64,000 nucleotides of DNA from Halococcus salsus (lineage in GTDB: Archaea > Halobacteriota > Halobacteria > Halobacteriales > Halococcaceae). Shown piece by piece: positions 1 through 64,000 of the stretch. The notes beneath the pieces were generated by a model. It was not told where the DNA came from. It did not search any database and was given only the letters and a program-made list of their open reading frames with translations. Location: positions 124,001 through 188,000 of the forward strand of contig NZ_JAAAJC010000004.1 of assembly GCF_009900715.1 (NCBI RefSeq), written 5' to 3'. The stretch's first letter is position 1. Every line of letters starts with the position of its first letter. Position numbers and translations under genes: made by a program.

Positions 1-820
1 CCGGGTCGTAGCCCGCCGCCGAGAGGCCGTCGCCGAGCGAGATCACCGTGTCGCCGAGCATCGCCATCGCGGCCTCGCCACCCGCCTCGCGGACGGCCTC
101 GATGGCCGCCTCGACGGGCGGGGTGAGCAGGTCGGCCTCGATCGCGAACGACCGCGAGAGCGCCAGCGCCCGCGGGAGCGTCGGTTCGTCGAGCAGCGCG
201 TCGAGCGCGCGCTCGCCCGCCACCGAGAGGGTCCCGACGTCGCCACCGATGATCTCGTCGGTCGAGCGCCCACCGAACGAGACGTACTCGATCCGGGTTT
301 CGGGTACCGAGAGCCCGTCGAGACGGTTCATCACCGGTGCGCCGGGGTCGAGTCGGACCGGGACCCCGCCGCGGGCCTGAGCCACGACATCCCCGAGGCC
401 GGTTCCCGCTTCGACCTCGGCGGCGTGGGCCACCCCGACGAGTTCGTTCTCGGTGAGCGCGAGGTCGTCCGCGGCGTTCGCGACGAGCGCGGTCCCGAGC
501 GCCGCACCGCCGGAGACCCCGAAGCCCGCGCTGACGGGGACGGAGGTCTCGACGACCGCGCGTGCCGCGACCCCGAGCGCGTCGAGCGTGCGGGTCACGG
601 CCTCCATCTCGACCGGGTCGCCGTCGAGGACCACCGCAGGCTCGTCGGCGGGAACGAGTTCGACCGTCACGCCGTCGGTGAGTGCGAGGCCGACGCCTCG
701 GGACCCTGTCTTTCGAGGGTCCTCGTGGCGGTGGACGCTGAAGAACCCCGTGACGTGACCGGGGACGAACGCCCGGAGTCGGTCGGTCGTGGCGCTCCCT
801 CGGGCACGGCTCCGCGTCAT
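1..820 (-). CDS. Pantoate kinase, GHMP superfamily (C-terminus beyond window)
   Basis: Reading back from the ATG at 820, an open frame runs off the left edge, giving about 273 residues. The glycine/serine-rich GHMP ATP-binding motif PVSAGFGVSGGAALG lies at residues 95-109, followed by an acidic segment typical of GHMP kinases. The archaeal pantoate kinase family phosphorylates pantoate in coenzyme A synthesis, where archaea replace bacterial PanC and PanK steps with pantoate kinase and phosphopantothenate synthetase. The partner gene is not visible. Family assignment comes from the overall sequence pattern. Another GHMP kinase, such as a homoserine- or shikimate-type enzyme, is less likely because the N-terminal FVPGHVTGFF segment is typical of pantoate kinases. 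Confidence 0.8.
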   Translation of the reverse strand, partial: MTRSRARGSATTDRLRAFVPGHVTGFFSVHRHEDPRKTGSRGVGLALTDGVTVELVPADEPAVVLDGDPVEMEAVTRTLDALGVAARAVVETSVPVSAGFGVSGGAALGTALVANAADDLALTENELVGVAHAAEVEAGTGLGDVVAQARGGVPVRLDPGAPVMNRLDGLSVPETRIEYVSFGGRSTDEIIGGDVGTLSVAGERALDALLDEPTLPRALALSRSFAIEADLLTPPVEAAIEAVREAGGEAAMAMLGDTVISLGDGLSAAGYDP

Positions 821-1035
821 ATCCCAGCCTCGGCGGCGGCCGGGATAAGCCGCCCGTTCGGGCGGCGGATCGGTCCGCTCGATAGGGGTCCCGTCCGGTG
901 GAATCGCCTGCACCCGCTGGCGATAGCGCTATGTATCGATCGGCTCTTTTCCCGCTACCGAATGCCGGGATCGAAACCAACGGAACCATGCCTCCAGCGT
1001 CGGGACGGCGAGCGGTACCCCCCGGAGGCGCGTGC

Positions 1036-2031
1036 GTGTCGGTGAACGACGGCGACCCCGGGGACGGCGACCGGACTCGGGAGGGTTCGACCGAGGCACC
1101 CGACGACGGGGACCCGATCCGCGAGTCCACCGGCCACGCCGCCTCCGGCGCGCCGAACGCGGGCTGGGCGATGGGCGACCGCTTCTCCTCGGAGGAGATC
1201 TTCCAGCGCGTGCTCGCCACCGCTGACGAGGAGGTCTCGACCGGCGCGCGCGAACTCTTCTTCAGCGGGCTCGCCGCGGGCTTCGCCATCGTGCTCACGT
1301 TCGTCGCCCACGCCGCGCTGACGGCGTACTTCCCCGAGAACACTTTGCTGGCCTCGCTGCTCTACCCCATCGGCTTCATCTACATCATCCTCGGGCGCTA
1401 CCAGCTCTACACCGAGAACACCCTACCCCCGGTCGCGCTCTTTCTCGCCCGCCTCGCCAGCCTGCCCCTGATGCTCCGGGTCTGGGTCATCGTCCTCGTC
1501 GGGAACGTCCTCGGGGCGGGCCTCGGCGTGTTCGTGCTCGCCCACACTCACGTGCTCTCGCCACCGGCGATGGCGGCCGCCGCGGAGTTCACCCAGTCGG
1601 GTCTCGAAACCGGCTGGTGGGACCTCTTCTTCAAGGCGGTGTTCGCGGGCTGGCTGGTCGCGGGCGTCGTGTGGCTCGGCCACGCCGTCCGGGACTCGAT
1701 CGCCCGTCTGCTCCTGATCTACGTCGTCTTCTACACCATCGTCGCCACCGAGCTCTACCACGTCGTCGTCACCGCCGCCGACGCGCTGTTCGCGGTCTTC
1801 GTCGGCGACGCCGGGCTGTTCGCGGTGTTCGCCGAGTTCTGGCTGCCGGTGTTGCTCGGCAACACCGTCGGCGGGGTCGTGCTCGTGGCGCTGGTGAACT
1901 ACGGCCAGACCGAACGCCGGCGGTTTCCCGAGATACGCCAGCTCTCGACCCGCGAGTGGCTGTTCAGCTGGCGGGGCGGTCGCGACCGCGACCCGATCGA
2001 CGTGGAGCAGGCGGGCCCCGAGAACGACTAA
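1036..2031 (+). CDS. Formate/nitrite transporter (FNT) family channel
   Basis: This is an integral membrane protein with about six hydrophobic helices after a hydrophilic N-terminus of roughly 47 residues. The segment GDRFSSEEIFQRVLATADEE followed by a glycine-rich first helix, and the later LLGNTVGGVVLVALVNYGQ segment near the C-terminus, match the FNT/YfdC-like group. FNT proteins form pentameric channels for small monovalent anions such as formate, nitrite or lactate; the substrate here cannot be read from sequence. The start is uncertain: GTG codons at 1036 and 1042, ATG at 988 and ATG at 898 share the frame. I chose 1036 because the acidic, gap-free haloarchaeal-style N-terminus begins there. 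Confidence 0.8.
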   Translation: MSVNDGDPGDGDRTREGSTEAPDDGDPIRESTGHAASGAPNAGWAMGDRFSSEEIFQRVLATADEEVSTGARELFFSGLAAGFAIVLTFVAHAALTAYFPENTLLASLLYPIGFIYIILGRYQLYTENTLPPVALFLARLASLPLMLRVWVIVLVGNVLGAGLGVFVLAHTHVLSPPAMAAAAEFTQSGLETGWWDLFFKAVFAGWLVAGVVWLGHAVRDSIARLLLIYVVFYTIVATELYHVVVTAADALFAVFVGDAGLFAVFAEFWLPVLLGNTVGGVVLVALVNYGQTERRRFPEIRQLSTREWLFSWRGGRDRDPIDVEQAGPEND

Positions 2032-2052
2032 CGGAAACGGGTCCGGAGCGAT

Positions 2053-3240
2053 TCAGAGCAGCTCGACGACGGTGATGATCCCGTAACCGAGCCCCAGTGC
2101 GAGCGCCAGCGACCCGATCCAGGCGAGGACCGTGTACCCCATCTTCGCGCCGCTGACGCCCGCCCCGCCCGCCGCGTAGCCGCTCCCCACCACGGCGCTC
2201 ACGATGATCTCGTTGAACGAGACCGGGATCCCGAAGACCACGGCGGCCTGCGCGATCGCGAACGAGGGGATCAGCGCCGCGATGGATCGTCGGGGACCGA
2301 GCGAGGAGTAGTCCTGAGCGATCGCCTTGATCATCCGCGGCGCGCCCATCCACGACCCCACGAGGAGACCGAGGCCACCGAAGATCAGCAGCCCCACCAG
2401 GGGGAGCGTTATCGGTAGCGAGGCTTCCCCTATCGCCGCGATCAGCGGCCCGACCGCGAGCCCGACCTGGCTCCCGCCGGCCGAGAACGCCACGAGACCA
2501 CCGAGCACGAGCAGGAACCGGCGTTCGGCACCTTCCGCACCGCCCGACATGTCGTAGGCCAGCAGCCCCGCGGCGACGACCGCGGCGACGACCGAGACCA
2601 ACGCGATACCGACCGACGACGACATCGAGAGGTCACGGGTGGCCGCGACCGCGATCGACGCGCCGCCGTCCGGCCCGAGCAGGGTGAAGGGGATGTTGGC
2701 GACGATGAGGCCGATGACCGCCCCCAGAGCGGGGACGCTGTAGCGTTCCGGGATCCGTTCGTCCCGGAGCAGCCGCGCGGTGGCGTAGGCGACCCCGCCG
2801 CCGACGAACGGGGTGAGCACCCAGAGCGCGCCGATCTCGAGGTACTTCGACCAGACCGGGGTCCCGCCGAGGCCGAGGCCGACGCCGATGACCGCCCCGG
2901 TCACCGTGAACGCGGTGGCGATCGGGTAGCCGGTGAAGATCCCGACCGCCACGAGGACCGCCGCGAGCAACAGCAACACCGTCGCGGCCGTCGGCGACAG
3001 CGTGAGCCCGCCGACCAGTCCCGTTCCGACCGCGTCCGCGACGTTCGCGCCCTGGAGGACCGCGCCGAGCAGCCCGAGGATCCCCACCAGGAAGCCCGCG
3101 CGCATCACCGAGATGGCGCGTGCGCCGACCGCCGGCGCAAACGGGGTCGACCCCGACGACCCCGCACCGATCGTCCAGGCCATGAAGAAGCTCGCGAGCA
3201 CCGCGACGACGAGGATGGCTATCGTGCCGAGCGCAACCAT
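2053..3240 (-). CDS. Inorganic phosphate transporter, PiT family
   Basis: The 395-residue protein has about ten membrane helices and the duplicated PiT signature, with GAGSSGSTPFAPAVGAR near residues 26-42 and a matching motif near the C-terminus (PVSFNEIIVSAVVGSG). PiT proteins import phosphate or metal-phosphate complexes using a cation gradient. It is encoded alone, convergent with the FNT gene. The usual DUF47 partner found beside many PiT genes is absent. A 21-codon ORF ends with TAG directly abutting this ATG, so translation may be coupled. A second PiT gene lies at 32818-33990 and is only distantly similar in its loops. Confidence 0.88.
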   Translation of the reverse strand: MVALGTIAILVVAVLASFFMAWTIGAGSSGSTPFAPAVGARAISVMRAGFLVGILGLLGAVLQGANVADAVGTGLVGGLTLSPTAATVLLLLAAVLVAVGIFTGYPIATAFTVTGAVIGVGLGLGGTPVWSKYLEIGALWVLTPFVGGGVAYATARLLRDERIPERYSVPALGAVIGLIVANIPFTLLGPDGGASIAVAATRDLSMSSSVGIALVSVVAAVVAAGLLAYDMSGGAEGAERRFLLVLGGLVAFSAGGSQVGLAVGPLIAAIGEASLPITLPLVGLLIFGGLGLLVGSWMGAPRMIKAIAQDYSSLGPRRSIAALIPSFAIAQAAVVFGIPVSFNEIIVSAVVGSGYAAGGAGVSGAKMGYTVLAWIGSLALALGLGYGIITVVELL

Positions 3241-3306
3241 CTACGTCGTGTCCTCCCCGTCGGCGGTGGCCCGCCGTTCCTCATCGCCGAGCACTACATC
3301 ACTCAT
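3241..3306 (-). CDS. Possible 21-codon leader ORF before the PiT gene
   Basis: On the minus strand an ATG at 3306 opens a frame encoding the 21-residue peptide MSDVVLGDEERRATADGEDTT, split here by its stop TAG at 3243-3241. The stop is followed with no gap by the ATG of the phosphate transporter. The peptide is acidic and not hydrophobic. It could be a translated leader that couples ribosomes to the transporter start, or a remnant of an older N-terminal extension. Coding status is inferred only from position and haloarchaeal-looking composition. Confidence 0.35.
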   Translation of the reverse strand: MSDVVLGDEERRATADGEDTT

Positions 3307-3495
3307 CGGAGTACTGTTCAGCGCGTCCGAACAAACGTCCGTCGCCGGCACCCGCATGGTCTTGCTGTCGGCATCAGCGGCGAAGTGATAGGGCTGTCGA
3401 ACCACGGAAGCCGTGAAAGCGCTCGCAGGGGACGGTCGTTCGTTTTCAGTTGATCCACAGACTGATTAGCGAATACGTTCTAGCACAGCGCATAC

Positions 3496-3798
3496 ATGCC
3501 GTCGATAAGCGCTCGGATCCCCGACGAGGAGCGCGAAACCCTGGAGGAGGTCGCCGACCTGCTGGGCGAGGACCGGAGTACGACCATCCGAAAGGCGCTC
3601 CAGGCAGGTCTTTCGGACCTCCGGATCCGTGTCGCGGTTGAGCAGTATCAGACCGGGGAGATCTCAGTGAACCAGGCCGCACGGATAGCAAACGTCTCGC
3701 TCGGCGAGTGGCTTGAGATCGCCCACGATCGAAATCTTACGACCCAACTCTCACCGGAGGACCTGAAACGAGACGCCGACGCCGCACGAGAGTTGTGA
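3496..3798 (+). CDS. UPF0175 family protein, putative antitoxin
   Basis: The 100-residue protein starts with MPSISARIPDEERETLEEV, a ribbon-helix-helix-like N-terminus, followed by STTIRKALQAGL and the UPF0175 core QTGEISVNQAARIANVSL. UPF0175 proteins are small DNA-binding-type proteins often encoded just before a PIN-like DUF3368 protein. Here the TGA stop at 3796-3798 overlaps the GTG start of the next gene at 3795, so the pair is translationally coupled. The arrangement suggests an antitoxin with autoregulatory function, which is inference from family context. Confidence 0.8.
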   Translation: MPSISARIPDEERETLEEVADLLGEDRSTTIRKALQAGLSDLRIRVAVEQYQTGEISVNQAARIANVSLGEWLEIAHDRNLTTQLSPEDLKRDADAAREL

Positions 3799-4337
3799 TC
3801 CTCGTCGATGCAACGACGCTTCTCTCGCTTGGAACCATCGGCGAGCTGGACTTGCTCTTGAACTTCGATCAAGACCCAGCGGTGCTTCCCGCCGTCGACG
3901 ACGAAGTCGTGACCGAACCAGCACGTACCAACCTCGATCGATTCTACGACCACGACAGCGTCCGCGCTCCCTCGGACGGACTCGTTTCGTCCGACGAACC
4001 GATCGGGGACGCGAGAGGGGAGGCGGAACGGATCCTCGACCAGTCCGAAATCGATGGCGACTTCGAGATCGTCCTCGCAGTTCTCGTCGAAACCAAGGCC
4101 GGACGTTCCGTCGGGGTGGTCTCCGACGACCGACGAGTTCGGACCATCGCGAACGGGCTCGGCGCGATCGTCACGGGAACGGTCGGTGTCGTCGTCCGCG
4201 CGGTCGAGGAAGGGCTACCACCAAACGATGGGAAAGACCTGATTCGGGCGATCGACCGCCATGGGTTGCACATGACGGGCGAGTTACGCGAGACCGCGGA
4301 CGAACTCATCGAAGACGCCGCAACCAGTTCCGAGTGA
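3795..4337 (+). CDS. PIN-like (DUF3368-type) protein, putative toxin
   Basis: The 180-residue protein begins ILVDATTLLSL, matching the first acidic strand of the PIN fold (Asp4). A later ETKAGRSVGVVSDDRRVRT segment supplies further acidic residues in the position expected for a metal-binding nuclease centre. It follows a UPF0175 gene with a GTGA overlap, the usual toxin-antitoxin order for this family. PIN toxins are usually Mg-dependent RNases. The protein is longer than a minimal PIN domain (about 130-150 residues) and its C-terminus is a helical acidic tail. Nuclease activity is not proven by sequence alone. Confidence 0.65.
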   Translation: MILVDATTLLSLGTIGELDLLLNFDQDPAVLPAVDDEVVTEPARTNLDRFYDHDSVRAPSDGLVSSDEPIGDARGEAERILDQSEIDGDFEIVLAVLVETKAGRSVGVVSDDRRVRTIANGLGAIVTGTVGVVVRAVEEGLPPNDGKDLIRAIDRHGLHMTGELRETADELIEDAATSSE

Positions 4338-4364
4338 TTACGGACTCGAACGCTGCCGTTCCTG

Positions 4365-4387
4365 CGAGATTCACTTCGTTCGTCTCG
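4365..4387. repeat. Short hairpin with conserved 11-base loop
   Basis: CGAGAT and GTCTCG form a six-pair stem (one G-T wobble) around the loop TCACTTCGTTC. The same loop occurs with different complementary arms at 63451-63471 and 63482-63508. It lies between the convergent ends of the PIN-like gene and aspS, so a 3' end or terminator role is possible. Confidence 0.6.
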
Positions 4388-4406
4388 GTGACTCCAAGCG
4401 TCTTCG

Positions 4407-5705
4407 TCAGGGACTCAGACGCTGGCGATCTCGCGGGAACAGAACCGCCTCACGGATGTTCGGCAGGTCGAGCATCGTCATCACGAGGCGCTCGCCACCG
4501 ATCGCCCAGCCAGCGTGGGGCGGCATGCCGTACTTGAACATCTTGGTGTAGTACTCGAAGGCCTCGGGGTCGAGGCCCTGCTGTTCGAAGCCCTCGACGA
4601 GCTGGTCGTGGCGGTGTTCACGCTGGCCACCCGAGACGAGCTCCATCGAGGGGGCCATCATGTCGAAGCCCGTCGAGAGTTCGCCGTCCTCGTGGTCCAT
4701 GATGTAGAACGGCTTGATCTCGCTGGGCCAGTCGGTGATGAAGTAGTGGCCGTCGACGTCCGCGCCGAGCGCGCGCTCGCCCTCGGTGGGGAGGTCGTCG
4801 CCCCACTCCAGCTGCTCGTCGAGCTCGCCGGTCGCGTTGATCCGCTCGATGGCCTCCTCGTAGCTCAGTCGCGGGAAGGCTTCCTCGGGGACCTCGAAGT
4901 CCTCGTAGCCGAGGGTTTCGAGCTGGCTCTCACAGTTCTCGGCGACGGCCTCGTAGGCCGACCGGATCACGTGCTCGCAGGCGTCCATCGCCTCCTCGTG
5001 GTCGATGAAGGCCGACTCGAAGTCGATCGAGGTGGCCTCGTTGAGGTGGCGGGGCGTGTTGTGCTCTTCCGCTCGGAAGATCGGGCCGATCTCGAAGACC
5101 CGCTCCAGACCGCTGCCGACCATCAGCTGTTTGAACAGCTGCGGCGACTGGTTCATGAACGCCTCGCGCCCGAAGTAGGTGATCGGGAAGAGCTCGGTCC
5201 CGCCCTCCGTGCCCGTGGCGACGATCTTCGGGGTGGTGATCTCCGTCCCACCCAACTCGCGGAACGCCTCGCGGGCCGCTCTGAGAACCTCGGCACGGAT
5301 CTCGAAGATCGCCTTGGCCTCGTCGCGTCGGAGGTCGAGGGTGCGGTTGTCGAGCCGCGTCGGAAGCTCGGCGTCGACCTTCTCCGAGGGGTCGAGCGGG
5401 AGGCCGGGTTCGGCGGGCGCGAGGACCTCCACCGACTCGGGCACCATCTCGACGCCCGTCGGCGCGCGCTCTTCCTCCTCGACCGCGCCGGTCACCGAGA
5501 CGACGCTCTCGCGGCTCACCTCGGTCCCCGTCTCGACGAGGTCGTCGTCCATCGCGTCCTTCTCGAACTTGACCTGGATCTTCCCGGTGCGGTCGCGGAC
5601 GATGAGAAAGGCAATTCCCCCAAGATCGCGGATCTCGTGGGCCCAGCCCGCGATCGTCACCGTCTCGCCCGGCTCCGCCGCCGCCGTCTCGGTTCGGTCG
5701 TTCAT
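4407..5705 (-). CDS. aspS: Aspartate--tRNA ligase, non-discriminating type
   Basis: The 432-residue class II aminoacyl-tRNA synthetase has an N-terminal OB-fold anticodon-binding domain (about 1-110) and a catalytic domain. Motif 2 appears as [14 protein letters not shown] and motif 3 as [14 protein letters not shown] near the C-terminus. In archaeal AspRS a tryptophan in the GWVWE segment of the anticodon domain marks Asn-excluding enzymes; here the segment reads GWAHE with His23, the residue seen in enzymes that also charge tRNA-Asn. This fits GatB in the same window. The ATG is 26 bases from a TATA-like TTTACA box on the minus strand, so a leaderless mRNA is likely. Confidence 0.93.
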
Positions 5706-5725
5706 ACACGGGATGCGAAGCCGTG

Positions 5726-5811
5726 GTTGTAAACGCCGTCGGTTTCGACGGATCCCCTGCGGGGAGTGTGACCCACGAGCGGCGAACGGGCCCGAACCCG
5801 ACCCGTTTTAG
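5726..5811. promoter_or_regulatory. Divergent promoters for aspS and the dehydrogenase gene
   Basis: On the minus strand a TTTACA box at about 5729-5735 lies 26 bases from the aspS ATG. On the plus strand TTTTA at 5806-5810 lies about 26 bases from the GTG at 5835. Both spacings fit leaderless transcription. Confidence 0.5.
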
Positions 5812-5834
5812 CCCGCCGAACGGTGTGTTCACCC

Positions 5835-6938
5835 GTGCCATCCACAACTCCCGGGCGCGTCGTCTCGCTCGAATCGCCGAAGGTCGCCGAGACGAACAGC
5901 TACGAGCTGCCCACACCGGAACCGGGAGCCGTCCTCACCGAGGTCGTCCGGGCCAACATCTGTGGCTCCGAGCTCCACATCTGGTCGGGCAACCACCCGC
6001 TCATCACCGACGGCAGCCTCGGCCACGAAGCCCTCTGTCGCGTGGTCGAACTCGGCGACGGCGTGACGACCGATCGGGCTGGGGAACCCATCGAGGAGGG
6101 TGACTACATCGCGCCGGCCTACTTCATCACCTGCGGGGAGTGCGCGTACTGTGGCCGGGGCCAGTTCGGCCAGTGCGCGAACGCCTACCGGGAGTGGTCG
6201 AAGAACCCGACCGAGCACCCGCACTTCACGGGGACGTTCGCGACCCACTACTACGTCAGCCCCGACCAGTACTTCTACCGCGTGCCCGAGGGCGTGGGCG
6301 ACAAGGCGGCCGCGAGCGCGAACTGTGCACTCTCGCAGGTCCTCTTCGGCTTCGACGAAGTCGGACTGAGCCACGACGACACCGTCGTGGTGCAGGGTGC
6401 GGGCGGACTCGGACTGAACGCGCTCGCCGTCGCGACCGAGAGCGGGGCCGAGACCATCGTCATCGACGGGGTCGAGCAACGTCTCGACCTGGCGCGGCGG
6501 TTCGGGGCCGACCACACCATCGACATGGACGAGTACGGAACCGTCGAGGAACGCGCCGAGCGAGTCCGTGAGTTGACCGGCGGGCTCGGGGCGGACGTCG
6601 CCGTCGAGGTCACCGGCGTCCCCGACGCGTTCAGCGAGGGAATCGAACTACTCCGGAAGGGCGGGCGCTACCTCGAGATGGGGAACATCGTGCCCGGCGA
6701 GACGACCGACTTCGACCCGGGGAAGATGACGCGCAAATCCATCGACGTCGTCTCGACGATGCGCTACGACCCGTGGTACCTCCGCGAGGCGCTCGAATTC
6801 CTGGCGGTTCACGAGGACGACTACCCGTTCGCGGACCTGCTCGACGCCGACTTCGCGCTCGACGACGTTCAGGAGGCGCTTCGGGCGTCCAACGACCGCA
6901 GCGTGACGCGGGGCTCGCTGGTTCCCGAGCGCGACTGA
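5835..6938 (+). CDS. Zinc-dependent alcohol dehydrogenase-like MDR protein
   Basis: The medium-chain dehydrogenase/reductase protein has 367 residues from the GTG at 5835. It has an N-terminal GroES-like domain with the structural-zinc cysteine cluster CGECAYCGRGQFGQC, the catalytic-type GHE motif (LGHEALC), and a Rossmann segment VVQGAGGLGLNALAVA that binds NAD(P). The substrate is not evident; it resembles the threonine/sorbitol dehydrogenase-like subgroup. An in-frame GTG at 5823 exists, but the TATA spacing favours 5835. The gene stands alone, divergent from aspS. Confidence 0.85.
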   Translation: MPSTTPGRVVSLESPKVAETNSYELPTPEPGAVLTEVVRANICGSELHIWSGNHPLITDGSLGHEALCRVVELGDGVTTDRAGEPIEEGDYIAPAYFITCGECAYCGRGQFGQCANAYREWSKNPTEHPHFTGTFATHYYVSPDQYFYRVPEGVGDKAAASANCALSQVLFGFDEVGLSHDDTVVVQGAGGLGLNALAVATESGAETIVIDGVEQRLDLARRFGADHTIDMDEYGTVEERAERVRELTGGLGADVAVEVTGVPDAFSEGIELLRKGGRYLEMGNIVPGETTDFDPGKMTRKSIDVVSTMRYDPWYLREALEFLAVHEDDYPFADLLDADFALDDVQEALRASNDRSVTRGSLVPERD

Positions 6939-7025
6939 GCCGCCGAGTCGTCCGATGGAGTCACGGGAGTATCACGCAAAGCGGTTCACCACGTCGCGGC
7001 GGGCGACCCGAGCGGGAGGCCGCGT

Positions 7026-8369
7026 TCAGGACAGGTACTCGCCGGTGACCGTTCGACGCATCCCTCTGACGAGCTCCAGATATTCCTCGGGGGTGTGTTT
7101 CCCGCGTTTCGCCCGCCGGATTGACGCCTTCGCCTCGTCGTCGGCGAGGAGGTCGACGACCATGCAGGCCGTGAGCTTCGCCGGGATGACGTAGGCCATC
7201 TCCTCGTCGACGGCCCGGAACTCGGGGGTGTGTGGCGTGCCCTCGAACCCGCCGATCATCGGGTGAACACCCGGAACCACCTGGGTGACGTCGCCCATGT
7301 CGGTCGAACCCGTCGTGTGCGGGTCGCTGATGTCGATCGCCTCGGCCCCGAGTTCGGCGACCGCGTTCGCCTCGTAGGCCTCGATCATCGTCTCGTCGGT
7401 CTCGAACGGGAGATACCCGGGATAGTCCTCGATCGTCACGTCGGCCCCGACGGCCATCGCGCCGCTTTCGAGCGCCCGGTTGACGGCCGTGTTCGCCTCG
7501 GTGACCGCTTCGGTCGTTCTCGCGCGGGTGTACGACTCCATGCGTACGTCCGCCGGCACGACGTTGACGCCGTCGCCGCCCTTCGTGAGGATCGGGTGGA
7601 CCCGAACGTTGTCCTCGTCGGCGAACGTCTCGCGCTGGGCGTGGACCGCGTTCATCCCGAGCATCGCCGCGTTCAGCGCGTTGGTGCCCTCCTCGGGGGC
7701 CGCCCCGGCGTGCGAGGAGCGGCCGCGATAGGTGACGAACTTCCCGACGAACCCGTTCGTCGACGACCGGGTGAGGACCTCCCGACCGGGCGTGTCGGCG
7801 TCGGCGTGGACCATCGTCGCGCAGTCGACGTGGTCGAAGTAGCCCCGTTTGATCAGTTCCTGTTTGCCCCCGAGGAACTCTATCTCCTCGCCGACCAGCG
7901 ACCGACGGTACTCCAGGTCGAGATACTCCTCGGCGGGGACCGCGAGGAACTCGACGGTGCCGTCGAGTTCGTCGAGCAGTCCGGTGGCAGTGAGCCCGTA
8001 GGCGGTGCCGACCAGGTTCGCCAGCTGGGCGTGGTGACCACAGGCGTGACAGGCCCCGGTCTCGGGGTCGGCCATCGGGTGTTCCCAGTTGACGAGCGCA
8101 TCGAGTTCGCCGAGCACGGCGATCGTGAACGAGTCCTCGTCGGGTTCGGTTTCGGCGGGAGTAGTGGCACGCGCCCCCGTGATGGCGAGGTCGCGCTCGA
8201 CGGCGAGCCCCATCCCCTCGAAGGCGTCGACGACCTTCGTGGTCGTCGCGTGTTCCTTGTAGCCGAGCTCCGGCTCCGCCGCGACGGCCCTCGCCAGGTC
8301 GATGAGGTCGTCCCGATGCTCGTCGATCGCCGTACAGACCGCTTCCTTTGTGGTTTCGGTTGGTGTCAT
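7026..8369 (-). CDS. M20 family amidohydrolase (AbgB-like)
   Basis: The 447-residue cytosolic metallohydrolase has the M20 zinc site around GACHACGHHAQLANLVG, the catalytic acidic segment VPAEEYLD, and a dimerisation domain with SSHAGAAPEEGTNALNA. The family (AbgB, indoleacetyl- or p-aminobenzoyl-glutamate hydrolases) cleaves amide-linked amino acids. It is the last gene of a three-gene operon, six bases after a small membrane protein and behind a DUF3100-like membrane protein, so the likely scheme is import or export of an amidated compound followed by hydrolysis. The substrate is unknown. Confidence 0.85.
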   Translation of the reverse strand: MTPTETTKEAVCTAIDEHRDDLIDLARAVAAEPELGYKEHATTTKVVDAFEGMGLAVERDLAITGARATTPAETEPDEDSFTIAVLGELDALVNWEHPMADPETGACHACGHHAQLANLVGTAYGLTATGLLDELDGTVEFLAVPAEEYLDLEYRRSLVGEEIEFLGGKQELIKRGYFDHVDCATMVHADADTPGREVLTRSSTNGFVGKFVTYRGRSSHAGAAPEEGTNALNAAMLGMNAVHAQRETFADEDNVRVHPILTKGGDGVNVVPADVRMESYTRARTTEAVTEANTAVNRALESGAMAVGADVTIEDYPGYLPFETDETMIEAYEANAVAELGAEAIDISDPHTTGSTDMGDVTQVVPGVHPMIGGFEGTPHTPEFRAVDEEMAYVIPAKLTACMVVDLLADDEAKASIRRAKRGKHTPEEYLELVRGMRRTVTGEYLS

Positions 8370-8375
8370 TCGATA

Positions 8376-8840
8376 TCAGATGAGTCCTTGGTAGCTCAGG
8401 ATGGCCTGGGCGATCAACGCGGAGCCGACGAACGTGCCCGTGAACGCACAGATGGCCACGACCACGATCTTCCAGCTCATTCGTTTCATGCTCGTCACCT
8501 GGAGCCCGATGGAGAGCCCGGCGTAGGCGAGGATCGGGGTCGTGGTCGCGAGGAACTGAACCGGGTCCGTCAGCGAGAGCACGAGTTCTTGAACCGGTGA
8601 GAACGGGAGCGAGAGCACCAGCCCGATCACCGTCGCGTACGCGAACGCGGGGAATTCGAGCGGGACGTGCCGCCCCAAGAGCAGGGAGACGAAGCCGATG
8701 ACGGCGATGAGCGCCATGCCGGGGGCGGCCTCGACGGGGCTGATCCCGTAGCCGATGGCGTTCCCGACGACGGTCACGACGCCGATGACCACGAGCATCT
8801 TCGCGATGTTGGCCTCGAAGGCCGGCGATTCGAGCGTCAC
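8376..8840 (-). CDS. Small multi-pass membrane protein in the M20 operon
   Basis: The 154-residue protein has four to five hydrophobic segments (from about residues 14, 40, 65, 97 and 125) and no large soluble domain. Its GTG start overlaps the TGA of the upstream DUF3100-like gene (GTGA), and the M20 gene follows after six bases, so the three are co-translated. It probably forms a complex with the larger membrane protein, as a split transporter. I do not recognise a named family with certainty. Confidence 0.7.
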   Translation of the reverse strand: MTLESPAFEANIAKMLVVIGVVTVVGNAIGYGISPVEAAPGMALIAVIGFVSLLLGRHVPLEFPAFAYATVIGLVLSLPFSPVQELVLSLTDPVQFLATTTPILAYAGLSIGLQVTSMKRMSWKIVVVAICAFTGTFVGSALIAQAILSYQGLI

Positions 8841-9700
8841 GCGTCCTCACCTCCGACGAGCGGCCGTGCGAAGGCGTACAGCCGGTTGATCAGCGGGAGG
8901 GAGACGAAGATCAGGACGTAGATCCCGGTGAGCGCCGTGAGGAGGTTGCTCGTCGCGGCGAACGCGAGGAGCCGCTCGGCCGACACCCCGCTCACCGCCT
9001 CCGCGAGCGAACTCGAACACGCGGTCATCATGCTCGCACTCCCCATCCCGCAGGCCATCGAGAGCGCCAGCGGGTGGAGACCCGTGATCGGCGCGAGCCC
9101 GCCGAGCAGCCCGAAGAAGATGGTCCCGAAGACGGTTCCCGTGAGGTAGACGCCGATGACACCCCGGCCCTCGGGCGATTCGATCCCGTAGCGCTCGGTG
9201 ACGACGGCGAAGGTCGCCTCGCGGGCGATGCTCACCGCGCCGCCGATCGCCTCCCGCCGCAGACCGAGCAACAGCGCGACCGGCAGCGCGACGAAGATCG
9301 TCCCGAGGTTCCCGAGCTCCTGGAGCAGGAACGCCGGACCCGCACTGACCAGATTGTTGAACTCCGGACCGACCTGCGTCCCGTACTTGACCGCCAGCGG
9401 CATCAACGCGACCGTCAGCAGCGGGGCGCTGACCTCGCTGACGTCCTTCGAGACGACCGCCCGGAGGGGCTGGAGATACCGACCGAGCACGCTGTAGCTG
9501 ACGAGGATCCCGATGACGACCGCGTACAGCAGCGGGAGCAACACCACCTGACCCGGCCCGACGCCGAACTGGTGGCTCCCGATCAGTTCGGACACGACGA
9601 CGATCGCCAGCACCGTGAGGTGCGTCCGCAGGTGTATCGACCACCGACCGACGGTGCGGATCGGCTCCCACACCCCGGACCCCGGTTCGTCATTCGCCAC
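8837..9700 (-). CDS. DUF3100-like integral membrane protein
   Basis: The 287-residue protein has about seven to eight membrane helices and a conserved-looking small-residue motif MACGMGSASMMTACSSSL near residue 215, as expected in a permease re-entrant or transport segment. The overall pattern resembles DUF3100 proteins, which are encoded beside M20 peptidases in other prokaryotes. The GTG start at 9700 is preceded by a perfect GGAGGT Shine-Dalgarno sequence on the minus strand (about 9713-9708), unusual beside the many leaderless genes here. It is the first gene of the operon. Transport is inferred, not shown. Confidence 0.65.
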   Translation of the reverse strand: MANDEPGSGVWEPIRTVGRWSIHLRTHLTVLAIVVVSELIGSHQFGVGPGQVVLLPLLYAVVIGILVSYSVLGRYLQPLRAVVSKDVSEVSAPLLTVALMPLAVKYGTQVGPEFNNLVSAGPAFLLQELGNLGTIFVALPVALLLGLRREAIGGAVSIAREATFAVVTERYGIESPEGRGVIGVYLTGTVFGTIFFGLLGGLAPITGLHPLALSMACGMGSASMMTACSSSLAEAVSGVSAERLLAFAATSNLLTALTGIYVLIFVSLPLINRLYAFARPLVGGEDA

Positions 9701-9770
9701 ACCGTACCTCCGTGGTAGACAGTTTCAACCTCATCGGTACGATGGTCGGCGATCCTGTCGGGTATGACTC

Positions 9771-9784
9771 TTTCCATACTGTCC
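9771..9784 (-). promoter_or_regulatory. 14-base element at the DUF3100 operon start site
   Basis: Read on the minus strand this is GGACAGTATGGAAA. It lies about 25 bases downstream of the AT-rich box at 9800-9808 (GATTAAATAAT on the minus strand), so it covers the expected transcription start. The identical 14 bases occur at 9964-9977 for the divergent gene. Confidence 0.6.
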
Positions 9785-9909
9785 CGGCGATTTCATCCAA
9801 TTATTTAATCTTTCGTGAATATATCCGATCGTATGTTTTCGGCCGATGGTGGTGTTCCGACCGATAGCGTCGCGAGTCATCCGGACCATCCTCCACGGTC
9901 GAACACACA

Positions 9910-9932
9910 TATTCTGCTGAAAACGCAGAATA
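9910..9932. promoter_or_regulatory. Perfect inverted repeat, candidate operator
   Basis: TATTCTGC and GCAGAATA form a perfect eight-base inverted repeat with a seven-base spacer (TGAAAAC). It lies just upstream of the TATA-like TCTTATCA box of the TrkA-like gene, a position typical of activator or repressor sites. Confidence 0.5.
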
Positions 9933-9940
9933 ACCGTATT

Positions 9941-9977
9941 TCTTATCACGATTCGTTTCCATAGGACAGTATGGAAA
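9941..9977 (+). promoter_or_regulatory. Promoter and palindromic operator of the TrkA-like/APC operon
   Basis: A TATA-like TCTTATCA box at 9941-9948 is followed by the perfect inverted repeat TTTCCATA, six bases, TATGGAAA at 9956-9977. Its right part, GGACAGTATGGAAA, is identical to the element at the divergent promoter. The repeat covers the expected start site near 9969. Confidence 0.55.
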
Positions 9978-9987
9978 ACGATTCAAC

Positions 9988-10515
9988 ATGGTAGCGGTCG
10001 TCGTCGTGGTCGACAGGGGTGGACCCATCGGCGGCGCGCTCGCGTCGCGAATCGTCGACGACGCCGGCCGGGTGATCTTCCTCGACGGGAACGAGCACGC
10101 GGTCGAGCGGGCGAGCGATGCGGGGGTCGACGCCCGGACGGTGGACAGCGGCCGGGCCGGCGTGTTCGACGGGGACGGCATCGAACGCGCCGACCTCGGG
10201 CTGGTGGTCTCGCCCGAGGACGGCCACAACCTCCTGGTCGGACAGTTCCTCCGTCTCAGGGGCGTCGAACGCGTGGTCGGGTTGGTGAACGACCCGGCGA
10301 ACCTCGACGCGTTCGCGGGGGCCGGGATCGAGCCGGTCTGTGCCACGAGCACGCTGACCGGCGTGCTCGACGCGCGCCGACGTGAGCCGCGAGTTGGGGT
10401 CCGGAGCGGTACGACCGAGACCACGGTCGAGCCGCACGAGACGGACGAACCCTCCCGAACCGACGACCGCGAGCGGCTTCGGTCGGACGGCGGACGTGTG
10501 AGGCCGAGCGGATGA
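9988..10515 (+). CDS. TrkA-N-like nucleotide-binding regulator protein
   Basis: The 175-residue protein has a Rossmann-like N-terminus (VAVVVVVDRGGPIGGALASRI) and the RCK/TrkA-N pattern through residue about 125, including FLDGNEHAVERA and ERVVGLVNDPANLDAFAGAGI. The last 45 residues are a charged, low-complexity tail. TrkA-N domains bind NAD(H) or nucleotides and gate membrane transporters. The stop overlaps the start of the APC permease (ATGA at 10512), so it is probably the cytosolic regulator of that permease. The RCK_C domain is absent. Confidence 0.78.
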   Translation: MVAVVVVVDRGGPIGGALASRIVDDAGRVIFLDGNEHAVERASDAGVDARTVDSGRAGVFDGDGIERADLGLVVSPEDGHNLLVGQFLRLRGVERVVGLVNDPANLDAFAGAGIEPVCATSTLTGVLDARRREPRVGVRSGTTETTVEPHETDEPSRTDDRERLRSDGGRVRPSG

Positions 10516-12680
10516 CGAAGGGGCTCGAACGCGACCTCGGTCTGCCGTCGGTGCTCGCGATCAGCATCGGCGCGATGATCGGGAGCGGGATCTTCATCCT
10601 GCCCGCCCTCGCGGTGGACATCGCCGGCCCGGCCGTCGTGCTCGCGTACCTCATCGCCGGCCTGCTGGTGGTGCCGGCGGCGCTCTCGAAGTCCGAGATG
10701 GCGACCGCGATGCCCGAATCCGGCGGGACCTACCTCTTCATCGAGCGCGGGATGGGCCCGCTGCTCGGGACCGTCGCGGGGCTCGGCACCTGGTTCGCGC
10801 TGTCGTTCAAGGGCGCGCTCGCGCTCGTCGGCGGCGTCCCCTACCTGCTCTACCTCTTCGAGGTCCCCCAGTGGATCACGACGCCGCTCGCGCTGACGCT
10901 CGCGACGATCCTCGTCGGCATCAACGTGCTCGGCGCGAAACAGACCGGCCAGCTCCAGGTCGTCATCGTCGGCGTAATGTTGGTCGCGCTCGGCTGGTTC
11001 GCGCTCGGCGGCCTGCCGTCGGTCTCGCTCACCAACTACGAGGGCTTCTTCGCCAGCGGGACGGGCGGGATCCTCGAAGCCACGGGACTCGTGTTCGTCT
11101 CCTACGCGGGCGTGACGAAGGTCGCGAGCGTCGCCGAGGAGATCGAGAACCCCGGACGGAACGTCCCGCTCGGGATCCTCGGCTCGCTCGCGTTCACCAC
11201 CGTTCTCTACGTTCTGATCGTGTTCGTGCTGCTCGGCGTCACCGACCCCAGCACGCTCGGGGACACGAACGCGCCGATGGCGCTCGCCGCGGACGTCGCG
11301 CTCGGGCCGATAGGGGTTCTCGCGGTCGTGGTCGCGGCGCTGCTCGCGCTCGTGAGCACGGCCAACGCGGGCGTGCTCTCGTCGTCGCGCTACCCGCTCG
11401 CGATGAGCCGCGACAAGCTCGCACCGCCCTCGCTGGGCGAGATCAGCGAGCGGTTCAACACCCCGAGCAACTCGATCACGGTCACGGGGGTCGTCCTGCT
11501 CCTCCTGATCGCGTTCGTGCCGATCCAGGACATCGCCAAACTCGCGAGCGCGTTCCAGATCCTCGTCTTCGTGCTGGTGAACGTCGCGCTGATCGCGTTC
11601 CGCCGCGGCTCCAAACCCTACGAACCCACCTTCCGCTCGCCGCTCTACCCGTGGGTGCAGATCGCGGGCGTCGTCGGCGGACTCGCGCTGTTGACACAGA
11701 TGGGGACGGTTCCGCTGGTCGGCTCGGTGGTCATCACGCTCGCGGGCGTGGCGTGGTACCTCGGCTACGGCCGCCGTCGCGTCGACCGCGAGGGGGCGGC
11801 CGTCGACGCCGTGCGCCGCGAGATCGGTCGCCGGAGCGTCGTACGCACCCGGAACGCGATCGCGCCGGCCGGGGGCTACGAGGCGATGGTCGCGGTTCCC
11901 GAGACGACCGACCCGGCCCACGAGCGGGGACTGATCGGGGTCGCGGCCGACCTCGCGCGCGTGCAGGACGGTTCGGTGACGGTGGTCCGGTTCGACGAGG
12001 TGGCCGACCAGGTGCCGCTGCCCGCGGCCACCGACCCCTCGGAGGGGGATCTCGCATTCGAGGACCGTATCGAGGCGCTCGAAACCGACTTCGACGTGCC
12101 GGTCCGGGCCCACGAGACCGTGAGCCACGACACCCGTCACGCGGTCGCGAACGCCGTCACCGACCGCGACCCCGACGTGCTGGTGCTCGGCTATCGCTCG
12201 CGGGGGCTCCGCGACCGGGTGTTCGACTCCGACGCCGACTGGGTGCTCGCCCACACCGACTGTGAGGCGGTCGTCGTGGACGACCCGGAGAACGGGTTCA
12301 GGGACATCGAAACCGTGACCGTGCTCACGGACGAGGGTCCGTACGACCCGATGAAGGTGGCGGTCGCCGACGCGGTCGCGATGGCACACGGCGCGACGGT
12401 CCGCTTCGAGTACGCCGTCGACGACCGACCCAACGACGCGCGCCAGCGGGCGCTCACCGACTACCACGAGGCGATCGCCGAGGTCTGTTCGGCACCGGTT
12501 CGAACCGGCTTCGTCCGGACGGACGGCGGGCGACCCGATGCCGACACCGACGTGTTCGTCGTCGCGGCCGGGAACCGTTCGCTCGTCGCCGATACCGACC
12601 GGCCGGTGCTCGTGGTTCGGCCGCGGGGGGCGACACCCACCGGGCGGGTACGGCAGGTGCTCGAACGCTGGCTGCTGTAG
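10512..12680 (+). CDS. APC-family permease with C-terminal universal stress domains
   Basis: The first 415 residues or so form a twelve-helix amino acid/polyamine/organocation permease, with the signature IGAMIGSGIFILPALA near residue 20. The remaining 300 residues hold two universal-stress-type alpha/beta repeats, including the nucleotide-binding-like stretch DVLVLGYRSRGLRDRVF. Such APC-USP fusions are common in haloarchaea, and the soluble part is thought to sense nucleotides. The gene overlaps the TrkA-N-like gene and precedes an Lrp-type regulator, so amino acid uptake under that regulator's control is likely. The substrate is unknown. Confidence 0.88.
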   Translation: MTKGLERDLGLPSVLAISIGAMIGSGIFILPALAVDIAGPAVVLAYLIAGLLVVPAALSKSEMATAMPESGGTYLFIERGMGPLLGTVAGLGTWFALSFKGALALVGGVPYLLYLFEVPQWITTPLALTLATILVGINVLGAKQTGQLQVVIVGVMLVALGWFALGGLPSVSLTNYEGFFASGTGGILEATGLVFVSYAGVTKVASVAEEIENPGRNVPLGILGSLAFTTVLYVLIVFVLLGVTDPSTLGDTNAPMALAADVALGPIGVLAVVVAALLALVSTANAGVLSSSRYPLAMSRDKLAPPSLGEISERFNTPSNSITVTGVVLLLLIAFVPIQDIAKLASAFQILVFVLVNVALIAFRRGSKPYEPTFRSPLYPWVQIAGVVGGLALLTQMGTVPLVGSVVITLAGVAWYLGYGRRRVDREGAAVDAVRREIGRRSVVRTRNAIAPAGGYEAMVAVPETTDPAHERGLIGVAADLARVQDGSVTVVRFDEVADQVPLPAATDPSEGDLAFEDRIEALETDFDVPVRAHETVSHDTRHAVANAVTDRDPDVLVLGYRSRGLRDRVFDSDADWVLAHTDCEAVVVDDPENGFRDIETVTVLTDEGPYDPMKVAVADAVAMAHGATVRFEYAVDDRPNDARQRALTDYHEAIAEVCSAPVRTGFVRTDGGRPDADTDVFVVAAGNRSLVADTDRPVLVVRPRGATPTGRVRQVLERWLL

Positions 12681-12732
12681 CGTTCGCGACCAACGACAAA
12701 CCCTTTCCCGGCCGCGGCCGCCTACCGGTCGT

Positions 12733-13236
12733 ATGCCGTCCCGTGAACTCGACGAGATGGACCGGTACATCATCTATCGACTCCAGGGCGATGCCCGGAG
12801 CACCTCCGCCGCCCAGATCGCCACCGACTACGGCGTCTCGCCGAGCACGGTTCGCAACCGGATCGCGAGCCTCGAAGCCGACGGCGTGATCCGGGGGAGC
12901 CACCTCGACGTCGACTACGAGGTGGCGGGCTATCAGCTGTTTACCCTGATCTTCTGCACCGCACCGATACCCGAACGCGAACGGCTCGCGCGCGAGGCGC
13001 TCACGGTTCCGGGGGTGGTCTCGGCGCGCGAACTCATGACCGGCGAGGAGAACGTCCACGTCGTCGCGGTCGGTCGGAACGGCGACGACCTGAGCCGGAT
13101 CGGCCGGGACCTCTCGGCGCTCGGGCTCGAGATCGTCGAGGAGGAGCTCGTCCACAACGAGTACACCTGTCCGCTCCACTGGTTCGACGAGACGAGCGAC
13201 CCGACGGAAACCTCGGATACGGACGAAAACGAGTAA
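12733..13236 (+). CDS. Lrp/AsnC family transcriptional regulator
   Basis: The 167-residue protein has an N-terminal helix-turn-helix (ELDEMDRYIIYRLQGDAR, then ATDYGVSPSTVRNRIASLE) and a C-terminal ligand-sensing domain that keeps only part of the usual RAM fold. Lrp-type proteins bind amino acids and control transport and metabolism. It follows the APC permease by about 50 bases in the same direction, so the permease and the divergent operon sharing its promoter region are the natural candidate targets. The acidic tail after residue 150 is a typical halophile feature. Confidence 0.85.
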   Translation: MPSRELDEMDRYIIYRLQGDARSTSAAQIATDYGVSPSTVRNRIASLEADGVIRGSHLDVDYEVAGYQLFTLIFCTAPIPERERLAREALTVPGVVSARELMTGEENVHVVAVGRNGDDLSRIGRDLSALGLEIVEEELVHNEYTCPLHWFDETSDPTETSDTDENE

Positions 13237-13272
13237 CGCCGGACCCGGTCGTTCGACGGTGTTCGTGTCCGT

Positions 13273-13755
13273 TCAGGTCGCGTCGCTCACATCGCTTGAG
13301 CGATGGTTCAAGGACTCGCCGACGGCTCGCGAAAGCACACCGAGCGCGGTTTCGAACTCCTCGCGGGACCCGAACACCATCGTGGTCGGTGCATCCGGAA
13401 CGCGAAGAACGGCACCGAGCGCGCCGACGATCGTCCCGACCGCTCGCACGAACCGCGACTCGTTTTCGATGTCCGCCCACGAGAGTTCGATCGTCATCGT
13501 GGCGCTGTCAGCGCGGATACGTCGAAGCCCGAGGATGTCGAAGCCAGCGTGTGTCCTGAAAAAGCGCCGTTCCTCCCACGATGTCTCCGCGATGTCCTCA
13601 GGATAGACGTAGAGCACTCCTTCGGTGACTTCGTACCACTGTTCGCCATCGGTCCAGCGGCCGAGCGTGGCGACCGGGACGAGGAGCGCGCTGCGCTTGT
13701 CGGCGAGGGTCCGAAGGTCGCGTTCGTAACCCGCATCGGCGGCCGAGACGTTCAC
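13273..13755 (-). CDS. Conserved-looking hypothetical protein
   Basis: The 160-residue soluble protein is of no family I recognise. The sequence alternates short hydrophobic strands (LLVPVATLGRW, GVLYVYPEDI, GFDILGLRRI, ATMTIELSW), suggesting a beta-rich fold resembling a PH or immunity-like barrel, followed by a helical region with AVGTIVGALGAVLRVP. It lies 21 bases after a short ORF on the same strand and converges with the Lrp-type gene. Codon use is slightly less GC-rich than in its neighbours. Confidence 0.6.
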   Translation of the reverse strand: MNVSAADAGYERDLRTLADKRSALLVPVATLGRWTDGEQWYEVTEGVLYVYPEDIAETSWEERRFFRTHAGFDILGLRRIRADSATMTIELSWADIENESRFVRAVGTIVGALGAVLRVPDAPTTMVFGSREEFETALGVLSRAVGESLNHRSSDVSDAT

Positions 13756-13776
13756 GCTACCTCCAGTCCGGTAGAG

Positions 13777-14001
13777 CTACGTCTCGTCAGTGTGAATCAC
13801 CAGTCCCCACCGTGGAAGTTCTGTATCGAGCAGCGATTCCACTGCTGATCGGCCCTTGGGAAGCGGGATTCGGTAGCGTTCGCCCGCGATCGGTTCCGTC
13901 GTCCACGAAGCCCGGTCGTCGACCCGTTCGAAGCGAGGGTCGGTTGGCGGTTCGTCACGCTCGGGATCGACCGCAACAGTCACCGCCGTGGCGTAGTCCA
14001 T
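13777..14001 (-). CDS. Short hypothetical protein upstream of 13273-13755
   Basis: The 74-residue frame runs from the ATG at 14001. The same frame is open to an ATG at 14118, but that extension has poor codon use. The composition (acidic, with TAVTVAVDPERDEPP and YRIPLPKGRS) looks coding, and the gene is spaced 21 bases from the next one, so the two could be an operon. In the neighbouring frame at 14002-14110 the codons also look protein-like, so an old frameshift cannot be excluded. Function is unknown. Confidence 0.4.
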   Translation of the reverse strand: MDYATAVTVAVDPERDEPPTDPRFERVDDRASWTTEPIAGERYRIPLPKGRSAVESLLDTELPRWGLVIHTDET

Positions 14002-14169
14002 TGCGATTCTGGCAGCGTCGCTTCGGAGCGCAGTGCGACCGTCGACGCGGCGCCGATCGAGATGATGGGTTTCCTCGCGTTCTTCGGGCGGGCGTTCGTG
14101 CGGTCTTCGCTCGACCATCTCACCACCGATCCGGCGGCGAGCGAGAAAACGTTCCGCGTGATGACCGCG

Positions 14170-14874
14170 TCAGGCCGCGTCGTTCGCGCCCCGAACCGTC
14201 TCGCGAACGGCGTCACAGCCCGCGTCGTGGACGAGGTCGCCCACGATCACCGTGTCGGCGTGGGTCCCCATCTCGTGGGCCGTCTCGTAGTCGTGGACGC
14301 CGCCGCCGTAGAACAGGGTGGCCGAGTCCAGCGCGTCGGCCGCGCTCGCGACGATATCGGGGTCGCCGTAGGTACCCGAGTACTCGACGTAGATTATCTC
14401 CTGGCCGAACATCCGCTCGGCGACCGTGGCGTAGGCCGCGACCTCCTCGGCGTCGAGGTCGCAGTTCGCCTGGGTGTACTCCGCCACCGAGGACTCGGGG
14501 TTGAGCACGATGTACGCCTCGGTCCCGGTCCGGTCCCAGTCGATGTCCGAGTCCATCCGGACCCACTCCTTGTGCGCGCCGGTCATCCACGCGATGTCGC
14601 CGGCGTTGAACACGATCGGGACGAGGTAGCCCGAGAGGTCCTCGGAGTGAACGACGGTCGCCGAGATCCCCGGTTCGACGTAGAGCGGGACGTCGTGGGC
14701 GGCGCACGCGTCGATCACCGCCTCCATTTTCTCCTCGGTGATGCCCGTCGTGCCGCCGATCTCGATGGCGTCCGTGCCGGTCTCACAGACGTCGTCGTAG
14801 GTCTCGCCGTCGACGAGGTCCTTGTCGGGGTCGATCTTCACGATGTGGTTCCACTCGTCCCACGGCCCAGTCAT
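14170..14874 (-). CDS. Phosphoglycerol geranylgeranyltransferase (GGGP synthase)
   Basis: The 234-residue TIM-barrel enzyme of the PcrB/GGGPS family carries [11 protein letters not shown] at the N-terminus, the phosphate-binding region [14 protein letters not shown], and the [11 protein letters not shown] and [12 protein letters not shown] segments of the active site. It makes the first ether bond of archaeal lipids by joining geranylgeranyl diphosphate to sn-glycerol-1-phosphate. Its substrate is probably made by the polyprenyl synthase at 58494-59543. A TTTAGG box about 27 bases upstream fits a near-leaderless promoter. Confidence 0.93.
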
Positions 14875-14897
14875 ACCCCTTCCACGTCCGAGCGCTA

Positions 14898-14905
14898 CCT
14901 AAACG
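14898..14905 (-). promoter_or_regulatory. TATA-like box of the GGGP synthase gene
   Basis: On the minus strand the box reads CGTTTAGG and lies 24-31 bases from the ATG at 14874, a typical haloarchaeal spacing. Confidence 0.45.
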
Positions 14906-14934
14906 CCTTCGATCCCCGAAACGATTCGAAGAGT

Positions 14935-17415
14935 TCAGTCGGCCTTCGCCTGCCAGGTTCGGACGCTGTCGGCGCTCACGCCCTGGACCTCGGCGGCCAC
15001 GGTGTCGGCCTCGCGCTCGCGGAGGTCGTCGAGGGTCTCGATGCCCACCGCCGCGAGCTTCTCGACGGTCTTCTCGCCCACGCCGTCGATGTCGACGAGA
15101 TCGCCGACCGACTGGCGTTCTTGGTAGTCGCGGTAGTTACAGATCGGACAGCCGAGCTCCCAGGGTTCGTCGCCACTGTGGACGACGAGCTCGGGGAGGT
15201 CGTGTTCGTCGCAGCGCTCGTCGGTGACCTCGATCTCGCCGCGGCGCGGCAGGGGCAACGAGTAGTCGCAGTCGGGATACCGGGTACAGCCGACGAGCCG
15301 CGAACCAGTCCGAAGGGTCTTGATCGCGAGCTCGCCACCGTGTTCCTCGCCGCAGTCGGGACAGTCGCCTATGACCACGTCCGCCTCGGCGTCGGCCTCC
15401 TCGGCGGCACACAGCGGACAGCCGTGAACGAACGTGCTCCGGCCGTCGAGGATCTTGACCTTCCGGAGGTCGTGCTCGTCGCAGGTCTCGTCGAGGATGA
15501 GGGGTTTGCCGGACGACGGGAGCGGGAGGGTGAACTCGCAGTCGGGATAGCCGTCACAGCCCACGAAGTGCGAGCCGTAGCGGCTCTGTCGAACGAGGAG
15601 GTCGGCCCCACACTCGGGACACGGCCCGAGGGTCTTGTCCTCCTTCAGGGACTTCCGGAGGTCCGCGCCGAGTTCCTCGCGCGAGGCGTGGAGCTCGTCG
15701 AAGACGGCCGACAGCATCTCGCGGGACTCCTCGGTGACGTCGTCCAGACTGATCTCGCCATCGGCGATGGCGGCCATATCCCGCTCTAGCTGACTCGTCA
15801 TCTCCTCGCTCACGACGAGGTCGGCGTACTGCTCGCCGGCGTCCACCACCGCGCGCGCGAGCCGGGTCGGCCGTGGCGGGTCGCTCTCGATGTACCCCCG
15901 GTCGTAGAGCTTCTCGATGGTGTTGTGGCGGGTGGCCTTCGTCCCGATGCCCATCTCCTCCATCCGCTCGATGAGTCTGGACTGGCCGCGTCGGCGGGGC
16001 GGCTGGGTCTCCTTCTCGTCGAGACGGACGTCTTCTACTGGGAGTTCCTCGCCCTCGTCGAGGTCCGGGACGTGGTTCTCGCTGGTGTTGAAATAGGGGT
16101 AGACCGCGTGGTAGCCGGGTTCGACCAGGCGCTTGCCGTTGGCCTTCAGGCTGTGCTCGCCGACGCGGGCCGTGACCTGGAGGTGCTCCCACTCGGCCGG
16201 GTCGGCCACCGTGGCGAGGAACCGCCGCACGACGAGTTCGTAGATCTCGCGTTCGTCGTCGCCGAGCGCCGACCCTGCTGGAAGCTCGCCCGTCGGGTGA
16301 ATCGGCGGGTGGTCGGTGGTCTCCTCGTCGCCCTCGGTGGGCGTGCAGTCGCCGTCGAGCAACTCCTCCGCGTCCTCGCCGAACTCGCGGTGAGCGGAGA
16401 GATCATCGAGGAGGTCCTCGATGTCGAGGTCCTCCGGGTAGACGGTGTTGTCCGTCCGCGGGTAGGTGATGTAGCCCGAGGTGTAGAGCTCCTCGGCGAA
16501 GCTCATCGCGCGGCTCGCGGAGTAGCCCAGGGACCCCGCCGCCCGGATGTACTGGGTGGTGTTGAACGGGTTGGGTGGGTCGTCGGTTCGGGTCCGTCGG
16601 GAGACCTTCTCGACGGTCGCCGTGCTCGTCTCCTGCAGCGCCTCGTACACCGATTCGGCGAGCGCTTCGTCCCAGACTCTGTCCGTGCCGCGACCCTCGT
16701 TCGCGTCGAAGTACTGGACCTCGAACGCCTCACTGTCCTTCGTGAGGTCGGCGAAGAGCTCCCAGTAGGTCTCGGGGTCGAACGCCTCGATCTCGCGCTC
16801 GCGGTCGACGATGAGTTTGAGAGTCGGGGACTGGACCCGGCCGACGCTGATGAAGTCCTCGCCGCGCTGTTTCGCCGCCAGCGAGAGGAATCGGGTGAGC
16901 GCCGCACCCCACACGAGGTCGATCTCCTGACGGGCTTCGCCGGCGGCCGCGAGGTCGAAGTCGAGGTCCTCGAGGTTCGAGAAGGCCTCCGTGACCTCGC
17001 GCTCGGCGAACGAGGAGAATCGGGCGCGCTTGACCGGCGCGTCCGAGACCTCCCGAACGAGGTCGTGGGCCTCCTTGCCGATGAGTTCGCCCTCGCGGTC
17101 GTAGTCGGTCGCGATCACGACGCTGTCGGCGTCGCGGGCGAGCAGGCGAAGGGTTCGAACGATGTTCTCGCGGCTCTCGTGGGGTTCGACCACCACGTCG
17201 GCGTCGATGAGTTCCACGGGCTGGACGTCGCGCCAGTTCGAATACTCCGGCGGGAAGTCGTTCTCGACCACGTGGCCCGAGAGGCCCACACACCGCCGAC
17301 CACCCCACTTGTAGACGTTGACCCCGTTGCGGCGCTCGACGTCCGCGCCGCCGCCGCTCAGGATTTCGGCGATGTTGCGCGCCGCGGTCTCCTTCTCGGT
17401 GATTATCAGCTCCAT
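14935..17415 (-). CDS. topA: DNA topoisomerase I (type IA)
   Basis: The 826-residue type IA enzyme starts with a TOPRIM domain (MELIITEKETAARNIAEIL, and DYDREGELIG as the acidic metal site). The catalytic tyrosine lies in GYITYPRTDN near residue 315. The C-terminal third carries four cysteine zinc-ribbon-like units (CPECG with CDGYPDC, then CDEHD with CPLC, CPDCG with CTRYPDC, CDEHD with CPICN). It ends in a helix-hairpin-helix-like segment, GDLVDIDGVGEKTVEKLAAV. It relaxes negative supercoils in the nucleoid. No intein is visible. Confidence 0.95.
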   Translation of the reverse strand: MELIITEKETAARNIAEILSGGGADVERRNGVNVYKWGGRRCVGLSGHVVENDFPPEYSNWRDVQPVELIDADVVVEPHESRENIVRTLRLLARDADSVVIATDYDREGELIGKEAHDLVREVSDAPVKRARFSSFAEREVTEAFSNLEDLDFDLAAAGEARQEIDLVWGAALTRFLSLAAKQRGEDFISVGRVQSPTLKLIVDREREIEAFDPETYWELFADLTKDSEAFEVQYFDANEGRGTDRVWDEALAESVYEALQETSTATVEKVSRRTRTDDPPNPFNTTQYIRAAGSLGYSASRAMSFAEELYTSGYITYPRTDNTVYPEDLDIEDLLDDLSAHREFGEDAEELLDGDCTPTEGDEETTDHPPIHPTGELPAGSALGDDEREIYELVVRRFLATVADPAEWEHLQVTARVGEHSLKANGKRLVEPGYHAVYPYFNTSENHVPDLDEGEELPVEDVRLDEKETQPPRRRGQSRLIERMEEMGIGTKATRHNTIEKLYDRGYIESDPPRPTRLARAVVDAGEQYADLVVSEEMTSQLERDMAAIADGEISLDDVTEESREMLSAVFDELHASREELGADLRKSLKEDKTLGPCPECGADLLVRQSRYGSHFVGCDGYPDCEFTLPLPSSGKPLILDETCDEHDLRKVKILDGRSTFVHGCPLCAAEEADAEADVVIGDCPDCGEEHGGELAIKTLRTGSRLVGCTRYPDCDYSLPLPRRGEIEVTDERCDEHDLPELVVHSGDEPWELGCPICNYRDYQERQSVGDLVDIDGVGEKTVEKLAAVGIETLDDLREREADTVAAEVQGVSADSVRTWQAKAD

Positions 17416-17520
17416 CGTGCGGCTCCCCCGTCGATCATTGGGGGACGATAGACCGATACGATAACTAAACCTTTCGGGAAACCGCCCGAGCGCGTCCGCA
17501 CATACACGAGACGTGTACCG

Positions 17521-19008
17521 TCAGCCGTCGAGTTCGGCTCGAAGCGCCTGGTTCACGGTCCCAGGGTCGGCGCTCCCGCCCGTGGCCTGCATCACCTGGC
17601 CTACGAGGAAGTTGAGCGCGCCGTCCTCGCCGTTCTCGTAGTCCTCGACCGCGTCCGGGTTCTCCTCGACCGCCGTCGAAACCGCCGCCGCCACCTCGTC
17701 TTCCCCGGTCGTGCCGAGCCCCTCGCGCTCGACGACCTCGTCCGGGCCGTCGCCGTCGTCGAGCATCGCCCTGAGGACCACTTCCTCGGCGTTCTTCTCG
17801 GTGATCTCGTCCTCCTCGGCGAGTTCGATCAGATGGAGGAACTCGTCGAGCCGGTCCTCGATGTCCGTGACGGCCATGTCGCGGTAGTTGAGTTCTCCCA
17901 GGAGGGTGTCGGCGACCCACGAGGCCGCCACGTCGGGGTCGAAGCGGTCGGCCACGCGCTCGTAGAAGTCCGCCACCTCCCGGGTGGAGGTGAGCTTTCG
18001 GGCTTCCGCCGACGAGAGGCCGTACTCCTCGCTAAATCGCTCGCGGCGGGCGTCGGGCAATTCCGGGATCTCGACCTCCTCGGCCCACTCCGAGACCCGG
18101 AGCACGGGCAGGTCGGCTTCGGCGAAGTAGCGGTAGTCCTTCTCCTCCTCCTTCGAACGCATCGAGAGCGTGACCCCTTTGCCCTCGTCCCAGTGGCGGG
18201 TCTCCTGTTCTACGGTCTGCCCACGCTGGAGCGCGTTCTTCTGCCGGCTCGTCTCGTAGGCCAGCGCCTTCTCCGCCCCTCGGTGGCTAGAGATGTTCTT
18301 GACCTCCGTTCGGTTCGCCGTCGCGAGTGCCTCCGCCCCGATGGTGCCGTCGGCTGCGACCTCCTCGTCGGGCACCAGCGAGATGTTGGCGTCGATCCGG
18401 AGCGAGCCGTCGCGCGAGCTGTCGAAGACCCCGAGGTACTCGAGGACCTCCGTGAGTTTGGCGAGGAAGGCCCGGACCTCGTCCGGGCTCCGGAAGTCGG
18501 GTTCGGTGACGATCTCCATCAGGGGGACCCCGGCGCGGTTGTAGTCGACGCGGGTGTAGTCGGCGGTGTCGATGCCGCCGCCGGCGTGCTGGAGGCTCCC
18601 CGGGTCCTCTTCGAGGTGAGCGCGCTCGATGGCGATGGTGCGTTCGTCGTCCGCGACGGTGACGGTGAGTTCGCCGTCCCGACAGAGCGGCCGGTCGTAC
18701 TGGGTGATCTGGAAGTTCTTCGGGAGATCGGGGTAGTAGTAGTTCTTCCGATGAAAGCGGGTTTCTTCCGGCACGTCGGCGTCGATGGCGGCGGCGAGTT
18801 TGAGCGCCCCCTCGACGGCGGCCTCGTTGAGGACGGGCAGCGCGCCGGGCAGCCCGAGGCAGGTCGGACAGGTGTGTGAGTTCGGCTCGCTGTCCTCGAA
18901 GTCGGTGCTGCAGCCACAGAAGATCTTGCTCTCCGTTTCGAGCTGGACGTGAACCTCGAGGCCGATCACGACGCTGTACTCGCGCGCCTCGACGGCTTGT
19001 GCAGTCAT
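17521..19008 (-). CDS. gatB: Asp-tRNA(Asn)/Glu-tRNA(Gln) amidotransferase subunit B
   Basis: The 495-residue protein has the GatB kinase-like domain from EYSVVIGLEVHVQLETESK, with the PNSHTCPTCLGLPGALPVLN zinc segment, and a C-terminal helical/YqeY-like tail that binds tRNA. With GatA and GatC, not in this window, it amidates mischarged Asp-tRNA-Asn or Glu-tRNA-Gln. Haloferax volcanii is known to make Asn-tRNA by this route, and the non-discriminating-type AspRS at 4407-5705 would provide the substrate. The start has a standard ATG and the gene is divergent from the smc cluster. Confidence 0.95.
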   Translation of the reverse strand: MTAQAVEAREYSVVIGLEVHVQLETESKIFCGCSTDFEDSEPNSHTCPTCLGLPGALPVLNEAAVEGALKLAAAIDADVPEETRFHRKNYYYPDLPKNFQITQYDRPLCRDGELTVTVADDERTIAIERAHLEEDPGSLQHAGGGIDTADYTRVDYNRAGVPLMEIVTEPDFRSPDEVRAFLAKLTEVLEYLGVFDSSRDGSLRIDANISLVPDEEVAADGTIGAEALATANRTEVKNISSHRGAEKALAYETSRQKNALQRGQTVEQETRHWDEGKGVTLSMRSKEEEKDYRYFAEADLPVLRVSEWAEEVEIPELPDARRERFSEEYGLSSAEARKLTSTREVADFYERVADRFDPDVAASWVADTLLGELNYRDMAVTDIEDRLDEFLHLIELAEEDEITEKNAEEVVLRAMLDDGDGPDEVVEREGLGTTGEDEVAAAVSTAVEENPDAVEDYENGEDGALNFLVGQVMQATGGSADPGTVNQALRAELDG

Positions 19009-19109
19009 TGGAAGCCAGTTCGTCCGCGGCCGCTAAAACGTACCGGGACCGGCGACCCGACCGGGCTCACGCACGAGATGTCAACTTCCCAAATAGTGTC
19101 TGACGCACG

Positions 19110-19116
19110 TTTATAT
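19110..19116 (+). promoter_or_regulatory. TATA box of the coiled-coil/smc/scpA operon
   Basis: TTTATAT lies 23-29 bases before the ATG at 19139, so it decides that start over the ATG at 19124 and predicts a leaderless transcript. No other promoter is evident before smc. Confidence 0.6.
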
Positions 19117-19138
19117 CCGTGGAATGACCGGTGACACC

Positions 19139-19408
19139 ATGAGCGGCAATCGCGTCGAGAAGCTCGAATCGCGGGTCGAAGAGCTCGAAGCCTCCGTGAG
19201 CGGTCTCACCGAGGAGCTGATGCAGACGAAGGCCCGGCTCGCCGAGATCGAGGACGACTCGACCGACGAGTACATCGAGGCCGGCGTCGGGAGCGTCACG
19301 GACGGCGGGTCGAGCGAGACGAACGAGTCGAGCGAAGAAGCTAACCCCACGGAGCACGAGACTCAGGACACCGAACCGCCGGAGGCGGACGACATCATCG
19401 TGGCGTAG
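19139..19408 (+). CDS. Small acidic coiled-coil protein ahead of smc
   Basis: The 89-residue protein has a heptad-patterned helix from about residues 4 to 38 (EKLESRVEELEASVSGL and onwards), then a disordered Ser/Thr/Glu tail. The ATG at 19139 fits the TATA spacing better than the ATG at 19124. It ends 20 bases before smc, so it is co-transcribed with smc and scpA. I recognise it as a small conserved haloarchaeal protein of unknown function. A structural role beside SMC, or dimerisation in its own right, is only inference. Confidence 0.7.
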   Translation: MSGNRVEKLESRVEELEASVSGLTEELMQTKARLAEIEDDSTDEYIEAGVGSVTDGGSSETNESSEEANPTEHETQDTEPPEADDIIVA

Positions 19409-19428
19409 GCCACCCCCGCGAGCACCCC

Positions 19429-22400
19429 ATGCACATCAAAACGCTCGTCTTAGAGAACTTCAAGAGTTTCGGCCGGAAGACACGACTCCCGTTCTACGAG
19501 GACTTCACGACCGTGAGCGGCCCGAACGGCTCGGGGAAGTCGAACATCATCGACGCGGTCCTCTTCTGTCTCGGGCTCGCACGCACCCGCGGCATCCGGG
19601 CCCAGAAGCTCACGGACCTGATCTACAACCCGAGTCACGACGACGGGCAGGACCCGAGCGGCACGCGCGAGGCCAGCGTCGAGGTCGTGCTCGACAACGC
19701 CGAGACGACCCTCACACGAGCCGAGATCGAAAGCGCCGCCGGCACCGACAATGTCGGTGACATCGAAGAGATCACCATCAAACGCCGGGTCAAACAGACC
19801 GACGACAACTACTACTCCTACTACTACCTCAACGGTCGCTCGGTGAACCTCTCGGACATCCAGGACCTCCTCGCGCAGGCCGGCATCACGCCCGAAGGCT
19901 ACAACGTCGTGATGCAGGGCGACGTCACGGGGATCATCAGCATGACCGCGGGCGAGCGCCGCGAGATAATCGACGAGATCGCGGGCGTGGCGGCCTTCGA
20001 CGCGAAGAAGGAGGACGCCTTCGAGGAGCTCGACGTCGTCGAGGACCGGATCGACGAGGCCGAACTCCGGATCGCCGAGAAGGAGGAGCGACTCGACCAG
20101 CTCCAGGACGAACGCGAGACCGCGCTCGAATACCAGTCGCTCCGCGAGGACAAAGAGGAGTACGAGGCCTACCGCAAGGCCGCCGAACTCGAGGAGAAAC
20201 GGGCGCAGCTCGCCGAGACCGAGGAGCGGATCGCGGATTTGGAGGACGACCTCGCCGACCGCCAGTCCGAACTCGACGAACGACAGGGCAAGGTCGCCCG
20301 GCTCGACGACGACCTCGACGACCTCAACGAGGAGATCGAACGGAAGGGCGAGGACGAACAGCTCGCGATCAAACGCGAGATCGAGGAGATCAAGGGCGAG
20401 AAGAGCCGGCTGGAGGACAGGATCGACTCGACCGAGGAGCGGATCGCGGACGCCGAGTCCGAGCGCCGGCAGGCGTTCGTCGAGCTCGACAAGAAACAGG
20501 AGGACGTCGAGGAGTTCGAGCGCGACATTCGGAGCCTCAAGGTCGAGAAGTCGGGGATCGCCGCGGACATCGAGGACGAGGAGGCGAAACTCGCGGAGGT
20601 CGAAGCCGAGATCGAGTCGGTGGACACCGAGTACGACGAAGTGAAGGCCGACCTCGCCGACCGGCGCGAGGCGCTCGAACGCGCCAAGAGCGAGAAGAAC
20701 GAGAAACAGCGCGAGCAGGACCGACTGCTCGACGCAGCCCGGCGGCGCTCGACCGAACAGAGCGAGAAGGAGGCCGAGATCGAGGACGCGCGCGAGGGGA
20801 TCCCCGGGATCGAGGCGGCCATCTCGGACCTCGAGGACGAACTCGAGAAGGCCGAACGCAACGAAGCGAACATCGAGGGCGTCGTCTCGGACCTCGCCGA
20901 GGAGAAGCGCGAGCGGAAGGACGACCTCGACGAGGTCGAGGACGAGCTCCGGGCGGCGAAGGAGGAGTACGCGACCCTCGAATCCCGAAACGATAGTAGT
21001 GGATCGTCGTACGGCCGGGCGGTCTCGACGGCGCTGAACGCGGGGCTCGACGGGGTGCACGGAACCGTGGCCCAGCTCGGCGGGGTGGCGGGCGAGTACG
21101 CGACGGCGTGTGAGACCGCGGCGGGCGGGCGGCTCGCGAACGTCGTGGTGAGCGACGACGGGGTCGGCCAGCGCGCGATCGAACACCTCAAGTCCCGGAA
21201 CGCGGGTCGGGCGACCTTCCTGCCGATAACGAAGATGCAGCGCCGGTCGCTCCCGAACCGGCCGAATCGCGAGGGAGTCGTCGACTTCGCGTACAACCTC
21301 GTCGACTTCCCCGACGAATATGCCGGGATCTTCTCGTACGTGCTCGGCAGCACGCTGGTGGTCGAGGACATGGCGACCGCGCGGGACCTGATGGGCGACT
21401 ACCGGCTGGTGACGACCGACGGCGATCTGGTGGAGAAGAGCGGCGCGATGACCGGCGGGTCGAAGAGCGGGTCGCGCTACTCCTTCGAGTCCAGCGCGGG
21501 CCGGATCGAGCGGGTGGCCGACCGGATCACCGAACTCGAAGAGCAGCGACGCGACGTCCAGGAGGAAGTCCGGGAGATCGAGAGCCGGCTCGACGACGCC
21601 CGCGACCGGCGGTCGGCGGCGGCCGACCAGGTCCGGGACATCGAGAGCGAGATCGAGCGCAAGGAGCGCGAGCGCGCGGAGATCGAGTCCCGGATCGACT
21701 CGCTCGAAAGCGACATCGAGGAGATCGAGGACGACCGCGAGGCGGTCGACGCGGAGATGAACGAACTCGAGACCGCGATCGCGGGCTACGACGAGGAGAT
21801 CGCGACCATCGAGGCGGATATCGAGGAGCTGGAGAGCGAGCTCGCGGACTCGGACATCCCGGAGCTCACGAGCGAGGCCGACGAGATCCAGGGGACGATC
21901 GACGAGCTCGAAGAGCGGATGGACGACCTCGACGGCGAGCTGAACCAGCTCCAGCTCGAAAAGCAGTACGCCGAGAGTTCGATAGAGAACCTCAACGACA
22001 AACTCGAGACCGCCCAGAACCGGAAGGCCGAGGCCGAAGAACGGATCGACGAGCTCGAAACCGCCATCGAAGAACAGGACGAGAAACTCAACGAACGCGA
22101 AGCCGCCGTCGAGGACTTGGAGGACGAGCTCGCGGACCTCAAGGCCGAGCGGACGGAGCTGAAGGCCGAACTGAAGGAGGCCACGGCGGCGCGCGACGAG
22201 CAGCGCGAGGCGGTGAACGAGGTCGAAGGGAAACTCGACGACCGCCGGGAACGCCGCGAGCGCCTCGGCTGGGAGATCGACGAGCTCGAAAGCGTCGTCG
22301 GCGAGTACGACCCCGAGGAGATCCCCGACCACGACGAGGTCGAACGCGAGATCGGTCGGCTCGAAGGCGAGATGGAGGAGCTCGAACCGGTGAACATGCT

Positions 22401-22995
22401 CGCGATCGACGAGTACGACGCCGTCGCGGACGACCTCGACGACCTCACCGACAAGAAGGCCACCCTGACCGACGAGCGCGGCGGGATCGAGGAGCGGATC
22501 GACTCCTACGAGGCCCAGAAGAAGGCGACCTTCATGGAGTCCTACGAGGCGATCAACGACCAGTTCGAGTCGATCTTCGAGCGGCTCTCGGCCGGCTCCG
22601 GGACGCTCCACCTCGAAGACCCCGAGGACCCCTTCGAGGGCGGGCTAACGATGAAGGCCCAGCCGGGCGACAAACCCATCCAGCGGCTGGACGCGATGAG
22701 CGGGGGCGAGAAGTCGCTCACGGCGCTCGCGTTCATCTTCGCGATCCAGCGCCACAACCCCGCGCCATTCTACGCGCTCGACGAGGTCGACGCCTTCCTC
22801 GACGCCGCGAACGCCGAACGCGTCGGCGAGTTGGTGGACGAACTCGCCAGCGACGCCCAGTTCATCGTCGTGAGTCACCGCTCGGCGATGCTCGAACGCT
22901 CCGAGCGGGCGATCGGCGTGACGATGCAGGGCGACAACGTCTCCGCGGTGACGGGCATCGACCTCGGGGCGGCGGAGGCCCCGGCGGATGATTGA
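19429..22995 (+). CDS. smc: Chromosome segregation protein SMC
   Basis: The 1188-residue ATPase has Walker A GPNGSGKSNII at residues 31-41. Two long coiled-coil arms (about 170-500 and 680-1010) flank a hinge near 520-670 (VHGTVAQLGGVAGEYATA; TFLPITKMQ). The ABC signature SGGEKSLTALAF and Walker B FYALDEVDAFLDAAN lie near the C-terminus. SMC dimers fold and segregate chromosomes with a kleisin partner, encoded immediately downstream as scpA with an eight-base overlap. Length is normal for the family and no intein is present. Confidence 0.97.
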   Translation: MHIKTLVLENFKSFGRKTRLPFYEDFTTVSGPNGSGKSNIIDAVLFCLGLARTRGIRAQKLTDLIYNPSHDDGQDPSGTREASVEVVLDNAETTLTRAEIESAAGTDNVGDIEEITIKRRVKQTDDNYYSYYYLNGRSVNLSDIQDLLAQAGITPEGYNVVMQGDVTGIISMTAGERREIIDEIAGVAAFDAKKEDAFEELDVVEDRIDEAELRIAEKEERLDQLQDERETALEYQSLREDKEEYEAYRKAAELEEKRAQLAETEERIADLEDDLADRQSELDERQGKVARLDDDLDDLNEEIERKGEDEQLAIKREIEEIKGEKSRLEDRIDSTEERIADAESERRQAFVELDKKQEDVEEFERDIRSLKVEKSGIAADIEDEEAKLAEVEAEIESVDTEYDEVKADLADRREALERAKSEKNEKQREQDRLLDAARRRSTEQSEKEAEIEDAREGIPGIEAAISDLEDELEKAERNEANIEGVVSDLAEEKRERKDDLDEVEDELRAAKEEYATLESRNDSSGSSYGRAVSTALNAGLDGVHGTVAQLGGVAGEYATACETAAGGRLANVVVSDDGVGQRAIEHLKSRNAGRATFLPITKMQRRSLPNRPNREGVVDFAYNLVDFPDEYAGIFSYVLGSTLVVEDMATARDLMGDYRLVTTDGDLVEKSGAMTGGSKSGSRYSFESSAGRIERVADRITELEEQRRDVQEEVREIESRLDDARDRRSAAADQVRDIESEIERKERERAEIESRIDSLESDIEEIEDDREAVDAEMNELETAIAGYDEEIATIEADIEELESELADSDIPELTSEADEIQGTIDELEERMDDLDGELNQLQLEKQYAESSIENLNDKLETAQNRKAEAEERIDELETAIEEQDEKLNEREAAVEDLEDELADLKAERTELKAELKEATAARDEQREAVNEVEGKLDDRRERRERLGWEIDELESVVGEYDPEEIPDHDEVEREIGRLEGEMEELEPVNMLAIDEYDAVADDLDDLTDKKATLTDERGGIEERIDSYEAQKKATFMESYEAINDQFESIFERLSAGSGTLHLEDPEDPFEGGLTMKAQPGDKPIQRLDAMSGGEKSLTALAFIFAIQRHNPAPFYALDEVDAFLDAANAERVGELVDELASDAQFIVVSHRSAMLERSERAIGVTMQGDNVSAVTGIDLGAAEAPADD

Positions 22996-23821
22996 CGCCC
23001 CGCCGGAGCGGGCCACCGACGAGGACGAGGTCGAGCCGGTCGAACTCCTCGTCCGGCTGGCCGAGGAGGGCGAGATCGAGCCGTGGGACATCGACGTCGT
23101 CTCGGTGACGGACGCCTTCCTCGAACGGCTCGACAGCGCGGACCTCAGGACCTCCGGGCGGGCGCTGTTCTACGCCAGCGTCCTGCTCCGGATGAAGAGC
23201 GAGGCGCTGTTGGAGTCCGACGACGAACCCGACCCCGAAGCGGAGATAGAACCGTGGGAGGAGGGTTGGGAGGAACAGCGGGCGGACGGCGAGGACGACC
23301 TCGATTTCGACCCGGTAGCCTCGCTCGAAGCCGAGATGGACCGTCGGCTCGACCGCAAGCAGGCGCGGGGGACACCCGAGACCCTGGACGAGTTGGTGAG
23401 AGATCTCCGGGAGGCCGAACGCGACTCGTGGTGGAAGGAGTCCAGGACCTACGACACCAGCGGCTCGCCCAAGGGGTTCCAGCGTGGCACCCAGACCCTC
23501 GACTATCACTCCGACGACGGGCTCCGGGTCGACGACGAACCCACCGAGTCAGATGTTACGGGTACGGCCCACCACGAGGACATCGAGACCACCATCGCCG
23601 ACGTCCAGCGCGTGCTCAGAAAGCAGTACGACGCCGGCCGCGACGAGGTGCTCTACACCGAGGTCGAGCTGGCGGGCGGCTCGCGCGTCGAGACGTTCCT
23701 GGCACTCCTCTTCCTCTCCCATCGGGGTCACGTCCGGCTCGAACAGGACGACCTCTTCGGCGACCTCTGGGTCCAGAACCCGGCGGCGACCGGGGCCTCC
23801 GAGGAAGCGGTCGCCGACTGA
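22988..23821 (+). CDS. scpA: Segregation and condensation protein A (kleisin)
   Basis: The 277-residue protein has the ScpA N-terminus EPVELLVRLAEEGEIEPWD, which contacts the SMC neck, an acidic variable middle (about 75-190), and a C-terminal winged-helix segment (ETFLALLFLSHRGHVRLEQ) that binds the SMC head. The ATG overlaps the smc stop by eight bases, a sign of co-translation and stoichiometric production. ScpB is not encoded next to it, which is usual in haloarchaea. Confidence 0.92.
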   Translation: MIDAPPERATDEDEVEPVELLVRLAEEGEIEPWDIDVVSVTDAFLERLDSADLRTSGRALFYASVLLRMKSEALLESDDEPDPEAEIEPWEEGWEEQRADGEDDLDFDPVASLEAEMDRRLDRKQARGTPETLDELVRDLREAERDSWWKESRTYDTSGSPKGFQRGTQTLDYHSDDGLRVDDEPTESDVTGTAHHEDIETTIADVQRVLRKQYDAGRDEVLYTEVELAGGSRVETFLALLFLSHRGHVRLEQDDLFGDLWVQNPAATGASEEAVAD

Positions 23822-23876
23822 TCCGATCCGGTCGCCGTCAGTCGTTCGTGGGTCGGTATCGGATCTCGTGGCGGGT

Positions 23877-23905
23877 TTATTGCCATCGACCTACCGGTGT
23901 GAGGT
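23877..23905 (+). promoter_or_regulatory. TATA box and Shine-Dalgarno of the methyltransferase gene
   Basis: TTTATT at about 23877-23882 and the purine-rich GAGGTG a few bases before the ATG at 23909 suggest a short leader with ribosome binding. Confidence 0.45.
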
Positions 23906-23908
23906 GTA

Positions 23909-24622
23909 ATGGCAGACCCGTTCGGGCGCGCGCTCGCCGACTTCCATCACGACGAACAGGACGAACCGCTGGTCCAGCGCGACGGCGAGTGGGCACGCGA
24001 ACACCCGGTCGAGGCGTTCTACTTCGGCACGTTCGACGAGACGAACCAGCGGAGCAAGTTCATCGAATCGTGGGTCGACGGACCGGTGCTCGACATGGGC
24101 GCGGGCGTGGGGCGCGACGCGCGGTATTTCCAGGACCGCGTCGAGACGGTGGCCATCGAGACCAGCGACGCGCTCGTGGAGACCATGCGCGAGCGGGGAG
24201 TCGAGGACGCGCGTCGTGGCGACATGTTCGCGCTCCGCGAGAGCTTCGGCCGCGACCGGTTCCGCTCGGCGTACGCGTGGGGAACCCAGCTCGGTCTCGC
24301 CGGTTCGATGGACGGGCTCCGGGAGTTCCTCGGCGACCTCGCGTTCGTCACGACGCCGGACGCCACGGCGACGCTCGACTGCTACGACCCCGAGCGCGTC
24401 GAGGACGGCGAGATGCTCGGCTACCGCGCCGATCCGACGCCCGGCCTCGCCTACCGCGTGATGCACTTCGAGTACGAAGGGACCGTGGGCGAGACGCTGT
24501 TGTTCAGGCTGTTCGGTCCCGACCGACTCCGCGAGGCGGCGGCGGACACCGACTGGCGCGTGGCCGAGGTCGAGCACACGAACGAGGTTCATTATCTCGC
24601 GGCGCTCGAAAAGGCCGGCTGA
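23909..24622 (+). CDS. SAM-dependent methyltransferase
   Basis: The 237-residue class I methyltransferase has motif I VLDMGAGVGRDARYF near residue 65 and motif II around ETVAIETSDALVETMRERG, followed by the post-motif GDMFALRESFGRDRFRS. The substrate is unknown; small-molecule or ubiquinone-type methylation is typical for this fold. The gene stands between scpA and a PPOX-like gene in the same direction, with its own TATA box and Shine-Dalgarno sequence. A non-methylating SAM-fold relative is possible but less likely given the intact motif I. Confidence 0.82.
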   Translation: MADPFGRALADFHHDEQDEPLVQRDGEWAREHPVEAFYFGTFDETNQRSKFIESWVDGPVLDMGAGVGRDARYFQDRVETVAIETSDALVETMRERGVEDARRGDMFALRESFGRDRFRSAYAWGTQLGLAGSMDGLREFLGDLAFVTTPDATATLDCYDPERVEDGEMLGYRADPTPGLAYRVMHFEYEGTVGETLLFRLFGPDRLREAAADTDWRVAEVEHTNEVHYLAALEKAG

Positions 24623-24672
24623 CTCCACCGAAGGGGCGAAACGCCGATTACCCGGCCGCGTTTCGGGCGACT

Positions 24673-25131
24673 ATGGAGGTCGTCGAGGACACCCTGGACG
24701 CCGAACTAGAGGATTTTCTGGCTCGACCGCTCTTCTGCCACCTCGGAACCGAATCGTCGGACGGTCCACGGGTCTCTCCGCTCTGGTTCCTCTGGGAGGA
24801 CGGCGCGCTCTGGATCATCGCGACGCGCTCGAACAAGACCTTCCCCGAACGGATCGAGGCGGACCCGCGAACCGCGGTCTCGATCGTCGATTTCGACCCC
24901 GAAACCGGTCGGGTCGAACACGTCGGATTACGTGGCCGCGCGAGCGTCGAACCGTTCGACGGCGACCGGGGCGAACGGCTCCTCACCCAGTACCTCGGTC
25001 CCGACGAATCGGCGTGGGACGAGATGTTTCGGGATCTGGACGAGGTCGCCGAGCGGTACGCGTTCGTTCGTTTCGTGCCGGAGACGGTGGTCGAACGCGA
25101 CCAGTCGTACGCCGGTAGCCTGTCGGGTTGA
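24673..25131 (+). CDS. Pyridoxamine 5'-phosphate oxidase-like (PPOX) flavin protein
   Basis: The 152-residue split-barrel protein contains FLARPLFCHLGTES, SPLWFLWEDGALWIIATRSNK (split here by its own pattern: strand, turn, strand) and the DPRTAVSIVDFDP segment typical of the general PPOX family. Members bind FMN or F420 and carry out redox reactions on small substrates; the exact one cannot be deduced. The ATG at 24673 was chosen because it opens the conserved EVVEDTLDAELEDFL helix. It follows the methyltransferase by 50 bases and may be in the same transcript. Confidence 0.8.
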   Translation: MEVVEDTLDAELEDFLARPLFCHLGTESSDGPRVSPLWFLWEDGALWIIATRSNKTFPERIEADPRTAVSIVDFDPETGRVEHVGLRGRASVEPFDGDRGERLLTQYLGPDESAWDEMFRDLDEVAERYAFVRFVPETVVERDQSYAGSLSG

Positions 25132-25160
25132 CGCCCGCGTCCGTTACCGCAGGACGAATC

Positions 25161-25168
25161 CCTAAACT
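25161..25168 (+). promoter_or_regulatory. TATA-like box of the 25190 dehydrogenase gene
   Basis: CCTAAACT lies 22-29 bases before the GTG at 25190, consistent with a leaderless transcript starting at that codon. Confidence 0.45.
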
Positions 25169-25189
25169 CGTCCGCGCCGGATCGCCACT

Positions 25190-26215
25190 GTGAGTCAAAC
25201 ATCGGACTCGATGCGAGCCGTACAGGTATCCGAACCCGAGGCCGACTTCGAGGTGGTCGAGCGCGACGTCCCCGAACCGGGCCCCGAGGAGGTTCGCGTC
25301 GCGGTCGACGCCTGCGGGGTCTGTCACAGCGACGCCTTCCTGAAGGAGGGCCAGTGGCCGGGCGTCGAGTACCCGCGGACCCCCGGCCACGAAGTGATCG
25401 GCCACGTCGACGCGGTGGGCGAGCGCGTCGAGAGCTTCGCCGAGGGCGACCGCGTGGGCGTCGGCTGGCACGGCGGTCACTGCTTCACCTGCGAGCCCTG
25501 CCGGCGCGGCGACTTCATCGCGTGTGAGAACGGCGACGTGACGGGCTTCGACCACGACGGCGGCTACGCGGAGTTCCTCACCACGCCCCAGGAGACCCTC
25601 GCGCGGGTGCCCGAGGACCTCGACGCCGCCGCGGCCGCACCGCTGCTCTGCGCCGGCGTCACGACCTTCAACTCGCTGCGGAACACCGACGCCGAACCCG
25701 GCGACCTCGTCGCGGTCCAGGGGCTCGGCGGCCTCGGTCATCTGGGTGTGCAGTACGCCAGCCGGTTCGGCTTCGAGACCGTCGCGGTCTCGCGCGGCAC
25801 CGACAAACGCGACCTCGCCTTCGAACTCGGCGCGGACCACTACGTCGACAGCGAGGCCGAGGACCCCGCGGAGGCGCTCACCGATCTCGGCGGCGCGAAG
25901 GTCGTGCTCGCGACCGCGCCCCACGCCGACGCGATGGAGTCGGTCGTGGGCGGCCTCGGTGTCGACGGCACGCTGCTCACCGTCGGGGTTCCCGGCGAGC
26001 CCCTCTCGGTGCCGGTCCAGCCGCTCGTCACGAGTCGTCAATCCGTCGCAGGGTGGCCCTCCGGCGACGCGCGTGACTCACAGGACACTCTCGAATTCAG
26101 CGCGCTCCGTGACGTGGAGTCGATGGTCGAGACCTACCCGCTCGAGGAGGCCGAGGAGGCCTACGAACGCATGATGAACAGCGAGGCACGCTTCCGGGCC
26201 GTCATCGAACCCTGA
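25190..26215 (+). CDS. Zinc-dependent alcohol dehydrogenase
   Basis: The 341-residue protein has the catalytic zinc Cys in ACGVCHSDAF, GHEVIGHVDAVG, the structural zinc cluster CFTCEPCRRGDFIAC (C-x2-C-x2-C-x7-C), and the Rossmann motif GLGGLGHLGVQYASR. The family oxidises primary alcohols or reduces aldehydes with NAD(P), and this one resembles the AdhP/AdhA group. The start is a GTG 26 bases from a TATA-like box. It belongs to a different subgroup from the dehydrogenase at 5835. Confidence 0.88.
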   Translation: MSQTSDSMRAVQVSEPEADFEVVERDVPEPGPEEVRVAVDACGVCHSDAFLKEGQWPGVEYPRTPGHEVIGHVDAVGERVESFAEGDRVGVGWHGGHCFTCEPCRRGDFIACENGDVTGFDHDGGYAEFLTTPQETLARVPEDLDAAAAAPLLCAGVTTFNSLRNTDAEPGDLVAVQGLGGLGHLGVQYASRFGFETVAVSRGTDKRDLAFELGADHYVDSEAEDPAEALTDLGGAKVVLATAPHADAMESVVGGLGVDGTLLTVGVPGEPLSVPVQPLVTSRQSVAGWPSGDARDSQDTLEFSALRDVESMVETYPLEEAEEAYERMMNSEARFRAVIEP

Positions 26216-26259
26216 CGGAGCGATAGTTCGCGAAAAATCGGCGGTCGTCGGTCGCTCCC

Positions 26260-26838
26260 TTAGACGTCGTCGGTCTCGCGGTCCTCGTGTTCGCCTTCTT
26301 CGATCTCCTCGACGACCTTGTCACAGAACGCCTCCAGGTCGTCGGGGTTGCGGCTGGTCACGAGACCTTCGTCCACCACGACCTCCTCGTCGACCCAGTT
26401 TCCGCCTGCATTTCGGATGTCGGTTTCGAGGCTGTGGTAGGAGGTGAGTTCCCGGCCGTCGACCACGTCGGCCTCCACGAGGGTCCACGGGCCGTGACAG
26501 ATCACCGCGAGGGGTTTCTCGGTCTCGAAGAAGTCGTTGACGAACTCCACAGTCGTATCGTCCGCGCGGAGGGTGTCCGCGCCGACGGTTCCGCCAGGAA
26601 TTACGAGGCCGTCGTAGTCTTCTACTGTGACCTCGTCGAACGACTTCTCGATCTCGTACGAGCCGGCCGGATCGAGGTCGCCCTCGACGGTCTCGACCTC
26701 GCCGGTCTCGATGCCGAGCACGTCGACGCTGCCGCCGGCGTCCTCGACGGCGCTCTTCGGTTCGGTGAACTCGACCTCCTCGCTGCCGCGGGGTGCGAGG
26801 ACGATACCGACGGACTTGCCTTCGAGTGGATCGGCCAT
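26260..26838 (-). CDS. DJ-1/PfpI family protein
   Basis: The 192-residue protein has the nucleophile elbow PLAVICHGPWTLVEA with its cysteine and histidine, an upstream YDGLVIPGGTVGAD loop, and the N-terminal acidic GSEEVEF segment supplying the usual glutamate. Family members act as intracellular proteases, deglycases or glyoxalases. Which applies here is unknown. It is encoded alone on the minus strand, convergent with the dehydrogenase and 62 bases after the purine salvage pair. Confidence 0.86.
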   Translation of the reverse strand: MADPLEGKSVGIVLAPRGSEEVEFTEPKSAVEDAGGSVDVLGIETGEVETVEGDLDPAGSYEIEKSFDEVTVEDYDGLVIPGGTVGADTLRADDTTVEFVNDFFETEKPLAVICHGPWTLVEADVVDGRELTSYHSLETDIRNAGGNWVDEEVVVDEGLVTSRNPDDLEAFCDKVVEEIEEGEHEDRETDDV

Positions 26839-26900
26839 TACATCACGTGAAACGGCCCCGACCGTCCTGAGGGCAAGGCTTGCGCTCGCAAACGGCTCGC

Positions 26901-27752
26901 TCAGTCGAGGTACTCGCCGATGAAGAGGTCGACGCCATCGCGGACCTCGTCGGGGATCGCCTCGCTCGCGGTGTTGATCGTGCCGTCGAGGGCGTGCTCG
27001 CAGTCGCAGTCGCGGTCGTCCGGCATCGTCTCAATCGCCTCCCGAACGACCTCGTTGATGTTGTCCTCGTTGACTTCGGCGTTCTCGAGCACCTCCTCCA
27101 GACTCACCTCGCTGTCGTCCTTCCAGACGTCGTAGTCCGTGACGCCGGCGAGGGTGGCGTAGCAGAGCTCGGCCTCGCGGGCGAGTTTGGCCTCGGGGAC
27201 GGTGGTCATGCCGACCATGTCCCAGCCCTGGGCGCGGTAGAACTCGCTCTCGGCCTTCGTCGAGAACTGCGGGCCCTCGATGCAAACGTAGGTCCCGCCC
27301 GCGTGTGCGCCGTCGTCGAGGACGTCGTCGGCGGCCCCGAGGAGGTGCTCGCTCATGTGCGGGCAGTAGGGCTCGGCGAAGCCCATGTGGACCACCATCC
27401 GCTCGTCGAAGAAGGTGCTCTGTCGGTGTTTCGTGCGGTCGAAGATCTGGTCGGGAACCACGAGGTTCTGCGGCGGGAGGTCCTCGCGGAGGCTGCCGAC
27501 CGCGTTGGTCGAGAGCACGCGTTCGGCACCCAGGTCCTTCAGGGCGTAGAGGTTCGCGCGGTAGGGGACCTCCGAGGGTGCGTGCTGGTGGTCGTGGCCG
27601 TGGCGCGCGAGGAAGGCGACCGCCTCGCCGTCGAGTTCGCCGATCGTGATCGGGCTAGATGGGGAACCGAAGGGCGTCCCGATGTGCTCGTCGTGGGCGT
27701 TGTCGAGGTCGAGCGCCTCGTAGATCCCGCTGCCGCCGATGAGGCCGATCAT
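26901..27752 (-). CDS. S-methyl-5'-thioadenosine phosphorylase / purine nucleoside phosphorylase
   Basis: The 283-residue protein belongs to the MTAP/PNP family. It contains IGLIGGSGIYEALDL at the start, the phosphate-binding FLARHGHDHQHAPSEVPYR region, and EGPQFSTKAESEFYR with DMVGMTTVPEAKLAREAE. The last shows the methylthioadenosine-type substrate pocket. It phosphorolyses methylthioadenosine or related nucleosides, releasing adenine or hypoxanthine. The ATG overlaps the stop of the phosphoribosyltransferase (ATGA), so base release and reuse are linked in one operon. A cysteine-pair insertion, DDRDCDCEHA, lies near the C-terminus. Confidence 0.9.
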   Translation of the reverse strand: MIGLIGGSGIYEALDLDNAHDEHIGTPFGSPSSPITIGELDGEAVAFLARHGHDHQHAPSEVPYRANLYALKDLGAERVLSTNAVGSLREDLPPQNLVVPDQIFDRTKHRQSTFFDERMVVHMGFAEPYCPHMSEHLLGAADDVLDDGAHAGGTYVCIEGPQFSTKAESEFYRAQGWDMVGMTTVPEAKLAREAELCYATLAGVTDYDVWKDDSEVSLEEVLENAEVNEDNINEVVREAIETMPDDRDCDCEHALDGTINTASEAIPDEVRDGVDLFIGEYLD

Positions 27753-28444
27753 GCCGCGGCCTCCGCGAGCCGCCACTCGTCGTCGCCGGCGGCTTCGACC
27801 ACCCCACGGCGCTCCATCTCGATCAGCACCTCGTCCATCCGGTTCGGTTGGGCGATCTCCATACTGATCCGGTCGATCTCGTGGTGTTCGGCCAGGAGAT
27901 GACGGATCTCGTCGAGCGAACGCGGCTCCGCACCCATCACGCGGGTCACGAGGTCGACCATGTCCTCGATGAAGTTCCAGGGGTAGACCACCCAGGTCCA
28001 CTCGTCGAGACGTTCGCCGACGAAGTCGGGTTCGAACTCGCTGGTGCCCAGCAACTGGAGCGTCGCGGTGCGGACGGCGTTGGGGTCGCGGTCGGTGACG
28101 TACTCGTGAGCACGCTCGATGGACCCACCCGTGTCGGCGATGTCGTCGATGATCAGGACGTCCTTGCCCTCGACACTCCCTTCGGGCATCGGATAGCGGA
28201 TCTCCGGCTCCCCGGTCTTCTGGGCGGTTCCCACGTAGTGTTCCATCTTGAGGCTCGTGAGGTCGTCGAGACCGAGGAAATCACAGAGACACCGCCCGGC
28301 GAACCAGCCGCCGCGCGCGAGCGCGACCACGACGTCGGGTTCGTACTCGGCGCGCTTGACCTGGTTCGCGACGGCCCGACACCGACCGTAGATATACTCC
28401 CAGTTGGTGATGGTGCACGTGAAGTCGTCGGGAAGCTCTGACAT
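27749..28444 (-). CDS. Purine phosphoribosyltransferase
   Basis: The 231-residue type I phosphoribosyltransferase has the PRPP motif VEGKDVLIIDDIADTGGS and an N-terminal VVVALARGGWFAGR loop, with a C-terminal helical tail containing RMDEVLIEMERRG. It probably transfers ribose phosphate to hypoxanthine, guanine or xanthine. It is first in an overlapping operon with the MTAP-like gene, which points to purine salvage. The protein is longer than typical Gpt (about 150), with the extra part at the C-terminus. The base specificity is inferred. Confidence 0.85.
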   Translation of the reverse strand: MSELPDDFTCTITNWEYIYGRCRAVANQVKRAEYEPDVVVALARGGWFAGRCLCDFLGLDDLTSLKMEHYVGTAQKTGEPEIRYPMPEGSVEGKDVLIIDDIADTGGSIERAHEYVTDRDPNAVRTATLQLLGTSEFEPDFVGERLDEWTWVVYPWNFIEDMVDLVTRVMGAEPRSLDEIRHLLAEHHEIDRISMEIAQPNRMDEVLIEMERRGVVEAAGDDEWRLAEAAA

Positions 28445-28682
28445 GGACTCTGACGGACGAACGCGGTCGGACGTGTTAAGTCGTTGTGTCTTCGGCGACC
28501 GAGGTCGTCGACCGTCCCGTCTCGGCCTCGACCTCGCTTCCCGGCACATGAACGCACAACGGTGATGCCGGTCCGTCGGTCACGACCGATACGTTCGAGA
28601 CCGAGCCGGTCGCGCCGCGCCGTATCGCGACCTCGCCAGCGAGCCGTCCCGCGTTCGGCCCCCTCTCGGGTTCGGAACCTTC

Positions 28683-28687
28683 TTTAT
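28683..28687 (+). promoter_or_regulatory. TATA-like box of ppsA
   Basis: TTTAT lies about 28 bases before the ATG at 28713. It gives a leaderless or very short-leader mRNA. Confidence 0.45.
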
Positions 28688-28712
28688 CGACGTCAGTGAG
28701 TAACGATCCACG

Positions 28713-31007
28713 ATGGCAGTACTCTGGCTCGACGCGGTCGGCAAGGACGACATCGACGCCGTCGGCGGCAAGGGGGCGTCGCTCGGCGAGCTCGCGGGGG
28801 CCGGCCTGCCCGTGCCACCGGCCTTCGTCGTCACGGCAGGGACGTATCGCTCGTTCATCGAGGAGACCGGCATCGACGACGACCTCTTCGCGGCGGTCGA
28901 CGTCGACTCCGACGATTCGAGCGCGCTCGCGGCGGCGGCCGAGCGCGCCGAGGAGCTCATCCTCGGGACCGAGATGCCCGAGGAGTTGAAAGAAGAGATC
29001 CTCGAAACCTACGGCGACCTCGACGGCGGGGAGTTCGAGGAGGCGTTCGTCGCCGTCCGGTCGTCGGCCACGGCGGAGGACCTCCCCGACGCCTCGTTCG
29101 CGGGGCAACAGGAGACCTTCCTCAACGTCACCCGCGACGACCTCGTCGAGCGGGTGAAGGAGTGCTGGGCCTCGCTGTTCACCCAGCGGGCGATCTACTA
29201 CCGCGAACAGCAGGGCTTCGAACACCGTGCCGTCGACATCGCCGTCGTCGTCCAGCGGATGGTCGACGCCGAGAAGAGCGGGGTCATGTTCACCTCACAC
29301 CCCTCGACCGGGGCACCCGAGGTCATCGTCGAGGCGGCCTGGGGGCTCGGCGAGGCGGTCGTCGCGGGCGAGGTCTCGCCCGACAACTACCGGATCGACC
29401 GCGAGACCAGCGACGTGGTCGAGACCACGATCGCCGACAAGAAGACGATGTGCGTCAAGGACCCCGAGACCGGCGAGACCGCGATGCAGCCGGTGCCCGA
29501 CGAGAAACGCGAGGCCCAGGTGCTCGACGACGACGAGATCGAGAGTCTGGTCGCGATCGGCGAGCAGGTCGAGGGCCACTACGGCGACCCCCAGGACGTG
29601 GAGTGGGCGATCATCGACGGCGAGGTGTTCATGCTCCAGTCCCGGCCGATCACGACCATCGCCGACTCCGGGGAGAGCCAGGCGGGCGTCGCCGACGGCA
29701 GCGGTGTCGCGACCCAGTCGGAGTCGAACGGCTCCGGGAGCGACGTCATCCTGACCGGGCTGGGTGCGAGCCCGGGGACCGCGAGCGGGGACGTGGCGGT
29801 CGTCAGCGAGCTCGACCAGCTCGACAAGGTGGGCGAAGGCGACGTGATCGTCACCGAGATGACGACCCCGGACATGGTGCCCGCGATGAAGCGCGCCGCC
29901 GGGATCGTCACCAACGAGGGCGGGATGACCTCCCACGCCGCGATCGTCTCGCGCGAGCTCGGGGTGCCCGCCGTCGTGGGCACCAGCACGGCCACCGACG
30001 AGCTCGAGGACGGCCGGCGGATCACGATCGACGGCGACAAGGGCACCATCCGTGAGGGCGCGGCCACCACCGACGAGCGCGACGCGGTCGAGGAGGTCCG
30101 CCCGCAGGCCCCCGTCAAACCGATGACCGCGACCGAGGTGAAGGTCAACGTCTCGATCCCCGAGGCCGCCGAACGCGCCGCCGCGACGGGTGCCGACGGG
30201 GTGGGGCTGCTCCGGATGGAACACATGATCCTCTCGACGGGCAAGACCCCCGAGAAGTACATCAACGACCACGGTGAGGACGCCTACATCGAGGAGATCG
30301 TCCAGGGGATCCAGGGCGTGGCCGACGAGTTCTACCCCCGCCCCGTCCGGGTTCGAACCCTCGATGCGCCCACCGACGAGTTCCGACAGCTGGAGGGCGG
30401 CGACGACGAGCCCAACGAACACAACCCGATGCTCGGCTATCGCGGCATCCGCCGGAGCCTCGACCGGCCCGACGTCTTCGTCCACGAGCTCGAAGCCTTC
30501 CGCCGGCTCTACGGTATGGGCTACGACAACGTCGAAGTGATGTTCCCGCTCGTCAACGACGTCGAGGACGTGATCCGGGGGCGAAACCTGCTCGAAGAGG
30601 TGGGTATCGACCCCGAGAAGCGGTCGTGGGGTGTGATGGTCGAGACGCCGGCGAGCGCGCTCTGCATCGAGCAGATGGCCGACGCGGGCATCGACTTCGC
30701 CTCGTTCGGTACCAACGACCTCACGCAGTACACCCTCGCGGTGGACCGCAACAACGGCCAGGTCGCCGACCGGTTCGACGAACTCCATCCGGCGGTGCTC
30801 GAACTCATCGGCCAGACGATCGCGACCTGTCGCGAGCACGACGTCTCGACCAGTATCTGTGGACAGGCCGGCTCGAAACCACAGATGGTGAAGTTCCTCG
30901 TCAACGAGGGCGTCTCGTCGATCTCCGCGAACATCGACGCCGTCCGCGACGTCCAGCACGAGGTCAAGCGCGTCGAGCAGAAGCTCGTTCTCGACACCGT
31001 CCGATAG
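28713..31007 (+). CDS. ppsA: Phosphoenolpyruvate synthase
   Basis: The 764-residue protein has the N-terminal ATP-grasp domain (GGKGASLGELAGAGLPVPPAF near residue 17, written in two halves here: GGKGASLGEL and AGLPVPPAF). The phosphohistidine swivel loop is GGMTSHAAIVSRELG near residue 405. The C-terminal PEP/pyruvate barrel includes MLGYRGIRRSL, FGTNDLTQYTLAVDR and the catalytic Cys region SICGQAGS. It converts pyruvate and ATP to PEP, AMP and phosphate for gluconeogenesis. A Ser/Gly-rich linker (about 325-350) joins the ATP-grasp and swivel domains. It stands alone, divergent from the purine salvage operon. Confidence 0.96.
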   Translation: MAVLWLDAVGKDDIDAVGGKGASLGELAGAGLPVPPAFVVTAGTYRSFIEETGIDDDLFAAVDVDSDDSSALAAAAERAEELILGTEMPEELKEEILETYGDLDGGEFEEAFVAVRSSATAEDLPDASFAGQQETFLNVTRDDLVERVKECWASLFTQRAIYYREQQGFEHRAVDIAVVVQRMVDAEKSGVMFTSHPSTGAPEVIVEAAWGLGEAVVAGEVSPDNYRIDRETSDVVETTIADKKTMCVKDPETGETAMQPVPDEKREAQVLDDDEIESLVAIGEQVEGHYGDPQDVEWAIIDGEVFMLQSRPITTIADSGESQAGVADGSGVATQSESNGSGSDVILTGLGASPGTASGDVAVVSELDQLDKVGEGDVIVTEMTTPDMVPAMKRAAGIVTNEGGMTSHAAIVSRELGVPAVVGTSTATDELEDGRRITIDGDKGTIREGAATTDERDAVEEVRPQAPVKPMTATEVKVNVSIPEAAERAAATGADGVGLLRMEHMILSTGKTPEKYINDHGEDAYIEEIVQGIQGVADEFYPRPVRVRTLDAPTDEFRQLEGGDDEPNEHNPMLGYRGIRRSLDRPDVFVHELEAFRRLYGMGYDNVEVMFPLVNDVEDVIRGRNLLEEVGIDPEKRSWGVMVETPASALCIEQMADAGIDFASFGTNDLTQYTLAVDRNNGQVADRFDELHPAVLELIGQTIATCREHDVSTSICGQAGSKPQMVKFLVNEGVSSISANIDAVRDVQHEVKRVEQKLVLDTVR

Positions 31008-31101
31008 ACCGACCCCGCGGCTCGTGCGGTTCCGCGATCCGTGAGCGCACGTTCCGCCTCGGAACACCACACTTAGGTGCGACAGATACCCAGAGTCGCC
31101 C

Positions 31102-31674
31102 GTGACGTACCTCCCGCCGGTCGTCCTGCCGATTCTCGCTGGACACGTCCTCCAGTTCGGTGGTCTCGAACACGCGGTCGAGACCGCCTCGGGGCCGTTC
31201 GGGTTGGTGATCGTCGCGGTCTACTCGTTTCTCATCGCGATCGCCCTGCCGCTGCCGAGCGAGGTCGTCCTCCTCGCGGCCCAGTCGGGGCTCGGGTTCG
31301 GCTTCTCGGGCACCGTCGACCTCGCCATCGTGATCGTCGTGAGCGGGCTCGGCAAGGCCGCCGGCAGCGTCGCCGCCTTCGCGCTCGGTCAGGAGGCAAA
31401 ACGCCAGTCCGGTCCGGTCATCGACCGGCTCCGGGAGTCGCGCTTCGACATCGTGGAGTGGTCCGAGCGCCGGACGGTCGAACTCGCCAGACAGTACGGC
31501 TACCTCGGGCTCGCGCTCGCGCTCTGTGTCCCCTTCTTTCCGGACACGATCTCGATCTACGCCTTCACCGTGCTCGAGGAGGACTACGCGAAGTTCGCGG
31601 CCGCGACCTTCGTCGGCAGCGTGGGCCGGCTGCTTGTGGTCGCGGGCGTGCTCGCACCGTTCTTCTCGCTGTGA
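31102..31674 (+). CDS. VTT (DedA/YqaA-type) membrane protein
   Basis: The 190-residue protein starts at a GTG and has four to five helices with the SNARE-associated (VTT) pattern: LIAIALPLPSEVVLLAAQ, the glycine-rich SGLGKAAGSVAAFALGQEAK, and PFFPDTISIYAF with FVGSVGRLLVVAG near the C-terminus. VTT proteins move or scramble lipids, or influence membrane homeostasis. A CTTAGG box lies about 28 bases upstream. No adjacent partner is visible. Confidence 0.82.
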   Translation: MTYLPPVVLPILAGHVLQFGGLEHAVETASGPFGLVIVAVYSFLIAIALPLPSEVVLLAAQSGLGFGFSGTVDLAIVIVVSGLGKAAGSVAAFALGQEAKRQSGPVIDRLRESRFDIVEWSERRTVELARQYGYLGLALALCVPFFPDTISIYAFTVLEEDYAKFAAATFVGSVGRLLVVAGVLAPFFSL

Positions 31675-31819
31675 AGCCTCCATCCCCTTCTCGCCGTGAA
31701 ACCCCGCTTCGTCCGTCCGTTCTCACGCCGATTCGGCGGACGGGGGTAGCGGGCGAACACGGGTCCCCCGGGGACGCGCGTATCGCAACCCGGATTAGGG
31801 CATCGGCACTCGTTCCCCT

Positions 31820-32020
31820 ATGGCCGATGGTGAGCACACTCGAACACTCGGCGTCGTCTCACTCGGTATCGCCCTGCTCCTCTTCGGCGGCGCGTCGTTC
31901 TTCCTGTTCCTGTATCCGGTCGAACCGCTCACGCCGTTCGTCTACGCGATCACCGCGGTGCTGTCCGTCGGCGGGGCCGGCTTCCTCGTTACCGGTCTCC
32001 GCCGGATCGTTTCCGGATGA
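31820..32020 (+). CDS. Small two-helix membrane protein
   Basis: The 66-residue protein has two hydrophobic helices (about residues 11-31 and 40-60) joined by a PVEPLT turn, and short charged ends. No family is recognised. It stands alone between the VTT gene and the repeat protein, with a leader of about 145 bases that holds no other gene. Coding is supported by the compact amphipathic pattern and haloarchaeal codon use. Confidence 0.65.
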   Translation: MADGEHTRTLGVVSLGIALLLFGGASFFLFLYPVEPLTPFVYAITAVLSVGGAGFLVTGLRRIVSG

Positions 32021-32107
32021 GGGATCGAGCGATGTGGCTCTCCAGCCAGGCGACCGAGCGGTGCGGGTTCGTCGCCGCGGGACCGGCCGACCGACTCCAT
32101 CTCCGAG

Positions 32108-32647
32108 TCAGTTCGACCCGCTGTCCTCGCGCTCGTCGTCCTCGTCGGTCAGTTCGCTGATCTTCCCCTCGACCTCGTCCTCGCGCGGTCGCCGGTCGAT
32201 GCGCTCGTTCACTTCCTCGACCCGCTTCGTGACCTCGCCGACCTCCTCTGAGACCGTCTCCTCGACCCGCTGGTCGACTTCCTCCGAAACTGTCTCTTCG
32301 ACCCGTCGGTCGACTTCTTCCGAAACCGTCTCTTCGACTCGTCGGTCGACTTCCTCCGAAACCGTCTCCTCGACCCGTCGGTCGACCTCTTCCGAGACCG
32401 TCTCCTCGAATCGCTGACCGACCTCCTCCGAGACCGTCTCTTCGACCTGCTCGTCGACCTCCCCGGTCATCCAGTACGGGTCGAACCGGGCCATCTTCCA
32501 CCCGACGTGGATCGCATAGGAGACGAGCACGCCCAGTCCGAACGCGACACCGACGCCGGTGCCGACCGTGAGGATCAGGGCTATCGCGGCGAAGATCAGC
32601 ACGCCGTAGGTGAGGTCCACGATCGAATCGACGCGATTCGGGTTCAT
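32108..32647 (-). CDS. Membrane-anchored protein with six 12-residue repeats
   Basis: About 179 residues from the ATG at 32647; a GTG two codons earlier is also in frame. Two hydrophobic helices (about residues 10-50) are followed by an acidic helical tail in which six exact-length 12-residue units repeat. Their common form is VDRRVEETVSEE, with variants VDEQ, VGQRF and VDQR. Charge alternates so the repeat can form a long surface-charged coiled coil pointing into the cytoplasm or outward. The gene is not in an obvious operon. Function is unknown. Confidence 0.75.
   Translation of the reverse strand: MNPNRVDSIVDLTYGVLIFAAIALILTVGTGVGVAFGLGVLVSYAIHVGWKMARFDPYWMTGEVDEQVEETVSEEVGQRFEETVSEEVDRRVEETVSEEVDRRVEETVSEEVDRRVEETVSEEVDQRVEETVSEEVGEVTKRVEEVNERIDRRPREDEVEGKISELTDEDDEREDSGSN
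32243..32458. repeat. Six in-frame 36-base tandem repeats
   Basis: Six consecutive 36-base units encode VDRRVEETVSEE-type repeats with synonymous and a few conservative changes, so they are coding repeats that expanded by duplication. Unit number may vary between strains. Confidence 0.75.
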
Positions 32648-32787
32648 AGACACACTATGAACGGTTGCAGGGATAGGTGTACCGTGAACCGCCCGACATC
32701 GGTTCCCGGGCCGCCGGATCCACGGTCCGGTGGCGAGGATCTCGAACTACGCCGAGCGGGAACGATCGTCGGTCGACGAGCGCACCG

Positions 32788-32794
32788 TTATAAG
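32788..32794 (+). promoter_or_regulatory. TATA box of the second PiT gene
   Basis: GTTATAA lies 24-30 bases before the ATG at 32818, the spacing of a leaderless promoter. Confidence 0.55.
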
Positions 32795-32817
32795 CTGGAC
32801 TCGCCTCTTCATAGACT

Positions 32818-33990
32818 ATGGTCGAACCTCTTCTGGTGGTTGGTCTCGTCGTCGCGCTCTTCGTCGGCTACAACATCGGCGGTGCGAACACCGGCCCAGC
32901 GTTCGGTCCGGCCGTCGGTGCGGGGGTGCTCTCGAAGGTCGCCGCGGCGGCGCTGATGTCGGTCTTCTTCTTCCTCGGCGCGTGGACCGTCGGTCGACGG
33001 GTCGTGGACACCCTGGGTCAGGACCTCCTGACCGACCCCGGGGTCTTCACGATCGAGACCAGCATCGTGGTGTTGTTCTTCATCGGCGGCGCGCTGTTCG
33101 TCGGGAACTACTCCGGGGCCCCCGCCTCGACGTCGATGACGGCCGTCGGGGCGATCGCCGGACTCGGGATCGCAACGAACGAACTCGACTGGGCCGTGAT
33201 GGGCGAGATAGCGGTCTGGTGGATCGTCGCCCCGCTCGTGGGGTTCTGGACCTCGATGGTGGTCGGTCGGTACTTCTATCCCAGGATCAACAGCTGGATC
33301 GCGGTCACGACGACCGAGGGGGCCCTGCTCGAACTCGATCGGTCGGGGACGGTCCCGGTGCCACGGCGGGGGACGAACACCACCGTCCGGGAGCTGGCGG
33401 GCACGGTCGTCGTCGTCGCCATCGCGTGTGTCATGGCGTTCTCGGCGGGGACGTCGAACATGGCGAACGCGGTCGCGCCGCTGTACGGGGCCGGCGTCGC
33501 GCTGGACCCGTTGATGGTACTCGGCGGTGTCGCGGTCACCATCGGGGCGTTCACGATCGCCCGCCGAACGCTCGACACGCTCGGCAACGACATCACGACG
33601 CTCCCGCTGACCGCGGCCATCGTCGTCGCGGTGATCTCCTCGGGTATCGTGATCGGTCTCTCCGCGATCGGCATCCCCGCCTCGTTCGTCATCATCGCGA
33701 CGATGTCGATCGTCGGGCTGGGCTGGGGACGAGCGACCCGCACCGTCGCCGTCTCGGAGGTTCGCCGCGAGCGGACGCCACCGCTCTCGGTGGACGCGCT
33801 GGCCGTCGACGAGCCGGGCGAGGACGCCCCCGCGATCGGCGAGGAGGAACCAGAGCGAGTCGCGAAAGCCGGCGAACTGTTCGACCCCGGCACGACCGGC
33901 CGGGTGATCGTGATGCAGAACGTCGTCCCGGTGCTCTCGACGATCGGTGCCTACGCCACGTTCCGGGTGGCCTTCGAGTTCTGGTGGTGA
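32818..33990 (+). CDS. Inorganic phosphate transporter, PiT family (second copy)
   Basis: The 390-residue protein carries the duplicated PiT motif GYNIGGANTGPAFGPAVGAG near residues 17-36 and a second copy, FSAGTSNMANAVAPLYGAG, near 205. Ten or so helices surround a central cytoplasmic loop, and a charged insertion of about 45 residues follows helix 9 (about 310-355). Its motif is closer to the standard GAND form than that of the copy at 2053-3240. The leaderless start and single-gene layout suggest independent regulation, perhaps at a different phosphate level. Confidence 0.88.
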   Translation: MVEPLLVVGLVVALFVGYNIGGANTGPAFGPAVGAGVLSKVAAAALMSVFFFLGAWTVGRRVVDTLGQDLLTDPGVFTIETSIVVLFFIGGALFVGNYSGAPASTSMTAVGAIAGLGIATNELDWAVMGEIAVWWIVAPLVGFWTSMVVGRYFYPRINSWIAVTTTEGALLELDRSGTVPVPRRGTNTTVRELAGTVVVVAIACVMAFSAGTSNMANAVAPLYGAGVALDPLMVLGGVAVTIGAFTIARRTLDTLGNDITTLPLTAAIVVAVISSGIVIGLSAIGIPASFVIIATMSIVGLGWGRATRTVAVSEVRRERTPPLSVDALAVDEPGEDAPAIGEEEPERVAKAGELFDPGTTGRVIVMQNVVPVLSTIGAYATFRVAFEFWW

Positions 33991-34280
33991 CCGGGTCTCG
34001 GGGCCCGCTCGCGTACGCGAGGGGCGGACCACCTACCCTTATCCGTCCAGCGCGACGAGTGCCCGTCGTGAAACCGGTGTTCCAGTTCGGTATGCGCACG
34101 ACGGTCTGGAGCGCCGGGTGGAGTCGGCCCTCGCCGCCGGTTCGGTAGCACGGACCGGCCACCGGGGCGGTGAACCGCGGCGCGTCTCCCGTATCGTTTT
34201 CGACCACCAGTCACCACACCCATGAAACCAACGAAACCCAAAACGCCGGGCTTTAGGCCCGCATCGAGGTATCGACACGT

Positions 34281-36356
34281 ATGAGCCACGAGACGTTCCC
34301 CACCGACCACCCCGCGGTGGTCACCTGCGGGTTGCCCTACGCCAACGGCGACCTCCACGTCGGCCACCTCCGAACCTACGTCGGCGGCGACGCGCTGGCG
34401 CGCTCGCTCCGCAAACTCGGCCAGGAGACCGCGTTCGTCTCCGGATCGGACATGCACGGCACCCCCGTCGCGGTCAACGCCTGGGAGGAGGGCGTCAGCC
34501 CCGAGGAGTTCGCGCTCCGGCACCACGAGAAGTATCAAGAAACCTTCCCGAAGTTCGACATCGAGTTCGACAATTACGGTCACACCCGTGAGGAGACCAA
34601 CGTCGAACTCACCCAGGCGTTCGTCGGCGAACTCGACGAGGGCGGCCACATCTACGAACAGGAGATCGAGGTCGCATGGGACCCCGAGGCCGACCAGCCC
34701 CTGCCCGACCGGTACGTCGAGGGGACCTGCCCGTACTGCGGCGAGCACGCCCGCGGCGACGAGTGCGACGAGGGCTGTGGCCGCCACCTCGAACCCGGCG
34801 AGATCGAGGACCCGACCAGCGTGGTCACGGGGAACCCCGCCGAGTACCGCACCCGCGAACACGAGTTCCTCCGGCTCTCGGACTTCCAGGACTATCTCAC
34901 CGAGTTCATCGACCGACTGGAAGGCACCGCGAACGCGAGGAACCAGCCCCGCGAGTGGATCGAGGGCGAACTCCAGGACTGGTGTATCACGCGCGACCTC
35001 GACTGGGGGATCGAGTACCCCGGCAAGGAGGAGCTCGTGCTCTACGTCTGGGTGGATGCCCCGGTCGAGTACGTGTCGAGCACGAAGGCCTACTCCGAAC
35101 GCGTCGGACGGGAGGAGTTCGACTGGGAGGAACCCTGGCAGGAGGAGGGCGAGCTCGTCCACGTCATCGGCCGCGACATCATCCAGCACCACACCGTCTT
35201 CTGGCCCTCGATGCTCCACGGCGTCGACTACAACGAACCCCGCGCGGTGCTCGCGAGCGGGTTCGTCAACCTCGACGGTAAGGGGTTCTCGACCAGCCGA
35301 GATCGCGCGGTCTGGGTCGACGACTATCTGGACGAAGGGTTCGACCCCGACCTCTATCGGTACTACATCGCCACCGGCAGCGGCTTCCAACAGGACATCG
35401 ACTTCTCGTGGGAGCGCTTCGCCGAGCGGGTCAACGGCGAGCTCGTCGGCACGGTCGGGAACTTCCTCTATCGGTCGCTGCTGTTCGCCCACCGTAACTA
35501 CGACGGGACGCCCGACGCCGACGTCTCCGCGGAAGTCGAGGACCGCATCGAGGACGCCATCGAGGACTTCCGGGCGGGCGTCAACAACTACTCGGTCAGG
35601 GCGGTCGGGCAGTCGGCCGTCAAACTCGCCCAGTTCGGCAACGAGTACATCCAGGGCCACGAGCCGTGGAACCTCGACGACCCCGAACGAGCCGACGTGA
35701 TCCGCGACTGTGTCCAGATCGCGAAGGCCGTCGTGGTGCTTTCGGAGCCGATCATGCCCGGCACCGCCGAACGGCTCTGGGACCAGCTCGACGAGTCGGG
35801 CTCCGTCCACGAGGTCGGCGTCGGGGCGGCGCTCGACGCGCCCTCCGAAACCTTCGACGCACCCACAGAACCGTTCGAGGGGATCGACGACGACCGTGTC
35901 GCCGAACTCAACGAGCGTTTGGAAGCCCAGATCGCGGCGGCCAGCGAGAGTTCGGACACGACGGATGCCAACGAATCGGCGGACGAGGAGACATCCGACG
36001 ACGAATCGGAGGACATCGCTATCGAACCGCTCGCCGACGACCGGATCGGGTTCGAGGCGTTCGGCGAACTCGACGTTCGAGTGGGCGAGGTCGAGCACGC
36101 CGAGGGGATCGAGGGCGCGGACGACCTCGCACGGCTGGAGGTGGATCTGGGTGCCGAGACCCGCCAGATCGTCGCGGGCATCAAACAGCTCCACGACCTC
36201 GACGCGCTGCCCGGAACCCGGGTGGTGGTGCTCGCGAACATCGAGAAGGCCGAACTGTTCGGTGTCGAGAGCAACGGCATGGTCCTCGCGGCGGGCGAGG
36301 ACGCGGACCTGCTCACCACCCACGCCGACAGCCCGCCGGGGACGAAGATCCGGTAG
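34281..36356 (+). CDS. metG: Methionine--tRNA ligase
   Basis: The 691-residue class I synthetase has the HIGH-like motif YANGDLHVGHLRTY near residue 20, a zinc knuckle CPYCGEHARGDECDEGC near 150, and the KMSKS-like motif GKGFSTS near 335. After the helical anticodon domain, an acidic linker of about 35 residues leads to a C-terminal OB-fold tRNA-binding domain (about 585-691; FGELDVRVGEVEHAEGIEG, VAGIKQL). It charges tRNA-Met for translation. A weak CTTTAGG box lies 30 bases upstream. Confidence 0.96.
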   Translation: MSHETFPTDHPAVVTCGLPYANGDLHVGHLRTYVGGDALARSLRKLGQETAFVSGSDMHGTPVAVNAWEEGVSPEEFALRHHEKYQETFPKFDIEFDNYGHTREETNVELTQAFVGELDEGGHIYEQEIEVAWDPEADQPLPDRYVEGTCPYCGEHARGDECDEGCGRHLEPGEIEDPTSVVTGNPAEYRTREHEFLRLSDFQDYLTEFIDRLEGTANARNQPREWIEGELQDWCITRDLDWGIEYPGKEELVLYVWVDAPVEYVSSTKAYSERVGREEFDWEEPWQEEGELVHVIGRDIIQHHTVFWPSMLHGVDYNEPRAVLASGFVNLDGKGFSTSRDRAVWVDDYLDEGFDPDLYRYYIATGSGFQQDIDFSWERFAERVNGELVGTVGNFLYRSLLFAHRNYDGTPDADVSAEVEDRIEDAIEDFRAGVNNYSVRAVGQSAVKLAQFGNEYIQGHEPWNLDDPERADVIRDCVQIAKAVVVLSEPIMPGTAERLWDQLDESGSVHEVGVGAALDAPSETFDAPTEPFEGIDDDRVAELNERLEAQIAAASESSDTTDANESADEETSDDESEDIAIEPLADDRIGFEAFGELDVRVGEVEHAEGIEGADDLARLEVDLGAETRQIVAGIKQLHDLDALPGTRVVVLANIEKAELFGVESNGMVLAAGEDADLLTTHADSPPGTKIR

Positions 36357-36434
36357 TCGGGTCGGACCGACGGTCTCCGGAGGGATGTCGGGCGAGGGCG
36401 GTACGCACTTCCGTTTCGGGTTCGTAGCCGAGCC

Positions 36435-36632
36435 ATGGCGGACGACGACGAGTGGAAGTACTCAGTCGAGGACTTCGAAGACCCCGAAGAGAGCGACGCG
36501 GGCGAAGCCACGGACGTCTTCGGCGACGCGCAGACTCGGCGGGAGATCGAACCCGAGTCGCCGAGCTTCGAGAACGCGCTGTTCGTGGTGTTCGGGGTCG
36601 CGCTGGCGCTGTTGATCCTGCTCGGGGTCTGA
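36435..36632 (+). CDS. Small acidic protein with C-terminal membrane helix
   Basis: The 65-residue protein has an acidic soluble N-terminus (DDDEWKYSVEDFEDPEE) and one C-terminal helix (about 46-64, ALFVVFGVALALLILLGV), a tail-anchored layout. The same type of protein is widespread in haloarchaea with no assigned role. It lies 42 bases before the NfeD gene, so it may join the NfeD/SPFH transcript. Confidence 0.7.
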   Translation: MADDDEWKYSVEDFEDPEESDAGEATDVFGDAQTRREIEPESPSFENALFVVFGVALALLILLGV

Positions 36633-36674
36633 CCCGTCCCCAACAGTTAATCGCACAGCCGCCCTGGGTTCAGT

Positions 36675-37292
36675 ATGATACCGGCGCTCGGGACCGCGGC
36701 CGTGGCTGCGGTCCTCGGTTCGCTGCCCCTCCAGGTGACCGAGCTCGTCTTGGACCAGCTCCCGCTCGTACTCCTGATCTGTGGGCTCGCACTGGTCGGT
36801 GCGGAGGCGTTGGCACCCGGCGGGCACCTGATGGTACTCGGCGTCGCGCTCTTGACCGCGGGCATCGTCGGACTGGCGCTCGGCACCTTCCTCGCCCCGG
36901 TGTTCCTCGCGGCGGTGCTCGCGCCGGTCGTGATCGCGAGCGGCGCGGCGGCGTTCTACGTCTACCGGGAGTTCGACTTCTACGGCGGGAAGGGGTCGGG
37001 CCGGACGAGCGACTCGTCGGCGCTCCGGGGCAAGACCGGGCGCGCTACCGAACGCATCACCCACAGCAGCGGCGAGGTCAAACTCGACGAGGGGGGCTTC
37101 AACCCCTACTACGCCGCCCGGGCGCTCGACCGGGAGATCGAGGAGGGCGAGGAGGTGCTGGTCACCGACCCCGGCGGGGGCAACGTGGTGACCGTCGAGT
37201 CGCTCTCGATGATCGAGGACGACGAGATCGACCGGGCGCTGGCCCGCGGGCACGAGGAGTCGGCCGACGAGCGCGAGCGCGAGACCGCTTGA
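36675..37292 (+). CDS. NfeD family membrane protein
   Basis: The 205-residue protein has three hydrophobic helices (about 20-100) followed by a small soluble OB-like domain with LRGKTGRATERI, EGGFNPYYAARALDREIEEG and the closing VVTVESLSM strand, the NfeD C-terminal pattern. NfeD proteins partner SPFH/stomatin proteins in membrane microdomains, and the next gene encodes an SPFH protein. This NfeD lacks the N-terminal ClpP-like protease domain of longer forms. The C-terminus is acidic. Confidence 0.85.
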   Translation: MIPALGTAAVAAVLGSLPLQVTELVLDQLPLVLLICGLALVGAEALAPGGHLMVLGVALLTAGIVGLALGTFLAPVFLAAVLAPVVIASGAAAFYVYREFDFYGGKGSGRTSDSSALRGKTGRATERITHSSGEVKLDEGGFNPYYAARALDREIEEGEEVLVTDPGGGNVVTVESLSMIEDDEIDRALARGHEESADERERETA

Positions 37293-37354
37293 GAGGGCGG
37301 CGATGAACACCGTCGGAACGCTTATGCTTCCGAGATTCTGACATTCAGAGCGAG

Positions 37355-38527
37355 ATGCTACTCGAACCGCTGCAGGTCGGCGCTCTCCTCCCGGCCATCG
37401 TCGTCCTGCTCCTCCTGCTGGTCGCGGTCGCAACCGTCTACAGCTCGATCGAGATCGTCAACGCGTACGAGAAACGCGCGCTGACGGTGCTCGGTGACTA
37501 CCGAAAACTCCTCGAACCCGGCATCAGCTTCGTGCCGCCGTTCGTCAGCAACACCTACCCGTTCGACATGCGGACCCAGACCCTCGACGTCCCCCGTCAG
37601 GAGGCGATCACCCGCGACAACTCGCCGGTGACCGCCGACGCAGTCGTTTATATCAAGGTCATGGACGCGAAGAAGGCCTTCCTCGAAGTCGACGACTACA
37701 AGCGCGCGGTCTCGAACCTCGCACAGACCACCCTCCGCGCCGTGCTCGGCGACATGGACCTCGACGACACGCTGAGCAAGCGCTCGGAGATCAACAGCCG
37801 CATTCGACGGGACCTCGACGAGCCGACCGACGAGTGGGGTGTGCGGGTCGAGTCGGTCGAGGTCCGGGAGGTCAACCCCTCGCCCGACGTCCAGCAGGCG
37901 ATGGAACAGCAGACCTCCGCCGAGCGCCGTCGCCGTGCGATGATCCTCGAAGCCCAGGGTGAACGCCGGAGCGCGGTCGAGAGCGCCGAGGGTGAGAAGC
38001 AGTCGAACATCATCCGCGCCCAGGGTGAAAAGCAGAGCCAGATCCTCGAGGCCCAGGGTGACTCGGTCTCGACGGTGCTCCGGGCGAAGTCCGCCGAGTC
38101 GATGGGCGAACGCGCGGTCATCGAGCGCGGGATGGAGACCCTCCAGTCGATGGGCGAAAGCGAGTCCACGACGTTCGTGCTGCCCCAGGAGCTGACCTCG
38201 ATGCTCGGGCGGTACGGCAAACACCTCCCCGGCAGCGACGTCACCGAGAGCAACGACGACCTCCAGAGCCTCGACTTCGACGCCGAGACACGCGAACTCA
38301 TCGGGCTCGACAACATCGACGAGATCCTCGGCAACATCGACGAGGAGGCCGAACTCGATGTCGAGGAGATGGAACAGGAGGCCGAAGCCATCAAGACCGG
38401 CAAGGCCACCACCGACATCCAGGACCCCGACGACGTCATCGCCGAGATGGACGAGCCGACGGGGACCGGATCGGGGCCCGACTCGACCGAGGCGAGCGAC
38501 GAGGAACTCGAACCCGAGACGAACTGA
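37355..38527 (+). CDS. SPFH/Band 7 (stomatin-prohibitin-like) protein
   Basis: The 390-residue protein has one N-terminal helix (about 8-28) and then the Band 7 domain (about 30-200), including NAYEKRALTVLGDYRKLLEPG and NSPVTADAVVYIKVMDAKKAF (both given in part). Next comes a coiled coil with three AQGEKQS-type repeats (about 195-250). A long acidic tail after residue 290 is unusual in bacterial relatives. SPFH proteins form oligomeric rings in the membrane and organise proteases and transporters. It follows the NfeD gene, the usual pair. Confidence 0.9.
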   Translation: MLLEPLQVGALLPAIVVLLLLLVAVATVYSSIEIVNAYEKRALTVLGDYRKLLEPGISFVPPFVSNTYPFDMRTQTLDVPRQEAITRDNSPVTADAVVYIKVMDAKKAFLEVDDYKRAVSNLAQTTLRAVLGDMDLDDTLSKRSEINSRIRRDLDEPTDEWGVRVESVEVREVNPSPDVQQAMEQQTSAERRRRAMILEAQGERRSAVESAEGEKQSNIIRAQGEKQSQILEAQGDSVSTVLRAKSAESMGERAVIERGMETLQSMGESESTTFVLPQELTSMLGRYGKHLPGSDVTESNDDLQSLDFDAETRELIGLDNIDEILGNIDEEAELDVEEMEQEAEAIKTGKATTDIQDPDDVIAEMDEPTGTGSGPDSTEASDEELEPETN

Positions 38528-38550
38528 GTCGACGCGCACACAGTCAAAGC

Positions 38551-38576
38551 CGTTTTATCTGCCTATCCCGAGGCAG
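38551..38576 (+). promoter_or_regulatory. TATA box and inverted repeat of the 38582 regulator
   Basis: GTTTTATC at 38552-38559 lies 24-31 bases before the ATG. CTGCCT, six bases, AGGCAG at 38559-38576 is a perfect inverted repeat placed over the expected start site, a candidate autoregulatory operator. Confidence 0.5.
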
Positions 38577-38581
38577 TACCA

Positions 38582-39190
38582 ATGGGCGACCCCGAGGTCG
38601 ACGAGGGAAAACGCGCGACGCTCCGGCGGTTCGCCGCCGTCGGGGCGGTCGGGCCGCTCGCGCGCCTCGCCGACAGGGACGAAGACGACGAGAGCGACGC
38701 CCGCGACGCCATCACGGGCTACCTCGCGGCGACGCCGGGCGCGCACTTCTCGAAGGTTCGTGACGACCTCGAGCTTGGAACCGGCGAGACCCAACACCAC
38801 CTCCGGCGGCTCGAAAACGACGCGGTCGTCGAGAGCGACCGCGACGGCGACTACCGACGGTACTTCCCCGCCCGGGAGTTCGACGCGTTCGAGAAGGTCG
38901 CGCTCGGCGTCCTCCGTCGGGAGACGCCACGGGGAATGGTGATCGCGCTGCTTCGCGACCCCGACGCGAGCGCGAGCGACCTCGCCACCGACCTCGGGGT
39001 CTCGCGGCCGACGGTGAGCAAACACGCCGCCGACCTCGAGGATGCGGGGGTGCTCTCGCGTGGCGAGGGCTACGCGCTCGTCCGTCCGGAGCTCCTGTTG
39101 ACGCTGCTCGTTCGATACGCCAACTCGTTCGACGTCGCGACGCTCCAGTTCGCGCGCGAGGCCGACCGGTACATCAGCGTCGACGGATAG
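38582..39190 (+). CDS. Transcriptional regulator with two winged-helix domains
   Basis: The 202-residue protein has one winged helix at about 55-105 (ATPGAHFSKVRDDLELGTGETQHHLRRLE, quoted in parts) and a second at about 115-175 (SDLATDLGVSRPTVSKHAADLED). Two wHTH domains in one chain are typical of haloarchaeal MarR/ArsR-like regulators. The first matches the DUF7342/ HTH-type found near membrane-stress genes. It lies 55 bases after the SPFH gene and has its own TATA box with an inverted repeat. Targets are unknown. Confidence 0.83.
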   Translation: MGDPEVDEGKRATLRRFAAVGAVGPLARLADRDEDDESDARDAITGYLAATPGAHFSKVRDDLELGTGETQHHLRRLENDAVVESDRDGDYRRYFPAREFDAFEKVALGVLRRETPRGMVIALLRDPDASASDLATDLGVSRPTVSKHAADLEDAGVLSRGEGYALVRPELLLTLLVRYANSFDVATLQFAREADRYISVDG

Positions 39191-39196
39191 TTCGGT

Positions 39197-39436
39197 TCAC
39201 CTGGTGACCTTCCAAGTGGTGCTGGAGGAGTAGCCCCACTTCTCGACCGAGAGCGGCCCGTCGGAGTTCTGGATCGCGGTCATGTTGGTACCGACCTCCT
39301 TCGCCGAGAGCCCGACCGCCTCGCCGATGAGGCGGGACTTGAAGTAGGTTCGTGTGGCCACGTGCTCGCGGAGGTACTCGAAGATCCGTCGCTGTTTCTC
39401 GCTGAGAGCGGGCATCGCCGCGGTGGTAGCGCCCAT
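39197..39436 (-). CDS. Small winged-helix protein (DUF7123-like)
   Basis: The 79-residue protein is a single wHTH with LSEKQRRIFEYLREH, SRLIGEAVGLSAKEVGTNM and a basic C-terminal wing SSTTWKVTR. It resembles the haloarchaeal DUF7123 group. It is convergent with the two-domain regulator. An internal ATG (39415) also fits. DNA binding is likely from fold and charge. Confidence 0.7.
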   Translation of the reverse strand: MGATTAAMPALSEKQRRIFEYLREHVATRTYFKSRLIGEAVGLSAKEVGTNMTAIQNSDGPLSVEKWGYSSSTTWKVTR

Positions 39437-39674
39437 AGTCTCTCTACCGAGGCGGCGTACATACGGGGTTTGGTACGGTGGGGTAATCCGGCCGCCGTCC
39501 GTCGGTTTTCGTCCTCATGGAACGGTCGAGGCGATGGTCGTGGGCCGCGAGGTCGTTCCGAGCTCCGGGGGATGGTACGTGCGGGTAACGCCCTCGAGCC
39601 CTCGTTTTCGGGCTCGTCGGTGAGCGGTAGTTCTTTGGTCCTCCGCTCCAGAGACGCGAACGGAGCACTACGTG

Positions 39675-40073
39675 ATGGAAATCTCTGATAAACTCCTGTG
39701 TCTGTTCAACGCTGATGTCTCCGAGACCGGCGACACCTACACCGTCGAGGTGCCGCGGCGCGAGGTCGATACCGGTTCGATCGAGACGGGTGAGACCTAT
39801 CGCGTGGCGCTGATCTCGCGCGAGTCGGTCGAGAGCGGGACGAGCGGGTCATCGTCGTCGTCGAACCGCCCCTCGACCGAGCCACAGCCGCCGGTCGACG
39901 TCGGCGAGATGCGCTACGTCGAGGTCGAGGACATCGGCAAGCAGGGCGACGGTATCGCCCGCGTCGAGCGGGGCTACGTCATCATCGTCCCCGGAGCGGA
40001 GGTCGGCGAACAGGTCAAGGTCGAGGTCACCGAAGTGAAATCCAACTTCGCGGTGGGCGAGATAATCGAGTAG
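39675..40073 (+). CDS. TRAM domain protein
   Basis: The 132-residue protein has a C-terminal TRAM domain (about 75-132) with VGEMRYVEVEDIGKQGDG, ARVERGYVIIVPGA and EVTEVKSNFAVGEII. The N-terminal part (about 1-50) holds LLCLFNADVSETGDTYTVEV, and a Ser-rich linker joins the two. TRAM proteins bind tRNA or other RNA, often as cold-response chaperones in archaea. A GTG directly before the ATG (39672) is in frame, but ATG is preferred. No operon partner is present. Confidence 0.88.
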   Translation: MEISDKLLCLFNADVSETGDTYTVEVPRREVDTGSIETGETYRVALISRESVESGTSGSSSSSNRPSTEPQPPVDVGEMRYVEVEDIGKQGDGIARVERGYVIIVPGAEVGEQVKVEVTEVKSNFAVGEIIE

Positions 40074-40132
40074 GTCGTCCGTTGCGGTCAGGGCGCTTCG
40101 TACGTACACCGACGAGTCGGCGGCCGGCCGCC

Positions 40133-40333
40133 TCAGTTCTCCTGGCCGGGCTCGCTTTTGGCGTGGTCGTCGTCGTCGTTCGCGTCGAACTCCTCGTCAC
40201 AGTTCGCACAGCGGTAGATGCCGGCGGCACCGCCCTCGATACGTTCGACGTCGCCCGAACCACAGGACGGACAGGAGGGGGTCTCGCCGATGCCGTGTGT
40301 GTCGTTCATCGAGTCGGTCGTACCATCGGGCAT
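40133..40333 (-). CDS. Small zinc-ribbon protein
   Basis: The 66-residue protein has a CPSCGSGDVE...CANCDEEF zinc ribbon (two CxxC pairs about 19 residues apart) and an acidic tail. It lies 15 bases downstream of the YkgJ-family gene. A second ATG at 40309 (MNDTHGIGE) gives a shorter 58-residue form and may be the true start. Haloarchaea hold many such single zinc-ribbon proteins of unknown role. Confidence 0.7.
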   Translation of the reverse strand: MPDGTTDSMNDTHGIGETPSCPSCGSGDVERIEGGAAGIYRCANCDEEFDANDDDDHAKSEPGQEN

Positions 40334-40348
40334 CGAATAAACGTCCCG

Positions 40349-41035
40349 CTACTCGTCGGAGGCCCGTTCGTCTTCGCCGTCGAGCCGCGTCCCGTCGGGT
40401 CGTTTCGCGCCCTCCGAATCGTGGACCACCACACCGTCGGCGTCGGGGGCGGGTTCGTACCGGTCCTGGACCGCGATCGCCTCCTCGAGTTCGCGGACCG
40501 CGCGGGTCTTGAGCGCGCCCGCGAGCGCCTCGGCGTCCGCGCGGTCGATGTCGCGTCCGAGCCCCTCGCACTCGTGGGCGCGCACCGCGCCGACTCGATC
40601 GACCGCTGCACCCATCGGCTGGTTCGTCCCGTCGAGCGCGACGCTGAACGGGTAGGTCCGACAGATCAGCGGGCGGTCCTCGTGGACGGTACACGCACCC
40701 GTTCCATCCCGTTCGGTGTAGAAGCTACAGTCACCACAGCCGGTGGTTTCGAGCGCCCACTCGAAGGTCTCGCCCGTCGGGCCGTCGGGACCGGGTTCGA
40801 CTCCGTACGGCATCGGGCGGGCGACGTCGCGCCACTCCCGACCGGTCGCGTCTTGGAGGTCGCGCACCTCGTCGGGGAAGACCGTGGCGGTGTGGTCCTC
40901 GTGGCCGTCGGGTCCGTCGGCGGCCTTACAGCACGCCCCACAGCGGGTGCACTCGAATCCCATCGTCTCGATGGCATCGGCCAATTTCGACGTGTCGAGG
41001 TCGCGGGCGCGGGCGAGTTCGTCCTCGAAGCTCAC
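40349..41035 (-). CDS. YkgJ family cysteine cluster protein
   Basis: The 228-residue protein from the GTG at 41035 has the YkgJ pattern: CTRCGACCKAADG near the start, then CGDCSFYTERDGTGACTVH and RPLICRTYPFSV. The cysteines probably bind zinc or an Fe-S cluster. The family function is not established. The frame is open upstream to an ATG at 41110 with weak coding character; the internal GTG opens MSFEDELARARDL, the natural N-terminus. It overlaps no other gene. Confidence 0.82.
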   Translation of the reverse strand: MSFEDELARARDLDTSKLADAIETMGFECTRCGACCKAADGPDGHEDHTATVFPDEVRDLQDATGREWRDVARPMPYGVEPGPDGPTGETFEWALETTGCGDCSFYTERDGTGACTVHEDRPLICRTYPFSVALDGTNQPMGAAVDRVGAVRAHECEGLGRDIDRADAEALAGALKTRAVRELEEAIAVQDRYEPAPDADGVVVHDSEGAKRPDGTRLDGEDERASDE

Positions 41036-41162
41036 ACCCACACCAGCCAGCCACGCCGCAAAAACCCGTCGTCGGGGCGATAGTCTCAAGTTCGATCGAG
41101 CCTGAACCACAACACAACCGATCCGTGGAATTCGTCGCGTTGCACCCCGCTTTCGGAGGAAG

Positions 41163-41196
41163 TTTTAAATACTAGTAGTACTAACCAGAGGTTAGG
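41163..41196 (+). promoter_or_regulatory. TATA box, overlapping palindromes and Shine-Dalgarno of 41197
   Basis: TTTTAAATA at about 41163-41171 is directly followed by two overlapping eight-base palindromes, TACTAGTA (41170-41177) and TAGTACTA (41176-41183). A GAGGTTAGG stretch follows just before the ATG. The palindromes are candidate regulator sites between TATA and start codon. Confidence 0.5.
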
Positions 41197-41436
41197 ATGA
41201 CACCAACACTCCAGCAGTTCGACGACCGGGACGACGTACTCCGGCGATACGAGTACGCCGACCGGGTGGTGTACGCCGCCGACCTCGGCCCTGCCGACGA
41301 TATCACGGTCGACATCGTCGACGGCACCGTGATGCTCGTCCACGGCGACGAGCAGGCGGACTTCGAGATCCGGGAAGCCGGATCGGCCGAAGCGACCATC
41401 AACAACGGCGTGCTTACCGTCGAGGTGGCGCGATAA
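41197..41436 (+). CDS. Mini alpha-crystallin (Hsp20-like) domain protein
   Basis: The 79-residue protein has strands resembling the core of an Hsp20 domain: [36 protein letters not shown] and [14 protein letters not shown], the last matching the IxNGVL motif. Flanking N- and C-terminal extensions used by true small heat-shock proteins to oligomerise are missing. It ends one base before the Cdc48 gene (taa then ATG), so the two are co-transcribed. It resembles the haloarchaeal DUF7127 group. A role as a Cdc48 adaptor or stress protein is inference. Confidence 0.7.
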
Positions 41437-41437
41437 C

Positions 41438-43702
41438 ATGAAGCTCTCAGTCAAACCGCTGAAGCAGAAGGACGCGGGCCGCGGCCTCGCGGCCGTCGAC
41501 CGCGCCGCGATGGAGGAGCTCGGGCTCGAGAACGGCGACTACATCCTGATCGAGGGGAGCGACGGCCGCGCGATCGCGCGGGTCTGGCCGGGCTACCCCG
41601 ACGACCAGGGTCGTGACGTGATCCGTATCGACGGCCAGCTCCGCGGCGAGGCCCAGGTGGGCATCGACGACCGCGTGAGCGTCGAGAAGGCCGACGTCAA
41701 ACCGGCCGACTCGGTGACGGTGGCGCTGCCCCAGAACCTTCGGATCCGGGGGAACATCGGCCCCTACATCCAGGACAAGCTCTCGGGACAGGCGATCACG
41801 CAGGGCCAGACGATCCCGTTCTCGCTCGGCTTCGGGCCGTTCTCGGGGAACTCCGGCCAGCGCATTCCGCTGCGAGTCGCGGAGACGTCCCCGAGCGGGA
41901 CCGTGATCGTCGCCGACACGACCACGATCGAGGTCAGCGAGAAGCCCGCCGAGGAGATCGTCTCCGAGGACGGCGACGACACCGCCAGCACGCCCTCCGT
42001 GACCTACGAGGACATCGGTGGCCTCGACCGCGAGCTCGAACAGGTCCGCGAGATGATCGAGCTCCCGATGCGCCACCCCGAGCTCTTCAAGCAGCTCGGC
42101 ATCGACCCGCCGAAGGGCGTCCTGCTCCACGGCCCGCCCGGCACGGGCAAGACCCTGATCGCGAAGGCGGTCGCCAACGAGATCGACGCCCACTTCGAGA
42201 CCATCTCGGGCCCCGAGATCATGTCGAAGTACTACGGCGAGTCCGAAGAACAGCTCCGGGAGATCTTCGACGAGGCCGAGGAGAACGAACCCGCGATCGT
42301 CTTCATCGACGAGATCGACTCGATCGCCCCCAAACGCGACGACACCTCGGGTGACGTCGAGCGCCGGGTCGTCGCCCAGCTCCTCAGCCTGATGGACGGG
42401 CTCGAAGAGCGCGGCCAGGTCACCGTGATCGCCGCCACCAACCGCGTGGACGCGATCGACCCCGCGCTCCGGCGCGGCGGCCGGTTCGACCGCGAGATCG
42501 AGATCGGCGTGCCCGACAAGGAAGGCCGAAAGGAGATCCTCCAGGTCCACACGCGCGGGATGCCGCTGGAGGAGGGGATCGACCTCGACACCTACGCCGA
42601 GAACACCCACGGGTTCGTCGGTTCGGACCTCGAATCGCTGGCGAAGGAGTCGGCGATGAACGCCCTCAGGCGAATTCGACCCGAGCTCGACCTCGACGAG
42701 GAGGAGGTCGACGCCGAGGTGCTCGAATCGTTGCGGGTCACCCGCGACGACATGAAGAGCGCGCTGAAGGGCATCGAGCCGTCCGCGCTCCGCGAGGTGT
42801 TCGTCGAGGTCCCCGACACCAGCTGGGAGAACGTCGGCGGGCTCGAAGACACCAAGGAACGCCTCCGCGAGACGGTGCAGTGGCCGCTCGACTACCCCGA
42901 GGTGTTCGAGGCGATGGACATGAACGCCGCGAAGGGCGTGATGATGTACGGCCCGCCGGGCACGGGGAAGACCCTGCTCGCGAAGGCCGTCGCCAACGAG
43001 GCCCAATCGAACTTCATCTCGATCAAGGGCCCCGAACTCCTCAACAAGTTCGTCGGCGAGTCCGAGAAGGGCGTCCGCGAGGTCTTCTCGAAGGCCCGCG
43101 AGAACGCACCCACGGTCGTGTTCTTCGACGAGATCGACTCGATCGCGGGCGAGCGCGGCCAGCACGCCAACGATTCGGGCGTCGGCGAGCGCGTCGTCTC
43201 GCAGCTCCTCACCGAGCTCGATGGGCTCGAAGAGCTAGAGGACGTCGTGGTGATCGCGACCTCGAATCGACCGGACCTGATCGACAGCGCGTTGCTCAGA
43301 CCTGGGCGGCTCGACAGACACGTCCACGTCCCGGTGCCCGACGAGGAGGGCCGGGAGGCTATCTTCGAGGTTCACACCCGGAACAAGCCGCTGGCCGAGG
43401 ACGTCGACCTCGCCGACCTCGCGCGCCGAACGGAGGGCTACGTCGGCGCGGACATCGAGGCCGTCACCCGCGAGGCCGCGATGGCCGCGACCCGCGAGCT
43501 CATCGAGATGAGCGACCCCGAGGACCTGGTCGGCAACGTCGGCAACGTCCGGATCGGCGTCGAGCACTTCGACCAGGCGCTCGACGAGGTCAACCCGAGC
43601 GTCACCGCCGAGACCAGGGAGCGCTACGAGGAGATCGAGTCCCGGTTCAACGCCGGCGAACCCGCGAACAACGAACCCGAGATCGGGCAGACCTTCCAGT
43701 AA
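41438..43702 (+). CDS. CDC48/VAT-type AAA+ ATPase
   Basis: The 754-residue protein has an N-terminal double-psi barrel plus VAT-N domain (about 1-190) and two AAA+ rings. Walker A is [14 protein letters not shown] near 231 and [14 protein letters not shown] near 505, each followed by [12 protein letters not shown] or [13 protein letters not shown] as Walker B. Arginine fingers are in the GRFDREIEI and GRLDRHVHV segments. Archaeal Cdc48 unfolds proteins and feeds the proteasome. It is co-transcribed with the small Hsp20-like protein. No intein is present. Confidence 0.95.
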
Positions 43703-43808
43703 GGTCGCCCGCGACCGGTTTCCTCATCCGCTTCGGTTCCCGTCGTAGCGAGCCGACGTGAGGAGCGATCGCGGCTCGTCGAGGCGGCATGAGTGTGCGT
43801 GTACCGAC

Positions 43809-43818
43809 GGTCTTTTTC
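43809..43818 (+). terminator. Possible T-tract terminator after cdc48
   Basis: A TCTTTTTCC run, rare in this GC-rich sequence, lies about 110 bases after the Cdc48 stop. Archaeal terminators are short T-tracts, so this is a candidate. No stem is obvious. Confidence 0.3.
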
Positions 43819-43861
43819 CGTTATCGAAAATCATTACGGTCCCCAGCCTCCACGATAGTCG

Positions 43862-45145
43862 ATGTCATCAACGGAGGCGACCAAGAACCGGTGGTTGATC
43901 GCCGCGTCGGCCGTCGCGATCCACCTCTCGATCGGGAGCATTTACGCGTACAGCATCTACCAGATCCCGCTGAACGAAGCCCAGGGGTGGGGGACGTCGA
44001 GCGTGACGACCGCGTTCTCCATCGCGATCTTCGTCCTCGGGATCACGGCGGCCTTCCTCGGGAGCTACGTCGAGAAGTACGGCCCGCGGTTATCCGGGCT
44101 GGCGGCGGCGGTGCTGTACGGCCTCGGGATGGTCGGATCGGGGCTCAGCGTCCAGCTCGGGAGCCTCCCGCTGTTCCTCGCCACGTTCGGGGTCGTCGGC
44201 GGGATGGGGCTCGGACTCGGCTACATCACGCCGATCGGAACGCTCGTCGAGTGGTTCCCCGACCGCCGCGGGATGGCGACGGGCCTCGCGGTGATGGGCT
44301 TCGGTGCCGGGGCGCTGCTGACCGGTCCACTCGGGAACTACCTCATCCAGTCCGTCGGCGTCGCGACGACGTTCTACGCGCTCGGCGTTCTCTACCTCGT
44401 CCTGATGGCCGCCGGCGCGAGCTATCTCGCCAAACCGCCGGAGGGCTGGCTCCCCGAGGGGATAGAGGACACCCCGGAGAACCAGGAGGAAGCGAAGAGC
44501 GCGCTCGACGGTATCAGCAACCTCACCGCGAAGGAGGCGCGCACCTCGCCGCGGTTCTGGATGGTCTGGCTCATCGTCTTCATCAACGTCTCCGCGGGGA
44601 TCATGCTGCTCGCGTTCGCCTCGCCGATGCTCCAGCAGATCGCCGGTGCGAGCGCGACGACCGCGGCGTTCATCACCGGCTACATCGGGATCTTCAACGG
44701 CGGCGGCCGCATCGTGTGGGCCTCGCTGTCGGATTACATCGGCCGGACGACGACCTACGCGGCGTTCTTCGCCATCCAGATCGTCGCCTTCTTCGTGATG
44801 CCACAGGTCGCGGGCGTCTGGCTCCTCGCGGGGCTCATCTTCCTCGTCATCACCTGCTACGGCGGTGGCTTCGCCTGCCTCCCGGCCTACCTCAGCGACC
44901 TCTTCGGCACCCAGGAGGTCAGCGCGATCCACGGCTACGCGCTCACGGCGTGGGGATTCGCCGGGGTGGCCGGACCGCAGCTCGCCTCCGCGATCCTCGA
45001 ATCCACGGGAAGCTACACCAGCGCGCTCTACATCATGAACGGGGCGCTCGTCGTCGGGCTGATCACGGTCGCGGTCCTCCGCTGGCGGATCGGGAAGCTC
45101 CAGGACGCGGGCCGGTCCCGCGGGACCGCCGAGACGGCCAACTGA
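43862..45145 (+). CDS. MFS transporter, oxalate/formate antiporter (OFA) type
   Basis: The 427-residue protein has twelve helices with the OFA-type N-terminus (IHLSIGSIYAYSIYQIPL), the MFS loop FPDRRGMATGLAVMGFGAG and a central loop of about 50 residues that includes AKPPEGWLPEGIEDTPE. OFA-family carriers exchange organic acid anions such as oxalate, formate, pyruvate or lactate. The substrate is not deducible. The gene stands alone, convergent with the RibD-like gene, with an AT-rich region upstream. Confidence 0.86.
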   Translation: MSSTEATKNRWLIAASAVAIHLSIGSIYAYSIYQIPLNEAQGWGTSSVTTAFSIAIFVLGITAAFLGSYVEKYGPRLSGLAAAVLYGLGMVGSGLSVQLGSLPLFLATFGVVGGMGLGLGYITPIGTLVEWFPDRRGMATGLAVMGFGAGALLTGPLGNYLIQSVGVATTFYALGVLYLVLMAAGASYLAKPPEGWLPEGIEDTPENQEEAKSALDGISNLTAKEARTSPRFWMVWLIVFINVSAGIMLLAFASPMLQQIAGASATTAAFITGYIGIFNGGGRIVWASLSDYIGRTTTYAAFFAIQIVAFFVMPQVAGVWLLAGLIFLVITCYGGGFACLPAYLSDLFGTQEVSAIHGYALTAWGFAGVAGPQLASAILESTGSYTSALYIMNGALVVGLITVAVLRWRIGKLQDAGRSRGTAETAN

Positions 45146-45187
45146 CGGTCGCGAACCGCTTTTCGGAGTCCGTCGATGCCGGCTCGG

Positions 45188-45742
45188 TCACCGGCGGCGA
45201 TAGTCGACGAGAACGGAGCCGTCGTCGAACCGACGTGTCGTGTCGAGAGCGAGGTCGACCCGCACTCCATCGGGGAGGGCTCGGATTCCCCCGCCGACGA
45301 TCGTCGGGACGATGCGCAGTCGATAGCGGTCCACCAGCCCTGCCTGGATGGCCTCGGCAGCGAGTCCGGCCCCACCGATAGACAGGTCGCGGTCGGCCTG
45401 GGCTTTCATGGTTCGTATCGCGTCGGCGTCGAACGTCCGCTCCAGTCGGGTCCGCGATTCCGGCACGGCGTCCAGGGTGGTCGAGTAGACGACTTTGTCG
45501 GTCGCCCGCCACGCCTCGGCGAACTCGCGTTGGACTGCGGGGAGGTCGTCGAGGACGACGGTGTCCCACACCCGCATCGTCTCGTACATACGACGGCCGA
45601 GAAGGGAAGTGCCGACCGATCGCTGGTGGTCGTCGAAGAAGGCGTGTGCGTCCTCGGACGGCTCCGACCAGTCGAAGTTGCCGTTCTCGTCGGCGATGTA
45701 GCCGTCGAGCGAGTGGCTGACGACGTAGATGAGCGCGGCCAT
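45188..45742 (-). CDS. Dihydrofolate reductase/RibD C-terminal family protein
   Basis: The 184-residue protein from the ATG at 45742 has MAALIYVVSHSLDGYIAD, LLGRRMYETMRVW, and the NADPH-binding-type DRDLSIGGAGLAAEAI motif with TIVGGGIRALPDG. The family (YyaP/RibD_C) reduces pteridine- or flavin-precursor-like molecules with NADPH. Classical DHFR function is possible, but the protein more resembles the stand-alone RibD_C group. Two earlier ATGs at 45772 and 45769 are in frame but poorly placed. Confidence 0.85.
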   Translation of the reverse strand: MAALIYVVSHSLDGYIADENGNFDWSEPSEDAHAFFDDHQRSVGTSLLGRRMYETMRVWDTVVLDDLPAVQREFAEAWRATDKVVYSTTLDAVPESRTRLERTFDADAIRTMKAQADRDLSIGGAGLAAEAIQAGLVDRYRLRIVPTIVGGGIRALPDGVRVDLALDTTRRFDDGSVLVDYRRR

Positions 45743-45948
45743 GGATCCCCCTTGGTCGTCACAGCTCATCAATAGCGACGGTAGACGGACTGGAAAGCAG
45801 TTAGACCGGCTGGGGCCACGTTACGCACCATCTGGAACGGAAGATGACTACTCAGTGACCCTTGAAGAAACCGAGTTGCCCAGATCGATCCGCTTCGCCG
45901 TCGCGTCGGTCCGTTCGTACGAGACTACTTCGTGGGTGCGCCGTCGCG

Positions 45949-47007
45949 TTACGGTGCGTCCGGCGTCGACGGCTCACCACGGTCACCGGTCACCAGTCGG
46001 TTGCGGTGGACGATCCCGACGTTGTTCGCGGTGTTCTCGGTCAGGTTCCGGAAGGCGTCGGCGGTGTCGCCCTCGTCGAGCACGACCGGTGAACCGCCGT
46101 CGCCGCCCTCCCGAACGGCGGGGTCGAGCGGGAGCTCCCCGAGGAACGGCATCTCGACCTCCTCGGCGAACGCGCGACCGCCGCCCTTCCCGAAGAGGTC
46201 GTGTTCTGCGCCGCAGTCCGGGCAGACGAACCCGCTCATGTTCTCGACGATCCCCAGCACGGGGGTCTCGTGTTTGCCGAACATCTCGAGGCCCTTCCGC
46301 GCGTCGTCGATGGCGACGTCCTGCGGCGTGGTGACGATGACGGCCCCGGCGAGCGGAACGGTCTGGAGCATGGTGAGCTGGGTGTCGCCGGTGCCCGGGG
46401 GCAGGTCGACCACCATGTAGTCCAGCGCGCCCCACTCGACGTCCTCGAAGAGCTGGGTGAGGACCTTGTGGACCATCGGGCCGCGCCAGATCACGGGGTC
46501 GTCCTGACCGACGAGGAAGTCCATGCTCATGAGCTTCATGCCGTACTTCTCGGGCGGGACGATCTTCTCCTCCGGGGTGGCCTGTGGGCGCTGGTCGGCC
46601 CTGACCATCCGGGGAACGTTCGGGCCGTAGATGTCGGCGTCGAACAGCCCAACGCGCGCCCCCATCTCCGAGAGCCCCGCGGCGAGGTTCACCGCGACGG
46701 TGGACTTCCCGACCCCACCCTTCCCGCTCGCGACCGCGATGACGTTCTTCACGCCCGGCAGGACGTCCTGGCTCCGCTCGACGCTCGCGGTGAGGTCGAC
46801 CTCGATACCCGCGTCGGCACAGACCTCGCGCACCCGCCCCGCGATGGCGGTTTCGTTCGGCGAGTAGGGCGCACCGAGCGCGAGCGAGATGTGCGCGACC
46901 TCGTCCCGAACCTCGATGTCGTTGACGAGGCCGAGCGAGACGATGTCGTCACCGAGATCCGGGTCCTCGACGTTCGAGAGGAGGTCCTGCACGTCGGATA
47001 CGTTCAT
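45949..47007 (-). CDS. Mrp/ApbC-type P-loop ATPase (iron-sulfur carrier)
   Basis: The 352-residue protein has an N-terminal MIP18/DUF59 domain (about 1-85), then the deviant Walker A GKGGVGKSTVAVNLAAG near 98 and the FDADIYGPNVPRM segment. The conserved CPDC pair, in MSGFVCPDCGAEHDLF near 270, is where Mrp proteins bridge a [4Fe-4S] cluster. It delivers Fe-S clusters to apo-proteins. The ATG at 47007 was chosen because the reading frame upstream of it lies over the tRNA-Ser and ribosomal genes and is not coding. Confidence 0.93.
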   Translation of the reverse strand: MNVSDVQDLLSNVEDPDLGDDIVSLGLVNDIEVRDEVAHISLALGAPYSPNETAIAGRVREVCADAGIEVDLTASVERSQDVLPGVKNVIAVASGKGGVGKSTVAVNLAAGLSEMGARVGLFDADIYGPNVPRMVRADQRPQATPEEKIVPPEKYGMKLMSMDFLVGQDDPVIWRGPMVHKVLTQLFEDVEWGALDYMVVDLPPGTGDTQLTMLQTVPLAGAVIVTTPQDVAIDDARKGLEMFGKHETPVLGIVENMSGFVCPDCGAEHDLFGKGGGRAFAEEVEMPFLGELPLDPAVREGGDGGSPVVLDEGDTADAFRNLTENTANNVGIVHRNRLVTGDRGEPSTPDAP

Positions 47008-47088
47008 GGCGCGGGTAGCGCCGGACGAGCGATAAGGGTTGGGAAGCGGCCGATCCGAGGTCGAACCACGCGGCGGGTGTTTCGTGGG

Positions 47089-47097
47089 GGTTAAATA
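47089..47097 (+). promoter_or_regulatory. TATA box ahead of tRNA-Ser and the ribosomal operon
   Basis: GGTTAAATA is the only strong TATA-like box between the Mrp gene and tRNA-Ser. It predicts a transcript carrying tRNA-Ser and S13 onwards. Confidence 0.5.
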
Positions 47098-47179
47098 CCC
47101 GCATCGAAATAGAACCACTACGACGTACTGCAGGGGACCGGCCCCGAGTCCGGGAGGGCGACAATACAACCACACGAGT

Positions 47180-47264
47180 GTCGTGGTAGCCAAGCCTGGC
47201 CCAAGGCGCAGGGTTGCTAACTCTGTGGCGCACAGCCTCCGGGGTTCGAATCCCCGCCACGACG
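47180..47264 (+). tRNA. tRNA-Ser (anticodon GCT)
   Basis: Eighty-five bases fold as a type II tRNA. GTCGTGG pairs with CCACGAC, the anticodon stem CAGGG/CTCTG (with one G-T) holds the loop TTGCTAA with anticodon GCT, a long variable arm follows, and the T arm is CGGGG, TTCGAAT, CCCCG. It reads AGC/AGU serine codons. No intron and no encoded CCA. The S13 gene starts 16 bases downstream, so it is co-transcribed with the ribosomal operon. Confidence 0.93.
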
Positions 47265-47280
47265 CATCACGGATCAACGC

Positions 47281-47793
47281 ATGAGTGCAGAAGACCCAGA
47301 CACACCGGCCGAGGACGAAGAGGAGGAGGACATCCGCTACTTCGTCCGGATCGGCCAGACCGACCTCGACGGCACGAAAAGCGTCGAGCGGGCGCTGACC
47401 GGCATGAACGGTGTCGGCAGGCGAACCGCTCGCATCATCGCGGAGCAGGCGGAGGTCGACAAGACGGCGACCCTCGGTCGCCTCGACGACGACGCCGTCG
47501 ACGCCATCATCGAGGGCGTCGAGGGACTCGCCGACGAGGTGCCGCAGTGGCTCGTCAACCGCCCGAAGGACTACTTCTCGGGCGAGGCGGCCCACGAGGT
47601 CGGCAACGACCTCTCGCTGACGCGACAGCAGGACATCAACCGAATGCAGATGATCAGTTCCTACAAAGGCGTGCGCCACAACCGCGGACAGAAGGTTCGC
47701 GGCCAGCGCACCAAGTCCACCGGCCGCTCGGAGGGTACCATCGGCGTGAACGTCGAGGCCCTCCAGGAAGAGATGGAAGAGGAGGAAGGGTAG
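47281..47793 (+). CDS. 30S ribosomal protein S13
   Basis: The 170-residue protein contains IRYFVRIGQTDLDGTKSVERAL, MNGVGRRTARIIAEQA and the RGQRTKSTGR motif near the C-terminus that contacts the ribosomal head (quoted in parts). A short acidic N-terminus precedes the core, as usual in haloarchaea. First protein gene of the S13-S4-S11-RpoD operon, which also carries tRNA-Ser just upstream. Confidence 0.96.
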   Translation: MSAEDPDTPAEDEEEEDIRYFVRIGQTDLDGTKSVERALTGMNGVGRRTARIIAEQAEVDKTATLGRLDDDAVDAIIEGVEGLADEVPQWLVNRPKDYFSGEAAHEVGNDLSLTRQQDINRMQMISSYKGVRHNRGQKVRGQRTKSTGRSEGTIGVNVEALQEEMEEEEG

Positions 47794-48321
47794 ATGGCGC
47801 TTGGCACCAACACCAAGGGCTACGAGACCCCGAACCACCCGTTCCAGGGCGAGCGCATCGCCGAGGAGTCCGGGCTGATGGGTCGCTACGGCCTGAAGAA
47901 CAAGGAGGAGCTCTGGCGAGCCGAGTCCGAGCTTCGTGACTTCCGTCGCGAGGCCCGACGGCTGCTCGGGAACGCACAGGGCGACCCCGAGGAGGCCGAG
48001 CGCGAGGGCGAGCCGTTCCTGAACCGGCTCCGCCGCCTCGGCATCCTCAACGAGACCGACTCGATCGACGCCGTCCTGAGCCTCGACACCACCGACGTGC
48101 TCGAACGCCGGCTCCAGACCGTCGTCTACCGCAACGGCCTGGCGAACACGCCGAAGCAGGCACGTCAGTTCGTCTCCCACGGTCACATCGTGATCGGCGA
48201 CAGCCGCGTGACGGCTCCCTCCCGGAAGGTCTCGACCACCGAGGAGGACCGGGTCGCCTTCGACGAGGGGAGTTCGCTCGCGGACGAACTGCATCCCGAA
48301 CGTGCGGAGGGGCAGGAATGA
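47794..48321 (+). CDS. 30S ribosomal protein S4
   Basis: The 175-residue protein has the N-terminal [14 protein letters not shown] segment and the S4 RNA-binding domain, [17 protein letters not shown] with [15 protein letters not shown]. It starts directly after the S13 stop and overlaps the S11 start by four bases, a tightly coupled order. It is a primary 16S rRNA binder. The C-terminus is acidic. Confidence 0.96.
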
Positions 48322-48713
48322 GCGCCAACGAGGGCAACGAGGACCGCTGGGCCGTCGCCCACGTTCACGCCTCGTTCAACAACACCATCATCTCCGTTAC
48401 GGACCTCACGGGGGCCGAGACCCTCGCGAAGTCGAGCGGTGGCACGGTGGTGAAACAGAACCGCGACGAAGCCTCGCCATACGCGGCAATGCAGATGGCC
48501 GAGACCGTCGCGGAGGAAGTGCTCGCCCAGGGTATCGAGGGCGTCCACGTCAAGCTTCGCGGTCCCGGCGGCAACCTCCAGAAGAGCCCCGGGCCGGGCG
48601 CACAGGCCACCGTCCGCGCGCTCGCCCGCGCCGGGCTCGAGATCGGCCGGATCGAGGACGTCACGCCGATCCCACACGACGGCACACGCGCACCCAAATC
48701 CAGCGGGTTCTAA
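48318..48713 (+). CDS. 30S ribosomal protein S11
   Basis: The 131-residue protein has the S11 core: [35 protein letters not shown] and the C-terminal [12 protein letters not shown], typical of the archaeal family. It overlaps S4 by four bases (ATGA). It binds the 16S platform and 7 S-type contacts of the small subunit. Confidence 0.96.
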
Positions 48714-48716
48714 CCA

Positions 48717-49466
48717 ATGAGCACCACCGACTACGAGGTCGAGTTCATCGACGTCGACGAGCGCGAGGCGCGCTTTCTCGTTCGCGGGATCACGCCGGCG
48801 TTCGCCAACGGGATCCGGCGGGCGATGGTGGCGGACGTGCCGACGCTCTCGATCGACACGGTGAGAGTGATCGAGAACTCGTCGGTGATGTTCGACGAGC
48901 AGATCGGCCATCGGCTCGGGATGGTGCCCCTCTCGGCCCCGCCCCACGAGTTCGAGGTCGGCGAGAGCGTGACCCTGGGGCTCGACGTCTCGGGGCCCGA
49001 CACCGCCTACTCGGGCGACCTCCAGAGCGCGGACTCGATGGTCGAACCCGCCGAGCAGAACGTCCCGATCATCGACCTGAAGGAGGACCAGCGCCTCGAA
49101 GTCGAGGCCGAAGCCGTGCTCGATAGCGGGAAGAGCCACGCCAAACACCAGGGCGGCGTGGCCGTCGGCTACCGCCACCTCCAGCACGTCGAGGTGGCCG
49201 GCGACGCCGACGAGTTCGCCGACGAGGAGCCGAACATCCTCCGCGGCGTGATCGAGGACGACGGCGAGCTGGTCCCGACCGAGGAGTTCGGTAGCGACCT
49301 CACGAACCGGTACCCGGGCAAGGAGCTCGAGGTGACCGATGTCCCGAACGCGTTCGTCTTCCACGTCGAAACCGACGGGTCGATGAGCGTCGAGGAGCTG
49401 GTGCTCGCGGCCGTCGACTCGCTCGGCGACCGCGCGAACGAACTCCGCGAGGCGGTTCAGCTGTAA
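48717..49466 (+). CDS. DNA-directed RNA polymerase subunit D
   Basis: The 249-residue alpha-like subunit includes [22 protein letters not shown], the [11 protein letters not shown] segment, and a C-terminal dimerisation helix. It assembles the polymerase core with subunit L. It lacks all cysteines, so the extra domain that carries Fe-S clusters in many archaeal D subunits is metal-free here. It starts three bases after S11 within the S13-S4-S11-RpoD operon. A tRNA-Leu gene follows. Confidence 0.94.
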
Positions 49467-49580
49467 TGTATCGCCCCACGAACCGGTCCCGGTCGAACGC
49501 GGTGGCGCGAGGGTCGACGAGCCCCGCGTTCGCGACGACCGAAACTGGTTTGTGGGGACAGGAGAAAGACGGTTTCGCGT

Positions 49581-49665
49581 GCAGGGATAGCCAAGTCAGG
49601 TCAACGGCGCAGCGTTCAGGGCGCTGTCTCGTAGGAGTTCGCAGGTTCGAATCCTGCTCCCTGCA
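49581..49665 (+). tRNA. tRNA-Leu (anticodon CAG)
   Basis: Eighty-five bases form a type II tRNA: GCAGGGA pairs with TCCCTGC, the anticodon stem CAGCG/CGCTG holds the loop TTCAGGG with anticodon CAG, a long variable arm follows, and the T arm is GCAGG, TTCGAAT, CCTGC. It reads CUG leucine codons. No intron. It lies between RpoD and L18e in the same direction, 21 bases before the L18e start. Confidence 0.93.
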
Positions 49666-49686
49666 TGCTCTTTTCGGAGTGATAGT

Positions 49687-50037
49687 ATGAGCAAGACCAA
49701 TCCGAGGCTCACGAGTCTCATCGACGAACTGGAGTCGGTCGCGCGCGAGACGGAGAGTCCCGTCTGGCAGGCCGTGGCCGACCGCCTCGAGAAACCCCGG
49801 CGGACCCACGCCGAGGTCAACCTCGGGCGGATCGAACGCTACGCGAAAGAAGACGAGACGGTCGTCGTCCCGGGGAAGGTGCTCGGGAGCGGCGTCCTCC
49901 AGAAGCCAGTCACCGTCGCGGCGGTTGACTTCTCGGGGACGGCCGAGACCAAGATCGATCAGGTGGGAGAGCACGTCGCGCTCGAAGACGCGATCGAATC
50001 GAACCCCGAGGGCTCGAACGTGCGGGTGATCCGATGA
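49687..50037 (+). CDS. 50S ribosomal protein L18e
   Basis: The 116-residue protein of the archaeal/eukaryotic L18e (L15-like) family contains [31 protein letters not shown] and [20 protein letters not shown]. It is in the archaeal L18e-L13-S9 cluster and overlaps L13 by four bases (ATGA). tRNA-Leu stands just upstream. Confidence 0.95.
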
Positions 50038-50468
50038 ATAGTGCAGAATTCGAACCCGACATCGTGGTCGACGCCCGGGACTGCATCCTCGGGCGGGTGG
50101 CCAGTCAGGTGGCCGAACGCGCACTCGACGGCGAACGTATCGCCGTCGTGAACGCGGAGGAGGCCGTCATCACCGGCAGCGACGACGACGTGATGGAGGT
50201 CTTCGAGACCCGCGCGGGGCTCGGCTCCGACCAGGGACCGCGCTACCCCAAGCGGCCGGACCGGATCATGAAGCGCTCGATCCGCGGCATGCTGCCGTAC
50301 AAGCGGCCGCGCGGTCGCGAGGCCTTCGAGAACGTCCGCGTCTACGTCGGCAACCCGTTCGAGGGGAGCGAGGTGCTCGACGACACCTCGCTCGACCGGC
50401 TCTCGAACATCAAGTTCGTCCAGCTCGGCGACGTCAGCAAGAACCTCGGCGCGAACGTCACGTGGTGA
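50034..50468 (+). CDS. 50S ribosomal protein L13
   Basis: The 144-residue protein has the L13 core [20 protein letters not shown] and the [21 protein letters not shown] segment. It overlaps L18e by four bases and precedes S9 by seven, keeping the L18e-L13-S9 archaeal order. Confidence 0.96.
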
Positions 50469-50475
50469 TACATCA

Positions 50476-50871
50476 ATGGTAACCAACACCTCAGGCAAGA
50501 AGAAGACCGCCATCGCCCGCGCGACGATCTCCGACGGGGAGGGTCGCGTCAGAGTCAACTCGGCACCCGTCGAGCTCGCCGAACCCGAGCTCGCGCGGCT
50601 GAAGATGCTCGAACCGTTCCGGCTCGCCGAGGAGCAGCGCGAGGAGGTCGACATCTCGGTCGACGTCTCGGGCGGCGGGACGGTCGGCCAGGCCGACGCG
50701 GTCCGGACCGCGATCGCCCGCGGGCTGGTCCAGCACACCAACGACGCCGAGCTCCGCGACGCCTACATGGAGTTCGACCGGTCGCTGCTGGTGAACGACG
50801 TCCGCCAGTCCGAGTCGAAGAAGTGGGGCGGTCCCGGCGCACGCGCGCGCTACCAGAAATCCTACCGATAA
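50476..50871 (+). CDS. 30S ribosomal protein S9
   Basis: The 131-residue protein begins with [19 protein letters not shown] and ends with the [17 protein letters not shown] tail that reaches the P-site tRNA. Normal length for the archaeal family. A ten-codon ORF (50873-50905) and RpoN follow. Confidence 0.96.
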
Positions 50872-50872
50872 C

Positions 50873-50905
50873 ATGAACACGAGCACAGGGGGACGACGAC
50901 GATGA
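50873..50905 (+). CDS. Possible 10-codon ORF coupled to rpoN
   Basis: ATG one base after the S9 stop opens [10 protein letters not shown] and ends at a TGA (50903-50905) that overlaps the RpoN ATG (50902), the same ATGA arrangement as real overlaps in this operon. It may carry ribosomes from S9 to RpoN. It has no other evidence of coding. Confidence 0.3.
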   Translation: MNTSTGGRRR

Positions 50906-51093
50906 TGGTTCCGGTGCGGTGTTTCACCTGCGGGAGCGTCGTCGGCGAACACTGGGAGGCGTTCGAGTCGCGGATCGAGGACGGCGAGGACCCCGGTGAC
51001 GTGCTCGACGACCTCGGTGTGAAACGCCACTGCTGTCGGCGGATGCTCGTCTCGCACACCGACCTCGTGGACATCGTGGCTCCCTACCAGTGA
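50902..51093 (+). CDS. DNA-directed RNA polymerase subunit N
   Basis: The 63-residue zinc protein carries CFTCG near the N-terminus and HCCRRM near the end, the four-cysteine zinc site of RpoN/Rpb10. Its terminus overlaps the ATG of RpoK (TGATG). Two adjacent ATGs (50902 and 50905) are possible starts. It anchors subunits D and L. Confidence 0.94.
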
Positions 51094-51278
51094 TGTCGAT
51101 GGCGAACCAACGCTACAACCGATACGAGAAGGCCCGGATCATCGGCGCACGTGCGCTCCAGATCGCCTACGGCGCGCCGGTGCTGGTCCAGACCGAGAGC
51201 ACCGAGCCGATACTGATCGCCGCCGAGGAGTACGACGCCGACGTGTTGCCGTTCACCGTCTGGCGGGGCGAGCAGTGA
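51093..51278 (+). CDS. DNA-directed RNA polymerase subunit K
   Basis: The 61-residue Rpb6-like subunit contains [22 protein letters not shown] with the family core and PFTVWRGEQ at the end. Its ATG shares one base with the RpoN stop, and its stop overlaps the GTG of enolase. It stabilises the clamp of RNA polymerase. Confidence 0.93.
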
Positions 51279-52477
51279 CGCTCATCACCGAGGTCCGGCT
51301 CCGGCGGATCCTCGACTCGCGTGGGAACCCCACGGTCGAGGCCGAGGTCTCGACGGAGTCGGGTGGGTTCGGTCGGGGGGCCGCCCCGAGCGGCGCGAGT
51401 ACGGGGGCCCACGAGGCCGTGTCGCTCCCCGCCGACGAGGCAATCGCGGCGGCGCGCGAACACGCCGTCCCGCGGATCGAGGGGCAGGTCTACGCCGGCG
51501 ACCAGCGCTCGGTGGACGCCGCGCTTCGGGCCGCCGACGGCACCGACGACTTCGGGACGATCGGCGCGAACAGCGCCGTCGCGGTCTCGATGGCGAGCGC
51601 GAAGGCCGCCGCCGACACCCTCGGCGCACCGCTCTATCAGCATCTCGGTGGGGCCTTCCGCGGCAACTCGTTCCCGACGCCGCTCGGCAACGTGGTCGGC
51701 GGGGGCGAACACGCGAAGGAAGCGACCCACATCCAGGAGTTCCTGTCCGCACCCGTGGGTGCGCCGAGCGTCACCGACGCGGTGTTCGCGAACGCGCGGG
51801 TCCACGGCGAGGTCAGTTCGATCCTCGACGACCGCGGGATCCCGGCGGCGAAGGGCGACGAGGGCGCGTGGGCACCCGCGATCGACGACGAGGAGGCCTT
51901 CGAGGTCGTCGCCGAGGCCACCGACACGGTGGCCGACGAGGTCGGCTTCGAGGTCGGCTTCGGGCTCGACGTGGCCGCGGCCGAGCTCTACGACCCCGAC
52001 GACGAGGTCTATCGCTACGGCGACACCGAACGAACCACCGGGGAACAGGTCGAGTACGTCGCGGACCTCGTGGACGAGTACGACCTCGTCTACGTCGAGG
52101 ACCCGCTCGACGAGGAGGACTTCGCTGGGTTCGCCGACCTCACCGCGCAGGTGGGCTCGGAGACGCTCGTCTGTGGCGACGACCTGTTCGTCACCAACAC
52201 CGAGCGCCTCGCGCGCGGCATCGACGAGGCCGCGGCGAACGCCATTCTGGTGAAACCCAACCAGATCGGCACGCTCTCGGACGCGTTCGACGCGGTCGAA
52301 CTCGGTGTGGAGAACGGGCTCGCGCCCGTTATCTCCCACCGGTCGGGCGAGACCGAGGACACCACGATCGCACACCTCGCCGTGGCGACCGACGCCCCGT
52401 TCGTGAAGACGGGCGCGGTCGGCGGCGAGCGAACAGCCAAGTTGAACGAACTCATCAGAATCGAGGAAACCGCATGA
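51275..52477 (+). CDS. eno: Enolase
   Basis: The 400-residue protein begins with [21 protein letters not shown] and contains the substrate loop [11 protein letters not shown], the metal-site DPLDEEDF region, and the C-terminal [18 protein letters not shown] catalytic segment. It interconverts 2-phosphoglycerate and PEP. The GTG start overlaps the RpoK stop, and the ATG of S2 overlaps its stop. Enolase inside this operon is a known archaeal arrangement. Confidence 0.96.
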
Positions 52478-53247
52478 GCGAAAACGAAGAGGGGCTCGAC
52501 GCGGCGGAACGCGACATCGAGGCGGAGCCGACCGGCGAAGCCGGCGCGAACCCCGCCGAGAACCCCACAGACACGGACGTATCGACCGACGACCAGCCAG
52601 CCGAGACCGAGGAGGCCGAAGACACCGGCCCGACGTTCGACGAGGACGTCATGGCGGACGACGAGGCCGACCTCCTGATCCCGGTCGAGGACTACCTGGG
52701 AGCCGGTGTCCACATCGGCACCCAGCAGAAGACCAAGGACATGGAGCGGTTCATCCACCGCGTCCGAACGGACGGCCTCTACGTCCTCGACGTCGGCCGC
52801 ACCGACGAGCGGGTTCGGACCGCCGCGAACTTCCTCTCGAACTACGACCCCGAGAACGTGCTCGTCGCGTCCTCGCGCCAGTACGGTCGGTTCCCGGCCG
52901 AGAAGTTCGCCGACGCCATCGGCGCACGTGCGCGAACGGGTCGGTTCATCCCGGGCACGCTCACGAACCCCGACTACGACGGCTACATCGAACCCGACGT
53001 CCTCGTCGTCACCGACCCGATCGGTGACTCCCAGGCCGTCACCGAGGCCGTCACCGTCGGGATCCCCGTGATCGCGATGTGTGACTCGAACAACTCCGTA
53101 AGCAACGTCGACCTCGTGGTGCCGACGAACAACAAAGGTCGTCGCGCGCTCTCGGTTGTCTACTGGCTGCTCGCGAACGAGACGCTCGACCGCTCGCCCG
53201 ACGGCGAGCCGACCTACGCGCTCGACGACTTCGAAGAAGGCATCTGA
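52474..53247 (+). CDS. 30S ribosomal protein S2
   Basis: The 257-residue protein has an acidic, probably disordered N-terminal extension of about 65 residues, and then the S2 core: [32 protein letters not shown], and the C-terminal [18 protein letters not shown]. The ATG overlaps the enolase stop (ATGA). Last gene of the superoperon; a TTTTG stretch follows about 40 bases later and may end transcription. Confidence 0.95.
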
Positions 53248-53295
53248 GTCGGCACTTCGCTTCCTGAGGAAGTTTCCACCACTGCTTTTGCTCCG

Positions 53296-53862
53296 CTACT
53301 CGACAGTGGGAACGACGAAATCGAACTCCAAGTCGTCGTCTTCCCGGCCGACCCGGAGAACGCGTTCGATAAAGGCCGTCTTGCCTCGTGAGTAGGCCGC
53401 CAGATCGTCGTGGTCGGTGGCGAGCTCTCGTTTCAATCGTGCGTATTCAGCACGGATCTCCCGATGGGCGCACAGCACCTCACGGGTCACGACACTCGTC
53501 TTCCATTTGTTGCCGGAGACGGCGAACACGTGGTCGTTGTACCGTTGACCATCGTGCGAGCGAAAGATCGGGTGCCACGTACTCGTGTTTTCGTGCCGAG
53601 TTCCACCTAGTTCAGTTTCGAGTGTGCGTGCGATAGCTGAGACGGCGTCGTCAGCAACGACGATGTCCAAGTCGACGATGTCCTTTGCGGGAAAGTCGGG
53701 AACGGCCGTTGAACCGACGTGCTCGATCCGCAGGATATCCTTTTCGATGTCATTGATAGCCACGGCATCGAGTATCCGGTCGCGCTCCGCCACGAACCGT
53801 TCGCGCCACACCTCGTAACGCGACGACCGCAGCTTTATCGGGTCGTCGTGTGGGTTGACCAT
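53296..53862 (-). CDS. GrpB family (nucleotidyltransferase-fold) protein
   Basis: The 188-residue protein has the GrpB pattern: RIEHVGSTAVPDFPAKDIVDLDIVV (in part), in which GSTAV and DLDI supply the nucleotidyltransferase fold. Conserved DHVFAV and REVLCAHREIRAEYARLK lie near the end. The family's exact substrate is unsettled; some members modify small molecules or CoA-like partners. It is convergent with the ribosomal operon and slightly less GC-rich than its neighbours. Confidence 0.83.
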   Translation of the reverse strand: MVNPHDDPIKLRSSRYEVWRERFVAERDRILDAVAINDIEKDILRIEHVGSTAVPDFPAKDIVDLDIVVADDAVSAIARTLETELGGTRHENTSTWHPIFRSHDGQRYNDHVFAVSGNKWKTSVVTREVLCAHREIRAEYARLKRELATDHDDLAAYSRGKTAFIERVLRVGREDDDLEFDFVVPTVE

Positions 53863-53945
53863 TAGTAAGCGGAGCGATTAGAAGTACTTCACTGCTTCGC
53901 CGGGCGGAAACCACAGCAGCGCCACAGAAAATTACCGAAACGATT

Positions 53946-54272
53946 TCACTGCAGTTCGTCGACCCCGAAGCGGACCGTTTCCGGCGGACCTTCGAATTTG
54001 ACCTGCATCGTTTCTACCTCGCCGTCGACGAGTTCCGGCAACATCGCTTCGAACTGCTCGTACGAATCCGTCGCCGACTGTGCCTCGGCCGCATCCTGGT
54101 CCTCGTACAGCTCGAAGAATCGGATCAAGTTCGGGTCAACGACATCGGTCATCGCGCGGTAGGTAACCGTTCCGGGCTCGTTTCGCGAGCGCTCGGTGAG
54201 GTCCCGGATCACGTCGAGCGCCTCCTCGCGGCGATCCGGATCGACGGGAATGGTGGTGTGAACGAGGAGCAT
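53946..54272 (-). CDS. Antibiotic-biosynthesis-monooxygenase (ABM) family protein
   Basis: The 108-residue protein has the ABM/quinol monooxygenase pattern: MLLVHTTIPVDPDRREEALD, EPGTVTYRAMTD and IRFFELYEDQDAAEAQ. These small dimeric proteins oxidise quinol-like compounds or serve as stress proteins. It lies ten bases after NikR on the same strand, so it is probably in the same transcript and may follow nickel status. Confidence 0.78.
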   Translation of the reverse strand: MLLVHTTIPVDPDRREEALDVIRDLTERSRNEPGTVTYRAMTDVVDPNLIRFFELYEDQDAAEAQSATDSYEQFEAMLPELVDGEVETMQVKFEGPPETVRFGVDELQ

Positions 54273-54282
54273 CGAGCGCCGT

Positions 54283-54705
54283 TCAACCGAGGGTTCGGGC
54301 GAAGTCCTCGACCGGCATGACCGAATAATCCACCGAGACCGTGTCCTGGGTCGCGCGGATCTTCCCGACGAAGGTCGAGATGTCCTCGAGGTCGCCGTCG
54401 AGGATGAAGATTTCCATGCAGTAGTGGTTACCGACGTGACTGTGGAAGTTCGAAGCCACCAGGTCGTCGTGTTCGTGGCGGAGGTGCATCATCCGCTCCT
54501 CGACGCTGGTGGTCTCGTAGTCGAACAAAACCGTGACGACCGCCATGAGCTCGCGGTCCTCGAGCCGAGCGTCCTCGAACTCCCCGAGGAGGTTGCGCCC
54601 CGCCTCCCTGATGACCTCGCTTCGCCCGGTGTAGCCGTGGTCGTCGGCGAAGGTGTCGATCCGTTCGAGGAGTTCTTCCGGCATCGAGACGCTGACAACG
54701 GTCAT
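54283..54705 (-). CDS. nikR: Nickel-responsive regulator NikR
   Basis: The 140-residue protein has a ribbon-helix-helix domain ([21 protein letters not shown], in part) and a C-terminal ACT-like domain with the nickel site: [20 protein letters not shown] and a leading HLRHE that match His76, His87, His89 and Cys95 of E. coli NikR. It represses nickel uptake genes when nickel is plentiful. An inverted repeat at 54726-54748 overlaps its promoter. Followed at ten bases by an ABM-type gene. Confidence 0.92.
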
Positions 54706-54725
54706 GTATTAACTCAGTTCGCTTC

Positions 54726-54748
54726 AACTATTAGGCTTTGCTATAGTT
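54726..54748. promoter_or_regulatory. Inverted repeat between nikR and mvk, candidate NikR operator
   Basis: AACTAT and ATAGTT are a perfect six-base inverted repeat with an 11-base spacer (TAGGCTTTGCT), 20-43 bases upstream of nikR. The right half contains TATAG, so the repeat overlaps a likely promoter. Confidence 0.4.
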
Positions 54749-54810
54749 CGGATCGGTCGCCGACCGAGCGGATCCACAAACACTGATACGCCGGCCGACG
54801 GAGAGGGCGC

Positions 54811-55800
54811 ATGGCGGTCTCAAGCGCCCCCGGCAAGGTCTATCTCTTCGGCGAACACGCGGTGGTCTACGGCGAGCCCGCGGTGCCGTGTGCGATCGAG
54901 CGCCGGGCACGGGTCGAAGCCACCCGGCGCTCGGATAGTCGGGTCCGGGTCCACGCCCACGACCTCTACCTCAACGGCTTCAGCGTCGAGTACGCGGGGC
55001 CGGCCGACGACCGACCGACCGTGGCCACCGACCAGTCGGTGCTCGACCTCGGGATGCGCTACATCGACGGCGCGATCGACCGTGCCCGCGACCTCGCCGA
55101 CCAGCCCGAAGTGGGTCTCGACGTCACCGTCGAGAGCGACCTCCCGCTGGGGGCCGGTCTCGGCTCGTCGGCGGCGGTCGTGGTGGCGGGGATCGACGCC
55201 ACGGCACGCGAACTCGGTGTCGAGCTCAGTTCGAAGGAGGTGGCGAACCACGCCTACAGGGTCGAACACGAGGTTCAAGACGGGGAAGCCTCGCGCGCCG
55301 ACACGTTCTGCTCGGCGACCGGCGGCGCGGCGAAGGTCGAGGGCGACGACTGTGAGACCATCGACGCACCGAACCTCCCGTTCGTGGTCGGCTACGACGG
55401 CGGCACCGGCAACACCGGCGAACTCGTCGCGGGCGTACGGGCGCTCCGCGAGGAGTACGACTTCGCGGCCGACACGGTGGGGGCGATCGGCGACCTCGTG
55501 CGCCGCGGCGAGCGCGCACTCGACGCGGGCGACGTCGACGAACTCGGCCGGCTGATGGACGTCAACCACGGTCTGCTCTCGGCGCTCGGGGTCTCCTCGC
55601 GCTCGCTCGACGCGATGGTGTGGGCGGCCCGCGAGGCGGGCGCACGGGGGGCGAAACTCACCGGGTCCGGGGGTGGGGGCTGTATCGTCGCGCTCGACGA
55701 GACCGAGGACACCCCGACGGCGCTCGGGTACACCCCCGAGTGCGAACGGGCGTTCCGCGCGGAACTCGACACCGAGGGTGTCCGGCAGGAGGACGGATGA
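54811..55800 (+). CDS. mvk: Mevalonate kinase
   Basis: The 329-residue GHMP kinase has the N-terminal APGKVYLFGEHAVVYGEPA signature, the ATP loop PLGAGLGSSAAVVVAG near 110-125, and the C-terminal KLTGSGGGGCIVAL motif near 290. It phosphorylates mevalonate. The stop overlaps the ATG of isopentenyl phosphate kinase (ATGA), joining two steps of the archaeal alternative mevalonate pathway. Length is normal. Confidence 0.95.
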   Translation: MAVSSAPGKVYLFGEHAVVYGEPAVPCAIERRARVEATRRSDSRVRVHAHDLYLNGFSVEYAGPADDRPTVATDQSVLDLGMRYIDGAIDRARDLADQPEVGLDVTVESDLPLGAGLGSSAAVVVAGIDATARELGVELSSKEVANHAYRVEHEVQDGEASRADTFCSATGGAAKVEGDDCETIDAPNLPFVVGYDGGTGNTGELVAGVRALREEYDFAADTVGAIGDLVRRGERALDAGDVDELGRLMDVNHGLLSALGVSSRSLDAMVWAAREAGARGAKLTGSGGGGCIVALDETEDTPTALGYTPECERAFRAELDTEGVRQEDG

Positions 55801-56567
55801 CCGGCGAGCCGAACACGGAAAGTCGAGCCGCGACGAAAGCGGCGGTGCTCAAACTCGGCGGGAGCGTCATCACGGACAAGTCCAACCCCGAAACCCTCGA
55901 TACGGAGACACTTGACCGCGCCGCGGACGCGGTGGCGGCGTTCGAGGGGGAGCTCGTCGTGGTCCACGGCGGCGGGAGCTTCGGCCACCACCACGCCAGC
56001 GAGCACGGGATCACGACGACGGCCGGGAGTCACGATGCGACGGGCGCACGCGCCGTCCACGACGCGATGCGACGGCTCAACGACGCGGTGCTCGACGCGC
56101 TCCGCGAATGCGGCGTCCCGGCGCTCCCGCTCCACCCCCTCTCGGCGGCCACGCGCGACGATTCCGGGGAACTCTCGCTGGCGACCGACGTCGTCGCAAG
56201 GATGCTCGGCGAGGGGTTCGTCCCCGTGGTCCAGGCCGACGTGGTCACTCATGTGGGTCGAGGTGTGACGATCCTGAGCGGCGACGAACTGGTGGTCGTG
56301 CTCGCGAGGGCGCTCGATGCCGACCGAGTGGGCGTCTGTTCCGGCGTGCCGGGTGTGTTCGACACCGACGGGGCGGTCATCGACCGCATCGACTCCTTCG
56401 AGGACGTGCGGGCGGCGCTCGGTGGGAGCGACGCGACCGACGTCACCGGGGGAATGAGCGCGAAGGTCGAGGCGCTGCTCGGGCTCGACGCGCCGGCCTG
56501 GGTGTTCGGCCTCGACGACCTCCCCCGATTCCTCGACGGCGAGTCCGCAGGGACGCGAATCGGGTAG
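55797..56567 (+). CDS. Isopentenyl phosphate kinase
   Basis: The 256-residue amino acid kinase-fold protein has AVLKLGGSVITDKSNPET, the substrate VVHGGGSFGHHHASEHG loop (His near the active site) and DVTGGMSAKVEALL near the end. It phosphorylates isopentenyl phosphate to IPP, the last step of the archaeal mevalonate variant. The ATG (55797) overlaps the mevalonate kinase stop. It has the adjacent RNase J and polyprenyl synthase genes downstream. Confidence 0.95.
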   Translation: MTGEPNTESRAATKAAVLKLGGSVITDKSNPETLDTETLDRAADAVAAFEGELVVVHGGGSFGHHHASEHGITTTAGSHDATGARAVHDAMRRLNDAVLDALRECGVPALPLHPLSAATRDDSGELSLATDVVARMLGEGFVPVVQADVVTHVGRGVTILSGDELVVVLARALDADRVGVCSGVPGVFDTDGAVIDRIDSFEDVRAALGGSDATDVTGGMSAKVEALLGLDAPAWVFGLDDLPRFLDGESAGTRIG

Positions 56568-56646
56568 TCGATCCGACCGGAAAGCGACCACGGGACCCGG
56601 ATCGAGCAGGAAGAACTATGCCCTCACTCGGTGTTTCGTTCGGTGT

Positions 56647-56985
56647 ATGTCAAGTGTCAACATTACTACCGCCATCAAGTACGGTTTCATCGTGGTCGCG
56701 TACTTCGTCGGAATCCTGATCCTCGGGGGGATCGTCGCTGCGATCGGGTTCGCGCTCGTCGGTGTCGGCGGGAGCGGGTTCGGGGATGCCAGCGGGGGGG
56801 TCGGCGCGGCTGGCGGCGTCCTCGCGCTGGTCGGCATCGTCGTCGGCATCCTCGGCTACGTGATCATCATCGGGGCGGCGTTCGGCATCCAGTACAAGAT
56901 CATCTCCGACGGGGTGGCGCGCGGCATCGAAACCGCCGGTGGGGTGACGGGTGGACGCGCGACCGACGCCGACGAACGGACGTAA
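56647..56985 (+). CDS. Small membrane protein with Gly-rich loop
   Basis: The 112-residue protein has two hydrophobic helices (about 12-40 and 58-85) separated by a Gly-rich loop (GVGGSGFGDASGGVG). The C-terminus is short and acidic. Family not recognised. It lies in the same direction between isopentenyl phosphate kinase and RNase J, with an own leader of about 80 bases. Confidence 0.7.
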   Translation: MSSVNITTAIKYGFIVVAYFVGILILGGIVAAIGFALVGVGGSGFGDASGGVGAAGGVLALVGIVVGILGYVIIIGAAFGIQYKIISDGVARGIETAGGVTGGRATDADERT

Positions 56986-57018
56986 TCGGGCATATCGTTC
57001 CGGGAGCGAGCCACGGGG

Positions 57019-57080
57019 TTTATACCACCCCCGTCCCGTAGCAACGCACATCCGAGAGACCGCCCCGAGCATCGGGGCGG
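57019..57080 (+). promoter_or_regulatory. TATA box and leader hairpin of the RNase J gene
   Basis: TTTATAC at 57019-57025 predicts a start site near 57046-57050. A perfect nine-pair stem, CCGCCCCGA with TCGGGGCGG (57060-57068 and 57072-57080) around the three-base loop GCA, lies in the leader about 70 bases before the ATG at 57151. Confidence 0.55.
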
Positions 57081-57150
57081 CCGGGCGGGTCGCGTGACCT
57101 CGCCAGCCGGCGGAACATCCCTGCTCGCGGGCGGCTCTGGAGTACTAACC

Positions 57151-58497
57151 ATGGAAATCGATATTGCAACCATCGGCGGCTACGAAGAGGTCGGCCGACA
57201 GATGACCGCCGTTCGGGCGGGCGACGACATCGTCGTCTTCGACATGGGTCTCAACCTCTCGAAGGTCCTGATCCACGACAACGTCGAAACCGAACGAATG
57301 CACAGTCTCGACCTGATCGACATGGGCGCGATCCCCGACGACCGGGTCATGTCCGACCTGGATGGGGAAGTCCAGGCCATCGTCCCGACCCACGGCCACC
57401 TCGACCACATCGGGGCCATCTCGAAGCTCGCCCACCGCTACGACGCGCCCGTGGTGGCGACGCCGTTCACGATCGAACTCGTCAAACAGCAGATCGAGAG
57501 CGAGGAGAAGTTCGGGGTCGGCAACGACCTCGTCAAGATGGACCCGGGCGAGTCGATGGAGATCGGCAACGGGCTCGATCTCGAGTTCGTCAACGTCACC
57601 CACTCGATCATCGACGCGATCAACCCCGTGCTCCACACCCCCGAGGGATCGATCATCTACGGGCTCGACAAGCGCCTCGACCACACCCCCGTGATCGGCG
57701 ACCCGATCGACATGGACCGCTTCCGCGAGATCGGTCGCGAGGGCGAGGGCGTGCTCTGCTACATCGAGGACTGCACCAACGCCGGCCGCAAGGGCCGAAC
57801 CCCGAGCGAGCAGCTCGCTCGTGAGGAGGTCCGTGACGTGCTCTACAGCATGGAGGACTACAAGGGCGGCATCGTCGCCACCACCTTCTCCAGTCAGATC
57901 GCGCGGGTCAAGTCCATCGTGGAGTTCGCGAAGGACATCGGCCGTCAGCCCGTCCTCCTCGGTCGCTCGATGGAGAAATATTCGGGGACTGCCGAACGCC
58001 TCGACTTCGTCGACTTCCCCGACGACCTCGGGATGTTCGGTCACCGGCAGTCGGTCGACCGGACCTTCAAGCGGATCATGAACGAGGGCAAGGAGAACTT
58101 CCTGCCGATCGTCACGGGCCACCAGGGCGAGCCGCGCGCGATGCTCACCCGGATGGGTCGGGGCGAGACGCCCTACCAGCTCGACGAGGGTGACAAAGTG
58201 GTCTTCTCGGCACGGGTCATTCCCGAGCCGACGAACGAGGGCCAGCGCTACCAATCCGAGCAGTTGCTCCGAATGCAGGGCGCACGCATCTTCGACGACG
58301 TCCACGTTTCGGGCCACATGTCTCAGGAGGGCCACTACACGATGCTCGACGCCATCCAGCCCCAGCACGTGATCCCGGCCCACAACGACCTCGAACACCT
58401 CGCGCGCTACATCGACCTCGCCGAGAGCCAGGGCTACCGGATGGGTCGGGACCTCCACGCGACGCGCAACGGCAACGTCATCTCGCTGGTCGAATGA
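57151..58497 (+). CDS. Ribonuclease J (metallo-beta-lactamase exoribonuclease)
   Basis: The 448-residue MBL/beta-CASP protein has the HxHxDH motif in [13 protein letters not shown] near residue 80, [13 protein letters not shown], and the beta-CASP closing [15 protein letters not shown] with IPAHNDL near the end. Archaeal RNase J is a 5'-to-3' exoribonuclease. The ATG at 57151 opens [14 protein letters not shown], the conserved start; an in-frame GTG at 57094 would add a Gly-rich 19-residue extension. Its stop overlaps the polyprenyl synthase start (ATGA), an unusual but conserved coupling to isoprenoid genes. Confidence 0.94.
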
Positions 58498-59543
58498 GCG
58501 CTTCGGGGGCGGCGGTCGTCGAGGCGGTCGCGGCACGACGGGAGCGCGTCAACGCGTCGCTCTCGGAGTACCTCCCGATAGGCGAGCCCGAGCGCCTCTA
58601 CCGCGCCTCGCGTCACCTGCTCGACGCCGGCGGCAAGCGCCTCCGGCCCGCGGTCACGCTGCTCGTGGCCGAGGCGCTCACCGACACCGAACCGCTCGGT
58701 GCGGACTACCAGTCGTTCCCGACGCTCGGCGGGTCGGGGCCCGACGAGATAGACCTCATGGCGGCCGCGGTGAGCATCGAGACGATCCAGTCCTTCACCC
58801 TGATCCACGACGACATCATGGACGAGGACGACCTCCGGCGCGGGGTGCCCTCCGTCCACAGCGCGTTCGACACCGAGACCGCGATCCTCGCTGGCGACAC
58901 GCTCTACGCGAAAGCCTTCGAGTTCATGCTCGCCACCGGCGCGCCACCCGAGCGCACCGTGCGCGCACTCTCGGAGCTCGCCAGGACCTGTACCCGGATC
59001 TGTGAGGGGCAGTCGCTCGACGTCGCCTTCGAGCACCGCGACGACGTCACGACCGACGAGTACATCACGATGGTCGAGCAGAAGACGGCCGTTCTCTACG
59101 CCGCCGCGGCCCGCATCCCGGCGATCCTGCTCGGCGCGGACGACGAGACGACCGAGGCGCTCCGCCAGTACGGGCTCGACATCGGCCGGGCGTTCCAGAT
59201 CCGCGACGACGTGCTCGATCTCACTGTTCCGAGCGAGCAGCTCGGCAAGCAGCGCGGCAGCGACCTCGTCGAGGGCAAGCGCACCGCCGTCACGCTCCAC
59301 GCCAGCGAGCACGGCGTCGACCTCGACGACCTCGTGGTGGCCGAGACGCCCGCGGCGGTCACCGAGGAGGAGGTCGACGCCGCGGTCGCCGAACTCGACG
59401 CCGCGGGCAGCATCGAGTACGCCCGCACCCTCAGCCGCGACCTCGTCGACCGCGGGAAGTCCCACCTCGAAGTCCTCCCCGACAACGAGGCCCGCCGCCT
59501 GCTCGCTGGCGTCGCGGAGTACCTGATCGAGCGCGGGTATTAG
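58494..59543 (+). CDS. Polyprenyl diphosphate synthase (geranylgeranyl/farnesyl type)
   Basis: The 349-residue trans-prenyl synthase has both aspartate motifs, [11 protein letters not shown] near 105 and QIRDDVLDL near 240, and the [14 protein letters not shown] start of the family. It builds C15-C20 allylic diphosphates for archaeal lipids and probably feeds the GGGP synthase at 14170-14874. It overlaps RNase J by four bases and ends the mvk-ipk-RNase J-prenyl synthase cluster. Confidence 0.94.
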
Positions 59544-59555
59544 ATCCCCACGCTC

Positions 59556-59605
59556 CCACCTTTTGCTGCGGTCGCTCGCGTTGCTCGCTCCCTGGCAAAA
59601 TGTGG
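59556..59605. repeat. Long hairpin element after the isoprenoid operon
   Basis: CCACCTTTTGC and GCAAAATGTGG pair at ten of eleven positions around a 28-base centre that itself repeats CTCGC-type words. It lies 12 bases after the polyprenyl synthase stop. Elements of this sequence type are scattered in haloarchaeal genomes; I know of no firm role. A terminator or RNA-stabilising role is possible. Confidence 0.6.
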
Positions 59606-59942
59606 ATCAAAAGCGCGTCGGGTTCCCGCCGGTCACCCTCGCGCCCGCTCGTTCGCCGTCGGCTCACTCGCGGTGGGATCACTAACCGCTCCGCAACCGC
59701 ATAGCGCCGCCTCCGTCGAAGCCCTCGCGCCTACGGCGCTCGCCCTTCATCCACCAGGGACCGCTCCGCGCCACCGCCGCCAACCGCACCGCTGTCGCGG
59801 CCGTACCGCTCCGCACCGCCGGCTGCGCGGCGACTGCCGACTCCAGAGACGACCATTGCAAACAAATCTCAATCCGTCGGTTTTCGGGTGATTCGGACCG
59901 GGAATGAAAAGGAACTTACCCGACGGCCGAGACGGAGTTCGC
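59606..59942. other. Intergenic region with CCGCTCCGC repeats, no gene
   Basis: No convincing gene is present. ACCGCTCCGC occurs three times (59685-59694, 59760-59769, 59805-59814) in a GC-rich, codon-poor tract. A more AT-rich stretch at about 59860-59925 leads to the next gene and probably holds its promoter. Confidence 0.5.
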
Positions 59943-60908
59943 ATGAAGGCTATCGTGCTCGCCGGCGGGTATGCGACCCGACTCTGGCCGATCACCAAAC
60001 ACCGGCCCAAGATGTTCCTCCCCGTCGGTGACACCGTCGTCATCGACCGGATCTTCGAGGAGCTCGAAGCCGACGAGCGGATCGAGGAGGTCTACATCTC
60101 GACCAACGAGCGCTTCGCCGAGGAGTTCGAGGCCCACGTCGAGGAACGGGGCTTCGAGAAACCCACGCTCTCGATCGAGGACACCACGGGCGAGGACGAG
60201 AAATTCGGGGCGGTCGGCGCGCTCGCCCAGCTCATCGACCGCGAGAACGTCGACGACGACCTCCTCGTGGTCGCGGGCGACAACCTCCTCAGCTTCTCGC
60301 TCGGCGACTTCATCGACGACTTCGAGGAGCGCACCGAACCCACGATCGCGGCCTACGACGTCGGCTCGCGCGAACGCGCCAAGTCCTACGGTCTCGTCGA
60401 ACTCGACGGCGATCGGGTCGTGGACTTCCAGGAGAAACCCGAGGACCCCAACTCCACGCTGGTCTCGATCGCGTGCTACGCCTTCCCCGCCGACGCGCTC
60501 GTGCTCGATGAGTACCTCGCGGACGACAACAACCCGGACGAGCCGGGCCGGTTCGTCCAGTGGCTCCGGGGCCAGCGCGACGTCTACGCCTACACCTTCG
60601 ACGGCGCGTGGTTCGACATCGGCACGCCCGAGAGCTACCTCGACACCGTCGCGTGGGCGATCGACGGCGATTCGTCCATCGCGTCCGACGCCACCGTCGA
60701 GAACAGCGAGATCGGGTCGGGCGTCCACGTGATGCCGGGTGCCACCGTCAAGAACTCGACCCTCGAACACTCGGTGGTCTTCCCCGAGGCCACCGTCGAG
60801 GACTGTACGGTTCGCGACTCGATCCTCGACAAACACGTCGACGTCGCCGGGGTCGACCTCACCGGCGCGCTCGTCGGCGAGCACACCGTGATCCCGAACG
60901 ACGAGTAA
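59943..60908 (+). CDS. Sugar-1-phosphate nucleotidyltransferase (AglF-like)
   Basis: The 321-residue protein starts with AIVLAGGYATRLWPITKHRPKMFLP (in part), the GGxGTRL-type nucleotide loop. It carries a Rossmann-like domain to about 235 and a C-terminal left-handed-beta-helix stretch with hexapeptide-like strands (DATVENSEIGSGVHVMPG, TVKNSTLEHSV). It joins sugar-1-phosphate and NTP to a nucleotide sugar for glycan assembly, such as AglF in Haloferax. The exact sugar is not deducible. Confidence 0.87.
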   Translation: MKAIVLAGGYATRLWPITKHRPKMFLPVGDTVVIDRIFEELEADERIEEVYISTNERFAEEFEAHVEERGFEKPTLSIEDTTGEDEKFGAVGALAQLIDRENVDDDLLVVAGDNLLSFSLGDFIDDFEERTEPTIAAYDVGSRERAKSYGLVELDGDRVVDFQEKPEDPNSTLVSIACYAFPADALVLDEYLADDNNPDEPGRFVQWLRGQRDVYAYTFDGAWFDIGTPESYLDTVAWAIDGDSSIASDATVENSEIGSGVHVMPGATVKNSTLEHSVVFPEATVEDCTVRDSILDKHVDVAGVDLTGALVGEHTVIPNDE

Positions 60909-60951
60909 CGGGATCCGGTGGATTCTTTTCCCGACGGGCCGTTCTCGCGAT

Positions 60952-61077
60952 ATGGCATCACGCAAAACGAAGGTCGCATTCGGCCTCGGTGTCCTGCTCG
61001 CCGCCTCGTTCGCGATCCACTACGCCCTGTTCGGCGCGCTGCCGCTCGGCAAACCGTCGATGCTCGACGACGAGTAA
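60952..61077 (+). CDS. 41-residue single-helix membrane protein
   Basis: This very short gene encodes 41 residues with a basic start (MASRKTKVAF), one helix from about 8 to 26 (FGLGVLLAASFAIHYALFG), and an acidic end, KPSMLDDE. The sequence matches a type of tiny haloarchaeal membrane protein; no name is certain. It lies 43 bases after the nucleotidyltransferase and 12 bases before the convergent Dph6 gene. Confidence 0.65.
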   Translation: MASRKTKVAFGLGVLLAASFAIHYALFGALPLGKPSMLDDE

Positions 61078-61089
61078 CTATCCGAACGA

Positions 61090-61797
61090 CTACCCGAGCC
61101 GCGCGTCGGTGACCCGGAGCCGACCGCGCGTCCCGTCCCACTCGGTCTCGTAGTCGAGTTCGATCGGACGCGCCATGTGCGGCCCGTCGGTCACCAACGT
61201 CTCGAACTCCCCGCCCTCGCCGAGCACGTGGACCCCGTACTCCTCGTGAAGGGCTTGGAGGTCGTCGAACGCTTCTTCGTCGAGCACGCGCCCGAGCCAC
61301 GACTCGTCGAGGCCACGGGCCGCGACCTGTACCACTCGGATCTCGAAGCCCGCATCGAGCATCGCGTCGGCGAGCTCGCGCGGGTCGCGCCCCCAGAGCG
61401 GGGCGAACAACTCGATGCCGAGCCGGTCGCACATCCCCTGGATCCGGCTCGTCTGGAACTCGCTCTCGACCGCCCCCGCGGTGACCCCCGCGAGGTCCCC
61501 ATCCATGGTGAGGTCGCGGAGGGCGCGTTCGAGGGGTTCGAGTTCGGCGTCGCCGCGCGCACCGGACTCCTCGATGCCCCGCCCCGCCTCGTCCGGGTCG
61601 ACCTCGACGAGTTCGATCCCGATACTCTCGGCCGCGAGCCGCGCGAGCCGCGTCTCGGGCACGTGATACATGTACGAGCCGTCGTCGGGATGCACCGTCA
61701 GGAGCCGCTCGACCGGCAGGTCGGTTTCGAGCGCGCGGTAGAGCGCCCACGAGGAGTCCTTGCCGCCGGAGAACAAGCTCACCCACGCCTCCGTCAT
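61090..61797 (-). CDS. Diphthine--ammonia ligase
   Basis: The 235-residue adenine nucleotide alpha-hydrolase-like enzyme has the PP-loop SLFSGGKDSSWALY near the start, the VTAGAVESEFQTSR segment, and the EGGEFETLVTDGP motif near the end. It makes diphthamide on elongation factor 2 from diphthine, ATP and ammonia. The ATG at 61797 opens MTEAWVSLFSGGK; an upstream in-frame ATG at 61857 lacks support. Confidence 0.92.
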   Translation of the reverse strand: MTEAWVSLFSGGKDSSWALYRALETDLPVERLLTVHPDDGSYMYHVPETRLARLAAESIGIELVEVDPDEAGRGIEESGARGDAELEPLERALRDLTMDGDLAGVTAGAVESEFQTSRIQGMCDRLGIELFAPLWGRDPRELADAMLDAGFEIRVVQVAARGLDESWLGRVLDEEAFDDLQALHEEYGVHVLGEGGEFETLVTDGPHMARPIELDYETEWDGTRGRLRVTDARLG

Positions 61798-61906
61798 GGG
61801 CTTCGTACCGCGGCGAGGGCTAAACCCACGTCGGTCGACCGGCGTCGGGCGCGACATCGGTCGCCAACCCGGAAGGTTAAGACCGTCGGGCCGAGTATTG
61901 GGGGAA

Positions 61907-62374
61907 ATGAGCCGTCATCGCGCCGGCAAGCGCCCGTGGCTCGCCGCGGTGCTCGCGGTCATCTACCCGGGGCTGGGCCACCTCTATCTCCGGCGGTGGT
62001 TCCGGGCGCTCGCGTGGTTCCTCCTGGTGTTTCTCACGGTCCAGATCACGCTCCCTCCGTCGGCGCTCCCCGAGTCGGGGGAGTTCAGCATCGAGGCGGT
62101 GCTGGCGGCGAGCCAGGCGCTCCCGATCGAAGCCACGTTCGCGCTCCTCGTGCTCACGATCCTCAACATCGCCGACGCCTACTACCTCGCCCGCCAGCGG
62201 AGCACGGAGGCCGCGGGGCGAAGCGAACCGATGGAGACGATCCAGGGTGCCGTAGGCGACGATTCGACGGGCGACGAGTCCCCGGACCACTGTCCCCACT
62301 GCGGCCGCACGACCGACACCGACCTCGATTTCTGCCAGTGGTGCGGCGAACCGCTCGACACCGAGCCCGCGTGA
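61907..62374 (+). CDS. Membrane protein with C-terminal zinc ribbon
   Basis: The 155-residue protein has two to three hydrophobic helices (about 12-30, 34-50, 75-95), then a short linker and the zinc ribbon CPHCGRTTDTDLDFCQWCG (C-x2-C-x11-C-x2-C) near residue 130. The type is common in haloarchaea. Function is unknown. ATG is preceded by GGGGAAA. Confidence 0.75.
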   Translation: MSRHRAGKRPWLAAVLAVIYPGLGHLYLRRWFRALAWFLLVFLTVQITLPPSALPESGEFSIEAVLAASQALPIEATFALLVLTILNIADAYYLARQRSTEAAGRSEPMETIQGAVGDDSTGDESPDHCPHCGRTTDTDLDFCQWCGEPLDTEPA

Positions 62375-62418
62375 CCCGCGGGCGTGGAGTAGAAGTTCGC
62401 CGAGGTCTTTAACGACCC

Positions 62419-62835
62419 ATGGGCTACGCCTGTCCGGTCTGTGAGACGCCCCAGGCCGACGCGCACCACCTCGCCAACCACCTCGCGTTCACCGCGTTGC
62501 TCGGCGACGACGACCACGAAGCCTGGCTCGACGAGCACACGCCCGGCTGGGACGAGGCGGGCGAGGACGAACTCGCCGAACGGGTGCTCGCGGAGGCCAA
62601 GGAGGTCGAGTTCCCGCAGGTCTTCGAGGACACCACTGATGACCACGACCACAATCACGACCATCACGACCACGACGAGCCTCGACCCGGCGAGCTCTTC
62701 GACGACGAGCCACCGATGGCGGGCGGTCGCGGACCCGACGAGGGCCGCGGCCCCGGTGGAGAGGTCGACCCCGAGACGGCCGAGGCGCTCCGGAAGGCTC
62801 GGGAGCTGACCCGCGACGACGACGAAAGCGAGTAG
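62419..62835 (+). CDS. DUF5810-type zinc protein with histidine-rich tract
   Basis: The 138-residue protein starts with a CPVCETPQADAHHLANHLA zinc-finger-like element (CxxC, then HxxxH-type spacing). Its middle holds a tract of alternating Asp and His (DHDHNHDHHDHDE, about residues 75-87), and its end is acidic. It matches the haloarchaeal DUF5810 group. The His/Asp tract could bind zinc, nickel or copper. It precedes a DUF5809-type gene by 23 bases. Confidence 0.8.
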   Translation: MGYACPVCETPQADAHHLANHLAFTALLGDDDHEAWLDEHTPGWDEAGEDELAERVLAEAKEVEFPQVFEDTTDDHDHNHDHHDHDEPRPGELFDDEPPMAGGRGPDEGRGPGGEVDPETAEALRKARELTRDDDESE

Positions 62836-62858
62836 TTCCCTCGGGGTTCAGTCCCGCC

Positions 62859-63275
62859 ATGCACACCCAGGGACGGTTCTCGCCGGCGACCGCCGAGCAG
62901 GCGCACGAACGCTACGACGACCTCGGACCGACCGCCCAGACCGCCGTCCGGGAGGCCGCGACCGCGATGGAGTTCGAGAAGGACGAGTACGACGACCGCG
63001 TGACGAGCGAGGTAGTCGAGCGGGTCCGGAACGCGCTGTTCGCGAGCGAGCTCGAAGTCAGGGTCGGGGACCGCGAGGAGTTCGACGACTGGCTGGCGGA
63101 CCACCCCGACTACGAGTCCCACGTCATCGGGAACGAGAACGTCGACCGGGTGGCCTGGCACGCCGCGCCGTTCGCCGACACCGTCGCGGCGGCGACGTTC
63201 GCCAACCGAGAGCGCGCTGCGGTCGAGACCCTCCGCCGCCAAGCCTTCGGCCGCATCTACCGCGACCTCTTCTAA
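62859..63275 (+). CDS. DUF5809-type protein
   Basis: The 138-residue acidic soluble protein consists of helices with RYDDLGPTAQTAVREAATAMEF, an FDDWLADHPDYESHVIG segment and a conserved end RRQAFGRIYRDLF (parts only). It belongs to the haloarchaeal DUF5809 group, usually beside DUF5810. No active-site motif is evident. Confidence 0.8.
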   Translation: MHTQGRFSPATAEQAHERYDDLGPTAQTAVREAATAMEFEKDEYDDRVTSEVVERVRNALFASELEVRVGDREEFDDWLADHPDYESHVIGNENVDRVAWHAAPFADTVAAATFANRERAAVETLRRQAFGRIYRDLF

Positions 63276-63450
63276 ACTTCTTCTCTGTATCCCGAATCCC
63301 GTCTTCTCTGTGACCAGTCTAAGGTGTGGTCTTGACCGAGGTCCGTAGCTCCGATTACAAGTCCTGATGCAAACGAGAGACCGCACCCGCAACCGCCCCG
63401 CGACAGCCACATACCTCCCCAGCCGACTGCGCTCCTCGATCGCTCGGCTC

Positions 63451-63471
63451 ACGGCTCACTTCGTTCGCCGT
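63451..63471. repeat. Hairpin with loop TCACTTCGTTC (copy A)
   Basis: ACGGC and GCCGT pair around the 11-base loop TCACTTCGTTC. The same loop is used by the copies at 4365-4387 and 63482-63508, with different arms. Confidence 0.6.
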
Positions 63472-63481
63472 TCGCGCGTTC

Positions 63482-63508
63482 GGTGGTGTTCACTTCGTTC
63501 ACACCACC
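63482..63508. repeat. Hairpin with loop TCACTTCGTTC (copy B)
   Basis: GGTGGTGT and ACACCACC make an eight-pair perfect stem around the identical 11-base loop. Confidence 0.62.
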
Positions 63509-63542
63509 CATCGCTCCTTGCGGTGCTCATCCCTCGTACAGT

Positions 63543-63585
63543 GCTCGCGGTCGGTGCTCACTGTCGTTCGCACACGACCGCGAGC
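63543..63585. repeat. Long hairpin with near-identical loop (copy C)
   Basis: GCTCGCGGTCG pairs perfectly with CGACCGCGAGC. Inside, GTGC pairs with GCAC around TCACTGTCGTTC, the family loop with one extra G. One unpaired A lies between the two stem parts on the right side. Confidence 0.6.
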
Positions 63586-63643
63586 GCGCGCCACCGCGGA
63601 CCGTGAAGCTGAAGATTTCGATGTGGAGATACGAACCGGGACC

Positions 63644-64000
63644 TCAGGCCGAGAGTTGGTCCTGATTCACGCGGTAGATCGTCACCGCGTCCCACCGTTT
63701 TTCGACGCTGACGCCGTCGAGGCCGCTGAAGTCCACGTCACCGTAGGCGAGGCGTTCGTTCGGGCCGACGTAGATGTAGCGGACGTCGTACTCGTCGAGG
63801 AGCCGGGCCCGTTGGGCGGGGGTACCCTCGTAGATGGTCCGGACGTCGTCGACCCGCTCGAAGTAGGCCGCCTCGCCGCGGTAGCCGACCTCGTGGTCCC
63901 AGCCGACGACCGTCGGGACCCCGGTGAGGCTCGACGGCGCGTTGACCCAGTGGTAGTCCGTGAGCGCCTCCTCGTCGTTGCAGTAGCACGACGGCACCGA
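63644..64000 (-). CDS. DUF2298 (YYY-type) membrane protein, C-terminal part
   Basis: The frame enters from the right edge and ends at a TGA at 63646-63644. About 119 residues are visible. They match the C-terminal soluble end of DUF2298 proteins: PTVVGWDHEVGYRGEAA, a DVRTIYEGT segment, LLDEYDVRYIYVGPNERLAY and a closing VTIYRVNQ strand. Full proteins have many membrane helices and resemble oligosaccharyl-type glycosyltransferases. The N-terminal bulk lies outside the window, so start and length are unknown. Confidence 0.75.
   Translation of the reverse strand, partial: SVPSCYCNDEEALTDYHWVNAPSSLTGVPTVVGWDHEVGYRGEAAYFERVDDVRTIYEGTPAQRARLLDEYDVRYIYVGPNERLAYGDVDFSGLDGVSVEKRWDAVTIYRVNQDQLSA

Follow-up and report, generated by a model that had tools for sequence, protein, structure and literature searches.

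A conserved, structured leader RNA predicted to act in cis on the RNase J gene of haloarchaea

The RNase J gene of Halococcus salsus lies in the window (the whole stretch of DNA that was analysed, 64,000 nucleotides) behind a TATA box whose position raises a simple question: does the mRNA of a major ribonuclease carry a long leader, and might that leader set the level of the enzyme? The original prediction had proposed that the leader is about 100 nt long and contains a perfect stem of nine pairs with a three-base loop, and had suggested that RNase J could control its own mRNA through it. In Haloferax volcanii aRNase J is essential and the exosome is absent (PMC10470531, as excerpted), so tight dosage control of this enzyme would make sense; according to the same excerpt the enzyme of H. 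volcanii acts as an endonuclease, while 5'-3' exonuclease activity is given for other species.

The features on which the argument draws are as follows.

57019–57024, + strand: TATA box (TTTATA) of the RNase J promoter, from the sequence and its kept spacing to P1
57048–57050, + strand: predicted transcription start, a few nt 5' of P1, inferred from the TATA spacing
57049–57084, + strand: match of covariance model R1, leader 5' domain (38.8 bits, E 1.8e-5)
57051–57058, + strand: 5' strand of helix P1 (UCCGAGAG; CCGAG in all relatives of this type), from alignment and folds
57060–57068, + strand: 5' arm of P2, pairing with 57072–57080 (local hairpin) or 57122–57134 (long-range), from complementarity, covariation and folds
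57072–57080, + strand: 3' arm of P2 in the local hairpin, from sequence and covariation
57085–57103, + strand: P3 hairpin (GCGGGUC / GACCUCGC) of this genus, present in folds of both states
57122–57134, + strand: distal strand (UGCUCGCGGGCGG), rival partner for the P2 5' arm, from complementarity, covariation and folds
57135–57141, + strand: 3' strand of P1 (CUCUGGA here; CUCGG in most relatives), from alignment and folds
57151–58497, + strand: RNase J, a beta-CASP ribonuclease (TIGR00649, 425.5 bits, cut-off 400)
58494–59543, + strand: idsA-type geranylfarnesyl diphosphate synthase; its gene overlaps the stop of RNase J

Judged by position, RNase J and idsA are in one operon. Genes for mevalonate kinase, isopentenyl phosphate kinase and a small protein of 112 aa are found 5' of RNase J; the last of these (56647–56985), between isopentenyl phosphate kinase and the RNase J promoter, encodes a predicted membrane protein that gave no match in NCBIfam, and genes resembling it also stand 5' of RNase J in some other genera. 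The window's genome falls into one genus with nine others, and among the 80 loci kept Halococcus morrhuae is its closest named relative. A second RNase J copy (L011, G002:C33:22400-23740), 84% identical and on a separate contig, occurs in one genome of the genus and is either a paralogue or a contamination.

Promoter, conservation and start codon

The predicted stem is indeed present, at 57060–57080 (CCGCCCCGA / TCGGGGCGG, loop GCA). Perfect stems of at least nine pairs with loops of 3–8 nt occur seven times in the window, against 7.4 in first-order Markov sequences, and those with a loop of exactly 3 nt occur twice, against 1.2 expected; since this is the level of chance in a GC-rich window, the hairpin alone proves nothing. 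We take it to be real because it is conserved as helix P2 of a structured leader. Over the ten genomes of the genus the leader (P1 to ATG) is 84% identical and P2 94%, with covariation of the stem beyond the genus, as had been asked of orthologous leaders. The TATA-box stretch is 86% identical within the genus, third codon positions of RNase J are 78% identical, and identity 5' of the TATA box is 51–54% (51% in the 100 nt further upstream). The 115-nt stretch also folds better than all 200 of its dinucleotide shuffles (z -3.07). A long, conserved and structured leader on RNase J is thus strongly supported, and judging from these sequence comparisons it is very probably an RNA that acts in cis on this gene. 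An intrinsic terminator was ruled out, the hairpin being followed by CCGGGCGGGTCGCG without a T run.

A TATA-like box lies 31–33 nt 5' of P1 (first paired base) in 57 of the 60 leaders of the window's type, and the usual archaeal distance from TATA box to transcription start puts the 5' end within a few nt of P1. The proposed length of about 100 nt agrees with this spacing, which also makes a start site downstream of the hairpin unlikely. The distance from P1 to the ATG is 99–103 nt within the genus and 99–274 nt across leaders of the window's type; within the genus it changes by steps that are not divisible by three. The reading frame is thus not maintained, and the GTG at 57094, which sits at the P3 loop and had been considered as the real start, is no conserved start codon. 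The ATG and the start of the RNase J protein, by contrast, are common to the relatives read, across the order.

A GGAG at 57139–57142 overlaps the 3' strand of P1. A GGAG or GGAGG near the AUG, partly within P1, is found in only 39 of the 60 leaders, and H. volcanii reportedly does without the use of Shine-Dalgarno sequences at 5' UTRs (title of Kramer 2014, cited in PMC12482152), so the hiding of such a sequence is no safe mechanism.

Two helices that compete for one arm

Leaders of the window's type (type C) are found in the window's family and in Haloarculaceae-like families, and share one order of elements: (A/U)CCGAG, then the P2 hairpin ACGGYCGYCC...GGRCGRCCGGC, then a terminal CUCGG that forms P1 with CCGAG and lies 13–16 nt 5' of the ATG in most of them (17–29 nt in four, L096–L099). 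The set of 60 was obtained from 64 distinct picks by removing L038, L163, L178 and L182, which lack CUC(N)GG close to the ATG and were taken for false CCGAG picks; L012 and L013, identical to L006 and L010, were left out throughout.

In 33 sequences of the 5' domain, P2 is paired in 85.8% of cells, and CG stands against UA at two of its pairs (24:9 and 29:4). None of 500 shuffles reaches the observed covariation score or the observed number of doubly changed cells, while the count of pairs changed on both sides is not above the shuffles (267/500 as high) and that of further pair types is below them (496/500 as high). The covariance model R1 finds one clear match in the window's genome (runner-up at 17.6 bits). 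Across 293 genomes of the order it has 83 places in 81 genomes at E<=0.01, 75 of which lie 61–221 nt upstream of RNase J on its strand, and at E<=1e-4 every one of the 67 is just upstream of RNase J; the remaining eight places have E values no better than 2e-4, and one of these places is in a genome that yielded no RNase J. Since many of the genomes are near kin of the training loci, the tally speaks for specificity more than for independent discovery.

The 5' arm of P2 has a second possible partner. In the window its CCGCCCCGAGCA is complementary to UGCUCG(C)GGGCGG (57122–57134), the 3' end of which lies about 16 nt before the start codon, and the same long-range complementarity recurs with different letters in other type C genera. 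In order to separate pairing from mere GC richness, duplex energies of a leader's own segments were compared with those of segments swapped in from other genomes, over 60 distinct leaders. For the long-range pairing own segments were better by 2.9 kcal/mol and for the local hairpin by 2.34 kcal/mol, with 0 of 5000 permutations as good in either case; a control segment from mid-leader gave +0.08 (3121 of 5000 as good). The test was repeated with one leader per cluster to lower relatedness: with 29 leaders (<75% identity) the permutations as good numbered 0 for the long-range pairing, 0 for the local hairpin and 6436 for the control out of 10000, and with 17 leaders (<65% identity) 0, 20 and 6312. 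A third helix, in which the P2 3' arm would have a dedicated mid-leader partner, was not supported (537/5000). Since both supported helices use the same 5' arm of P2, they are mutually exclusive, and from this arrangement we consider a two-state switch likely.

A second leader type and its spread

Leaders of another kind (type N) precede RNase J in Natrialbaceae, Haloferacaceae-like and other families. They read CCCGCGGGYAAGUGCG ... CGCAUAGCGGG, followed by a hairpin with the apex CG(n)GC-UGYAAGAC-GCCG and next by UUUCAGUG... before the ATG. Model R2 matches 118 of the 293 genomes, once each, and these add to the genomes with R1; among the matches listed with an RNase J position, 81 of 81 lie 61–181 nt upstream, a count that covers 81 of the 118 places. 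Going by the two lists of matches, no genome is both among the 75 that have R1 beside RNase J and among the 118 that have R2, so at least 193 of 293 carry a structured leader. The alignment behind model R2 leaves out L035 and L086, which MAFFT had shifted. In alignment A4 the stem at the P2 tip is variable, and its pairing is mostly retained. The outer stem was tested on all 46 distinct rows from 62 matches; 252 of its 368 cells are paired, where shuffles give 223 (0/2000 as high).

From the roughly 100 genomes with neither an R1 nor an R2 match, 28 were chosen for reading. The type N apex was found by regular expression in 13 of their main RNase J copies, and a further nine have CCCGCGG near the 5' end, as judged by eye; the other six (L183–L188) have neither. 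Three of these (L186–L188, with 65–66% RNase J protein identity, families f9 and f11) show no TATA-led leader of such a kind, which suggests that the leader arose within the order or was lost there.

Both types appear to share one layout. A further 89 leaders, mostly of type N but including 12 of the CCGAG type, were folded; in 83 of them the last 115 nt pair with six or more of the 24 nt at the 5' end, and by these predicted folds type N has the same ground plan as type C. Each type is strongly conserved within itself; the conserved cores differ between them. A search of 20 loci against Rfam gave no match at gathering score, and the window's 56500–57400 gave a single weak match, below gathering score and on the opposite strand. 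Neither leader type is in Rfam, and by descent the leader is not a member of a known Rfam family. It is apparently an undescribed and widespread family of leader RNA with the anatomy of a switch.

Several smaller observations concern type N. The apex loop UGYAAGA (e.g. L014:2921-2932) amounts to a GNRA-like tetraloop within an 8-nt loop, with GUAA, GCAA, GAAA, GUGA and GAGA as variants, and may be a docking site for another part of the leader or for a protein. In a Haloplanus MAG (L083:2812-2926) the hairpin module GACCGACGTGCCGTGAG...CCGG is tandemly duplicated. The idea that the apex mimics another RNA was dropped: its 14-mer GCTGYAAGAYGCCG occurs 11 times in 12 genomes, ten of them upstream of RNase J and the lone exception at G209:C3, and it has no occurrence in the two genomes of the window's genus that were searched. 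A UAGC/GCUA helix in type N was likewise set aside as not general.

A predicted switch on RNase J, its alternatives and its relatives

We propose that 57050–57150 gives the RNase J mRNA a leader RNA that regulates in cis and can take either of two mutually exclusive folds. The probability that it is a switch acting in cis on RNase J we put at about 0.65, irrespective of the signal. The local hairpin would form first during transcription and leave both the start region and the 5' end open, a form that would be ON yet attackable from the 5' end. In the second fold the P2 arm extends P1 into a rod that joins the predicted 5' end to the sequence before the AUG; this would shut the start region and the 5' end together, leaving the mRNA OFF but shielded. 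The signal, as the least certain step, would be RNase J activity itself, in a negative feedback. With RNase J plentiful, the open form would be cut, or eaten from its free 5' end, and the closed, little-translated form would survive; with RNase J scarce, the open form would be translated. On the sequence evidence the RNase J gene is probably controlled at the RNA level and perhaps by its own product. Self-control is a plausible hypothesis, compatible in our analysis with everything seen, and RNase J, alone or with partners, is a candidate signal to which we would give somewhat less than even odds. That a whole family of RNA switches extends through most haloarchaea, in which the fold sets both translation and attack by RNase J and no dedicated regulator is needed, is a more doubtful proposal. 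Should it be true, the two unlike leader types would be two solutions of one circuit or a deep divergence within it.

The same anatomy could answer to something other than RNase J. Two exclusive helices beside a start codon are the usual layout of riboswitches and protein-responsive leaders, and the signal could then be a metabolite, an ion or another RNA-binding protein. This layout and the near-invariant type N apex, enclosed by a covarying outer stem, would suit such a leader; a single ligand, however, would be expected to keep one pocket, and the conserved cores differ between the two types, strong matches occur only at RNase J genes, and yet another form is found at RNase J paralogues. 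We regard a signal of this kind as unlikely.

The predicted folds raise the alternative that the leader is a constitutive stabiliser, a rod that blocks 5'-3' decay without any switch, with the local hairpin as a functionless intermediate of folding. Of the 60 type C leaders, 57 have the long-range helix in their minimum-energy fold and none has the local hairpin; forcing the latter costs a median of 10.2 kcal/mol and comes within 5 kcal in only eight of 60, all at 37 C and standard salt, energies that may not hold in molar KCl. Given how far these predictions favour the rod, the local hairpin may exist only briefly. The pairing of the 5' end with the 3' part of the leader in 83 of the 89 further leaders agrees with a mere stabiliser too, as does the beginning of P1 right at the predicted 5' end. 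Such an element would nevertheless have no need for near-invariant unpaired stretches such as the UGYAAGAC loop of type N, and the local hairpin covaries by itself, which a pure intermediate need not do. A rod without a switch therefore seems improbable to us.

A third possibility is that the leader controls idsA, with RNase J as a passenger in the operon, and idsA does stand 3' of RNase J in nearly all of the loci that were read. Paralogous copies of RNase J bear on this directly. Six of them (L011, L069, L082, L160, L189 and L190) have no idsA match behind them, and all, L190 in part, carry their own TATA-like box and a long leader with AACCGA near its 5' end (ACCGA in L011) and, in all but L190, UCGG shortly 5' of the ATG. 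The leader thus goes with RNase J and not with idsA; it also abuts the start of RNase J rather than that of idsA. We consider control of idsA very improbable, and it is strongly supported that the leader belongs with RNase J and not with the isoprenoid genes beside it. In the roughly 200 nt upstream of the second RNase J copies L011, L069, L082, L160 and L189 the leaders start with (A)ACCGAAA(C/G/T)ACGCG and end with UGAUCGG before the ATG, and form a third type.

Finally, a leader peptide or N-terminal extension from the GTG at 57094, or a separate small RNA, is scarcely credible: the frame 5' of the ATG is open in the window, but it is broken by indels within the genus, its GTG falls at a hairpin loop and the ATG is conserved across the order, and nothing speaks for a separate small RNA, although a processed leader fragment could exist.

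Switching between two folds on RNase J remains our preferred reading, and it has relatives among known systems. The excerpts of PMC10989929 describe feedback by RNase E in Escherichia coli that acts in cis via the rne leader, and a ribonuclease that limits its own mRNA via the rne 5' UTR in Synechocystis; RNase Y of Bacillus subtilis likewise limits its own mRNA, rny (PMC10303841, in excerpt). Like E. coli rne, the haloarchaeal RNase J mRNA codes for a major ribonuclease and has a long structured 5' UTR; its leader differs from that of rne in being archaeal, in preceding a beta-CASP RNase J, in having no Rfam match and in its two-state, long-range helix near the start codon. If the feedback proposal holds, the likeness to the rne leader would be one in the manner of working. 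Synechocystis rne and B. subtilis rny are cut at a U-rich site or within the reading frame, and no site of that sort was identified at RNase J.

The leader resembles translational riboswitches in its two predicted, mutually exclusive helices near the start codon, and unlike them it comes with no candidate ligand and with no single conserved pocket apparent across both leader types. Closer to home, archaeal ribosomal-protein leaders (eL15, and S15 in Halobacteria) are covarying, cis-regulatory and found by comparison (PMC7247131, in excerpt). The RNase J leader is likewise a covarying archaeal leader found by comparison, but it precedes RNase J and not a ribosomal protein gene, and no Rfam match was obtained for it in 20 loci. 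According to the excerpted part of a survey of start sites in Haloferax, structured leaders are not typical of haloarchaea (PMC4983044), a conclusion with which the RNase J leader contrasts. We found no report of an archaeal RNase J that is controlled through its own leader in the open-licence PMC literature, which was represented mostly by titles and the starts of abstracts. The locus offers a genetically tractable case of how haloarchaea set the level of a main RNA decay enzyme, and a candidate case of RNA switching in molar salt.

A further observation touches on the partners of RNase J. The predicted Halobacteria S15 leader covers rpsO and recJ (PMC7247131, Table 1, in excerpt), and in H. 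volcanii aRNase J is complexed with RecJ3/4 (PMC10470531, in excerpt); through S15/recJ and RecJ3/4-aRNase J, leaders may link the making of ribosomes with RNA decay.
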